35,515 bases of DNA. Origin: Nitrospiria bacterium. GTDB taxonomy: Bacteria; Nitrospirota; Nitrospiria; JACQBZ01. The translations under genes were made by a program, and so were the position numbers. Numbering within the stretch: position 1 is the stretch's first letter; each line of letters starts with the position of its first letter. The DNA lies in assembly GCA_035498035.1 (NCBI GenBank), contig DATKAN010000018.1, positions 1 through 35,515 of the forward strand, in the 5' to 3' direction. This document shows positions 1-35,515 of this stretch, one piece after another. Below the pieces are notes generated by a model. That model was not told where the DNA came from and ran no database searches. It was given only the letters and a program-made list of their open reading frames with translations.

Positions 1-725
1 TACGTCAGCCCGTCGTACAGCGTGAAGGCCAATTCCTGAACGGCGGTCGAGCCGGCCTCTCGGATATGGTAGCCGCTGATGCTGATCGGGTGAAACTGGG
101 GGAGCTCCTCGGCGCAGAAACGGATCGTGTCGTTGATCAGTTTTAGTGACGGCGTCGGCGGACAGATCCATTCTTTCTGGGCGATGTATTCTTTCAGGAT
201 GTCGTTCTGAAGCGTGCCGCGCAACTTTTTTCGGGAGACGCCCTGTCCATCCCCGACGACGGCGTACATCGCGAGCAGGACGACGGCCGGGCCGTTGATC
301 GTCATCGAAGTGCTCGCCCGGTCGAGCGGAATTCCCCGGAACAGGGTCTTCATGTCCTCCAGGCTGTCGATCGCGACCCCGCAGCGGCCCACTTCCCCCT
401 TGGATCTGGGATGGTCCGAGTCGTACCCCATCAGCGTCGGCATGTCGAAGGCCACGGAGAGCCCCGTCGTCCCCTGGCCGAGCAGGTAGTGGTACCGCTG
501 GTTCGTGTCCTCCGCCGTCCCGAACCCGGAGAACTGGCGCATCGTCCAGAGCCTTCGGCGGTACATCGTCGGATGAATTCCGCGAGTGTATGGAAATTTT
601 CCCGGGAGGCCCGGATCGGTCGGGCCGCTCCGGTCCTTACGGGAGCGACGGACGGACCCGGCCGTGTAAAGCGGGTCGATTTCCAGGTTGGAGAGGTTTT
701 TAAATTTCAAACCGCCGGGCCTCAT
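1..725 (-). CDS. Acyl-CoA mutase large subunit, isobutyryl-CoA mutase type, C-terminus off the window
   Basis: N-terminal 241 residues of a B12-dependent acyl-CoA mutase (methylmalonyl-/isobutyryl-CoA mutase family); the gene runs off the left edge. Visible family blocks are [11 protein letters not shown] (45-55), [16 protein letters not shown] (60-75), [10 protein letters not shown] (88-97), QNDILKEY (173-180) and [12 protein letters not shown] (215-226). Aligning Gln173 with Gln197 of Propionibacterium methylmalonyl-CoA mutase puts Tyr219/His220 exactly on its Tyr243/His244. In that register the substrate-selecting Tyr89 is Phe65 and Arg207 is Gln183, the Phe/Gln pair known for isobutyryl-CoA mutase. 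The start ATG at 725 overlaps the thiolase stop as ATGA, so translation is probably coupled. The separate small B12-binding subunit is not seen and may lie further left. Family is certain; substrate is an inference from two residues. Confidence 0.88.
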
Positions 726-1933
726 CGCTCGACCATCATCGCGACGGCCTCGCCGCCGCCGATGCACAGCGAGGCGATGCCGCGGCGCCTGTCCAGGTCG
801 TTCATCAAATAGAGCAGCGTCGTGAGGATGCGCGCGCCGCTGGCCCCGATGGGGTGGCCCAGTGCGATCGCGCCCCCGCGGAGGTTCACCTTTTCCTCGG
901 GAAGCTTCAGGTTCCGGATCACGGCCAGCGCCGTGGCCGCAAAGGCCTCGTGGATTTCGAAGAGGTCGACCCGACGGATCGGGATCCGGGTCCGGTCGAG
1001 CAAGGTCCGGATCGCCTTAACCGGCGCGATCGAAAACCATTCGGGCGCGGTGGAGGCCTCCGCCGATCCGACGATTGTCGCGAGCGGTTTGAGATTCAAT
1101 TGCCGGGCCTTTCGCGCCGACATCACGACGACGGCCGCCGCGCCGTCGCTCAGGGAGGAGGCGTTCCCGGCCGTGACCGTGCCGTCATCCTGGAACGCGG
1201 GCGGTAGCGCGCGAAGCTTCTTGAAATCGGCCCGGTCGAGATCCTCGTCCGCCTCGACGCGGTGGGAAAAGCCGCGGCTTTGAGGGACATCGACGGGAAG
1301 GATTTCGGGCCGAAAGCGGCCTTTGTTCCTGGCCTCCAGGGCCTTGGTGTAGCTCGCGACCGCGAAGTCGTCCTGTTGCCGTCGGGTGATCCGGAATTTC
1401 CGGGCGCACAACTCGGCCCCTTCGCCCATGTGAAAGTCGTTATAGACATCCCAGAGGCCGTCATGGATCATGCTGTCGATCAGGACGTCATGACCGGATC
1501 GGTATCCACGCCGGGCCTTGGGGAGCAGGTAGGGAGCGTGGCTCATGCTTTCCATCCCGCCCGCCACGATTACCTCGGCCTCGCCGCAGGCGATCGCCTG
1601 GGCGGCCAGCATGACAGCCTTGAGCCCGGAACCGCAGACCTTGTTGATCGTGAGACAGCCGACCGCCTCCGGAAGCCCGGCGCCCAGGGCCGCCTGGCGG
1701 GCGGGCGCCTGACCGACGCCGGCCGAGAGGACGTTGCCCAGGATGACGCGTTCGACGGAATCGGGGTTCAACGAGATTCGACGGAGCGCCTCGGCGATGA
1801 CGAGGCTTCCGAGTCGCGGGGCCGAAAGGGAGCCGAGCGCGCCGTTCAGCAGTCCGATCGGCGTGCGGACGGCGCTGACGATCACCGCCGGGCGGAACGG
1901 AAGAACGGTATGACTGCGTGAACCGCGGGCCAT
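722..1933 (-). CDS. Acetyl-CoA acetyltransferase (thiolase II family)
   Basis: Thiolase of 403 residues, catalysing thiolytic cleavage of 3-oxoacyl-CoA (or the reverse condensation) in the cytoplasm. It has the nucleophilic Cys100 in KVCGSGLKA, the GHP histidine at about 360 and the C-terminal CIGGG cysteine at about 390. A GTG at 1945 would add four residues, but the ATG at 1933 is preferred because GAGGG lies six bases upstream, while the GTG has no such site. It is first in a leftward operon with the acyl-CoA mutase, which overlaps its stop codon. With the 2-oxoacid dehydrogenase diverging to the right, the likely job is the last step of branched-chain amino acid or short-chain fatty acid breakdown. 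Chain-length specificity cannot be read from sequence. Confidence 0.93.
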
Positions 1934-1976
1934 TTGCGCCCTCACCGATGGGAAAATTCAAGAACAATCTTTTTTA

Positions 1977-2023
1977 ATTATAACACACAAGGCTCTTGAG
2001 TTGAAAACGGGATGTGTTATAAT
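1977..2023. promoter_or_regulatory. Divergent promoter region with an 11-bp inverted repeat
   Basis: ATTATAACACA at 1977-1987 is the exact reverse complement of TGTGTTATAAT at 2013-2023. The right arm contains TATAAT (2018-2023), preceded after 16 bases by TTGAGT (1996-2001), a credible sigma-70 promoter for the E1/E2 operon. The left arm contains the same TATAAT on the minus strand for the thiolase-mutase operon; its -35 is weak. A dimeric repressor could bind the arms and control both operons. Confidence 0.6.
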
Positions 2024-2067
2024 AAACGGGAATTGTTTCCTCCGTCATTCAATTGGAGCCGGTCGAG

Positions 2068-3165
2068 ATGCCCCGGAAGCGGATCCAGCAGTTCAACGTG
2101 GAGTGGCTTCAGATCCTGGATGAAGAAGGACAATCCGACAGCGCACTCCTGCCCTCATTAAGCCCCAAGGAAATTCAATCTCTCTACGAATGGATGATCC
2201 TGTCCCGCGTCTTCGATGAGAAGGCCCTGGCCCTCCAGCGCGAGGGCCGCCTCGGGACCTACGCGCCGGTGCGGGGCCAGGAGGCGACCCAGGTGGGGAG
2301 CGCCTACGCCCTCGGTCCGGCCGACTGGGTCTTTCCGGCCTTCCGCGAGATGGGCGTCGCCATCGTCCGGGGAATCCCGATGCGGATGCTGTTTCAGTAC
2401 TGGTCCGGCGACGAGCGCGGGAGCGCGGTCCCGATCCATCAGCATTATTTTCCGACCTCGATTCCGGTCGGCACCCATCTCCCTCACGCCGTCGGCGCGG
2501 CCTGGGCCGCGCGCTACCGCAAGGACCCGGTGGTCGTCGCGGTCTACTTCGGGGACGGCGCAACCTCCAAGGGCGATTTTCACGAGGCGATGAACATGGC
2601 TGGCGTCTTTCGCCTGCCGGCGGTTTTCATCTGCCAGAACAACCAATGGGCCATCTCGGTTCCGGTTCTGCGTCAGACCGCAACCCCGACGCTGGCCCAG
2701 AAGGCGATCGCCTACGGGTTTGAGGGGATTCAGGTGGACGGCAACGATATTTTTGCCGTTTATAAATCCGCGAAGGAGGCGGTGGATCGGGCGCGGTCCG
2801 GGGGCGGGCCCACCTTCATCGAATGCCTGACCTATCGGATGGGCGACCACACGACGGCGGACGACGCCTCGCGCTACCGGACGGAGGAAATGGTCAAACC
2901 CTGGCTCGGGAAGGACCCGATCGAGCGTCTGCGGAAATTTATGGAGAGGCAAACCCTCTGGACGTCCTCTTACGGAGAGCAGGTCCGGACCGAGTCCGAA
3001 CGCCGTGTCGCCGAGGCGGTTCGGGAATTCGAGGAGCAGCTTCCTCAAGACCCGTCCGATATGTTCCGGTATACCTATTATGAAACGACCCCGCCGCTGA
3101 AAGAGCAGATGGACGGGCTCCTGAATTTTATCAAGGATCGCGAATCAAAAGAAGGCCAACGTTAG
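2068..3165 (+). CDS. 2-oxoacid dehydrogenase E1 component, alpha subunit
   Basis: Thiamine-diphosphate E1 alpha subunit of a pyruvate or branched-chain 2-oxoacid dehydrogenase, 365 residues. The ThDP/Mg motif runs from GDGATSKGDFHEA (162-174) to QNNQWAIS (about 190-197). YAPVRGQEA and the phosphorylation-loop-like GDHTTADDASRYR are also typical of the alpha2-beta2 E1 type. The ATG at 2068 has GGAG nine bases upstream; an upstream TTG at 2053 would add five residues without a ribosome site. It heads a tight operon with E1 beta and E2; no E3 lipoamide dehydrogenase gene is in the window. Sequence alone does not separate pyruvate from branched-chain substrates. The neighbouring isobutyryl-CoA-type mutase favours branched-chain oxoacids. 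Confidence 0.93.
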   Translation: MPRKRIQQFNVEWLQILDEEGQSDSALLPSLSPKEIQSLYEWMILSRVFDEKALALQREGRLGTYAPVRGQEATQVGSAYALGPADWVFPAFREMGVAIVRGIPMRMLFQYWSGDERGSAVPIHQHYFPTSIPVGTHLPHAVGAAWAARYRKDPVVVAVYFGDGATSKGDFHEAMNMAGVFRLPAVFICQNNQWAISVPVLRQTATPTLAQKAIAYGFEGIQVDGNDIFAVYKSAKEAVDRARSGGGPTFIECLTYRMGDHTTADDASRYRTEEMVKPWLGKDPIERLRKFMERQTLWTSSYGEQVRTESERRVAEAVREFEEQLPQDPSDMFRYTYYETTPPLKEQMDGLLNFIKDRESKEGQR

Positions 3166-4143
3166 GTGGCGCGTCTCAATATCGTTCAGGCGGTGAATCA
3201 AGGACTCCTTCAGGAGATGGAGCGCAACCCGTCCGTGGTGCTCCTGGGCGAGGACATCGCCCGCGACGGGGGCGTGTTCCGCGTGACGGAAGGCCTTCTG
3301 GATCGGTTCGGGGAGGAACGCGTGGTCGACACCCCGTTGTCCGAATCGGGAATCGTCGGGATGTCGATCGGAATGGCCGCCTACGGCCTCGTCCCGGTGG
3401 CCGAGGTTCAGTTCATGGGCTTTCTGTACGGCGCCATGGAGCAATTGATATCCCATGCCTCCCGGATCCGGACCCGGTCCCGCGGTCGCTATCACTGCCC
3501 GATGGTGGTCCGAACCCCCTACGGGGCCGGGATCCATGCCCCGGAGCACCATTCCGAAAGCACCGAGGCGATGTTGGTCCACACGCCCGGGTTGAAGGTC
3601 GTCGTGCCCGCAAGCCCCTCGGAAGCCAAGGGCCTTTTGATCTCGGCGATCCGCGATCCCGATCCCGTCATCTTTCTGGAGCCGGCCAAGATCTATCGGG
3701 CCATCAAGGAAGAGGTTCCGGAGGAAGATTACGCCATTCCGTTGGGACAGGCCCGGAGGGTCCGGGATGGGGGGGATCTGACCCTGGTCTGCTGGGGTGC
3801 GATGGTTCATACGACGCTCGCGGCCGCCGAGGACGCGGCGACGGAGGGGATCTCGGCCGAGGTCCTCGATCTCAGGACCCTGTCTCCGATGGATACCGAG
3901 GCGATCCTGGCCTCCGTGCGAAAAACGGGACGGGTCGTGGTGGTCCACGAGGCCCCGCGAACCGGGGGACTGGGGGGCGAGGTCGCGGCCGTGATCGCGG
4001 AACGGGCGCTGGACCATCTCAAGGCTCCCATCGACCGCGTGACCGGATTTGACACCGTCGTGCCGCTCCCCAAGACGGAAAATGACTACCTTCCGAACAA
4101 GGAGCGGGTGCTCAAAGCCATTCATCACGTCATGGAATTTTAA
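3166..4143 (+). CDS. 2-oxoacid dehydrogenase E1 component, beta subunit
   Basis: Transketolase-like beta subunit, 325 residues, that pairs with E1 alpha to form the decarboxylating E1 heterotetramer. Family blocks include GEDIARDGGVFRVTEGL (about 25-41), DTPLSESGIVGMSIGMA, RTPYGAGIHAPEHHSES and a C-terminal transketolase domain with DLRTLSPMDTEAI and VVHEAPRTGGLGGEV. It starts with GTG directly after the E1 alpha TAG stop, with AGAAGG about ten bases upstream inside the preceding gene. Length is normal for the family. It is followed one base later by the E2 gene, so the three proteins are almost certainly made from one mRNA. Confidence 0.93.
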   Translation: MARLNIVQAVNQGLLQEMERNPSVVLLGEDIARDGGVFRVTEGLLDRFGEERVVDTPLSESGIVGMSIGMAAYGLVPVAEVQFMGFLYGAMEQLISHASRIRTRSRGRYHCPMVVRTPYGAGIHAPEHHSESTEAMLVHTPGLKVVVPASPSEAKGLLISAIRDPDPVIFLEPAKIYRAIKEEVPEEDYAIPLGQARRVRDGGDLTLVCWGAMVHTTLAAAEDAATEGISAEVLDLRTLSPMDTEAILASVRKTGRVVVVHEAPRTGGLGGEVAAVIAERALDHLKAPIDRVTGFDTVVPLPKTENDYLPNKERVLKAIHHVMEF

Positions 4144-4144
4144 T

Positions 4145-5395
4145 ATGCCCAAAGAGTTTCGTTTCCCGGATGTGGGCGAAGGCATCGCCGAGGGCGAGTT
4201 GATCCGCTGGCTGGTCAAGGAAGGCGACACCGTCGCGGAGCATCAGCCGCTCGTGGAAATCGAAACCGACAAGGCCGTGGTGACCCTTCCCACGCCCTAT
4301 GCCGGGACGGTCTTGAAGCTTCAGGGAAAACCCGGCGAGATCATTCCGGTCGGGACGGTCCTGTCCGTGATCGACGAGTCGGGTGCAAAGCCCGCGGCCG
4401 CCGCACCTTCCCCCCGGCGCGACAAAGGCTCGGTCGTGGGCCAACTGGAGGAGGCGCCGGAAGAAGAGACGCGTACCGCGCCGGAAATGAAACCCCCCGT
4501 CCCACGACCCGGGAGCGCCCCTTCAACCCCCCCGGCGATGCCGGCCGTTCGCGCGCGGGCAAAAGAGTTGGGGGTCGATTTGTCCCGCGTCAAAGGGACG
4601 GGACCGGGCGGGCGGGTCACGATGGAGGATCTGGATCGGGCAGTGGGACCGGCGGCCGCTCCGGCGGAAGCGCCCGCCGTGACGGCGGCGGGTCCGGTGG
4701 AGGAAATCCCGCTGCGGGGCATCCGCCGGGCCAGCGCGCGGCATGTGGCCGAGTCGGCCTCGCGCGTGGCGGCCGTTTCGATCTTCGATGACGCCGATGT
4801 CACGCAACTGGAGGAGGTGCGCCAAAAGGAACGGAAGGTGGCGGAGGCCCGGGGCTTCAAGCTGACCTATCTTCCGTTCATCATCAAGGCGACGATCGCG
4901 GGCTTGAAGGAGTTTCCCTACCTGAACGCCAGCCTGGACGACGCACGGGACGTGATCCTTCTCAAAAAATATTTCCATATGGGGATCGCGATCGACACTC
5001 CCGACGGCTTGATGGTGTACGTGATCCAGGACGCCGACCGGAAGAGCATACTGGAACTGGCCGAACAGATGCATCAACTGGGCGAGAAGGCGGCGCAGCG
5101 GAAGATCGAGCTCACCGAGCTCAAGGGCAGTACGATGACCATCACGAATTTCGGCGTGATCGGCGGGAACTACGGGACGCCGATCATCAATTATCCGGAG
5201 GTGGCGATCCTGGGCCTCGGCAAGATCACGGACCGGCCGGTGGCGAGAAACGGGCAGGTGGTCGTTCGGCGGATCCTCCCGCTTTCGCTGACCTTCGATC
5301 ACCGGGTGATCCACGGCGCCGAGGCCGCGCGGTTCCTGAACAGCGTCATCGGCCGTCTCGAAGACCCCGACCGGATGCTGATTGAAGGCAAGTAG
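4145..5395 (+). CDS. 2-oxoacid dehydrogenase E2 component, dihydrolipoyl acyltransferase
   Basis: E2 core acyltransferase, 416 residues, which takes the acyl group from E1 on a lipoyl arm and passes it to CoA. Domains in order: lipoyl domain (about 3-78, lipoylated Lys43 in EIETDKAVV), Pro/Ala-rich linker, peripheral subunit-binding domain (about 131-167, with GTGPGGRVTMEDL), a second linker, and the catalytic domain (about 185-416). The catalytic DHR histidine is residue 386. The usual DHRxxDG motif reads DHRVIHG, so the conserved Asp is His here. One lipoyl domain is typical of bacterial branched-chain and some pyruvate complexes. Start ATG is one base after the E1 beta stop. Confidence 0.93.
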   Translation: MPKEFRFPDVGEGIAEGELIRWLVKEGDTVAEHQPLVEIETDKAVVTLPTPYAGTVLKLQGKPGEIIPVGTVLSVIDESGAKPAAAAPSPRRDKGSVVGQLEEAPEEETRTAPEMKPPVPRPGSAPSTPPAMPAVRARAKELGVDLSRVKGTGPGGRVTMEDLDRAVGPAAAPAEAPAVTAAGPVEEIPLRGIRRASARHVAESASRVAAVSIFDDADVTQLEEVRQKERKVAEARGFKLTYLPFIIKATIAGLKEFPYLNASLDDARDVILLKKYFHMGIAIDTPDGLMVYVIQDADRKSILELAEQMHQLGEKAAQRKIELTELKGSTMTITNFGVIGGNYGTPIINYPEVAILGLGKITDRPVARNGQVVVRRILPLSLTFDHRVIHGAEAARFLNSVIGRLEDPDRMLIEGK

Positions 5396-5424
5396 GGGCG
5401 CCGACTTAATCAAGGAGAACGGAC

Positions 5425-6045
5425 ATGAAGGGAATATTCGGCCTTGTGGCGGTCTTAATATTTGGATCGGCGGTTCCGGCCAACGCGCTGATCGGGCCGG
5501 AGACCAGTTTGGGGGTACGGCTGGGGACTGGTTTCTACCAGAGCGACACTGTGTTCGATAACAGTACGGACATTAAAAACCCTACCGTCGTCGGCGTAAT
5601 GGCCGGGATACGTCAAGGCCGCCTCGGCGCCGAGCTAAGTGTGGATTGGATTTCGATGAATCTGGAGACGAATATTAAGGTGGCCGAAGTTACAATGACC
5701 CCCATTCTGCTCACATTGCAATTTCATCCTGTAGAAGAAGACGCGACCATCGATCCATATCTCGGATTGGGGGTGGGGTATTATATCAATTCGGCCAGCG
5801 CCAGTTCAGAGGGCAAGTCTTCGTTGGGGATCTCCAAGGTCGAGATGGATAATTCGGTCGGTTTCCATCTGGGTGTCGGAGCTAACATGAAAGTTTCTTC
5901 GGCGCTCGCCTTTGTAATCGATGCGCGCTATGCTTTCACAAACGCCGACCTGACGATCAAAGGTGGCGGCTTATCGAATACAGATACGCTCGCCGTAAAT
6001 GGGGTAGTCGTAACGGCCGGACTTAAGTACCTATTTCCAAAGTAG
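5425..6045 (+). CDS. Outer-membrane beta-barrel protein, function unknown
   Basis: A 206-residue exported protein. It has a clear signal peptide (Lys2, hydrophobic run, cleavage near VPANA at about 22), then alternating hydrophobic strands rich in Gly/Tyr such as LGVRLGTGFYQSD, DPYLGLGVGYYI and FHLGVGANMKV, ending in LKYLFPK. This pattern fits a small (probably eight-stranded) OmpA/OmpW-like porin-fold barrel. AAGGAG lies eight bases before the ATG. It sits 29 bases after E2 with no visible terminator, so some read-through is possible. Its third codon positions are visibly more AT-rich than the E1/E2 genes, hinting at separate origin. No specific family recognised. Confidence 0.75.
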   Translation: MKGIFGLVAVLIFGSAVPANALIGPETSLGVRLGTGFYQSDTVFDNSTDIKNPTVVGVMAGIRQGRLGAELSVDWISMNLETNIKVAEVTMTPILLTLQFHPVEEDATIDPYLGLGVGYYINSASASSEGKSSLGISKVEMDNSVGFHLGVGANMKVSSALAFVIDARYAFTNADLTIKGGGLSNTDTLAVNGVVVTAGLKYLFPK

Positions 6046-6076
6046 CCAGGGGATTCCTTCATCGGCACGCCCAACC

Positions 6077-6105
6077 TTGACTTCCCGTCGTTATCCGAAT
6101 ACAAT
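6077..6105 (+). promoter_or_regulatory. Strong sigma-70 promoter, probably the original tRNA-Asn promoter
   Basis: TTGACT (6077-6082), a 17-base spacer and TACAAT (6100-6105) give a near-consensus promoter. The -10 lies inside the 15-bp palindrome CGAATAcaaTATTCG (6096-6110). A predicted start near 6112 is about 40 bases before the broken tRNA-Asn copy at 6154, as expected for a tRNA promoter. As arranged now it would transcribe the tRNA fragment, the GIY-YIG gene and the intact tRNA. Confidence 0.65.
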
Positions 6106-6150
6106 ATTCGACACTAAGCCGGATTTTTCTCATAAACGAATAACCCAACC

Positions 6151-6194
6151 TATTCCCCGGTAGCTCTTCGCCATAGGCGGATGGCGGAGCGAGC
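6151..6194 (+). pseudogene. Broken 5' part of a tRNA-Asn gene
   Basis: Sixteen bases (6151-6166, TATTCCCCGGTAGCTC) match 6446-6461 of the intact tRNA-Asn exactly, including three bases before the mature 5' end. After an enlarged D-loop, GGCGGAGCGAGC (6183-6194) matches 6466-6477 exactly. The D-loop has 16 bases where the intact gene has AATT, a net insertion of 12, and includes the small inverted repeat CGCCAT/ATGGCG. The copy stops in the 5' strand of the anticodon stem and has no 3' half. Confidence 0.85.
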
Positions 6195-6197
6195 ATC

Positions 6198-6431
6198 TTG
6201 AAATTGTACTGGGTCTATATCAGTCGCAGTCGTTCATGCGGGCGGACTTATTTTGGTCAAACTGAGGATTTAGAGCGGCGGTTGTCGAAGCATAATGATC
6301 CACAGAACAAGCTTTCGCGGTATACCAAACGATTTAAAGGCCCGTGGGACGTCGTTTACACCGAACAATATCAAACGAGAAGCGAGGCCATAAAAAGAGA
6401 ACGATTGCTAAAGACAGGTAAGGGCAGATAG
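6198..6431 (+). CDS. Small GIY-YIG family nuclease between tRNA-Asn copies
   Basis: A 77-residue single-domain GIY-YIG protein of the short UvrC-like class. The GIY/YIG pair reads WVY (5-7) and YFG near residue 19. It is followed by the conserved helix EDLERRLSKHN, and by Glu residues in VVYTEQYQTRSEAIKRE where the metal-binding Glu is expected. It ends LLKTGKGR, the usual end of the core domain. The start is TTG. A GGAG located eight bases upstream (6186-6189) is part of the broken tRNA D-arm, so the tRNA piece seems to supply the ribosome site. The gene lies precisely between the tRNA 5' fragment and the intact tRNA. Nicking or cutting of tRNA-gene DNA is inferred, not shown. Confidence 0.8.
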   Translation: MKLYWVYISRSRSCGRTYFGQTEDLERRLSKHNDPQNKLSRYTKRFKGPWDVVYTEQYQTRSEAIKRERLLKTGKGR

Positions 6432-6448
6432 TTTCTGAAGACTATTAT

Positions 6449-6524
6449 TCCCCGGTAGCTCAATTGGCGGAGCGAGCGGCTGTTAACCGCTAGGTCGCAG
6501 GTTCGATCCCTGCCCGGGGAGCCA
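6449..6524 (+). tRNA. tRNA-Asn (anticodon GTT)
   Basis: Full cloverleaf of 76 bases with encoded CCA. The acceptor stem is TCCCCGG (6449-6455) with CCGGGGA (6514-6520), discriminator G and CCA (6522-6524). The anticodon stem AGCGG/CCGCT encloses loop CTGTTAA, giving anticodon GTT. The T-arm is present (GGTTCGATCC). It lies 17 bases after the GIY-YIG stop. No good promoter is seen between them, so it may depend on processing of a longer transcript starting near 6112. Confidence 0.97.
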
Positions 6525-6525
6525 G

Positions 6526-6560
6526 AAATAAAAAGGGCCGGTCCACGGCCCTTTTTATTT
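6526..6560 (+). terminator. Rho-independent terminator after tRNA-Asn
   Basis: A perfect 15-bp inverted repeat (6526-6540 with 6546-6560) has a five-base loop GTCCA. The GC core GGGCCG/CGGCCC is flanked by A-rich and T-rich arms, so it can end transcription from the left and possibly from the right. It starts two bases after the tRNA CCA. Confidence 0.85.
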
Positions 6561-6597
6561 CTCCCCATTTACCATTTACGATTTACGGATTTCTCCT

Positions 6598-6680
6598 CCG
6601 GCCCTTTTTATTCGGTGAATCGTAGATAGTAGATCGTCAATCAGGCTGCTGGAGATTGACGCCGGAACATCATCCGATGA
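6598..6680 (+). repeat. Dispersed repeat, copy A (downstream of tRNA-Asn)
   Basis: Begins with a second GGCCCTTTTTATT, then GTGAATCGTAGATAG and a core CTGGAGATTGACGCCGGA continuing ACATCATCCGATGA (core 6649-6680). The same order of elements recurs in the same orientation at 12127-12193 and 13661-13766. No coding function is apparent. The remainder up to 6773 shows nothing recognisable. Confidence 0.8.
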
Positions 6681-6773
6681 GTGTACAAAATGTTCTCGGA
6701 CCCGGTTCTCCCTCCGAAGGCGAGTCGAGCAAGGCTTGTGGTTGGAAAATGCCACCGGCTTGCCAGTGGGTAT

Positions 6774-7097
6774 TTATTGCTGATCGATTACATTTTTCAG
6801 GTGCCCGAAGCCCGAGGCCGCTGCAGGCCAGCCGGCGTAAAACGCAATATGCGTAATCGCGGCCACGAGTTCTTCCTTCGTGAGGCCATTTTCGAAAGCC
6901 TTTTTAAGATGAAAATCGACCTGCTCGATGCGATTCAGCGCCACTAAGCACGTGACCGTAATTAAGCTTTTATCGCGCGGCGAGAGTCCGGGACGTTTCC
7001 AGATATCGCCAAAAAGAAAGTCTTGTGTCAGTTTCGCAAATTCCGGTGCGATCGCCTTTAAGTCGTCCGTCGCTTTTTGCTCGCTTGGGTTGGTCAT
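6774..7097 (-). CDS. Carboxymuconolactone decarboxylase family protein
   Basis: 107 residues matching the CMD/AhpD-like fold. Conserved parts include PGLSPRDKSLITVTCLVALNR, a Glu-His pair in EQVDFHLKKAFENGLTKEEL and HIAFYAGWPAAASG. It has the single Cys of the CMD helix rather than the AhpD CxxC pair, so peroxidase activity through a disulfide is unlikely. The actual substrate is unknown. The ATG at 7097 follows AAAGGAG by six bases; longer in-frame starts lack a ribosome site. It is the last gene of a leftward accessory array starting with an alcohol dehydrogenase at 11002 and lies next to the tRNA-Asn repeat. Confidence 0.88.
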   Translation of the reverse strand: MTNPSEQKATDDLKAIAPEFAKLTQDFLFGDIWKRPGLSPRDKSLITVTCLVALNRIEQVDFHLKKAFENGLTKEELVAAITHIAFYAGWPAAASGFGHLKNVIDQQ

Positions 7098-7165
7098 CGG
7101 CATCTCCTTTCTTAGTTGTTGAACGAAATGATTCCTTGGCTGAAGCGGATTCAAATCCGGAAAAA

Positions 7166-8290
7166 CTATCGGGCAAGAGTCGCGAGGGTCGAGACACCCG
7201 CACCGACAAGAATCAACGCGGCATAGGGCGGAACCGCCAGCGTGGCGAGGCCGACAAGCAGCAGGGCGCCCCCGTCGATCAGATGCAGTTGCGACCGAAC
7301 CTTAGGCACCGCCCACAGATACCACCCTTGGGCGGCCAGGAAGAGAATCGGTCCCCCGCCCAGCAGGAGGCTCAACGCGTACGAGGTGTGTCCATGCGGG
7401 CGGGCGATCACCTCTTCGTTCGCGACCGCCATGGCGATGAGTCCCGCGACCATGACCATCAGCGCGTTTATTGCGTGGCGACTGGCGCGAACGGGGTCGG
7501 TCGTCTTCTCCAAATGCCGAAGGATGAGCCGATGGGAACGCCCGAAACTCAGCGCCCACAGGGCGACAGTTCCGGCGAGCGCGAACGTGCCCGTGGCCAG
7601 GGTCATCACCGTTATGGAAGCTTCGGCGATGGCCATTCCCGTGGCAAACACCGTTTCCCCGAGCGCAATGAGCAGGAACAGGCGACAGCGTTCCAGCATA
7701 TGATCCGCGTCGAACTCGATGTGTTCGGATCGCAGCCGTCGGCCGGGGATGGGATGCGCCAGCCACCGTCCGATCTGATCGATCCCGGCGGCCAGCGCCC
7801 ACCACAGCACGCGGGGTTGCGGGTTCACCGCCGCGCCCGCGATCCACAAGGGGGTCGTGGCGATCAACCAGAGAAGCACCCGGAAGAAGTGGTCCCGGAA
7901 CACCGCATCGGTTGAATTGACGAACGTCCAGACGGGGCGCCCCAGTTGAATCAGCAGAAGCGGAGTGACGAACGCCCAGCTTGATGTTGTGAAGGCCTTG
8001 GTCACCGAGGCGTTCATGAACAGGCCCACCAGCATCACCGTCAGGACCAACCCGTGGGTCCGGGATTGATCGGCCCGGATCATGGTGGCCGACCAGCTTG
8101 TAGAAAACCATACCGCGAAGATGGCCACCAGCATTACCAGCGTCTCGGCCGCGCCACGCCATGATAGGTGGGTCAGGAGATGATGCGAGAGCTGTGATAC
8201 CCCGAACACGAACACGAGGTCGAAGAACAGCTCCAATGGAGTGACCTCATATTTCTGTTCCGGGATGGGGGGAGCGGTGGGGACCATCAT
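7166..8290 (-). CDS. ltrA: Low temperature requirement protein A (LtrA) family membrane protein
   Basis: 374-residue polytopic membrane protein of the LtrA family. The hallmark N-terminal block VTPLELFFDLVFVFGVSQLSHHLL (about 16-39) and the central block DADHMLERCRLFLLIALGETVFATG are present. About ten to eleven hydrophobic segments follow, with the charged cluster SFGRSHRLILRHLEKTTDP between two of them. LtrA was named for a Listeria cold-growth mutant; its biochemical role is unknown. Two ATG codons (8290, 8287) follow GAGG closely; either could start. It begins just after a truncated Rossmann-domain fragment, suggesting it joined the array by recombination. Confidence 0.9.
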   Translation of the reverse strand: MMVPTAPPIPEQKYEVTPLELFFDLVFVFGVSQLSHHLLTHLSWRGAAETLVMLVAIFAVWFSTSWSATMIRADQSRTHGLVLTVMLVGLFMNASVTKAFTTSSWAFVTPLLLIQLGRPVWTFVNSTDAVFRDHFFRVLLWLIATTPLWIAGAAVNPQPRVLWWALAAGIDQIGRWLAHPIPGRRLRSEHIEFDADHMLERCRLFLLIALGETVFATGMAIAEASITVMTLATGTFALAGTVALWALSFGRSHRLILRHLEKTTDPVRASRHAINALMVMVAGLIAMAVANEEVIARPHGHTSYALSLLLGGGPILFLAAQGWYLWAVPKVRSQLHLIDGGALLLVGLATLAVPPYAALILVGAGVSTLATLAR

Positions 8291-8296
8291 GTTTCC

Positions 8297-8410
8297 TCAC
8301 TTGTTTCGAGTGAAAATCCTTTCGCAATTCATAAGCGGCCTCCCGGCCCGCGCAAAGATCGTTCCGAGCTTGCCGCCCATCAACCCCGAACCCAGAATGC
8401 CAATTCGCAT
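8297..8410 (-). pseudogene. Truncated NAD(P)-binding reductase, N-terminal fragment
   Basis: The minus strand encodes a 37-residue peptide starting MRIGILGSGLMGGKLGTIFA, an intact Rossmann GxGxxG start as in F420-dependent NADP reductase-like proteins. After ARAGRPL the similarity ends and a stop follows within a few codons, leaving about one fifth of the expected gene. It stops seven bases before the ltrA start. This looks like a gene cut short when the neighbouring segment was inserted or deleted. Confidence 0.7.
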
Positions 8411-8455
8411 GCTGCTACTCCATCAAATTACATTGCTTGTCTGCCGCTTGGCTGC

Positions 8456-9286
8456 TCATTTAGAACGAGCAAGCTCCCCGAAGAAGTACGAAGAGGTGAC
8501 TCCGCCATCCATCAGAATGTCACTTCCTGTAATGAAGGTGCCTTCCGGTCCCATGAGAAGGGCTGCGACATTTGCAACCTCATCAGAAGTTCCAGCTCTC
8601 CCCACGGGACAAAGTTCAATCATCCGGCGATAGCCTTCTCCGCGAGGACCTATCAGCTCATCGTTGGCGAGCGGGGTGATAATGATACCAGGACTAATCG
8701 TGTTGAGCCGCGCACCTCGCTTACCCCATCTAACGGCTTCGGCCATCACCCGCAAAGCATTTCCGCGTTTCGAGAGTTGATAGGCGTGCAAAGTATCCTT
8801 CACTTGATCGGGCTTCAGCATCGGAAGCGACAACAACTGATCGGCAGGGGTCAATGCGAGAAGCTTGTTTTGTTCATCGGTGAGAGCGCCTAAGCGATGA
8901 CCGGACTGCGATGCAATCACAACGCCCGAACCTCCGCGTGCGATGATGTTTCCAAATACTTCGAGCACGAGGGCTGTGCCATACAGATCCACTTTCAAAA
9001 TCGCAGCGATTGGAGCTTGCGAGGGTGAGACTCCGGCTGCGTGAATGACGTGCGTCACGTCACCGAGGCTTGCGGCCTTTTTAGCGAGACTCTCAACCTG
9101 TTCGCGCGAGGAAACATCGACCGTCGCAGTCGAAACTGCAAAGCCTCCGTCACTCAAGACTTTAGCTGCTGAACCCGCATTCTCTTGCCGTAAATCACCA
9201 AGGAGAATGTGTTTGCCGGCGCTCACCCTGCGTGCGATTGCGACTCCGATTGATCCGGATCCAATTAATACTGTGACACTTCCCAT
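8456..9286 (-). CDS. Short-chain dehydrogenase/reductase (SDR)
   Basis: 276-residue classical SDR. The nucleotide-binding loop is the atypical IGSGSIGVAIARRV (about 7-20) instead of TGxxxGIG, followed by DLR after beta 2 and DVSSREQVESL. The catalytic region has Ser in IASQSGHR and YQLSKRGN as the YxxxK pair, then SPGIIITPLAN and a C-terminal SDILMDGG. The ATG at 9286 has GGAGG five bases upstream, so longer in-frame starts are rejected. The substrate is unknown; the sequence favours NAD(P)-linked oxidation or reduction of an alcohol/ketone. It is the middle gene of the accessory array. Confidence 0.9.
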   Translation of the reverse strand: MGSVTVLIGSGSIGVAIARRVSAGKHILLGDLRQENAGSAAKVLSDGGFAVSTATVDVSSREQVESLAKKAASLGDVTHVIHAAGVSPSQAPIAAILKVDLYGTALVLEVFGNIIARGGSGVVIASQSGHRLGALTDEQNKLLALTPADQLLSLPMLKPDQVKDTLHAYQLSKRGNALRVMAEAVRWGKRGARLNTISPGIIITPLANDELIGPRGEGYRRMIELCPVGRAGTSDEVANVAALLMGPEGTFITGSDILMDGGVTSSYFFGELARSK

Positions 9287-9299
9287 AACGACCTCCGAA

Positions 9300-9488
9300 T
9301 TAAATGCTATTAGACCCAGCGCTTGCAAGGGCAGCGCCGGAAACGGCACCATGTGACGCGCCGATGAACCTACGGCGCTCCACATCAAGGACTTCATTTC
9401 TCATGGCCTGCTCCTTTCGTTCAAGGTAAGAAAAATCATCACGGGCATTCGATCTGTCTTGTTCGAGGTCGAGAACGTCATAGGTCAT
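9300..9488 (-). pseudogene. Short ORF with twin-arginine-like leader, probable gene remnant
   Basis: An open frame of 62 codons whose second half (from ATG 9404, with AAAGGAG six bases upstream) reads MRNEVLDVERRRFIGASHG then AVSGAALASAG. The RRRFIG plus small-residue stretch resembles a Tat signal peptide, but the frame stops six codons later, before any mature domain. A first ATG at 9488 also has GGGAG upstream. Thirteen bases separate its stop from the SDR start. It may be a degraded exported protein; a functional small leader peptide cannot be excluded. Confidence 0.45.
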
Positions 9489-9490
9489 AG

Positions 9491-9556
9491 TCAACTCCCG
9501 TCGTTCGAATGTGAATTGATCTCCCGGAGTTCATCTGGAGTGAACTCGACGGCCAT
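9491..9556 (-). pseudogene. Possible DUF2255 N-terminal fragment
   Basis: A 21-codon frame beginning MAVEFTPDELREINS resembles the first residues of the neighbouring DUF2255 protein (MATWSKDELRKIAEG). It then stops, overlapping the ribosome site of the next short frame. It could be the remnant of a duplicated DUF2255 gene. The match is too short to be certain. Confidence 0.3.
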
Positions 9557-9583
9557 TGCGCCGAGATTCTCTTCGAGACAGTA

Positions 9584-9967
9584 TCATGAATTGGTCTTGC
9601 GCGGGATAATCTTCACAGTCGCGGAGCGGGCACGTGCGCCGATCATCGGGCTGAGGTACGAACTGCCCTTGTACTTCGCCCGGTAGGCGTCGTCGACGCG
9701 GTCGTTGATCGCCCCTTCGACCGGCTCGAAGGCGACCTCCTTCGTCACGCCCGCGGCGGTGATCCGCCCCGCTTTCTGCCGCACCGCGGCCTGGTACCAA
9801 CGAGACTTCTGTCCGTTGTACGCACGCACATAGAGGGCGTCGCCGACCGCGACGGACCAGATCCAGGTCGGCGTGCCGTACGTCACCCCGTCCTCGCGGA
9901 ACGGTGCGATGTGCAGGTCATCGCCCTCGGCGATCTTGCGCAGTTCGTCTTTCGACCATGTGGCCAT
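9584..9967 (-). CDS. DUF2255 family protein
   Basis: 127 residues with the DUF2255 pattern: W+KDEL near the start, IAPFREDG, TWIWSVAVGDALYVRAYNG (about 34-52), WYQAAVRQKAGRI and a C-terminal KYKGSSYLSPM. Related proteins are small, FMN-split-barrel-like and often fused or adjacent to oxidoreductases; no activity is established. AAGGAAG lies about eight bases before the ATG. It starts 18 bases after the alcohol dehydrogenase stop and is presumably cotranscribed with it. Confidence 0.85.
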   Translation of the reverse strand: MATWSKDELRKIAEGDDLHIAPFREDGVTYGTPTWIWSVAVGDALYVRAYNGQKSRWYQAAVRQKAGRITAAGVTKEVAFEPVEGAINDRVDDAYRAKYKGSSYLSPMIGARARSATVKIIPRKTNS

Positions 9968-9985
9968 TTGTGGGTCTTCCTTGAT

Positions 9986-11002
9986 TTACGGGCGCAGCAG
10001 CGTCTTGATCGCGCGGCGCTCGTCCATCGCGCGGTAGCCCTCCGCCACCTGGTCGAGAGGCAAAGTGAGGTCGAAAACCTTGCCGGGGTTGATCCTCCCG
10101 TTCCACACCAGGTCGATCAGCTCGGGGAGGAAGCGTCGCACCGGCGCGGGGCCGCCGTGGAGGTGCACGTGGGCGAAGAACAGCTCCTCGCCATTCAGCT
10201 CGACCCCGTGCGGGACGCCGACATAGCCGACATGCCCGCCCTTACGGGTGGAGCGGATCGCCTGCATCATCGATTCCTGCGTGCCGACGCACTCCAGCAC
10301 CGCGTCGGAACCGAGGCCTTTGGTCAAATCCTTGATACGGGCCACACCCTCGTCGCCGCGCTCGGTCACGATATCGGTCGCGCCGAACTCGCGGGCGAGC
10401 TTCTGCCGCGACTCATTACGGCTCATCGCGATGATCCGCCCGGCGCCCATCTGCCTGGCGGAGAGCACGCCGAGGAGGCCGACCGCGCCGTCACCGACGA
10501 CCGCGACCGTCTTGCCCGGCTTCACGTCGGCCGCGACCGCGGCGAACCAGCCGGTGCCCATGACGTCGGAGAGCGTCAGCAGGCTCGGGATCAGATCATC
10601 CGAGGGAACCTCCGGGGTGGCCACCAGGGTGCCGTCCGCGAGCGGAACGCGCAGAAATGGTGCCTGCGCGCTGCCGACCAATTCGCGGTGTTGGCAGGAC
10701 GACTGGTATCCGATCTGACAGGTGGGACAGGTGTTGTCGGAGGCGAAGAACGAACCGATGACGAACTGGCCGCGTTTTACCTTGGTGACCGCGCGGCCGA
10801 CCTCCTCGACGATCCCGCAGTACTCGTGTCCGAAGGGGGTCGGCTGAGTGACCGGACTGATGCCGCGGTAGGGCCACAGGTCGGACCCGCAGACACAGGT
10901 GGCCGATATTCTGATGACGGCATCCGTCGGTTTGATGATTTTCGGGTCAGCGCGTTCCTCGAAACGCACGTCATGCGGACCATACAGAACAGTACCTTTC
11001 AT
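9986..11002 (-). CDS. Zinc-dependent alcohol dehydrogenase (MDR superfamily)
   Basis: 338-residue zinc alcohol dehydrogenase. Catalytic zinc ligands are Cys38 (CGSD) and His59-Glu60 in FGHEYCG. The structural zinc lobe keeps Cys92, Cys95 and Cys103 but has Asp89 where the first Cys is usual. The Rossmann motif VVGDGAVGLLGVLSA (about 167-181) is intact. AAAGGAG precedes the ATG at 11002. It is the first gene of the leftward accessory array and faces an AraC-type regulator across 178 bases, an arrangement like E. coli yqhC/yqhD. Likely role: NAD(P)-dependent oxidation or reduction of alcohol/aldehyde; substrate unknown. Confidence 0.93.
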   Translation of the reverse strand: MKGTVLYGPHDVRFEERADPKIIKPTDAVIRISATCVCGSDLWPYRGISPVTQPTPFGHEYCGIVEEVGRAVTKVKRGQFVIGSFFASDNTCPTCQIGYQSSCQHRELVGSAQAPFLRVPLADGTLVATPEVPSDDLIPSLLTLSDVMGTGWFAAVAADVKPGKTVAVVGDGAVGLLGVLSARQMGAGRIIAMSRNESRQKLAREFGATDIVTERGDEGVARIKDLTKGLGSDAVLECVGTQESMMQAIRSTRKGGHVGYVGVPHGVELNGEELFFAHVHLHGGPAPVRRFLPELIDLVWNGRINPGKVFDLTLPLDQVAEGYRAMDERRAIKTLLRP

Positions 11003-11123
11003 GGCTTATCTCCTTTCCTTATACCGCTTTATTGATGACCATATCGTACTCCTATAAAAACAATGGCAGGTAGACCAATCCTGCTCATTTCTTGCCTAAT
11101 CCTCCGAGGGCCCGGAAAAATGG

Positions 11124-11152
11124 TTGTGTAACCCTGCGTCGTTTGGTAGGAT
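11124..11152 (+). promoter_or_regulatory. Candidate promoter of the AraC-type regulator
   Basis: TTGTGT (11124-11129), 17 bases, TAGGAT (11147-11152). AAGGAG and the start codon follow at 11170 and 11181. No convincing promoter was found for the divergent dehydrogenase operon, which fits a promoter needing an activator. Confidence 0.4.
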
Positions 11153-11180
11153 CGGTGCAGCTCAAAAAAAGGAGAAATCG

Positions 11181-12128
11181 ATGCAAAAAGAAGAGGTCAA
11201 GCCCTTGATGGAAAACAACAGCATGGAGACTGCGCTGGATGCGTTAGGAAGGAGCATTGCCCGATTTTCCAGTAAAAACGACCCCCGGACGGAGACCGCC
11301 GTCCCCGGCTTGTCGCTTTATCGCAGAGAAGAACCGAGCGAACCGACGAGCGCAATGTACGATCCCTGCATATGCATGGCGGCTCAGGGGGCCAAGCGCG
11401 CGGTCCTCGGAAATGATGCCTATGTGTATGACGCGCAACATTATCTAATCACGTCAATCAATCTGCCCACGGTAGTTCAGATCCTGCAAGCCAGTCCGGA
11501 GAAGCCCTACCTTGGAATGGTATTGAAACTCGATCTGCGCAAACTGGCGGAGTTGATGGTGGACAGCACCCTTCCTCGGGCCGAGACGCAGAGGTCGAGC
11601 CGGGCCATGGCCATCGGCAAGGTCACGCTGCCGCTGCTTACCGCTTTTCAACGGTTGATTGGCTTGCTGGACGAGCCCAAGGATATTCCGATTCTTTCGC
11701 CGATCATCCAGCGTGAAATTTTTTACCGTTTACTGGTGGGTGATCAAGGCGCGCGTCTGCGCCAGATGGCGTCGAGGGGAAGTCAGAGTCATCAAATCGC
11801 GCGGGCCATCAATTGGTTGAAGGGTAACTTCACAAAGCCGTTGCGCATCGATGACCTCTCCACGCAAGTCAATATGAGTCCATCGACCTTCCACCATCAC
11901 TTCCGAGCGGTGACGGCCATGAGCCCGCTGCAGTACCAAAAATGGTTGCGTTTGAACGAGGCGCGGCGGTTGATGCTCACGGAGCGCCAAGATGCGGCAA
12001 CCGCGGGGTTCCAGGTCGGCTACGAAAGCCCTTCGCAGTTCAGCCGTGAATACAACCGATTATTTGGGGCACCCCCTTTAAGAGACATCACAAACTTGCG
12101 GCAACTGTCGGCCGGTGAGAGGGGGTAG
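11181..12128 (+). CDS. AraC family transcriptional regulator with AraC_N domain
   Basis: 315-residue regulator. The N-terminal part (about 20-190) is the AraC_N cupin-like domain (PGLSLYRREEPSEP, YDPCICMAAQGAKRAVLG, LPTVVQILQASPEKPYLGM). The C-terminal 100 residues are a double helix-turn-helix with LRIDDLSTQVNMSPSTFHHHF and FQVGYESPSQFSREYNRLFG. AAGGAG lies six bases before the ATG at 11181; the longer frame from 11124 is rejected. It diverges from the alcohol dehydrogenase operon and most likely controls it, perhaps in response to an aldehyde as described for YqhC. Repeat copy B follows its stop directly. Confidence 0.92.
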   Translation: MQKEEVKPLMENNSMETALDALGRSIARFSSKNDPRTETAVPGLSLYRREEPSEPTSAMYDPCICMAAQGAKRAVLGNDAYVYDAQHYLITSINLPTVVQILQASPEKPYLGMVLKLDLRKLAELMVDSTLPRAETQRSSRAMAIGKVTLPLLTAFQRLIGLLDEPKDIPILSPIIQREIFYRLLVGDQGARLRQMASRGSQSHQIARAINWLKGNFTKPLRIDDLSTQVNMSPSTFHHHFRAVTAMSPLQYQKWLRLNEARRLMLTERQDAATAGFQVGYESPSQFSREYNRLFGAPPLRDITNLRQLSAGERG

Positions 12129-12193
12129 TGGGTGAAGCGTAAATAGTAAATCGAAAATAGCGCTGCTGGAAATCGACGCCGGAGCATCATGCG
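12127..12193 (+). repeat. Dispersed repeat, copy B
   Basis: GTGGGTGAAGCGTAAATAG, then GCTGCTGGAAATCGACGCC continuing GGAGCATCATGCG (core 12166-12193). It matches copies A and C in order and orientation but lacks the GGCCCTTTTTATT terminator part. It fills the gap between the AraC gene and the 3' end of the barrel gene. Confidence 0.75.
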
Positions 12194-12215
12194 TTTTGCG
12201 GCGCGGCTTCGAGTT

Positions 12216-13364
12216 TCAGAAACTGTATCCCATCTTCAGATAAACCCCATAATTCGAATTTTTCCCCACGGCGTATTCCAGGTTTAAAACGATGCCCTCT
12301 TTCTGCTTGACGACGTATTGGATGCCGACGCCCCCCATCGGATAGAGGTTTGTGCTCTCCGAACATTCCTTTCCATCCCCGTACAGGCATGCCACTCCGG
12401 TGAAAAATGTACTCGTCCACCTTTGCCCGAGCCGCAGCCGCTCCTCGACTTCGATCGAAGACATGTACTTGCCGAGATACTGGCCCATCTTGTAGCCGCG
12501 AAGCAGGACCGGCGCTTGCCCCGCCGCCGGCGCGTCCACGGTCCACCAATTCCACGAACGCGCGGCAAGCACATTGCCATTGCCGTGCGGGATGAAGCCT
12601 CTGAGGTCGAGCCGATAGACGTCGAAATTCTGCTCGCTGCCCAACCCTCCGCGGTAGGCAATGTTGTTGGCGTTGAGGAGCCAGCCCCGCGCGGGCATGT
12701 TCTCGTTGTCGCGCGAATCATGATAGGCGTTGACGCCCACCCCGCTCGACTTGTATCCCTTGATCCCCAGGATATCGAGCATCTGTTGGTCAAATGTCGT
12801 ATTGCCGGAGATGTTGAAGTTCTGGAAGATTCCCTGCGCGCCGATGAACCAGTCACCCTGGACGCGGTAGAGGTAGCGGGTGATGAAGGAGTGAAGCTCG
12901 CCGTTGGACTGCAGCGGAACTCCGGTTCCGAGGTAATCCTTGTAATCGTTCTTGACGTAACCGTACGCGGCCCCCGCCACCAGCCGTTGACGGTCTTCGT
13001 CGAACGAGCTCCGGGTGAAGGCCGCGCCCACGATCGAGCCGGTGGACGTGTATTGAGCCATGACGCCGAACAGCGAGACCCGCGATTTCTCGTCGAAGTA
13101 ATGCATGTACCCTGCGAGCCCGCCGAGCGAAAGGCCGAGCTTCGGATTGGATTGGAACACGGGGACCAGAAGCCAAGGAGATTCCTTCTCCTCTTTCGCG
13201 GCCTCCGTCCCATCCTCGACAGCGGGGCGCGGGGTTTCCGTCTGCGCAAGCGCGGGGAGCGAGGCGAGCCACCACGCGGCGAGCGCCAGTAACGCCAGCA
13301 TTACGGCTGCACGTCGGCAGGCGCATTTGGCGCGCGTGGGGTCCCGCGAGATTGGACCAGTCAT
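12216..13364 (-). CDS. Omp85/BamA-TamA family outer-membrane barrel protein without POTRA domains
   Basis: About 382 residues: signal peptide (RRAAVMLALLALAAWW... cleaved near ALAQ), then directly a surface-antigen (D15) barrel. It keeps Omp85 marks: SNPKLGLSLGG near the barrel start, VNAYHDSRDNENMPARGW, the RGY motif in VLLRGYKMGQYLGKY (VRGF/Y loop) and a C-terminal aromatic strand ending LKMGYSF. POTRA repeats are absent, so it is more like short patatin-associated or stand-alone Omp85 barrels than BamA itself. The start is uncertain: ATG at 13364 and 13301 are both possible and none has a strong ribosome site. It sits between repeat copies B and C. Confidence 0.85.
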   Translation of the reverse strand: MTGPISRDPTRAKCACRRAAVMLALLALAAWWLASLPALAQTETPRPAVEDGTEAAKEEKESPWLLVPVFQSNPKLGLSLGGLAGYMHYFDEKSRVSLFGVMAQYTSTGSIVGAAFTRSSFDEDRQRLVAGAAYGYVKNDYKDYLGTGVPLQSNGELHSFITRYLYRVQGDWFIGAQGIFQNFNISGNTTFDQQMLDILGIKGYKSSGVGVNAYHDSRDNENMPARGWLLNANNIAYRGGLGSEQNFDVYRLDLRGFIPHGNGNVLAARSWNWWTVDAPAAGQAPVLLRGYKMGQYLGKYMSSIEVEERLRLGQRWTSTFFTGVACLYGDGKECSESTNLYPMGGVGIQYVVKQKEGIVLNLEYAVGKNSNYGVYLKMGYSF

Positions 13365-13660
13365 ACCACTGCCCGCCGCCGCGTCCGCGAACGAGTTCGG
13401 AGCCCCATACAAACTTATGGGCACAGGTCGTAAGGTTTGATGTTTGATCGGCATAGAGATTCGTTGGGCGGACATGGCAACGATCGTAAGCAGAATTACG
13501 CATAACCATTGATTTTTCTTTTAACCGCGTGACATCTTAATACAAACGTGATTACATGTAAACAGGATTGCCTGCATGAATAAAATGGGTTTTCTGGGGA
13601 ACACCTTGAAGATCTTGACCTTATGCCATCCGGAATGTGACTTTAAAGGTTCTCTCTATT
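13365..13660. other. Intergenic region upstream of the barrel gene
   Basis: No convincing gene. The minus-strand frame of the barrel gene stays open to 13475, but its upstream starts lack ribosome sites. The part from 13500 is AT-rich and contains ATTACATGTAA (a small palindrome, 13551-13561) that could belong to a promoter for the leftward gene. Confidence 0.4.
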
Positions 13661-13766
13661 ATCCCGATTGGGGAGCCTGAAAAAAAAGGACCGTCCCACG
13701 GCCCTTTTTATTTAGTGAACCGGAAATAGGGGTTCTGGAAATTGACGCCGGAACATCATTCGATGA
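13661..13766 (+). repeat. Dispersed repeat, copy C, with decayed tRNA-like tail
   Basis: Reading right: ATCCC...GGGGAGCC (13661-13677), a terminator hairpin, GGCCCTTTTTATTT (13700-13713), GTGAAC and the core CTGGAAATTGACGCCGGAAC continuing ATCATTCGATGA (13735-13766). This is the same order as tRNA-Asn 3' end, terminator and copy A at 6506-6680. The tRNA part is degraded beyond function. Confidence 0.7.
13683..13709 (+). terminator. Terminator hairpin inside repeat copy C
   Basis: AAAAAGG(A)CCGT, loop CCC, ACGG(C)CCTTTTT with one mismatch. It closely resembles the terminator following tRNA-Asn, and would separate the barrel-gene region from the downstream diguanylate cyclase. Confidence 0.7.
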
Positions 13767-13867
13767 AAGGAATCTATAGACAAATCAGTTAAAAATGTTA
13801 AACTATATAAAACGTTGAATGATCTCCGAAGCGCGTTGACGAAGTCCTGTATCATCAGGATGCGAAC

Positions 13868-15658
13868 GTGGCAAAACCCCCCGTCAGTTTGAATCTCGTC
13901 CGAAAACTCGTTCTGGCCTCCATTATCGTGGGTCTCCTTCCCATGATCCTGGGATTCTCCCTCAGTTATTTTTCTCAACGCAACGCCATCCGGAAAACGA
14001 TGGGATCGGCCTTTCAGGTCCTGGCTCACGAGACGGGTGACAAACTGAGCCTTCTCGTCAACGACCTTATGGACAGGGCGGTCGAGCTGGCGCGATCCGA
14101 TGCGTTGGTCCGGGCGGCCGGGGAGGCCGATCAAAAATACAATGGACTGGGTCCGGAAACGGTTCGCGAGCGGGTTGAATTCGCGGCCGCCCGCTGGCGC
14201 TCGTCCAAGGATTCGGCAGGGATGGACCGCCGGGCCGTGGAAATGCTCGAGGACTTTCGCCAGCGTAACCCGGCGCAGTATCATCTGCTCGTGTTGACGG
14301 ATCGGGAAGGGGCCTTGGTGGCCGCATCACCGCGGGATGCGGCGACCCGGTACCTCTACCGAAAGGAGATCGAGTGGGAGGCCGCATTCGACGAAGGAAG
14401 GGGAAAGCTGTTTCTCGGAGACATCACCTGGGATCCGGCCTTGTCGGCCTACACGCTCAATGTGGCGGTCCCGGTGCGCCGCGACGGAAAAATCGCCGGC
14501 GTTCTCATTATGAATCATACCGTGGATCGCTTGTTCCGATCCGTGACCGACGTGCATATCGGGCATTCGGATCACACGATGCTGGCTTCCTCGGACGGTT
14601 CGCTCCTGTTCTGCCCGATTTTCCAGATCAAGAACCATACTCTTTCGAAAGGATTCACCCGGGCCATCTTTCGGGAAAGGGACGGATGGACCACCACGGA
14701 GATGGATGTCCATTATCCCGGGCGGGAGGCGATCAACGGCTTCGCCCCGGTGACCTTCACAATCGAAGATCTCAGCCCCAAGAGCCTCGGCGGGCAGCGC
14801 TGGTTCATCTTCACCAGCCAGAATCCCGAGGAGACCTACGCGCCCTTGCGTTCCCTGTTGGGTTGGACCGCCTTTTCGGCCGGGATCGGGTCGGTCATCC
14901 TGGTGGTCCTGGCCATTCTGGTGGTCCGAACGATCGTCCGGCCGATCACGCTTCTCCAGACCCAGGCCCGCCGGATCATCCAGGGGATCCAGGCGCTTCC
15001 GATGGAACGGCGTACGACCGCGACGCCCCATGTCCTGCCAAAGATCGATATCCACACGGGGGATGAAATCGAGGACCTGGCGGGAACCTTCTACGAAATG
15101 ACCGGGGTTCTGGAGCGCACCCGGCGTTTCCTGGTCGAGACGACCCATCGTCTGGAGGAGATGGCGATCCGGGACGAATTGACGGGGCTGTACAACCGCC
15201 GGCATGTTTTGGAGGAGCTCAAGGCGGAATTCTCCCGAAGCGTGCGTTTCAGCCTCCCGCTCTCCTGCATGGAGATCGATCTGGATTATTTCAAGGAGGT
15301 GAACGATCGCTACGGTCATCAGGCGGGAGACCGCGTGTTGCGTCAGATCTCGGAGCTGTTTCAAAAAAGCTTCCGCGAGCCGGACATCCTCGCCCGGATC
15401 GGTGGGGAGGAATTTTTGGTGGTTCTGCCGCAGACCGACATGCAGGGAGCCTTGGCCAAGGCCGAGCGGATGAGGGAGCAGGTGGCGCAGCACCTGTTCC
15501 CGATCGAATACGGAAAGACGATTCGCCTGACCATCAGCATCGGGGTGGCGGCCTTTCCCGACGCACGGATCCAGATCGTCGATCACCTCGTGAAGATGGC
15601 CGACGACGCCCTCTATCAGAGCAAGCGGGACGGGCGGAATCGGGTCAGCCGGGCCTGA
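13868..15658 (+). CDS. Membrane diguanylate cyclase (extracytoplasmic sensor, HAMP, GGDEF)
   Basis: 596 residues. A first transmembrane helix (about 13-33) is followed by an extracytoplasmic region with a dCache-like layout (about 34-325, including YNGLGPETVRERVEF and LNVAVPVRRDGKIAGVLIMNH). A second helix (about 334-356), a HAMP region and a linker lead to a C-terminal GGDEF domain. The active-site loop is GGEEF (about 512-516), with RDELTGLYNRRHVLEEL at the domain start. REPD five residues before GGEEF is an intact RxxD inhibitory site, so the enzyme should make c-di-GMP and be product-inhibited. Start is GTG at 13868; no strong ribosome site is visible. The AT-rich stretch at 13785-13815 probably carries its promoter. 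Ligand unknown. Confidence 0.92.
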   Translation: MAKPPVSLNLVRKLVLASIIVGLLPMILGFSLSYFSQRNAIRKTMGSAFQVLAHETGDKLSLLVNDLMDRAVELARSDALVRAAGEADQKYNGLGPETVRERVEFAAARWRSSKDSAGMDRRAVEMLEDFRQRNPAQYHLLVLTDREGALVAASPRDAATRYLYRKEIEWEAAFDEGRGKLFLGDITWDPALSAYTLNVAVPVRRDGKIAGVLIMNHTVDRLFRSVTDVHIGHSDHTMLASSDGSLLFCPIFQIKNHTLSKGFTRAIFRERDGWTTTEMDVHYPGREAINGFAPVTFTIEDLSPKSLGGQRWFIFTSQNPEETYAPLRSLLGWTAFSAGIGSVILVVLAILVVRTIVRPITLLQTQARRIIQGIQALPMERRTTATPHVLPKIDIHTGDEIEDLAGTFYEMTGVLERTRRFLVETTHRLEEMAIRDELTGLYNRRHVLEELKAEFSRSVRFSLPLSCMEIDLDYFKEVNDRYGHQAGDRVLRQISELFQKSFREPDILARIGGEEFLVVLPQTDMQGALAKAERMREQVAQHLFPIEYGKTIRLTISIGVAAFPDARIQIVDHLVKMADDALYQSKRDGRNRVSRA

Positions 15659-15667
15659 AACCGGCGG

Positions 15668-16003
15668 TCATTTCTTCTGGAAGATCCGGTCCAACAGCGG
15701 TTTGACCTCTCCCTTCCGTTCCATCTCATCCAAGATGTCGGTGTCGCCGTAGAATTCCCCGCCGATGAAAACCTTCGGCAGCGTGGGCCAGTTGGTCATC
15801 TTGGACAGGACTTCGCGCTTCGGCATGTCGTTCAAAACGTCGATCACGGTGTAGGGATGGCCGTACTTTTCAAAGAACCGGATGGTCTCCAAAGTGAAAC
15901 CGCAACGGGGGGCTTCCTTGGTGCCCTTTCCGTAAATCAGGATCGGGTTTTCCTTGATCTCTTCATTGATGTTCTGTTCGATTTCCTGGTTTGGAACCGG
16001 CAT
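15668..16003 (-). CDS. Monothiol glutaredoxin (Grx4-like)
   Basis: 111-residue monothiol glutaredoxin, an Fe-S cluster carrier of the cytoplasm. It has the N-terminal IEQNINEEIKENPILIYGKGT, a monothiol site RCGFT (classical CGFS with Thr for Ser), FFEKYGHPYTVIDVL, WPTLPKVFIGGEFYGDTDIL (cis-Pro and GG glutathione-binding parts) and a typical C-terminus. AAAGGAG precedes the ATG at 16003. It lies 19 bases after a BolA gene in the same direction; monothiol glutaredoxins and BolA proteins form [2Fe-2S]-bridged heterodimers, so this is a functional pair. Confidence 0.93.
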   Translation of the reverse strand: MPVPNQEIEQNINEEIKENPILIYGKGTKEAPRCGFTLETIRFFEKYGHPYTVIDVLNDMPKREVLSKMTNWPTLPKVFIGGEFYGDTDILDEMERKGEVKPLLDRIFQKK

Positions 16004-16022
16004 TCAATTCTCCTTTGCCTGT

Positions 16023-16265
16023 TTAATTGGTTTCATCGGGGGTCAGCGCCTTGATCTCGACGGCATGAATCCTCCCGTCCTTCATGGGTTCGTCCAGGGC
16101 CTGATAGATCAGCCGATGGCGGTCGAGAAGCCCCTTGCCTTTAAAATGGTCGGAGACGACCCGGAGGCTGAAATGGTCCATCGTGCCGGTCCGGTCCGTC
16201 ACCGAAACCACCGCATCGGGCAGTGCGGTCCGGACATAGGCGATCAATGTGTCCTGAGCGATCAT
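16023..16265 (-). CDS. bolA: BolA family protein
   Basis: 80-residue BolA-fold protein (class II KH-like). Visible marks are the central DHFSLRVVSDHFKGKGLLDRHRLIYQAL with the conserved His used in cluster sharing, and the C-terminal IHAVEIKALTPDE. Length is typical of the short IbaG/BolA-type members. It stands directly upstream of the monothiol glutaredoxin gene. Which BolA subgroup it belongs to cannot be decided by eye. Confidence 0.92.
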   Translation of the reverse strand: MIAQDTLIAYVRTALPDAVVSVTDRTGTMDHFSLRVVSDHFKGKGLLDRHRLIYQALDEPMKDGRIHAVEIKALTPDETN

Positions 16266-16333
16266 CTATTATTATTTATACCAATGGTTCGCATTCTTGT
16301 GCAAGGGAATTGTATCGAGGCGCTTTGGTTTCC

Positions 16334-18892
16334 TCAATCCGATCGCAGGACGGCCAGGGGTTTCTGGCCCAGGAGGCGATGGGTGGTCAGGAAGCCGCCC
16401 GTCATGGTAACGATCACGGTTGCGGCCAGCCCGATCAGAAAGGTCAGGGGATAGAAGCGCCATGGAAGCTCCAAAAAGTAATGGACGATGCCCCATGACA
16501 ATCCCGTGGAGAGGAGGCCTCCGACGATCCCCGCGACGACACCGAGCAGTCCGTACTCCACGGCCATCATGGCGGCCAGCGTCGGCCGGGTCGCGCCCAG
16601 CGTTTTAAAAAGGACCATCTCGGTGCGCCGCCGCGCGCGGGTCGCGGCGATCGCTCCCGACAGCACGATCAGGCCGACCAGCAACCCGAAGCCCGCCATG
16701 AATTGGACGGTCCGGATGATCTCCCTCAGGATCCCCGCGATCGTATCCAATACTTCACGGAGGTTGATCACGGTCACATTCGGGAACGCGCCGATGACCG
16801 CGTTCTGTATCGCCAGATCTTCCTCCGGCCGCGTCGAGGCGGTCGCCACATAGGTGAGGGGGGCCCGATCCAGCGCCCCGGGGGCGAAGATGAAGAAAAA
16901 ATTGGTGGTCATGCTTCCCCAGTCCACCTCCCGGATGCTCGCGATCCGGCCCGTGACCAAAACGCCCTGGATGTCGAAGGTCACGGTGGAACCGAGATCG
17001 ATTCCGAGGTGCCGCGCCGCCTCCGCCTCGACCGAGATCGACGGGATCGAACCGGCGGCGTCCGCTCCGGAAGTCCCGCCCCACCATTGCCCCCGTTGAA
17101 GGATATTGTGGTCGGGGAGGTCTCTCTGAAACGTCAGGACGTATTCCCGCGTGAAATACCAGCCGTCGGGACGGTTTTCGGTCTGCATTTCCGAGACGGG
17201 TTTACCATCGACGGCGTGAAGCCGCGACCGGACCAAGGGGGTGAGTTGGAGCGGTCTTTTCAAGTCCCATTTCTTCATCAGGCCCTCAAACGGCGGCTTC
17301 TGGTCCGGTTGAAGATCGATGAAGAAGAGGCCGGGGGCGTCCCGGGGAACATTTTGTTGAAGTTGCGACATCAGGTTTCGCTCGACCTGAGCCAGCGTGA
17401 GCAGGATGGTCACCCCGATTCCGATCGACAGGACGATGGTGACGATCTGGCGTCCCGGACGGAAGAGGTTCCCGATTCCATACCGCAAAATGAGCGACCG
17501 GCGCAGTATGGATAAGCGTCGGCCGATCCGTTTCAACGCCCCGAGCGTCGCCCAGGCGGCCGCCAGAAGGAGCGGGACGGCCACGCCGATCGCCGCGGCC
17601 GCCCATCCGCCCAAGCGGAATGACCCGGCCTGCCAGAGCGAAAGGCCGAGGCAGCCGAGCAGTATGATTCCCGCAAGCAACCAGGTCTTTCTATCGGGGA
17701 AGCCCTTCCCTTCGGCCTCGACCTCCTGCCGAAAAACGCGGGACGGCGTCCAGCGTTGGACCATCCGCAACGGCCAGAGCGAGAAGAGGAGGGTGACCAG
17801 CAGGCCCATGGCCAGTCCCCGGACCGCCGCGAGCGGCATCGGACGGAATACGAAGTCGGGGGGAAGAAAGCCGGCCAGAAACGGAAGCAGGGCGTAATAG
17901 ACGGCCATACCCAGGAAAATTCCGATCAGGCTTCCGATCCCGCCCAGGAAAAGGGCCAGGAGAAGGTAGATCGTCAGGATCGAGGAGGACGAACAGCCCA
18001 GGCATTTCAGGATCGCGATCGTTCCGATCCGCTCGGCGAGAAAGGTATGGATGTTGCCGGCCACGCCGATGCCGCCGATGATCAACGTGATCAATCCGAC
18101 CAGGCCCAGATAGGTCGTGAAATTCTCCAGGAATCGTTTCAAGCGCGGCTGGGCGTCGCGGTAGGTATGGATCTGGACCGATTCGGAAGACCAACGGCCG
18201 GACAGTTCGGTTTTCAAGGCCTCCGGCGTTTCCGACGGCGGGAGCTTGAAAAGATACCGGTCGGTTATACGGCTTCCCGGCTGGATCAGGCCGGTTCTGC
18301 GCAGTCCCTGTTGCGAGAGAAGAACCCGCGGCCCCAGGCTGAATGTCCCGGCCACGCGATCCGGCTCCTGGCGGATCACGCCGCGGATCGTGAAGAGCGC
18401 CTCTCCCAGTTTTACGACGTCTCCGACCTGAAGATGGAGACGGATCAGGAGCGCCTCCTGGACCCAGACCGCGTCCGGATCGAGAAACGGATCGCGGGTC
18501 GAATCGGATGGAGGCGGGTCGATCCTGAGCCGGCCGTAGAATGGATAGCCGGGCTCCACCGCCTTGAGCTCGACCAGCTGGCTTAACGCGGAATCCTGTG
18601 TCATCGCCATGCCGTGCAACTCGGTCACGCGAATGAACCCGACGCCCTCGCGCGCGAGCTCCGGCAGGAAGGCCTCCTCCTTCGGCGAAAGCGGCCGATT
18701 CAGGCGGGCCTCCAGATCGGCCGCAATCAGGTTGCGCGATTCGTGAAGCGTCATCGCCTCCAGATTGGCCGAGAGGTTTCCGGTCCCGACGATGGACCCG
18801 ACGCCGATCGCGATGGAGGACAGAAAGAAAAGGAGATGCCGGTAGGAGCTGCGTGCCTCCCGCCAGGCCATTTTGAGAACGAAGCGGTTCAC
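16334..18892 (-). CDS. ybbP: ABC transporter permease, FtsX/MacB type (YbbP-like)
   Basis: 852-residue permease with two FtsX-like halves. The N-terminal helix (about 20-40) is followed by a large extracytoplasmic domain, then a group of membrane helices at about 265-430, more helices near 470, a second soluble domain and a final group of three helices (about 735-845, ending LLGQKPLAVLRSD). The size and duplicated layout match E. coli YbbP. Its start overlaps the ATPase gene by four bases (ATGA). With the adjacent ATPase it forms a type VII mechanotransmission-like ABC system rather than a classical importer; the substrate is unknown but probably envelope-related. Confidence 0.9.
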   Translation of the reverse strand: MNRFVLKMAWREARSSYRHLLFFLSSIAIGVGSIVGTGNLSANLEAMTLHESRNLIAADLEARLNRPLSPKEEAFLPELAREGVGFIRVTELHGMAMTQDSALSQLVELKAVEPGYPFYGRLRIDPPPSDSTRDPFLDPDAVWVQEALLIRLHLQVGDVVKLGEALFTIRGVIRQEPDRVAGTFSLGPRVLLSQQGLRRTGLIQPGSRITDRYLFKLPPSETPEALKTELSGRWSSESVQIHTYRDAQPRLKRFLENFTTYLGLVGLITLIIGGIGVAGNIHTFLAERIGTIAILKCLGCSSSSILTIYLLLALFLGGIGSLIGIFLGMAVYYALLPFLAGFLPPDFVFRPMPLAAVRGLAMGLLVTLLFSLWPLRMVQRWTPSRVFRQEVEAEGKGFPDRKTWLLAGIILLGCLGLSLWQAGSFRLGGWAAAAIGVAVPLLLAAAWATLGALKRIGRRLSILRRSLILRYGIGNLFRPGRQIVTIVLSIGIGVTILLTLAQVERNLMSQLQQNVPRDAPGLFFIDLQPDQKPPFEGLMKKWDLKRPLQLTPLVRSRLHAVDGKPVSEMQTENRPDGWYFTREYVLTFQRDLPDHNILQRGQWWGGTSGADAAGSIPSISVEAEAARHLGIDLGSTVTFDIQGVLVTGRIASIREVDWGSMTTNFFFIFAPGALDRAPLTYVATASTRPEEDLAIQNAVIGAFPNVTVINLREVLDTIAGILREIIRTVQFMAGFGLLVGLIVLSGAIAATRARRRTEMVLFKTLGATRPTLAAMMAVEYGLLGVVAGIVGGLLSTGLSWGIVHYFLELPWRFYPLTFLIGLAATVIVTMTGGFLTTHRLLGQKPLAVLRSD

Positions 18893-19569
18893 GAACGGGC
18901 CTGTTTCCGGTCGTCGACGATACGGCCGTCGCGCAACGTGAGGATGCGGTCCGCGTGGACGGCCAGGGTCGGATCGTGCGTGACCAGGATGAAGGTGCTC
19001 CCCCGGTCGCGATGGAGACGGAGGAGCAGTTCGATGATCCGCTGCCCGTTGGCCGTGTCCAGGTTGCCGGTGGGTTCATCCGCCAGAAGAAGCGAGGGTC
19101 GGCCGATGAAGGCCCGCGCGATCGCGACCCGCTGCTGCTCGCCCCCCGAAAGCTGGACGGGATAGTGGTCCTTCCGGTCCGTCAGGCCGACCGCTTCCAG
19201 GATGCGGAGCGCTTCCCGGTCGGCGTCGGGATCGCCGCGAAGCTCGAGGGGGATCTTGACGTTTTCAACGGCGGTCAGCGTGGGGATCAGATGAAACGCC
19301 TGAAAGACCACCCCGATCTTCTCCCGCCGCAGCCGGGCCAGCTCATCCTCGCCCAGCTCCGTCAGGGAAATTCCGTCGAACCGGATCGAGCCCGTGGTCG
19401 GCCGATCCAGCCCCGCCAGTAATCCGAGCAGTGTCGACTTCCCGCTTCCGGAGGGCCCCACCACCGCCAGGAATTGTTTTTCGGGGATCTCGAGGTCGAT
19501 TCCGTCCAGAATCGTGACCATCCTTCCGCCGCTGGGAAGTCGCATTGTCAGGTCACAGACACGGATCAT
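18889..19569 (-). CDS. ybbA: ABC transporter ATP-binding protein (YbbA/LolD type)
   Basis: 226-residue ATPase. Walker A is GPSGSGKST (about 38-46), the Q-loop lies in VFQAFHLIPTLTAVENV, the signature is LSGGEQQRVAIARA, Walker B is LLADEPTGNLD and the H-loop is LVTHDP. The sequence belongs to the LolD/MacB/YbbA branch that works with FtsX-like permeases. It precedes its permease with a four-base overlap and diverges from a TesA-like gene 86 bases away, the same arrangement as tesA/ybbA/ybbP in E. coli. Confidence 0.94.
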   Translation of the reverse strand: MIRVCDLTMRLPSGGRMVTILDGIDLEIPEKQFLAVVGPSGSGKSTLLGLLAGLDRPTTGSIRFDGISLTELGEDELARLRREKIGVVFQAFHLIPTLTAVENVKIPLELRGDPDADREALRILEAVGLTDRKDHYPVQLSGGEQQRVAIARAFIGRPSLLLADEPTGNLDTANGQRIIELLLRLHRDRGSTFILVTHDPTLAVHADRILTLRDGRIVDDRKQARS

Positions 19570-19655
19570 GGGGTTCTCAGAGGGTCATGGGTCTTATCTT
19601 GCGGTCACCGAGTATGTATTATACACTATCTTAAATATCATATCGGGAGGTTTCG

Positions 19656-20366
19656 TTGGGTAAGTTAAGGTTGGCCTGGGCGATACTTTTGCTGCTTTTC
19701 ATCAGCGGGAGCGCTTGCCGGCAGAATTCCTACGACACGACCGAGGGCCGTCCTCTCCGATCGGCCGGTTCAAAAGAAACCGTTCCTATTTCTCCGCCGC
19801 CATCCCATTCCGCTACGGAGGGTGTGATCGTCGCGTTCGGAGACAGCCTGACGGCCGGGCTCGGCGTGACGGAGGAGGAGGCCTATCCCGCCGTGCTGGA
19901 GCGGAAGATCCGCGCGGCGGGCTTTTCCTATCGCGTGGTCAACGGCGGGGTGAGCGGCGAGACGACGGCCGGCGGTCTTCGCCGGGTCCCGTGGATTTTG
20001 CAAAGCCGGCCCGAGATCGTGATCCTGGAGCTGGGCGCGAACGACGGATTGCGCGGCCTCGGCGTTGTCGAAACCGAAAAGAACCTGGCCGAAATCATCG
20101 AAGAGCTTCAAAAGGAGCATGTCCGGGTCGTCCTCGCCGGGATGCGCATGCCGCCGAATTACGGAAGGGAGTATACCGGGGCGTTCGAGAAGATTTTTCC
20201 GGAGCTGGCCGGCCGTTATCACCTGACGCTGATCCCGTTTTTTCTCGAAGGGGTCGCGGCCCGGCCGGATCTCAATCAGGCCGACGGAATCCATCCGACC
20301 GCGCTTGGGTATCAGAAAATCGTGGATAGCTTCTGGCCCCGCCTCGAACCCCTGCTCGTTCATTAG
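19656..20366 (+). CDS. tesA: TesA-like arylesterase/lysophospholipase (SGNH hydrolase)
   Basis: 236 residues. The N-terminus has a hydrophobic segment ending SGSAC (Cys21), so it is exported and perhaps a lipoprotein, although Gly at the -3 position is not ideal for a lipobox. SGNH blocks follow: FGDSLTAGLG (nucleophile Ser64), NGGVSGETTAGG, ELGANDGLRG and DGIHPTALGY (Asp210, His213). The expected activity is hydrolysis of esters, thioesters or lysophospholipids in the periplasm. It starts with TTG behind GGGAGG five bases upstream. It is divergent from the ybbAP pair. A Ser/Pro-rich linker of about 35 residues separates the leader from the enzyme. Confidence 0.9.
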   Translation: MGKLRLAWAILLLLFISGSACRQNSYDTTEGRPLRSAGSKETVPISPPPSHSATEGVIVAFGDSLTAGLGVTEEEAYPAVLERKIRAAGFSYRVVNGGVSGETTAGGLRRVPWILQSRPEIVILELGANDGLRGLGVVETEKNLAEIIEELQKEHVRVVLAGMRMPPNYGREYTGAFEKIFPELAGRYHLTLIPFFLEGVAARPDLNQADGIHPTALGYQKIVDSFWPRLEPLLVH

Positions 20367-20440
20367 GGGGGAGGTCTTCCTCCGCCATTTTTCCCGACCG
20401 AAATATAGTAACCGGTTGATTTAATTTATTAAAAATAATC

Positions 20441-20470
20441 TTGACAACTTAATTTTGACTGGTGTATAAA
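20441..20470 (+). promoter_or_regulatory. Sigma-70 promoter of the hsp20 gene
   Basis: TTGACA (20441-20446), an 18-base spacer and TATAAA (20465-20470). It lies in a very AT-rich stretch and is followed within five bases by a CIRCE operator, so a bound repressor would cover the transcription start. Confidence 0.8.
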
Positions 20471-20474
20471 TAAA

Positions 20475-20501
20475 TTAGCACTCAGCAATGAAGAGTGCTA
20501 G
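20475..20501 (+). promoter_or_regulatory. CIRCE operator (HrcA binding site)
   Basis: TTAGCACTC (20475-20483), nine bases, GAGTGCTAG (20493-20501). This is the CIRCE inverted repeat with one mismatch in the last base pair but one spacer of the canonical nine bases. It places the following small heat-shock gene under HrcA control; hrcA itself is not in the window. Confidence 0.93.
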
Positions 20502-20551
20502 CAGAAATATTCGGTATCAAGTTTAGATAAACAAGAAAGGGGGAATTCAAT

Positions 20552-21022
20552 ATGTTACCGGTCAGAAAAGATGTCGAGCGTCGTTTGGGCCTCTGGGAGC
20601 CGTTTCGGGATCTCCGAAAGATGCATGACGAAATGGACCGCTTGTTCGGCTCGTTGTGGCCGACCGGCGACGGCGATCTGACGCAAACCGCGGCATGGTT
20701 GCCCGCGGTGGACATGTACGAGGAGAAGGATCAGGTCATCGTGCAGGCCGAGCTTCCCGGAGTGAAAAAGGAGGATCTGTCTCTTTCGCTGACGGAAGAT
20801 GCGCTGACGATCAAGGCACAGCGTAAGTTCGAGCATGAAGAGAAGCGGGAAGGTTTTTTCCGGATGGAGGGCCGTTACGGCAACTTTCAGAGGACGCTGG
20901 AACTCCCGGTCCCGGTCAAGGCCGACGCCATCAAGGCCGAATACAAAGACGGCATATTGAAGATCGTCCTTCCGAAAGCGGAGGCGGCCAAGACACGCGA
21001 GATCAAGATCGACGTGAAATAA
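20552..21022 (+). CDS. Hsp20 family small heat-shock protein
   Basis: 156-residue alpha-crystallin-type holdase chaperone. An N-terminal amphipathic region (WEPFRDLRKMHDEMDRLFGSL) leads into the crystallin domain (about 50-145) with PAVDMYEEKDQVIVQAELPG, VKKEDLSLSLTEDALTIKAQR and GRYGNFQRTLELPVPV. It ends with the conserved YKDGILKIVLPK. The C-terminal IKI-like motif (REIKIDVK) used for oligomer contacts is present. AAAGGGGG lies seven to eight bases before the ATG. The gene is monocistronic: own promoter with CIRCE upstream and a strong terminator downstream. Confidence 0.95.
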   Translation: MLPVRKDVERRLGLWEPFRDLRKMHDEMDRLFGSLWPTGDGDLTQTAAWLPAVDMYEEKDQVIVQAELPGVKKEDLSLSLTEDALTIKAQRKFEHEEKREGFFRMEGRYGNFQRTLELPVPVKADAIKAEYKDGILKIVLPKAEAAKTREIKIDVK

Positions 21023-21052
21023 ACCGAGCGAATAACTGCCGGTTTTCCAGGA

Positions 21053-21086
21053 GGCGGAGCCCCGTTAAAGGGGCTCCGCCTTTTTT
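21053..21086 (+). terminator. Rho-independent terminator after hsp20
   Basis: An 11-bp perfect stem GGCGGAGCCCC/GGGGCTCCGCC with loop GTTAAA, followed by six T residues. Confidence 0.95.
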
Positions 21087-21171
21087 ATCCCGTCATCGCC
21101 TTGACTTTTCTCCGCGAAAGACGTTACGTTACAGTCGTGCGCCATCATTTTTCAAATACGCAAGGACGATC

Positions 21172-21624
21172 GTGACCGACAAGAAGGAAAGCCGTCCATC
21201 GCTTCTGGGCCTGCGCCATCTTGCTCTGCGGGTCAGCGATATGGAATCGGCCCGCGCCTTTTATCAGGAGCTCCTGGGGATGACGGTGGTGTGGGAGCCG
21301 GATCCGGAGAATGTGTATTTATCCAGCGGCTGCGATAATCTCGCCTTGCATTTGATGTCGGAGGAGGACCGGACCGCGTTTAACCCCGTGGGACAAACGC
21401 TGGACCATTTTGGTTTCGTCGTGGAGAGCCCCGAGGCGGTGGAGGGATACGAGCGGCGGATGCGCGAGGCGGGGGTTCGGATCGTCAAGCCGTTCAAGCG
21501 CCACCGGGACGGAAGCAGCTCGTTTTACATGGCCGACCCGGACGGAAACGTGATCCAGATCCTGTATGAGCCGCACATCAGTCCGATGAAGCTCGGACAA
21601 GGCTCGACCGATCCGGATCAATGA
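21172..21624 (+). CDS. VOC (glyoxalase/bleomycin resistance/dioxygenase) family protein
   Basis: 150-residue metal-dependent VOC protein with the two beta-alpha-beta-beta-beta halves: [18 protein letters not shown] with [11 protein letters not shown], and [20 protein letters not shown] with [17 protein letters not shown]. His of the first strand, Glu near the end and the paired His are at metal-ligand positions, as in glyoxalase or ring-cleavage dioxygenase relatives. Start GTG behind AAGGA. It runs convergently into ispH with a seven-base overlap. The substrate is unknown. Confidence 0.88.
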
Positions 21625-22553
21625 AGGCGGACGTGCACGAGCTCCTTCGGGAGCTGGAATTGGACGTTCTCTTCCACCACGGTCCATTCCTCGACCGCGT
21701 CCGCGCCCTGGGTCTTCAGATAGTCCACCACTTCCTGCACCAGGACTTCCGGCGCGGATGCGCCGGCCGTGATCCCCACCGTTTCGACCCCCTCCAACCA
21801 GGACGGCTGAATATCCCGGAACGATTCGATCAGGTAGGCGCGCACGCCCCGCTGCTCGCTCAGCTCCTTCAAGCGGTTTGAGTTGGAGCTGTTGGGCGCT
21901 CCCAGCACCAGGAAGAGATCGGCCGTCTGCGAGACCTCCTTCACGGCGTTCTGCCGGTTCTGCGTGGCGTAGCAGATGTCCTCCTGGCGCGGCCCCTTGA
22001 TCTTCGGGAACCTCCGGTGCAGCGCCTCGACGATGTCCTTGCATTCGTCGATGCTCAACGTGGTCTGCGTGACGTAGGAGAGATGCTCGGGATCGTCCAC
22101 CGTCAGATTCTGCACGTCCTTCACCGAGCTGACGAGGTGGAACTTGTCCGGGATCTGGCCCAGCGTCCCGATCACCTCGGGATGGCCGGCGTGGCCGATG
22201 AGGATCAGTTCGTAGCCCTCGCGATGGTCCCGGTCGACCTCCTGATGGACCTTGAGCACGAGCGGACAGGTGGCGTCGATCGACTTGAGTTTTCGTTTGC
22301 CCGCATCGGTCCAGACCGACTTGGGGACGCCGTGCGCGCTGAAGATGACCGGAACGCCGTCCGGAACCTCGTTCAGCTCTTCCACGAAGACGGCGCCTTT
22401 GGCGCGGAGCGTCTCGACGACGTGGCGGTTGTGGACGATCTCGTGCCGCACGTAGACCGGCGGGCCGTAGAGCTTGAGGGCCGTCTCGACGATCTCGATC
22501 GCACGGTCCACCCCGGCGCAGAAACCTCTGGGCTTGGCCAGCAGAATCTTCAT
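21618..22553 (-). CDS. ispH: 4-hydroxy-3-methylbut-2-enyl diphosphate reductase
   Basis: 311-residue IspH (LytB), the last enzyme of the MEP isoprenoid pathway, which reduces HMBPP to IPP and DMAPP. The three Fe-S ligands are Cys12 ([10 protein letters not shown]), Cys96 ([12 protein letters not shown]) and Cys194 ([11 protein letters not shown]). The conserved HEIVHN (His41), FSAHGVP (His74), [12 protein letters not shown] (His124 region with the proton-relay Glu in HPE), the TQTTLS Thr and NSSNSNRL blocks are all present. Length is normal. No other MEP genes are nearby. It overlaps the convergent VOC gene by seven bases at its end. Confidence 0.97.
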
Positions 22554-22658
22554 CGGAAGCTATTGTCGTCCATCCGCCCCACCGAAGTCAACTGCGGGAG
22601 GGGCCGGATGATCTGCAACGCGATGTCAGCCCATCTCCTCAATCGATCCTCGAAAATC

Positions 22659-22687
22659 TTGACAAGGTTTGGGAAAGGTGAGAGGAT
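22659..22687 (+). promoter_or_regulatory. Candidate promoter upstream of the second VOC gene
   Basis: TTGACA (22659-22664), 17 bases, GAGGAT (22682-22687). The spacer end, the -10 and the following bases (GGGAAAGGTGAGAGGATCTC then ATCGC) closely resemble the site before the catalase gene at 33927-33955. The 5' leader of about 125 bases to 22815 holds no recognisable gene. Confidence 0.5.
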
Positions 22688-22815
22688 CTCATCGCTTATT
22701 AAATCCGCACGGCGGGCGCAATCTCCGACTCTGAAAGCAGGGTTCTTTAATTTTTTGCGAACCCCGATTGATCGATCAATCCAATCATGGTTGTACCCAC
22801 CCAGAGAGCCCAAGC

Positions 22816-23247
22816 ATGAAACCGCGGATTACTGTTATAACAATCGGCGTTGACGATTTGGAAAGGTCGCTGCGTTTTTACCGGGACGGGATGGGGCTTC
22901 CGACGGAGGGGATCGTCGGGACGGAATTTGAACATGGCGCGGTGGTCTTCTTCGAGTTGCAGTCGGGGGTGAAGCTGGCCCTCTGGCCGCGAAAAAGCCT
23001 TTCGCATGACGCCGGCATCCCGGCCGGCCTCCCAAGCCCGACCGAATTCACGCTCGGGCACAACGTCTCCTCAAAAAAAGAAGTGGATGCGGTGATGGAA
23101 CAGGCCCGAAGGGCGGGCGCGGTGATCGTCAAGCCGGCGCACGACACCTTCTACGGCGGCTACGCCGGTTATTTCGAAGACCCCGATCGGCATTTGTGGG
23201 AGGTCGCCTGGAATCCGCAATGGGAAAAACAGGAATACGAATATTAG
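22816..23247 (+). CDS. VOC family protein
   Basis: 143-residue VOC protein: MKPRITVITIGVDDLERSLRFY, GLPTEGIVGTEFEHGAVVFFEL, TLGHNVSSKKEVDAVMEQARRAGAVIVKPAHDTFYGG and YFEDPDRHLWEVAWNP (last-strand Glu as metal ligand). This subgroup is often annotated as glyoxalase; no substrate is known. The ATG at 22816 is chosen because the extra 16 codons from 22768 are not conserved in type, though neither start has a strong ribosome site. It is alone between ispH and a PilZ gene. Confidence 0.88.
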   Translation: MKPRITVITIGVDDLERSLRFYRDGMGLPTEGIVGTEFEHGAVVFFELQSGVKLALWPRKSLSHDAGIPAGLPSPTEFTLGHNVSSKKEVDAVMEQARRAGAVIVKPAHDTFYGGYAGYFEDPDRHLWEVAWNPQWEKQEYEY

Positions 23248-23336
23248 GGATGGTTGCGGTTGAAAGTTGAGGGCGGAACTAGGGTATTATGGTAATAAAT
23301 AGACTGTGGCATTGGACCCAACCCCGGAGAGTGCCA

Positions 23337-23648
23337 ATGGCTGAAGCAGATCAGGAAGAGCGCCGGAAGAACAAAAGAATCCATTTCATAAAAGAAGTGG
23401 AGGTCGTGGGGGTTGGGATCCGCCGGTGCCAGGACCTCAGTGTCGGCGGGATGGATCTGGACACGCATGAACATTTTCCGGCGGGCACCCACCTCAATCT
23501 TCGGTTCAAACTTCACGACAAGGATCCGCAACCCATCCAGATCCTGACCCGGGTGCTTTATGTTCACGACGGCGTCGGAATCGGCCTGGGCTTCATCGAT
23601 CTGAAGCCCGAAGATCAGGCTAAGATCCTGAAATTTGTCGAAGAATAA
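23337..23648 (+). CDS. PilZ domain protein (c-di-GMP receptor)
   Basis: 103-residue single PilZ domain. The c-di-GMP-binding pair is present: a basic RRKNKRIHF (RxxxR-type arginines) near residue 10 and DLSVGGMDL (D/NxSxxG) about 22 residues later. GIGLGFIDLKPEDQAKI forms the C-terminal strand/helix. GGAG lies seven bases before the ATG at 23337; the frame from 23289 is rejected. It is a candidate effector for c-di-GMP made by enzymes such as the cyclase at 13868. The immediate neighbours give no hint of its target. Confidence 0.88.
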   Translation: MAEADQEERRKNKRIHFIKEVEVVGVGIRRCQDLSVGGMDLDTHEHFPAGTHLNLRFKLHDKDPQPIQILTRVLYVHDGVGIGLGFIDLKPEDQAKILKFVEE

Positions 23649-23696
23649 GATAGGGAGTTGCCCTGGGGGTCGTAACGGGGCGGGAAGAGAGGACCC

Positions 23697-24053
23697 ATGA
23701 TCGACAAGAAATTTGCCGAGCATTTTGCGAACGATTGGATCGCCTCGTGGAACAGTCATGACCTCAATCGCATTCTTTCCCATTATTCGGATCAGTTTGA
23801 GATGTCCTCCCCCGTGATTATTCAGATCGCGGGCGAGCCCTCGGGTACCCTCAAGGGCAAGAACAGGGTCGGCTCCTATTGGGCAAAGGCGCTGCAGCTC
23901 ATCCCGGAACTTCGGTTTGAGTTGCTCGCGATACTGGTCGGGGTCGACAGCCTCACCCTTTACTACAAAGGGCCGCGGGGCCCGGCCGCCGAAGTGTTTC
24001 ATTTCGGCCCCGACCGGAAGGTCATAAGAGCGTATGCCCATTATGCGGTTTGA
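23697..24053 (+). CDS. SnoaL/NTF2-like fold protein
   Basis: 118 residues with an NTF2-like pattern: N-terminal helix FAEHFANDWIASWNSHDLNRILSHYSDQFEM, TLKGKNRVGSYWAKALQLIPELRF and alternating C-terminal strands with LTLYYKGPRGPAAEVFHF. Such proteins are small cone-shaped hydrolases, isomerases or binding proteins; no catalytic set can be picked out. Start ATG follows a purine-rich stretch GAGAGGA. The 180 bases after it contain no recognised element. Confidence 0.78.
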   Translation: MIDKKFAEHFANDWIASWNSHDLNRILSHYSDQFEMSSPVIIQIAGEPSGTLKGKNRVGSYWAKALQLIPELRFELLAILVGVDSLTLYYKGPRGPAAEVFHFGPDRKVIRAYAHYAV

Positions 24054-24237
24054 CATAGAATAGCTAAGTTCAGAGAGTTGTTCCCGCCGATCTGAACCGT
24101 CATGCATCCCGTCCTGCCGACCTGAATCCCTATTCATGATTTTCGATTTTAAGTGAGTATTTACGCGCCCATTTTCATGGTATGCATCCTGCAATCTCCA
24201 CGGGCGGAGGATAAGACCTTAAACAATGGAGGATGCC

Positions 24238-24501
24238 ATGGACAACGAGAACGGAAAGAAAAAATCCCGCCCGGCGCGGCATGTCTTTACGGTGGTGGAT
24301 CGGGGCGGAAAGAGCTACTGGATCCGGATCGGCGCCGCCTTCGGAAATTACGACGGGAGCGAGACGGTGCTGCTCGACGCGCTCCCCATCAACGGCCGGA
24401 TGCAGATCCGCGATCAGGGGGTCAAGGAAGCGCCGGCCAAGGCGAAGGCCGGTGTTCCGACGACGGCCGTCGAGGATGCCGCGGACGACGACGGCGATTG
24501 A
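24238..24501 (+). CDS. Small conserved protein of unknown function
   Basis: 87 residues. The centre reads FTVVDRGGKSYWIRIGAAF, then NYDGSETVLLDALPINGRMQ, then IRDQ, a compact block I have seen in small uncharacterised proteobacterial proteins. Both ends are polar; the tail is Ala/Asp-rich (PAKAKAG...DAADDDGD). GGAGG lies five bases before the ATG at 24238, which is preferred over the ATG at 24226. The WIRIG...LDALPINGR pattern suggests one small beta-sheet domain. Function unknown. A perfect 29-bp palindrome follows 14 bases after its stop. Confidence 0.65.
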   Translation: MDNENGKKKSRPARHVFTVVDRGGKSYWIRIGAAFGNYDGSETVLLDALPINGRMQIRDQGVKEAPAKAKAGVPTTAVEDAADDDGD

Positions 24502-24515
24502 TGGGTTGGCTTTCG

Positions 24516-24544
24516 GTAGGGGCGGGTTTCAAACCCGCCCCTAC
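24516..24544. repeat. REP-like 29-bp perfect palindrome, copy 1
   Basis: Arms GTAGGGGCGGGTTT and AAACCCGCCCCTAC around a single central C. The identical 29 bases recur at 33878-33906. The remainder of this gap, to 24790, holds no gene; tandem TTGACT boxes at 24594-24604 could be promoter parts for the sigma gene, but no -10 with correct spacing is seen. Confidence 0.92.
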
Positions 24545-24790
24545 GAGAATGGACCATCCCCGCCTTTCGCCCATTTCAGACCCCGTTTTTTTCTTGACTT
24601 GACTGACCCCCCGATAAGGCCCCATATTAGAGGACAGGTTCCTGCAAGCCTACGGCCCGGCGAAAATCCCGTTGTCAATTTGCGGCTCGGCCGTTCGACT
24701 ACGGGATGTCGAGCGGCGTTTCACCCCGATTCGTAAGGACCCCATGAATAATCTTATATTCGATCGCCAGGAGACGCGGGAGCGCCGCTG

Positions 24791-26038
24791 ATGAACGGAG
24801 ACCTCACGGAGCGCATCCGGGATAAGGTGGACGCCGTCTACCAGGCCGAGTCGCGCCGCGTCTTCGCGACCCTGATCCGGCTTCTCGGAGATTTCGATCT
24901 TGCCGAGGAGGCGCTGCAGGATGCCTTCCGGGCCGCGCTGGAACAGTGGCCGCGCGACGGTGTACCCGCCAATCCCCGTGCATGGCTGGTGTCGGCCGGA
25001 CGCTTCAAGGCCATCGACGCCATGCGCCGGCGCGCACGGTTTGAGCCGCTCGACGATGTTCCCGAGCCCGCCGCGGCCGGCGAGAATACCGCGGAGGGAG
25101 AAGACGAGGACGTCGAGGACGATCGGCTGCGGCTGGTCTTCACCTGCTGTCACCCGGCCCTGTCTCCGGACGCGCAGATCGCCCTCACCCTGCGCGAGGT
25201 CTGCGGCCTCACGACCGAGGAGATCGCCCACGCCTTCCTCACCTCTGCATCCACCCTGGCGCAGCGCATCGTACGGGCCAAGGCGAAGATCCGCGAGGCG
25301 CGCATCCCCTATGAGGTGCCCGCGCGCCCAGAGCTGCCGGGCCGGCTCGACGCGGTGCTGCGGGTGATCTATCTCGTCTTCAACGAGGGCTACGCCGCGT
25401 CGTCGGGAGGGGCCTTGACGCGGGCCGATCTGTCGGGCGAAGCGATCCGTTTGGGGCGCCTGCTGGTCGATCTCCTGCCCGAGCCCGAGGCGGTCGGGCT
25501 GCTGGCGCTGATGCTTCTTCAGGAATCGAGGCGCGTCGCACGAACCTCGCCGACGGGCGACCTCATTCTGTTAGAGGACCAGGATCGATCGAAGTGGAAT
25601 CACGACCAGATCAAGGAGGGAGTGGCGACGGTGGAACGCGCCTTGTCCTCGCGCCGCTTGGGCCCCTATACGCTCCAGGCCGCGATCGCGGCGGTGCATG
25701 CCGAGGCGGCCGCTCCCGCGGCTACCGATTGGGCCCGGATTGTCGCTCTTTACGACCTGCTGGCGCAAATCGAACCCTCGCCCGTGGTCGAATTGAACCG
25801 GGCCGTGGCGGTCGCGATGAGAGACGGTCCTTCGGCGGGTCTTTCCCTCATCGATGCCATCCTCGCGCGCGGTGACCTGGCCCAATACCACCTCGCGCAC
25901 TCCGCGCGTGCGGATCTCTGCCGGCGACTGGGAAGGACGGCGGAGGCCCGGGTCTCCTACGAACGGGCGCTCGGATTGACTCGGCAGGAGCCGGAGCGGC
26001 GGTTTCTCAATAGACGGCTGGATGAGCTAAAAAAATAA
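24791..26038 (+). CDS. ECF42-type RNA polymerase sigma factor with long C-terminal extension
   Basis: 415 residues. Sigma region 2 spans about 10-80 (FATLIRLLGDFDLAEEALQDAF, NPRAWLVSAGRFKAIDAMRR). The group hallmark DDRLRLVFTCCHPAL leads into region 4 (about 118-170, LREVCGLTTEEIAHAFL, TLAQRIVRAKAKIREARIPY). The remaining ~235 residues are the ECF42-type extension with IYLVFNEGY, ALMLLQESRR, LEDQDRSKWN and TPR-like helices to the end. This extension replaces an anti-sigma factor in control. ECF42 genes are characteristically linked to DGPF/YCII genes, exactly as here. The ATG at 24791 has GGGAG eight bases upstream. Confidence 0.93.
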   Translation: MNGDLTERIRDKVDAVYQAESRRVFATLIRLLGDFDLAEEALQDAFRAALEQWPRDGVPANPRAWLVSAGRFKAIDAMRRRARFEPLDDVPEPAAAGENTAEGEDEDVEDDRLRLVFTCCHPALSPDAQIALTLREVCGLTTEEIAHAFLTSASTLAQRIVRAKAKIREARIPYEVPARPELPGRLDAVLRVIYLVFNEGYAASSGGALTRADLSGEAIRLGRLLVDLLPEPEAVGLLALMLLQESRRVARTSPTGDLILLEDQDRSKWNHDQIKEGVATVERALSSRRLGPYTLQAAIAAVHAEAAAPAATDWARIVALYDLLAQIEPSPVVELNRAVAVAMRDGPSAGLSLIDAILARGDLAQYHLAHSARADLCRRLGRTAEARVSYERALGLTRQEPERRFLNRRLDELKK

Positions 26039-26047
26039 TCGGTCGGT

Positions 26048-26074
26048 TGTCGATTTCGGGCATTGCCGAACGAC
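26048..26074 (+). promoter_or_regulatory. Candidate ECF42-dependent promoter
   Basis: TGTCGA (26048-26053), 17 bases, CGAC (26071-26074). As I recall, ECF42 promoters are described with TGTCGA at -35 and CGA/TC at -10, so both boxes fit. It lies just after the sigma gene and before the DGPF cluster, the expected target position. Confidence 0.6.
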
Positions 26075-26101
26075 AATAGGGTGTATACGATAACCATTCA
26101 C

Positions 26102-26230
26102 GAGGCTCGTGGATGTCCCCCCTGGCGAGCGGGAGCGAGCGAGAGGGGGAGGACTTCGGCGAGCTCAGTCGAGCTGCTCCATCCGGCCATGCCGGTGGAG
26201 GGGGCGACGCGAGCCCCAAAAAATAGGAGG
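26102..26230 (+). other. Structured GC-rich leader before the first DGPF gene
   Basis: Three possible hairpins occur in series: CCCCC (from 26118) with GGGGG (to about 26151); AGCTC/GAGCT with loop AGTC (about 26163-26176); and CTCCA(T)CCGGC with GCCGGTGGAG, loop CAT (about 26179-26202). No frame here resembles a protein. It would form most of the 5' leader of a transcript from the promoter at 26048. Confidence 0.4.
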
Positions 26231-26235
26231 CACCC

Positions 26236-26631
26236 ATGAAATACATCTGCCTTGGATACATGGATCCGAAGAAGTGGGAGGGGATGTCCGAAAGCGAGGT
26301 GAATGCTTTCGTCGACGGCTGTTTCGAGTACGACGACGTGCTTCGGAAGAACGGTCACTTTGCGGGCGGCGAAGCGCTTCAGCCCCCTCAAAACGCCACG
26401 ACCTTAAGGTTCCAGAACGGAAAAGTGACCGTCACCGACGGCCCCTACGCGGAAACGAAGGAGCAGTTGGGCGGGATTTTGATTCTCGAAGCCAAGGACC
26501 TGAACCACGCCATCCAATTGATGTCGAAGCACCCGGGTGTGCGGGGAGGTCCCTTTGAAATTCGCCCGGCCGCGGATTTGACCGAGATGATCCGCGACAG
26601 CGAGAAGCGGCGGTCGAAGAAGGAGGGATGA
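26236..26631 (+). CDS. DGPF/YCII-related domain protein 1
   Basis: 131 residues of the YCII-related DGPF family. The eponymous motif reads [15 protein letters not shown] (about 72-86), after [14 protein letters not shown] and LRFQNGK. The fold is a small ferredoxin-like alpha/beta domain; activity is unknown in this family. AGGAGG lies five bases before the ATG. It is the first of three DGPF genes in the ECF42 cluster and the closest to the candidate ECF42 promoter. Confidence 0.93.
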
Positions 26632-26668
26632 AATTCGTTGACTAATCGAAGCAAAAGGAGATAGGAAA

Positions 26669-27046
26669 ATGAGATTCATGGCGATTGTCAAGTCTGCCGA
26701 AAATGGGCGCGCGCCCGCCGAAGGTTTTACGGAAGCCATGGCGAAGTTCCGCGAAGAAAGCATCAAAGAAGGCGTCTTGATCGATGGAAGCCGGCTCTTG
26801 CCGAGCGAGGCGGGCGCGCGCCTCCGGCTGGCCTCCGGGAAGCTGACCGTGACCGACGGGCCGTTTATCGAGAGCAAAGAGGTGGTCGGGGGCTACGGGG
26901 TGTACGAGTTCAAGTCGAAACGGGACGCCATCTACCTGATGACGCGCTTCATGCATTTGCTCGCGGAGCACTGGCCGGGCTGGGAGGGGGAGACCGAGAT
27001 TCGCCAGCTCTCCGATGAACGCTGCACCGACAGAAAGGAGACATGA
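26669..27046 (+). CDS. DGPF/YCII-related domain protein 2
   Basis: 125 residues: MRFMAIVKSAENGRAPAEGF, GVLIDGSRLLPSEAGARLRL and the motif TVTDGPFIESKEVVGGYGVY with a perfect DGPF, followed by AIYLMTRFMHL. AAAAGGAG precedes the ATG. Its stop overlaps the next start codon as ATGA, so it is translationally coupled to the following VOC gene. Second paralogue in the ECF42 cluster. Confidence 0.93.
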   Translation: MRFMAIVKSAENGRAPAEGFTEAMAKFREESIKEGVLIDGSRLLPSEAGARLRLASGKLTVTDGPFIESKEVVGGYGVYEFKSKRDAIYLMTRFMHLLAEHWPGWEGETEIRQLSDERCTDRKET

Positions 27047-27462
27047 CCATGCAAGTCCAACCCTATTTATTCTTCGACGGCCGCTGCGAGGAGGCGGTCG
27101 AGTTCTACAGGAAAGCGCTCGGCGCCGAGGTGACGATGCTGATGCGCTACCAAGACAGCCCGGAGCCCCCTCAGCCGGGCATGGTGCCGCCCGGTTCCGA
27201 TAACAAAGTGCTGCACGCGAGCCTTCGCATCGGCGAGACCACGGTGCTGGCTTCCGACGGTCATTGTCTGGGGAAACCAAATTTCGAGGGTTTCTCGCTG
27301 TCCCTTACGGTGCCGAATGAGGGGGAAGCCGACCGGTGCTTTTCGGCGCTCGCCGATGGGGGGCAGGTGCGGATGCCGTTATCGAAGACCTTCTTCTCGC
27401 CGCGCTTCGGCATGGTCGCCGACCGCTTCGGTGTGGGATGGATGGTCTACGTGGCGCCTTGA
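27043..27462 (+). CDS. VOC family protein (PhnB-like)
   Basis: 139 residues in the PhnB/YjdN-like branch of the VOC superfamily: VQPYLFFDGRCEEAVEFYRKALGAE, MLMRYQDSPEPPQPG, NKVLHASLRIGETTVLASDG, and a final PRFGMVADRFGVGWMV. These proteins resemble glyoxalases but usually lack the complete metal set. AAAGGAG lies just before the ATG at 27043, which overlaps the stop of the preceding DGPF gene. A role together with the DGPF proteins is inferred from position only. Confidence 0.9.
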   Translation: MTMQVQPYLFFDGRCEEAVEFYRKALGAEVTMLMRYQDSPEPPQPGMVPPGSDNKVLHASLRIGETTVLASDGHCLGKPNFEGFSLSLTVPNEGEADRCFSALADGGQVRMPLSKTFFSPRFGMVADRFGVGWMVYVAP

Positions 27463-27502
27463 ACCCCGTCACAACGATGATCAACCAACAGGAGGTGTTA
27501 CA

Positions 27503-27949
27503 ATGCGATTCGTTATGTTCATGATTCCGAAGGTCTACCAACCCGACACCCCGGCGGCCGAAAGGGCGGGGGAAGGGTTCACCCCGCCCGCGGATGCGGT
27601 CGAAAAGATGATGAAGTATAATGAGGAGCTGACAAAGACCGGGGCGCTCATCGCGCTCGACGGGCTTCACCCGAGCTCGAAGGGCGCCCGCGTCGCCTTC
27701 AGGGGGGGAAAACCCACCGTGACGGACGGGCCTTATATCGAGGGGAAGGAAGTGATCGGCGGCTATTGGATGATCCAGGCGAAATCGAAAGAAGAGGCGG
27801 TTAATTGGGCCCGCCGGGTCCCCGCGGCGGACGGCGACGTGATCGAGATCCGCCAGGTGTTCGAGATGTCGGATTTTCCTCCCGACGTCAAGAAAGCCGC
27901 GGACAGCCCGGCCGTCCGGGCGCAGATCGAGAAACAGAAGCATCCATGA
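27503..27949 (+). CDS. DGPF/YCII-related domain protein 3
   Basis: 148 residues: MRFVMFMIPKVYQPDTPA, a longer insert (GEGFTPPADAVEKMMKYNEEL), GALIALDGLHPSSKGARV and TVTDGPYIEGKEVIGGYWMI. The C-terminal extension (VFEMSDFPPDVKKAADSP...) is longer than in the other two paralogues. AGGAGG lies seven bases before the ATG. The motif Phe is Tyr, as in paralogue 1. Confidence 0.93.
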   Translation: MRFVMFMIPKVYQPDTPAAERAGEGFTPPADAVEKMMKYNEELTKTGALIALDGLHPSSKGARVAFRGGKPTVTDGPYIEGKEVIGGYWMIQAKSKEEAVNWARRVPAADGDVIEIRQVFEMSDFPPDVKKAADSPAVRAQIEKQKHP

Positions 27950-27973
27950 GAAGGACAGAGGCCGGAGGCCCCC

Positions 27974-28489
27974 ATGCAGAAAATCACCCCGTGTCTGTGG
28001 TTTGACAACCGGGCCGAAGAAGCCGTAAAGTTCTATATCTCAATTTTTAAGAATTCAAAGATCCTGAAAATAACCCGCTATGGAGAATCGGGTGCGAAGG
28101 TCTCCGGACAACCGAAGGGAACGGTCATGACCGTATCCTTTCGGCTCGAGGGGCAAAACGTTCTCGCGTTAAACGGCGGCCCGATTTTTAAATTTACGGA
28201 GGCGGTATCATTCATCGTGAACTGCAAAACACAGCGAGAGATCGATCGGTATTGGGAGAAGCTCTCCGAGGGCGGAAAGCCCGGGCCATGCGGATGGCTC
28301 AAAGACAAGTACGGCCTATCCTGGCAGATCGTCCCCGCCGGGTTGGGCGAGCTGATGCAGGCCAAGGACCCGAAGAAATCGGAACGGGTCATGAAAGAGT
28401 TGCTTCAGATGACCAAACTCGAGATGAAGAAGTTGAAGCAGGCCTTTGATCAAACATGGCAAGATAAGGGGATGGGCCGCCCCGATTAG
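27974..28489 (+). CDS. VOC family protein (3-demethylubiquinone methyltransferase-like, PhnB branch)
   Basis: 171 residues matching the domain named after 3-demethylubiquinone-9 3-methyltransferase, which is in fact VOC-fold. Blocks are QKITPCLWFDNRAEEAVKFY, KITRYGESGAKVSGQPKGTV, VLALNGGPIFKFTEAVSFIV, WEKLSEGGKPGPCGWLKDKY and LSWQIVPAGLGELM. A charged C-terminal helix ends the protein. It is a frequent partner of DGPF genes. It follows DGPF protein 3 by 24 bases in the same direction. Confidence 0.92.
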   Translation: MQKITPCLWFDNRAEEAVKFYISIFKNSKILKITRYGESGAKVSGQPKGTVMTVSFRLEGQNVLALNGGPIFKFTEAVSFIVNCKTQREIDRYWEKLSEGGKPGPCGWLKDKYGLSWQIVPAGLGELMQAKDPKKSERVMKELLQMTKLEMKKLKQAFDQTWQDKGMGRPD

Positions 28490-28504
28490 AAAGGAGAATT
28501 CATC

Positions 28505-29692
28505 ATGAGCAAAGTGCGGGTTCTGGTCGGCACGCGCAAGGGCGCCTTCATCCTGACATCGGACGGCAAGCGCGAGAAGTGGGAGGTCAACGGTCCTCAT
28601 TTCGGGGGCTGGGAGATCTATCATGCCAAGGGTTCGCCCGCCGACCCGGACCGCTTATACGTGTCGCAGACCAGCAGTTGGTTCGGACAGATCATTCAAC
28701 GTTCGGACGACGGCGGCCGGACCTGGTTCCAACCCGGCACAAAACCGGGCGAGCCGACGAAGTCCCCGGACGGGATGCCGATGGGCGAAAGCAACAAGTT
28801 CCTCTACGATGTTTCCCCCGGGACCGGCAAACCCCTCACCACGCACCAGTGGTACGACGGCACGCCCCACCCCTGGGAGTTCAAGCGCGTCTGGCATCTC
28901 GAGCCGTCGCTGACCGACCCGGACACCGTCTACGCCGGCGTCGAGGACGCGGCGCTCTTCCGCACCACCGACGGCGGCCGGACCTGGCAGGAGCTCGCGG
29001 GCTTGCGCGGCCACGGCACGGGCCCCCAATGGATGCCCGGCGCCGGCGGCATGGGACTGCACACGATCCTTCTCGACGAGACAAATCGCGATCGAATGTA
29101 CATCGCCATCTCGGCGGCCGGGGTGTTCCGGACCGACGACGCCGGCCAGAGTTGGCGGCCCGTCAATCGCGGACTGGTTTCCCAATTCATTCCCGACCCC
29201 AACGCCGAGGTGGGCCACTGCGTCCACCACGTCGCGATGCACCGGTCGCGCCCGGAGGTGCTTTTCATGCAGAAACACTGGGACGTCATGCGCAGCGACG
29301 ACGGCGGCGAATCGTGGCGGGAGATCAGCGGAAACCTGCCGAGCGATTTCGGGTTCGTGATCGACGTCCACGCCCACGAGCCTGAGACGATTTACGTCGT
29401 CCCGATCAAGAGCGACTCGGAACACTACCCGCCCGACGGAAAACTCCGGGTCTACCGCAGCCGCGCGGGCGGGAACGAGTGGGAGGCGCTGACCAAGGGT
29501 CTCCCGCAGAAGGACTGTTACGTCGACATCCTTCGCGATGCGATGGCGGTGGACTCGCTCGACAAGTGCGGCGTCTATTTCGGCACCACCGGCGGGCAGG
29601 TATACGCCTCGGCCGACGCCGGCGACACATGGTCGCCCATCGTCCGGGATCTCCCGGCCGTGCTATCGGTGGAGGCCCAGGTTCTCCCGTGA
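28505..29692 (+). CDS. BNR/Asp-box repeat beta-propeller protein
   Basis: 395 residues without a signal peptide, so probably cytoplasmic. Five Asp-box motifs (SxDxGxxW) mark propeller blades: [32 protein letters not shown] and SADAGDTW. The N-terminus [17 protein letters not shown] is typical of the sialidase-like/YVTN family of stand-alone propellers. True sialidase residues (FRIP Arg, Tyr/Glu pair) are not evident, so a binding or scaffold role is more likely than glycosidase. AAAGGAG precedes the ATG. Its stop overlaps the start of the MoaD/ThiS-like gene (GTGA), tying the two products together. Confidence 0.88.
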
Positions 29693-29985
29693 TACGAGTG
29701 GTGATTCCGTATCATTTGCGGACCTTGGCTCGGGTCGGCGGCGAGGTGGGCCTGGAGATTGAAGGTCCCGTCACGCCGCGCGCGATCCTCGACGCGCTTG
29801 AAGCACGGTACCCGATGCTTTCAGGAACGATTCGCGATCATACAACCAAGCAGCGCCGGCCCTTCCTGCGATTTTTCGCTTGCGGGGAGGATCTTTCCTT
29901 CGAGTCGTCGGACGCCCCCTTGCCCGATGCGGTGGCGTCGGGTGAGGAACCGTTTTTGATTGTCGGAGCCATTGCCGGCGGATAG
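29689..29985 (+). CDS. MoaD/ThiS-like ubiquitin-fold sulfur carrier
   Basis: 98 residues starting with GTG inside the stop region of the propeller gene. It shows the MoaD/ThiS layout: [14 protein letters not shown] strand, [17 protein letters not shown] helix, [39 protein letters not shown]. It ends exactly in Gly-Gly, the C-terminus that is adenylated and thiocarboxylated in active carriers. It is longer than MoaD (about 80) and no MoaE, MoeB/ThiF or ThiG gene is near, so the acceptor pathway is unknown. Translation coupling with the propeller suggests a joint function. Confidence 0.85.
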
Positions 29986-30127
29986 GACGACGAGGACACC
30001 GTGCTCGAACTCGGACCTGCCTTCGAGCCCTGCGACAAGCCTTTGCGGCCCGATTCGGTCGAAGCGCGCATCCGTCAAAAGCGGTAACCCGACTCCCTCT
30101 TCCGCCTTAATGCTTTCCCTCGAACCT

Positions 30128-31768
30128 CTACGGTTTATGCGTTGTCTTCCACACGGCGACAAAGGCCGCAAGTTTCTCCCTTGACGACCGATTCTCGTCG
30201 GCAAGGGTTTCAAGAAAGTCCGACAGCCGCCGGGACTTCTTCACGGCGTAGAGAGTTACACCGATGGTCGGAATCAGAACGAGCAGAAAGTAGCCCAGTC
30301 GCCATATCGCCGGATCCTCCGCAAACGCAAACAGGTTCATCCCAAAAACTCCGGTCGTTATGACGCCGATCAAGCCGACCGTGGCCACCACGGTCAGGCG
30401 CACCATCGTCTCGTTCTGCCGGCGCAGCGCTTCGCTGTCGAGATACTGGCTCATGTCCTCGATCTCGGATCGGAGTTCTTCAAACAACCGTTCCGTGCCC
30501 AGATGCTCGCTTAGCATTCGAAACAGCTCCTTCACCTGACGGTGATCCGAAACCTCATGGGACCAATAGCGATGGGCGAAACGCAGAAAAACCCCCAGCG
30601 TCTGGCGAATGACGCGCCGGAACTGCCGCACGGAGTCCCTGCGGGTCACATCCAACGCATTGATGGCCTCCACGAGGCGGTCGGCGAGCATCAGCAGGGC
30701 GGCCTTGTGAAAATGCGGAATCAGGAACAACAGAAAGTACTCGTGCCGGAATTGTTCAAGATCGGTCTTGCGGTCCACGAAGACGCGTTCCCCGCGGTCC
30801 GCAACCATCGTGAACACGCGCCCGGTGCACATGAAGCGGGTTCCCGAGGGGCCCTTCCCCGGCCCGTTCCAGTATCGGTCGTAGCAACAACGGTCTTCAA
30901 AGTCGCGCAGAATACGCTCCGAGTAGGGTAAGGCCTCGGGCGCGCCCGGCGCGGTCGCCAACCCCACCCGCACGAATTCCGCCCGGGTCAACGCCCCCGG
31001 ATCGTCCATGCTGAGATAGGCCATCACCGGCATGAGATGGTATTCGATCTGACGGTACCGGATGGCGCCCTTCTTCCCCGAATGGTGGAACACCAGCGGT
31101 TCGAGCAGAAATTCCCAGTGGGAGGCGATGCCCGGCGACCGGTACCGGCAGACGAACGAGAGATATTTCTCCCGGTTCTCATAGTCGGACACCGCGAGCA
31201 CCCTGCCCTCGGAAGAGAGCCATTCCACCTGCTTGGGACAGTGGCCGCCATGTCCGTCCGGCTCCCAGTAGGTGGGATAACAACGGCCCAAACGGAACAG
31301 CGCGTTCTGCGCCTGCCCCAACGGCAGGTCGTCGGCATAGACCTCCACGACCAGGATGGCCACATCGATGTCGTAAAAAAAATAGAGGTCCACGTGGGCC
31401 ACGGTCAAGGTCACGGGTGAGGCCGGGGAGCCGGGAAACGTCACCCGCATCTTGGCGATGTCGCCGCGGCGAAAGACGCGGATCGAGGATCCCTCATGGA
31501 CGTCCGATCCGCTCCATTTTCCCTCCCCGTAGAGGAAGCGCTGGACATAGGGCAGAAAAGTCACGAATTCGCTGTAATGCCGCTCCTGAAACTGGCCGGG
31601 GTCTCCCGTGAACTCATCCTCCAGTTCCCGCCAGGGATTGCCGGGACCCGCCTTCTGCAACAATTCCCAGTGCTTCTGGATCGGTGCATCCTCACGGATG
31701 GGCATGAGCTGGAGGGGCCAGAGAAGAATCTGTCGGAAATGCCGGACAATTTTATCAGCGTCGGACAT
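30128..31768 (-). CDS. CorA-like membrane protein with large N-terminal domain
   Basis: 546 residues. The C-terminus has two transmembrane helices (about 458-475 and 490-510) separated by GMN (476-478) in GVFGMNLFAF, the signature of CorA/Mrs2-type divalent cation channels. A long charged helix precedes the membrane part (ELRSEIEDMSQYLDSEALRRQNETMV), as in CorA. The N-terminal ~400 residues are not ordinary CorA; they include FTGDPGQFQERHYSEFVTFL and several conserved Trp/His/Cys positions I cannot assign. The ATG at 31768 is preferred over a TTG at 31801, although no clear ribosome site is seen. A cation channel role is likely but not proven. Confidence 0.75.
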   Translation of the reverse strand: MSDADKIVRHFRQILLWPLQLMPIREDAPIQKHWELLQKAGPGNPWRELEDEFTGDPGQFQERHYSEFVTFLPYVQRFLYGEGKWSGSDVHEGSSIRVFRRGDIAKMRVTFPGSPASPVTLTVAHVDLYFFYDIDVAILVVEVYADDLPLGQAQNALFRLGRCYPTYWEPDGHGGHCPKQVEWLSSEGRVLAVSDYENREKYLSFVCRYRSPGIASHWEFLLEPLVFHHSGKKGAIRYRQIEYHLMPVMAYLSMDDPGALTRAEFVRVGLATAPGAPEALPYSERILRDFEDRCCYDRYWNGPGKGPSGTRFMCTGRVFTMVADRGERVFVDRKTDLEQFRHEYFLLFLIPHFHKAALLMLADRLVEAINALDVTRRDSVRQFRRVIRQTLGVFLRFAHRYWSHEVSDHRQVKELFRMLSEHLGTERLFEELRSEIEDMSQYLDSEALRRQNETMVRLTVVATVGLIGVITTGVFGMNLFAFAEDPAIWRLGYFLLVLIPTIGVTLYAVKKSRRLSDFLETLADENRSSREKLAAFVAVWKTTHKP

Positions 31769-32024
31769 ACAGGAACCCGTATCGATGGATGGCGACCCCA
31801 AAAGCCTCCTCAGAATAGGCCATCGCTTGCCTTCTTGTCAATCGAAGAGGCCGGAAATGGGGTCAGAGTGAGGTAGCCCCGATTTCATGGACAGATGGTT
31901 ACGCGCCCGGATGTTGCTCCTCAAACCGCTGGCCTTTGGTTCCTGCCGCTACACCCTTTCCGCCCCGGCTCGCCGTTCGCGTGCGCGGGGCCCGACCCTT
32001 CCGTGCGGGGAGAAAAATTAGGAC

Positions 32025-32053
32025 TTGACAGACAAGTCTGTCTAGTGTACATT
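32025..32053 (+). promoter_or_regulatory. Promoter with overlapping palindromic operator for the TetR gene
   Basis: TTGACA (32025-32030), 17 bases, TACATT (32048-32053). The perfect 16-bp palindrome GACAGACAAGTCTGTC (32027-32042) covers most of the -35 and the spacer, so a bound dimer would block RNA polymerase. The predicted start falls at about 32060, the A of the ATG, and no ribosome site precedes it. Confidence 0.75.
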
Positions 32054-32059
32054 AACGAC

Positions 32060-32647
32060 ATGGCCAATCCCCACACAGAGAGCGAAGCGCGCCGGCGGAT
32101 CCTCGACACCGCCCGGGAGCTTTTCTATCGCAGCGGGTATCGCGCGACCGGGATCAACAAGATCATCCGAAAGTCCGGCGTCGCCAAGGCTACGTTTTAC
32201 GCGCACTTTCCCTCCAAGGAATCCCTGGCCTTCGCCTATGTGGAGTCCATGAACCGGGAGGAGAGCCTCCTCATGGAGAAATACCTCGAGAGGTTTCCGG
32301 GACCGTACGAGAAGCTCATCGGACTCATCGAGTCCCTCATCCCCTGGTCGCGGGAGCGAGACTACCGGGGCTGCGCGTACCTGAATATATCCTCCGAAAT
32401 CACCGATCCCGCCAACCCGGTGCGCCGGGAAAGCAAAGAGCACTATCTCGCGGTGCGCCGACTGGTCGGACGGTTGATGAAGGAGCTTAAGAAGGCCGGG
32501 GGCGCGTCTTGGAGGAACCGCGATACGGAACAGGCGGCCGACGACTTCGTGCTGATTCTTTCGGGGGCCTTGGCCATGGCCCAGATCTACCACAATCCGG
32601 AGCCGTTTCGGGATGCGGTCAGGGCGGTCAAGCGCCTGCTTCGCTGA
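32060..32647 (+). CDS. TetR/AcrR family transcriptional regulator
   Basis: 195-residue repressor. The N-terminal DNA-binding domain (about 8-55) reads RRRILDTARELFYRSGYRAT, then GINKIIRKSGVAKATFYAHF, PSKESLAFAYVE. The C-terminal part is a helical ligand domain with CAYLNISSEITDPANPVR, typical of the AcrR-like subgroup ('GCAYLN'). The ATG at 32060 is chosen because the upstream frame to 31895 crosses the promoter and palindrome. The mRNA is probably leaderless. The same operator half-sites occur just downstream of the gene, so it likely controls itself and the following genes. Confidence 0.92.
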   Translation: MANPHTESEARRRILDTARELFYRSGYRATGINKIIRKSGVAKATFYAHFPSKESLAFAYVESMNREESLLMEKYLERFPGPYEKLIGLIESLIPWSRERDYRGCAYLNISSEITDPANPVRRESKEHYLAVRRLVGRLMKELKKAGGASWRNRDTEQAADDFVLILSGALAMAQIYHNPEPFRDAVRAVKRLLR

Positions 32648-32667
32648 TTTTTTTGTTTCCGGACAAG

Positions 32668-32681
32668 ACAGACTTGTCTGT
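32668..32681. promoter_or_regulatory. Second TetR-type operator palindrome
   Basis: ACAGACTTGTCTGT is a perfect 14-bp palindrome with the same half-sites (ACAGAC/GTCTGT) as the operator before the TetR gene. It lies 20 bases after that gene's stop and about 260 bases before the methyltransferase. The gap to 32942 otherwise shows only a ribosome-site-like AAAAAGGAGG at 32787-32796 with no proper start codon after it. Confidence 0.8.
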
Positions 32682-32942
32682 TTGTATTGATGACCGGCCG
32701 TTGTGAAGGGGTTCGGCGGCTGGGCCGCCCGGGAAGCGATGACTCCCGTCTGATACGGATGACGGGCGCCGTTAACCACAACACGGAAAAAGGAGGACAC
32801 CACGACCAAATTGCATGCCGGTAAGATCGGGGATACGACCCGGACAATCTTTTTCGTGTGAACCAGAACGTCGCGCCGGCCTGAGAGCACAAGCGGAGGC
32901 ATTCGCTATTATTAACGATTCACAATTAAGGAGGGACCCATC

Positions 32943-33758
32943 ATGAATCCAAACAAAGCGTTGTGGGAGAAAGGCGACTTTACCCGGATTGCCGCCTTGA
33001 TGAGAGAATCCGGAGAGGCCGTCGTTAAATCGCTCGGGATTACGACGCCGCTGCGGGCATTGGACCTCGGCTGCGGCGACGGCACGACGGCGGTTCCGCT
33101 GGCCCGTTTGGGGGCGGAAGTCGTCGGAATCGATATTGCCCGGAACCTCGTTGAGGCCGGGAAAAAAAGGGCGGCGGAGGCGGGTCTCCGCCGGCTGACA
33201 TTTCAAGAGGGAGATGCCACCAACTTGCAAGGGGTTCGCGACCATTCCTTCGATTTGACGCTTTCCGTATTCGGCGCCATGTTCGCCCCCAGGCCTTTCG
33301 ACGTCGCCAAGGAGATGGTCCGGGTCACAAAACCCGGCGGCCGCGTTGTGATGGGCAACTGGATCCCCGACGATCCGACTTCCTTCGTTTCGCAGCTTCT
33401 GAAAATCAGTTCGTCGTTCACGCCTCCGCCTCCGGAAGGCTGCGTCAGTCCGATGACCTGGGGAGTGGATACGCACATCACCGAGCGTTTTGGTCGGGCC
33501 GGAGTGCCCAAGGAAAAAATATCCATGGTCAAGGACACCTACCATTTTATATCGCCCGATAAAAGTCCGGCCGATCTCGTCGAATCGTTTCGACGATACT
33601 ATGGGCCGACCATGAACGCGTTCGAGGCCGCCGAGAAGAGCGGAAAAGTGGAGGAACTCCACGGCCAGCTTTTGGACCTGGTGAAAGCGCAAAACCAGAG
33701 TACCAACGGCGGCACTTCAATCCCGGCCACGTTCTTGCGGGTGACGGCTCGCCTTTGA
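32943..33758 (+). CDS. Class I SAM-dependent methyltransferase
   Basis: 271 residues. Motif I is LDLGCGDGTTAVPLARLGA (about 37-55) followed by the acidic strand VVGIDIA; motif II/III regions are FQEGDATNL and FDLTLSVFGAMFAPRPF; the post-motif is VRVTKPGGRVVMGNW. The rest matches UbiE/Methyltransf_11-like enzymes with an unassigned C-terminal helical part. AAGGAGG lies before the ATG. It follows the TetR gene and second operator, so may be its target. Substrate unknown. Confidence 0.92.
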   Translation: MNPNKALWEKGDFTRIAALMRESGEAVVKSLGITTPLRALDLGCGDGTTAVPLARLGAEVVGIDIARNLVEAGKKRAAEAGLRRLTFQEGDATNLQGVRDHSFDLTLSVFGAMFAPRPFDVAKEMVRVTKPGGRVVMGNWIPDDPTSFVSQLLKISSSFTPPPPEGCVSPMTWGVDTHITERFGRAGVPKEKISMVKDTYHFISPDKSPADLVESFRRYYGPTMNAFEAAEKSGKVEELHGQLLDLVKAQNQSTNGGTSIPATFLRVTARL

Positions 33759-33877
33759 GTTCATACGGAGTCCCCGTCCGGCAAACACGAGGCTTAGGGC
33801 CAGGTCCATACATCGTCAAAAAAGAAAGATCGGCGGATGCCATAGGGCAAGGCCTTTGCGAATTTGTTCTCCGCATA

Positions 33878-33906
33878 GTAGGGGCGGGTTTCAAACCCGC
33901 CCCTAC
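33878..33906. repeat. REP-like 29-bp perfect palindrome, copy 2
   Basis: Identical over all 29 bases to the palindrome at 24516-24544 (arms GTAGGGGCGGGTTT/AAACCCGCCCCTAC around C). It sits between the methyltransferase and catalase genes. Flanking bases differ from copy 1, so the unit is the palindrome itself. The remaining gap 33759-33877 shows nothing recognisable. Confidence 0.92.
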
Positions 33907-33926
33907 GCAACTGACCGTGGAATGTC

Positions 33927-33955
33927 TTGACCAAGCCCCGGAAGGGTGAGAGAAT
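33927..33955 (+). promoter_or_regulatory. Candidate promoter of the catalase-related gene
   Basis: TTGACC (33927-33932), 17 bases, GAGAAT (33950-33955). It matches the site at 22659-22687 in spacing and in most bases from the spacer to the ATCGC-like sequence after the -10. Confidence 0.5.
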
Positions 33956-34015
33956 TTCATCGCGTGTGAAAATTTACAAACCGGGACAGGTAAATCAACG
34001 CGGGAGGACCAACCC

Positions 34016-35014
34016 ATGTGGAAATCACTCGCAACCCTACTGTTCGTCTTATTCCTCGTTAACCCGACCATTTCCCCTGCTCAGGAAGCGCCTCCGAGTC
34101 AGAAATCGCTGCCCGAGCAGATCGTCGATGCCTTCAACGCCGTGTACGGCGCTCATCCCGGAGCGCGGGCCAATCACGCAAAGGGCGTCATCGTGGAGGG
34201 CACGTTCACGCCGAGCGCGTCGGCGGCGTCCGTGAGCCAGGCTGCTCACTTTCAAAAGCAAAAGAGCCCGGTTCCCGTGACGGTCCGCTTCTCGGATGGT
34301 TCGGGACTCCCGGACGTTCCCGATACGAACGAGATGCCGCGCGGCATGGCCATGAAATTTACACTTCCGGACGGGTCCAAGACGGATATCGTGTCCCTTT
34401 CCGTCAACGGATTCCCCGTCGCCACGGCGGAAGAGTTCAGGGATTTTCTGCTTGCCATCGCGGCGAGCGGTCCCGACGCGCCCCATCCCACGGCGATGGA
34501 GACCTTCCTGGGCTCGCATCCCGCCGCACAGGCCTTCGTGACGGCCCCCAAGCCGCCGCCGGTGAGTTACGGAACCGTGGCGTATTACGGGATCAATGCC
34601 TTCAAATTCACGAACGCGAAAGGGGTCGTCACCTTCGGTCGCTATCAGATCCTGCCGTTCGCCGGCAAGCATGCGCTCTCCAAGGAGCAGCTTGCGAAGA
34701 TGGGCCCGGACTACCTGGTCGATGAGATCGGCAAACGGCTTCATCGCGGCCCCGTCAATTTCAAACTGTTCCTGCAAGTGGCCAAGCCGGAGGACAAGAT
34801 CGACGACCCCTCGACGGCGTGGCCGGACACGCGAAAGATCGTCGAATTGGGCACGATCGCGATCACGAAATCGACGACGGAGAGTCACACCGCGGATAAA
34901 TGGCTCTTCCTCCCGGGAAACGTGACGGCGGGCGTCGAGCCGGCCGATCCGATGATCGGGATTCGTTCGGCGGCCTATCCGATTTCTTTTGCCCGCCGCT
35001 TCAAGGCGCCGTGA
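34016..35014 (+). CDS. Exported catalase-related peroxidase (SrpA-like)
   Basis: 332-residue heme protein of the catalase-related peroxidase group, shorter than true catalases (about 480 or more). A signal peptide (about 1-22, ending ISPAQ) sends it to the periplasm. Heme-site residues are His54 in GARANHAKG, Asn131 in SLSVNGFPVATAEEF and the proximal Tyr321 in GIRSAAYPISFARR. FSDGSGLPDVPDTNEMPRGMA is the usual substrate-channel block. Minicatalases of this type act mainly as peroxidases with organic donors. A GGGAGG-rich site precedes the ATG. It probably protects the periplasm from peroxide. Confidence 0.93.
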   Translation: MWKSLATLLFVLFLVNPTISPAQEAPPSQKSLPEQIVDAFNAVYGAHPGARANHAKGVIVEGTFTPSASAASVSQAAHFQKQKSPVPVTVRFSDGSGLPDVPDTNEMPRGMAMKFTLPDGSKTDIVSLSVNGFPVATAEEFRDFLLAIAASGPDAPHPTAMETFLGSHPAAQAFVTAPKPPPVSYGTVAYYGINAFKFTNAKGVVTFGRYQILPFAGKHALSKEQLAKMGPDYLVDEIGKRLHRGPVNFKLFLQVAKPEDKIDDPSTAWPDTRKIVELGTIAITKSTTESHTADKWLFLPGNVTAGVEPADPMIGIRSAAYPISFARRFKAP

Positions 35015-35212
35015 CGAAGATACGGGGTGCAGGCTACGTTTAGGCAACGCGCAAGGCCGAAGGATTTTTATTCGGATTGATTCCGCACCGCGAACGCAAT
35101 CCCCGCTCAAGCGTTCTTAAGAATTTTACGGAGATTCTTTTCATACGGTCTCTTGCGAGACGACATTCGGAGTCCTGAGGTATTTGAACATGAAAGAGGG
35201 GAGGGATGCGTC

Positions 35213-35509
35213 ATGGCCGTAACCCTAATTAACGTGTTTTCGGTCCCGAAAAGGAAGGAAGATGAGTTCGTGAAGTGGTGGCAGGACGTGAAGGCCAATA
35301 TCACGAAGCAACCCGGTTTCCTGAGCGGGAAGTTTTACCGGAGCACCAAGCCGGACAGCCAATTCAACTTTATTAACGTCGCGATTTGGGATAATGAAGA
35401 GGTCTACTGGAAAGCCTACGAAAAAAGCGTAACGCCGATGAAGGCGAAGTTGGCGCAGTTGGGCGTCGAAATGGTCCCGGCACTCTATAACGTCGTATTC
35501 GAGTATTGA
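35213..35509 (+). CDS. Antibiotic biosynthesis monooxygenase (ABM) domain protein
   Basis: 98 residues with an ABM dimeric alpha/beta-barrel pattern: VTLINVFSVPKRKEDEFVKWW, KQPGFLSGKFYRS, FNFINVAIWDNEEVYWKAY and a closing strand ALYNVVFEY. ABM proteins include quinone-forming monooxygenases and heme-degrading enzymes, but most single-domain members are uncharacterised. The ATG at 35213 with GGGAGG about nine bases upstream is chosen over an upstream TTG (35153). It is complete, ending six bases before the right edge. The gap 35015-35212 has no recognised feature. Confidence 0.87.
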   Translation: MAVTLINVFSVPKRKEDEFVKWWQDVKANITKQPGFLSGKFYRSTKPDSQFNFINVAIWDNEEVYWKAYEKSVTPMKAKLAQLGVEMVPALYNVVFEY

Positions 35510-35515
35510 GTAGGG

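Follow-up and report, generated by a model that had tools for sequence, protein, structure and literature searches.

A short GIY-YIG nuclease gene in a split and rebuilt tRNA-Asn gene: a probable minimal, intron-less mobile element of bacterial tRNA genes

The window analyzed here, a 35,515-nucleotide stretch of a Nitrospiria bacterium genome (contig DATKAN010000018.1), carries on its forward strand a promoter-like site, the 5′ part of a tRNA-Asn, a GIY-YIG nuclease gene and a complete tRNA-Asn, an order that had been proposed in a first-pass annotation and that proves correct to the base. The promoter-like site (TTGACT-17 bp-TACAAT, 6077–6105) was located by a consensus scan. It is followed by a relic of the tRNA gene (6151–6196), namely a 5′ half with an interrupted D loop that ends approximately at the anticodon stem and is recognized by two direct repeats shared with the intact tRNA (D1 and D3) as well as by comparison with an isotype-swapped null (p 0.006). 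The first repeat, TATTCCCCGGTAGCTC, is exact at 6151–6166 and 6446–6461 and starts three bases before the mature tRNA, as the annotation had stated; the second, TGGCGGAGCGAGC, lies at 6182–6194 and 6465–6477. The spacing of the second (283) had been taken as the size of a mobile unit of about 283 bp; that figure stands for TGGCGGAGCGAGC only, the spacing of TATTCCCCGGTAGCTC being 295, and the source of the gap had gone undescribed: the left copy has a net insertion of 12 bp in its D loop. In the fold of the relic, this insertion pairs with the tRNA's own TGGCGGA to form a hairpin scar (TTCGCCAT / AGGCGG / ATGGCGGA, 6167–6189).

The nuclease ORF (6198–6431, 77 amino acids) begins with a TTG codon close to the position of the would-be anticodon stem. 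A GGAG at 6186–6189, 8 nt upstream of this codon and derived from the D arm of the relic, is a possible ribosome-binding site, an inference from reading the sequence. Beyond the ORF, a short spacer (6432–6448), the final three bases of which copy the native pre-tRNA leader, leads to the one intact tRNA-Asn(GTT) of the window (6449–6524/6521, ARAGORN and Rfam). tRNA-Asn occurs once among the 42 tRNA hits of the genome, 30 of the 42 loci having been typed, and this gene is apparently its sole copy. Directly 3′ of the tRNA lies a perfect 17-bp inverted repeat (I1, 6524–6562) with a T-rich last arm, for which a role as terminator is likely, although inferred. Pieces of the region just 3′ of the tRNA (6515–6690) recur at 13670–13766 and in the same-genome contigs C65, C15 and C58 and constitute a short dispersed repeat.

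Hexamers identical to those of the window promoter precede an uninterrupted tRNA-Asn in one genome of the same genus (G001) and three genomes of the same family (G004, G005 and G006). The empty site that had been predicted for close relatives is thus present in four of them, each with a single intact tRNA-Asn and without the 295-bp insert; over the stretch compared, the tRNA of the window is identical to those of G001 and G004. Because the promoter stands directly before the uninterrupted tRNA in these relatives, the left junction in the window can be identified as the original start of the tRNA, to which 295 bp have been added.

The product of the ORF matches the Pfam GIY-YIG family (55.5 bits, E 7e-15). 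In 16 relatives, Y18, G20, R28, H32 and E68 are invariant and Y7 is nearly so; the catalytic Tyr, Arg and Glu positions are conserved. The folds nearest to the AlphaFold model of the 77-residue protein (pLDDT 84) are Slx1 and then the UPF0213, I-TevI and UvrC GIY-YIG domains, none with an E-value below 0.001, and sequence-profile comparison places UPF0213 closest (E 4e-16; solved structures BH0048 and EF2693), followed by Slx1 and I-TevI (E 1e-3 for I-TevI). The PHROGs matches of the family mostly carry the name homing endonuclease or endonuclease, and the defense-system models of PADLOC yielded no match. A separate DNA-binding domain is absent, the protein stopping at residue 77 and consisting entirely of the GIY-YIG core. 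Wherever synonymous change is unsaturated, the ORFs of relatives show dN/dS of 0.06–0.24, indicative of purifying selection. In one of two verrucomicrobial tRNA-Lys elements (L092 and L095), namely L092, no ATG, GTG or TTG stands just ahead of the GIY-YIG domain, and the open frame extends back into the upstream tRNA.

The refutation named in advance, short GIY-YIG homologues without a statistical tie to tRNA genes, did not materialize. A profile built from only two proteins, that of the window and that of a relative from the same class (G008), was compared with 84,980 species genomes, and 26 loci were selected by protein alone; a same-strand tRNA lies within 200 bp in 17 of these. A second profile, of 16 relatives, was run over 20 genomes of the first sample and 396 genomes of the phylum and yielded 39 further loci, 32 of them with a tRNA on the same strand at a distance of at most 400 bp and not one with a tRNA solely on the opposite strand. 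The first sample is the cleaner of the two, because linked loci made up most of the 16-relative profile. The chance expectation of such linkage is about 0.7% (by arithmetic from 42 tRNAs in 2.67 Mb), and loci of other short GIY-YIG subfamilies showed no tRNA within about 2–3 kb (25 loci). The tRNA-linked loci are not all independent, given that vertical descent is common to some groups; G008, in which a tRNA-Ala displays the same construction, represents an independent case. Altogether, 13 isotypes have been invaded (Asn, Ala, Gly, Arg, Pro, Gln, Trp, Ser, Leu, Lys, Met, Cys and Asp), and, apart from the phylum of the window, the host records list, among others, Bacteroidota, Ignavibacteriota, Verrucomicrobiota and Omnitrophota, together with several Patescibacteria candidate phyla. 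On the protein tree, which rests on 83 columns and leaves many forks unresolved, tRNA linkage requires 6 changes versus 21 after shuffling, with none of 500 shuffles as low; short GIY-YIG relatives of the KxWSRxKKxALI type in this tree lie mostly away from tRNA genes.

The elements come in two layouts that are mirror images of each other: type D, the layout of the window, consists of a broken 5′ half, the nuclease and the intact tRNA, and type U of the intact tRNA, the nuclease and a broken 3′ half. With tRNAs of other isotypes as the null, a matching 5′ part was identified upstream in all 20 type D loci (18 at p<0.01; the count includes one near-duplicate pair, L152 and L155) and a matching 3′ part downstream in 18 of the 32 type U loci (p<0.05), the remaining 14 having no clear 3′ relic. 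In the protein tree, the type D element L132 is nested in a tRNA-Ala group that is mostly of type U. Together with the empty sites, this recurrent linkage to a tRNA, a broken half of which lies beyond the nuclease gene, supports insertion into the tRNA gene with the tRNA kept whole, as the annotation had envisaged.

The position profile of the relics differs between the layouts, with type D relics retaining positions 1 to about 29 and type U relics about 18–76 with a dip at the anticodon. Scars are located in the D loop (type D) or the anticodon arm (type U), sometimes elsewhere as well, and usually take the form of a near-perfect hairpin of varied sequence. Several tRNA-Asn relics (L120, L142, L144 and the two of G393) have differing hairpins that all directly adjoin TTAACC at the anticodon. 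The L131 relic is clean, without a new hairpin, and scarring may therefore come after insertion. CCTGCCTGCCGGCAGGCAGG is a dispersed palindrome in G280, G008 and G286 (54, 19 and 11 copies; control 0), and it also occurs, identical or slightly altered, as the scar of tRNA relics. G271 has only three near-copies of CCTGCCTGCCGGCAGGCAGG, one of them about 11 bp upstream of a GIY-YIG fragment (G271:C239:3827). For the window genome, the possibility that the hairpin is a dispersed repeat, as it is in some other hosts, was ruled out: a search for 22 bases with up to 3 mismatches detected no second copy; in G285 the hairpin is element-specific. The idea that the hairpin shields the tRNA from misfolding also found no support in equilibrium folding, where the acceptor strand of the relic competes with the intact one whether the scar is present or absent, with the proviso that kinetics and processing are outside such a model.

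Mobility of the element is well supported by its presence and absence at orthologous sites. At an orthologous tRNA-Asn site in another family, 8 genomes are empty, 4 carry a type U element (G520, G395, G393 and G414), 1 carries a type D element (G434) and 3 retain remnants (G524, G523 and G388); G482 is empty although it belongs to the same genus as the occupied G520. In G285, two sister elements reside in two different tRNA-Ser genes, the relic of each corresponding to its own local tRNA, and a similar D-loop hairpin is present in both relics and confined to the tRNA-Ser relics of that genome. A tandem array at tRNA-Lys in G275 (L075 2369–2917, L076 1–420) comprises the tRNA, a GIY-YIG ORF, a scarred 3′ half, a second GIY-YIG copy containing a stop codon and a further 3′ half, which suggests repeated insertion or unequal recombination. 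A scarred tRNA-Asn relic in G523 (L173, 1880–2300) is followed by a second promoter-like site (TTGACA...TATAAA) and an intact tRNA without a nuclease ORF, an arrangement that is possibly an end stage of the element.

Other groups may reflect persistence. In Nitrospira-like genomes (L041/L127, L128, L134, L141, L143 and L056), the GIY-YIG gene is situated 100–330 bp behind tRNA-Ser, and in several of them palindromes, for instance TGGCGAGATCTCGCCA and TGGCGGATCCGCCA, separate the two; this group and the tRNA-Pro group of Opitutae look vertically inherited. The tRNA-Leu element found in both G441 and G451 was set aside as a case of cross-family transfer, the whole available 1.8-kb flank being 99.7% identical; judging from these sequences, L152 and L155 are probably a shared or mis-binned contig. 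As for vectors, none is known: viral contigs contained no relative, and the layout was not identified in any phage or plasmid. Matches at about 35–43% identity comprise 12 phage and 2 plasmid records, their surroundings falling outside the comparison.

We consider it probable that these loci represent a minimal selfish element without an intron, about 295 bp long and specialized on tRNA genes, with a stand-alone GIY-YIG nuclease as its only gene; homing, that is, cleavage plus copying, is inferred. Under this hypothesis, the nuclease would cut tRNA genes between the D arm or D loop and the anticodon arm, and repair of the break would copy the element into the cut gene. One half of the tRNA would be duplicated during the event such that the essential tRNA stays whole, and the outer half would be left as a relic, with the cut region scarred, often by a hairpin that may block re-cutting or recombinational loss. 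The tRNA promoter would probably drive the ORF, for which the relic would provide the ribosome-binding site. The earlier proposal that the element carries a ready-made replacement tRNA half now appears doubtful. In 24 of 31 testable loci, the relic is closer to the local tRNA than to same-isotype tRNAs of other genomes, and each relic of G285 matches its own tRNA-Ser; because the relics fit the local tRNA best, local duplication at insertion, or later homogenization, is favored and may be said, on these comparisons, to fit at least as well as a carried half.

The main puzzle for the homing hypothesis, which remains unexplained, is how the intact tRNA of an occupied allele escapes self-cleavage. 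In such an allele, the relic region is scarred, the intact tRNA is retained and the sequence context upstream of this tRNA is altered. A target spanning the tRNA and its native flank would confer immunity, given the scar in the relic and the new flank beside the intact copy; this is a guess. Furthermore, the restriction of the protein to a catalytic domain, without a DNA-binding domain of the I-TevI type, speaks against the homing reading, as do the 14 type U loci without a clear 3′ relic, the lack of a known vector and the groups that look vertically inherited.

Several alternatives have to be weighed against such an element. The hairpins raise the possibility of a structure-specific nuclease acting on palindromes, whereby the relic hairpins would be element ends or substrates, in a logic resembling that of REP/RAYT, and tRNA genes would be struck because they can extrude hairpins. 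Most relics have near-perfect hairpins that differ in sequence but not in position, one hairpin shared by several relics is dispersed in some hosts at the copy numbers given above, and the branched-DNA nuclease Slx1 is the nearest fold, all of which favors this scenario; however, the window hairpin is unique in its genome, the G285 hairpin is restricted to tRNA-Ser relics, and the clean L131 relic allows the hairpin to post-date insertion. We regard this scenario as unlikely. An arrangement in which the nuclease drives nothing, with a tRNA duplicated in tandem, an ORF lying between the copies by chance and one copy decayed, would agree with the close fit of relics to the local tRNA and with the G523 locus, where relic, second promoter and tRNA occur in the absence of the ORF. 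Yet the intervening gene is always a GIY-YIG from one part of the tree and always on the same strand, the ORF is conserved, and the arrangement recurs in many isotypes and phyla, which leaves such a passive origin only a slender chance.

The vertical inheritance that has long kept the gene behind tRNA-Ser in Nitrospira-like genomes, and the purifying selection on the ORF, could also be accommodated if the gene served the host, as a domesticated or defense-like nuclease that uses tRNA promoters and terminators for its expression. We find this improbable to a slightly greater degree still, because the gene is patchy at orthologous sites, with remnants, because defense models are unmatched, and because the tRNA is broken and rebuilt and not merely trailed by a gene. 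tRNA genes are common attachment sites of integrative elements, and conceivably the nuclease gene could be left over from a larger tyrosine-integrase element that had attached at the tRNA. The 295-bp insert contains neither an integrase nor other cargo, however, and type D duplicates the 5′ part of the tRNA, whereas integrases usually rebuild its 3′ end; we give this derivation hardly any credence.

Returning to the minimal selfish element, a bolder extension can be offered only tentatively, and we think it somewhat unlikely to hold: that it exemplifies a new class of mobile elements, in which a one-domain GIY-YIG nuclease attacks tRNA genes generally, via their hairpin-forming D and anticodon arms and not via one sequence, while duplication of the local half leaves every isotype open to invasion with its function intact, and a hairpin seals the old half. 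Mobile DNA commonly targets tRNA genes, which are essential and conserved, but the invaders known from bacteria are either introns or large integrase elements. A self-contained invader of less than 300 bp that keeps the tRNA whole in many isotypes and phyla would, if real, be among the simplest selfish elements known, and would account for many of the short "GIY-YIG nuclease family" genes that adjoin tRNAs. It would also offer a system for studying target choice by a one-domain nuclease and the survival of an essential gene under repeated invasion.

Comparison with known systems sets the element apart from those with which it shares individual features. UPF0213 proteins provide the closest solved structures by sequence and have the same small single-domain size. 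With I-TevI and other GIY-YIG endonucleases of group I introns, the element has in common the GIY-YIG core and the invasion of conserved genes, but it lacks an intron and a DNA-binding domain, and the host gene is kept whole by duplication and not by splicing; a group I intron was ruled out, given that Rfam finds only the tRNA and that a complete tRNA is present. Tyrosine-integrase elements likewise enter tRNA genes and leave a functional tRNA and a fragment, whereas here the element is under 300 bp, forms duplicating the 5′ and the 3′ half both exist, and a tyrosine recombinase is absent, the 295-bp insert having space for the GIY-YIG ORF alone. Short hairpins combined with a small nuclease gene recall REP palindromes and RAYTs; in contrast to the Y1 transposase of the latter, the nuclease here is a GIY-YIG enzyme, and the hairpins are not always dispersed, that of the window being single-copy in its genome. 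In the literature within our coverage, which excludes most subscription papers, we found no paper that ties GIY-YIG nucleases to chromosomal tRNA halves or REP palindromes, and the elements apparently form a widespread, undescribed family of minimal mobile elements in tRNA genes.

The nearest known system is SegB of phage T4, a free-standing GIY-YIG homing endonuclease located among tRNA genes (PMC2988022). Phage genomes show an enrichment of SegB genes near tRNAs of many isotypes (PMC13096335), and cutting inside tRNA-containing sequence has been suggested for SegB of T4/T6 phages (PMC2988022, PMC13096335). The likeness lies in a free-standing GIY-YIG gene co-localized with tRNA genes of many isotypes. 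SegB differs in being phage-borne and situated between the genes of tRNA clusters, and the accessible parts of these papers do not describe a scarred half-tRNA facing an intact tRNA of the same isotype; the window element resides in a bacterial chromosome, consists of a 77-residue catalytic domain only, splits and rebuilds its tRNA gene and is accompanied by hairpin scars. The features of free-standing homing endonucleases of the SegB/Seg kind that are present comprise a conserved active site, a location outside any intron or intein, and occupied and empty alleles at one site. By this resemblance, and with the defining cleavage and copying inferred, the element may be placed among the free-standing homing elements.
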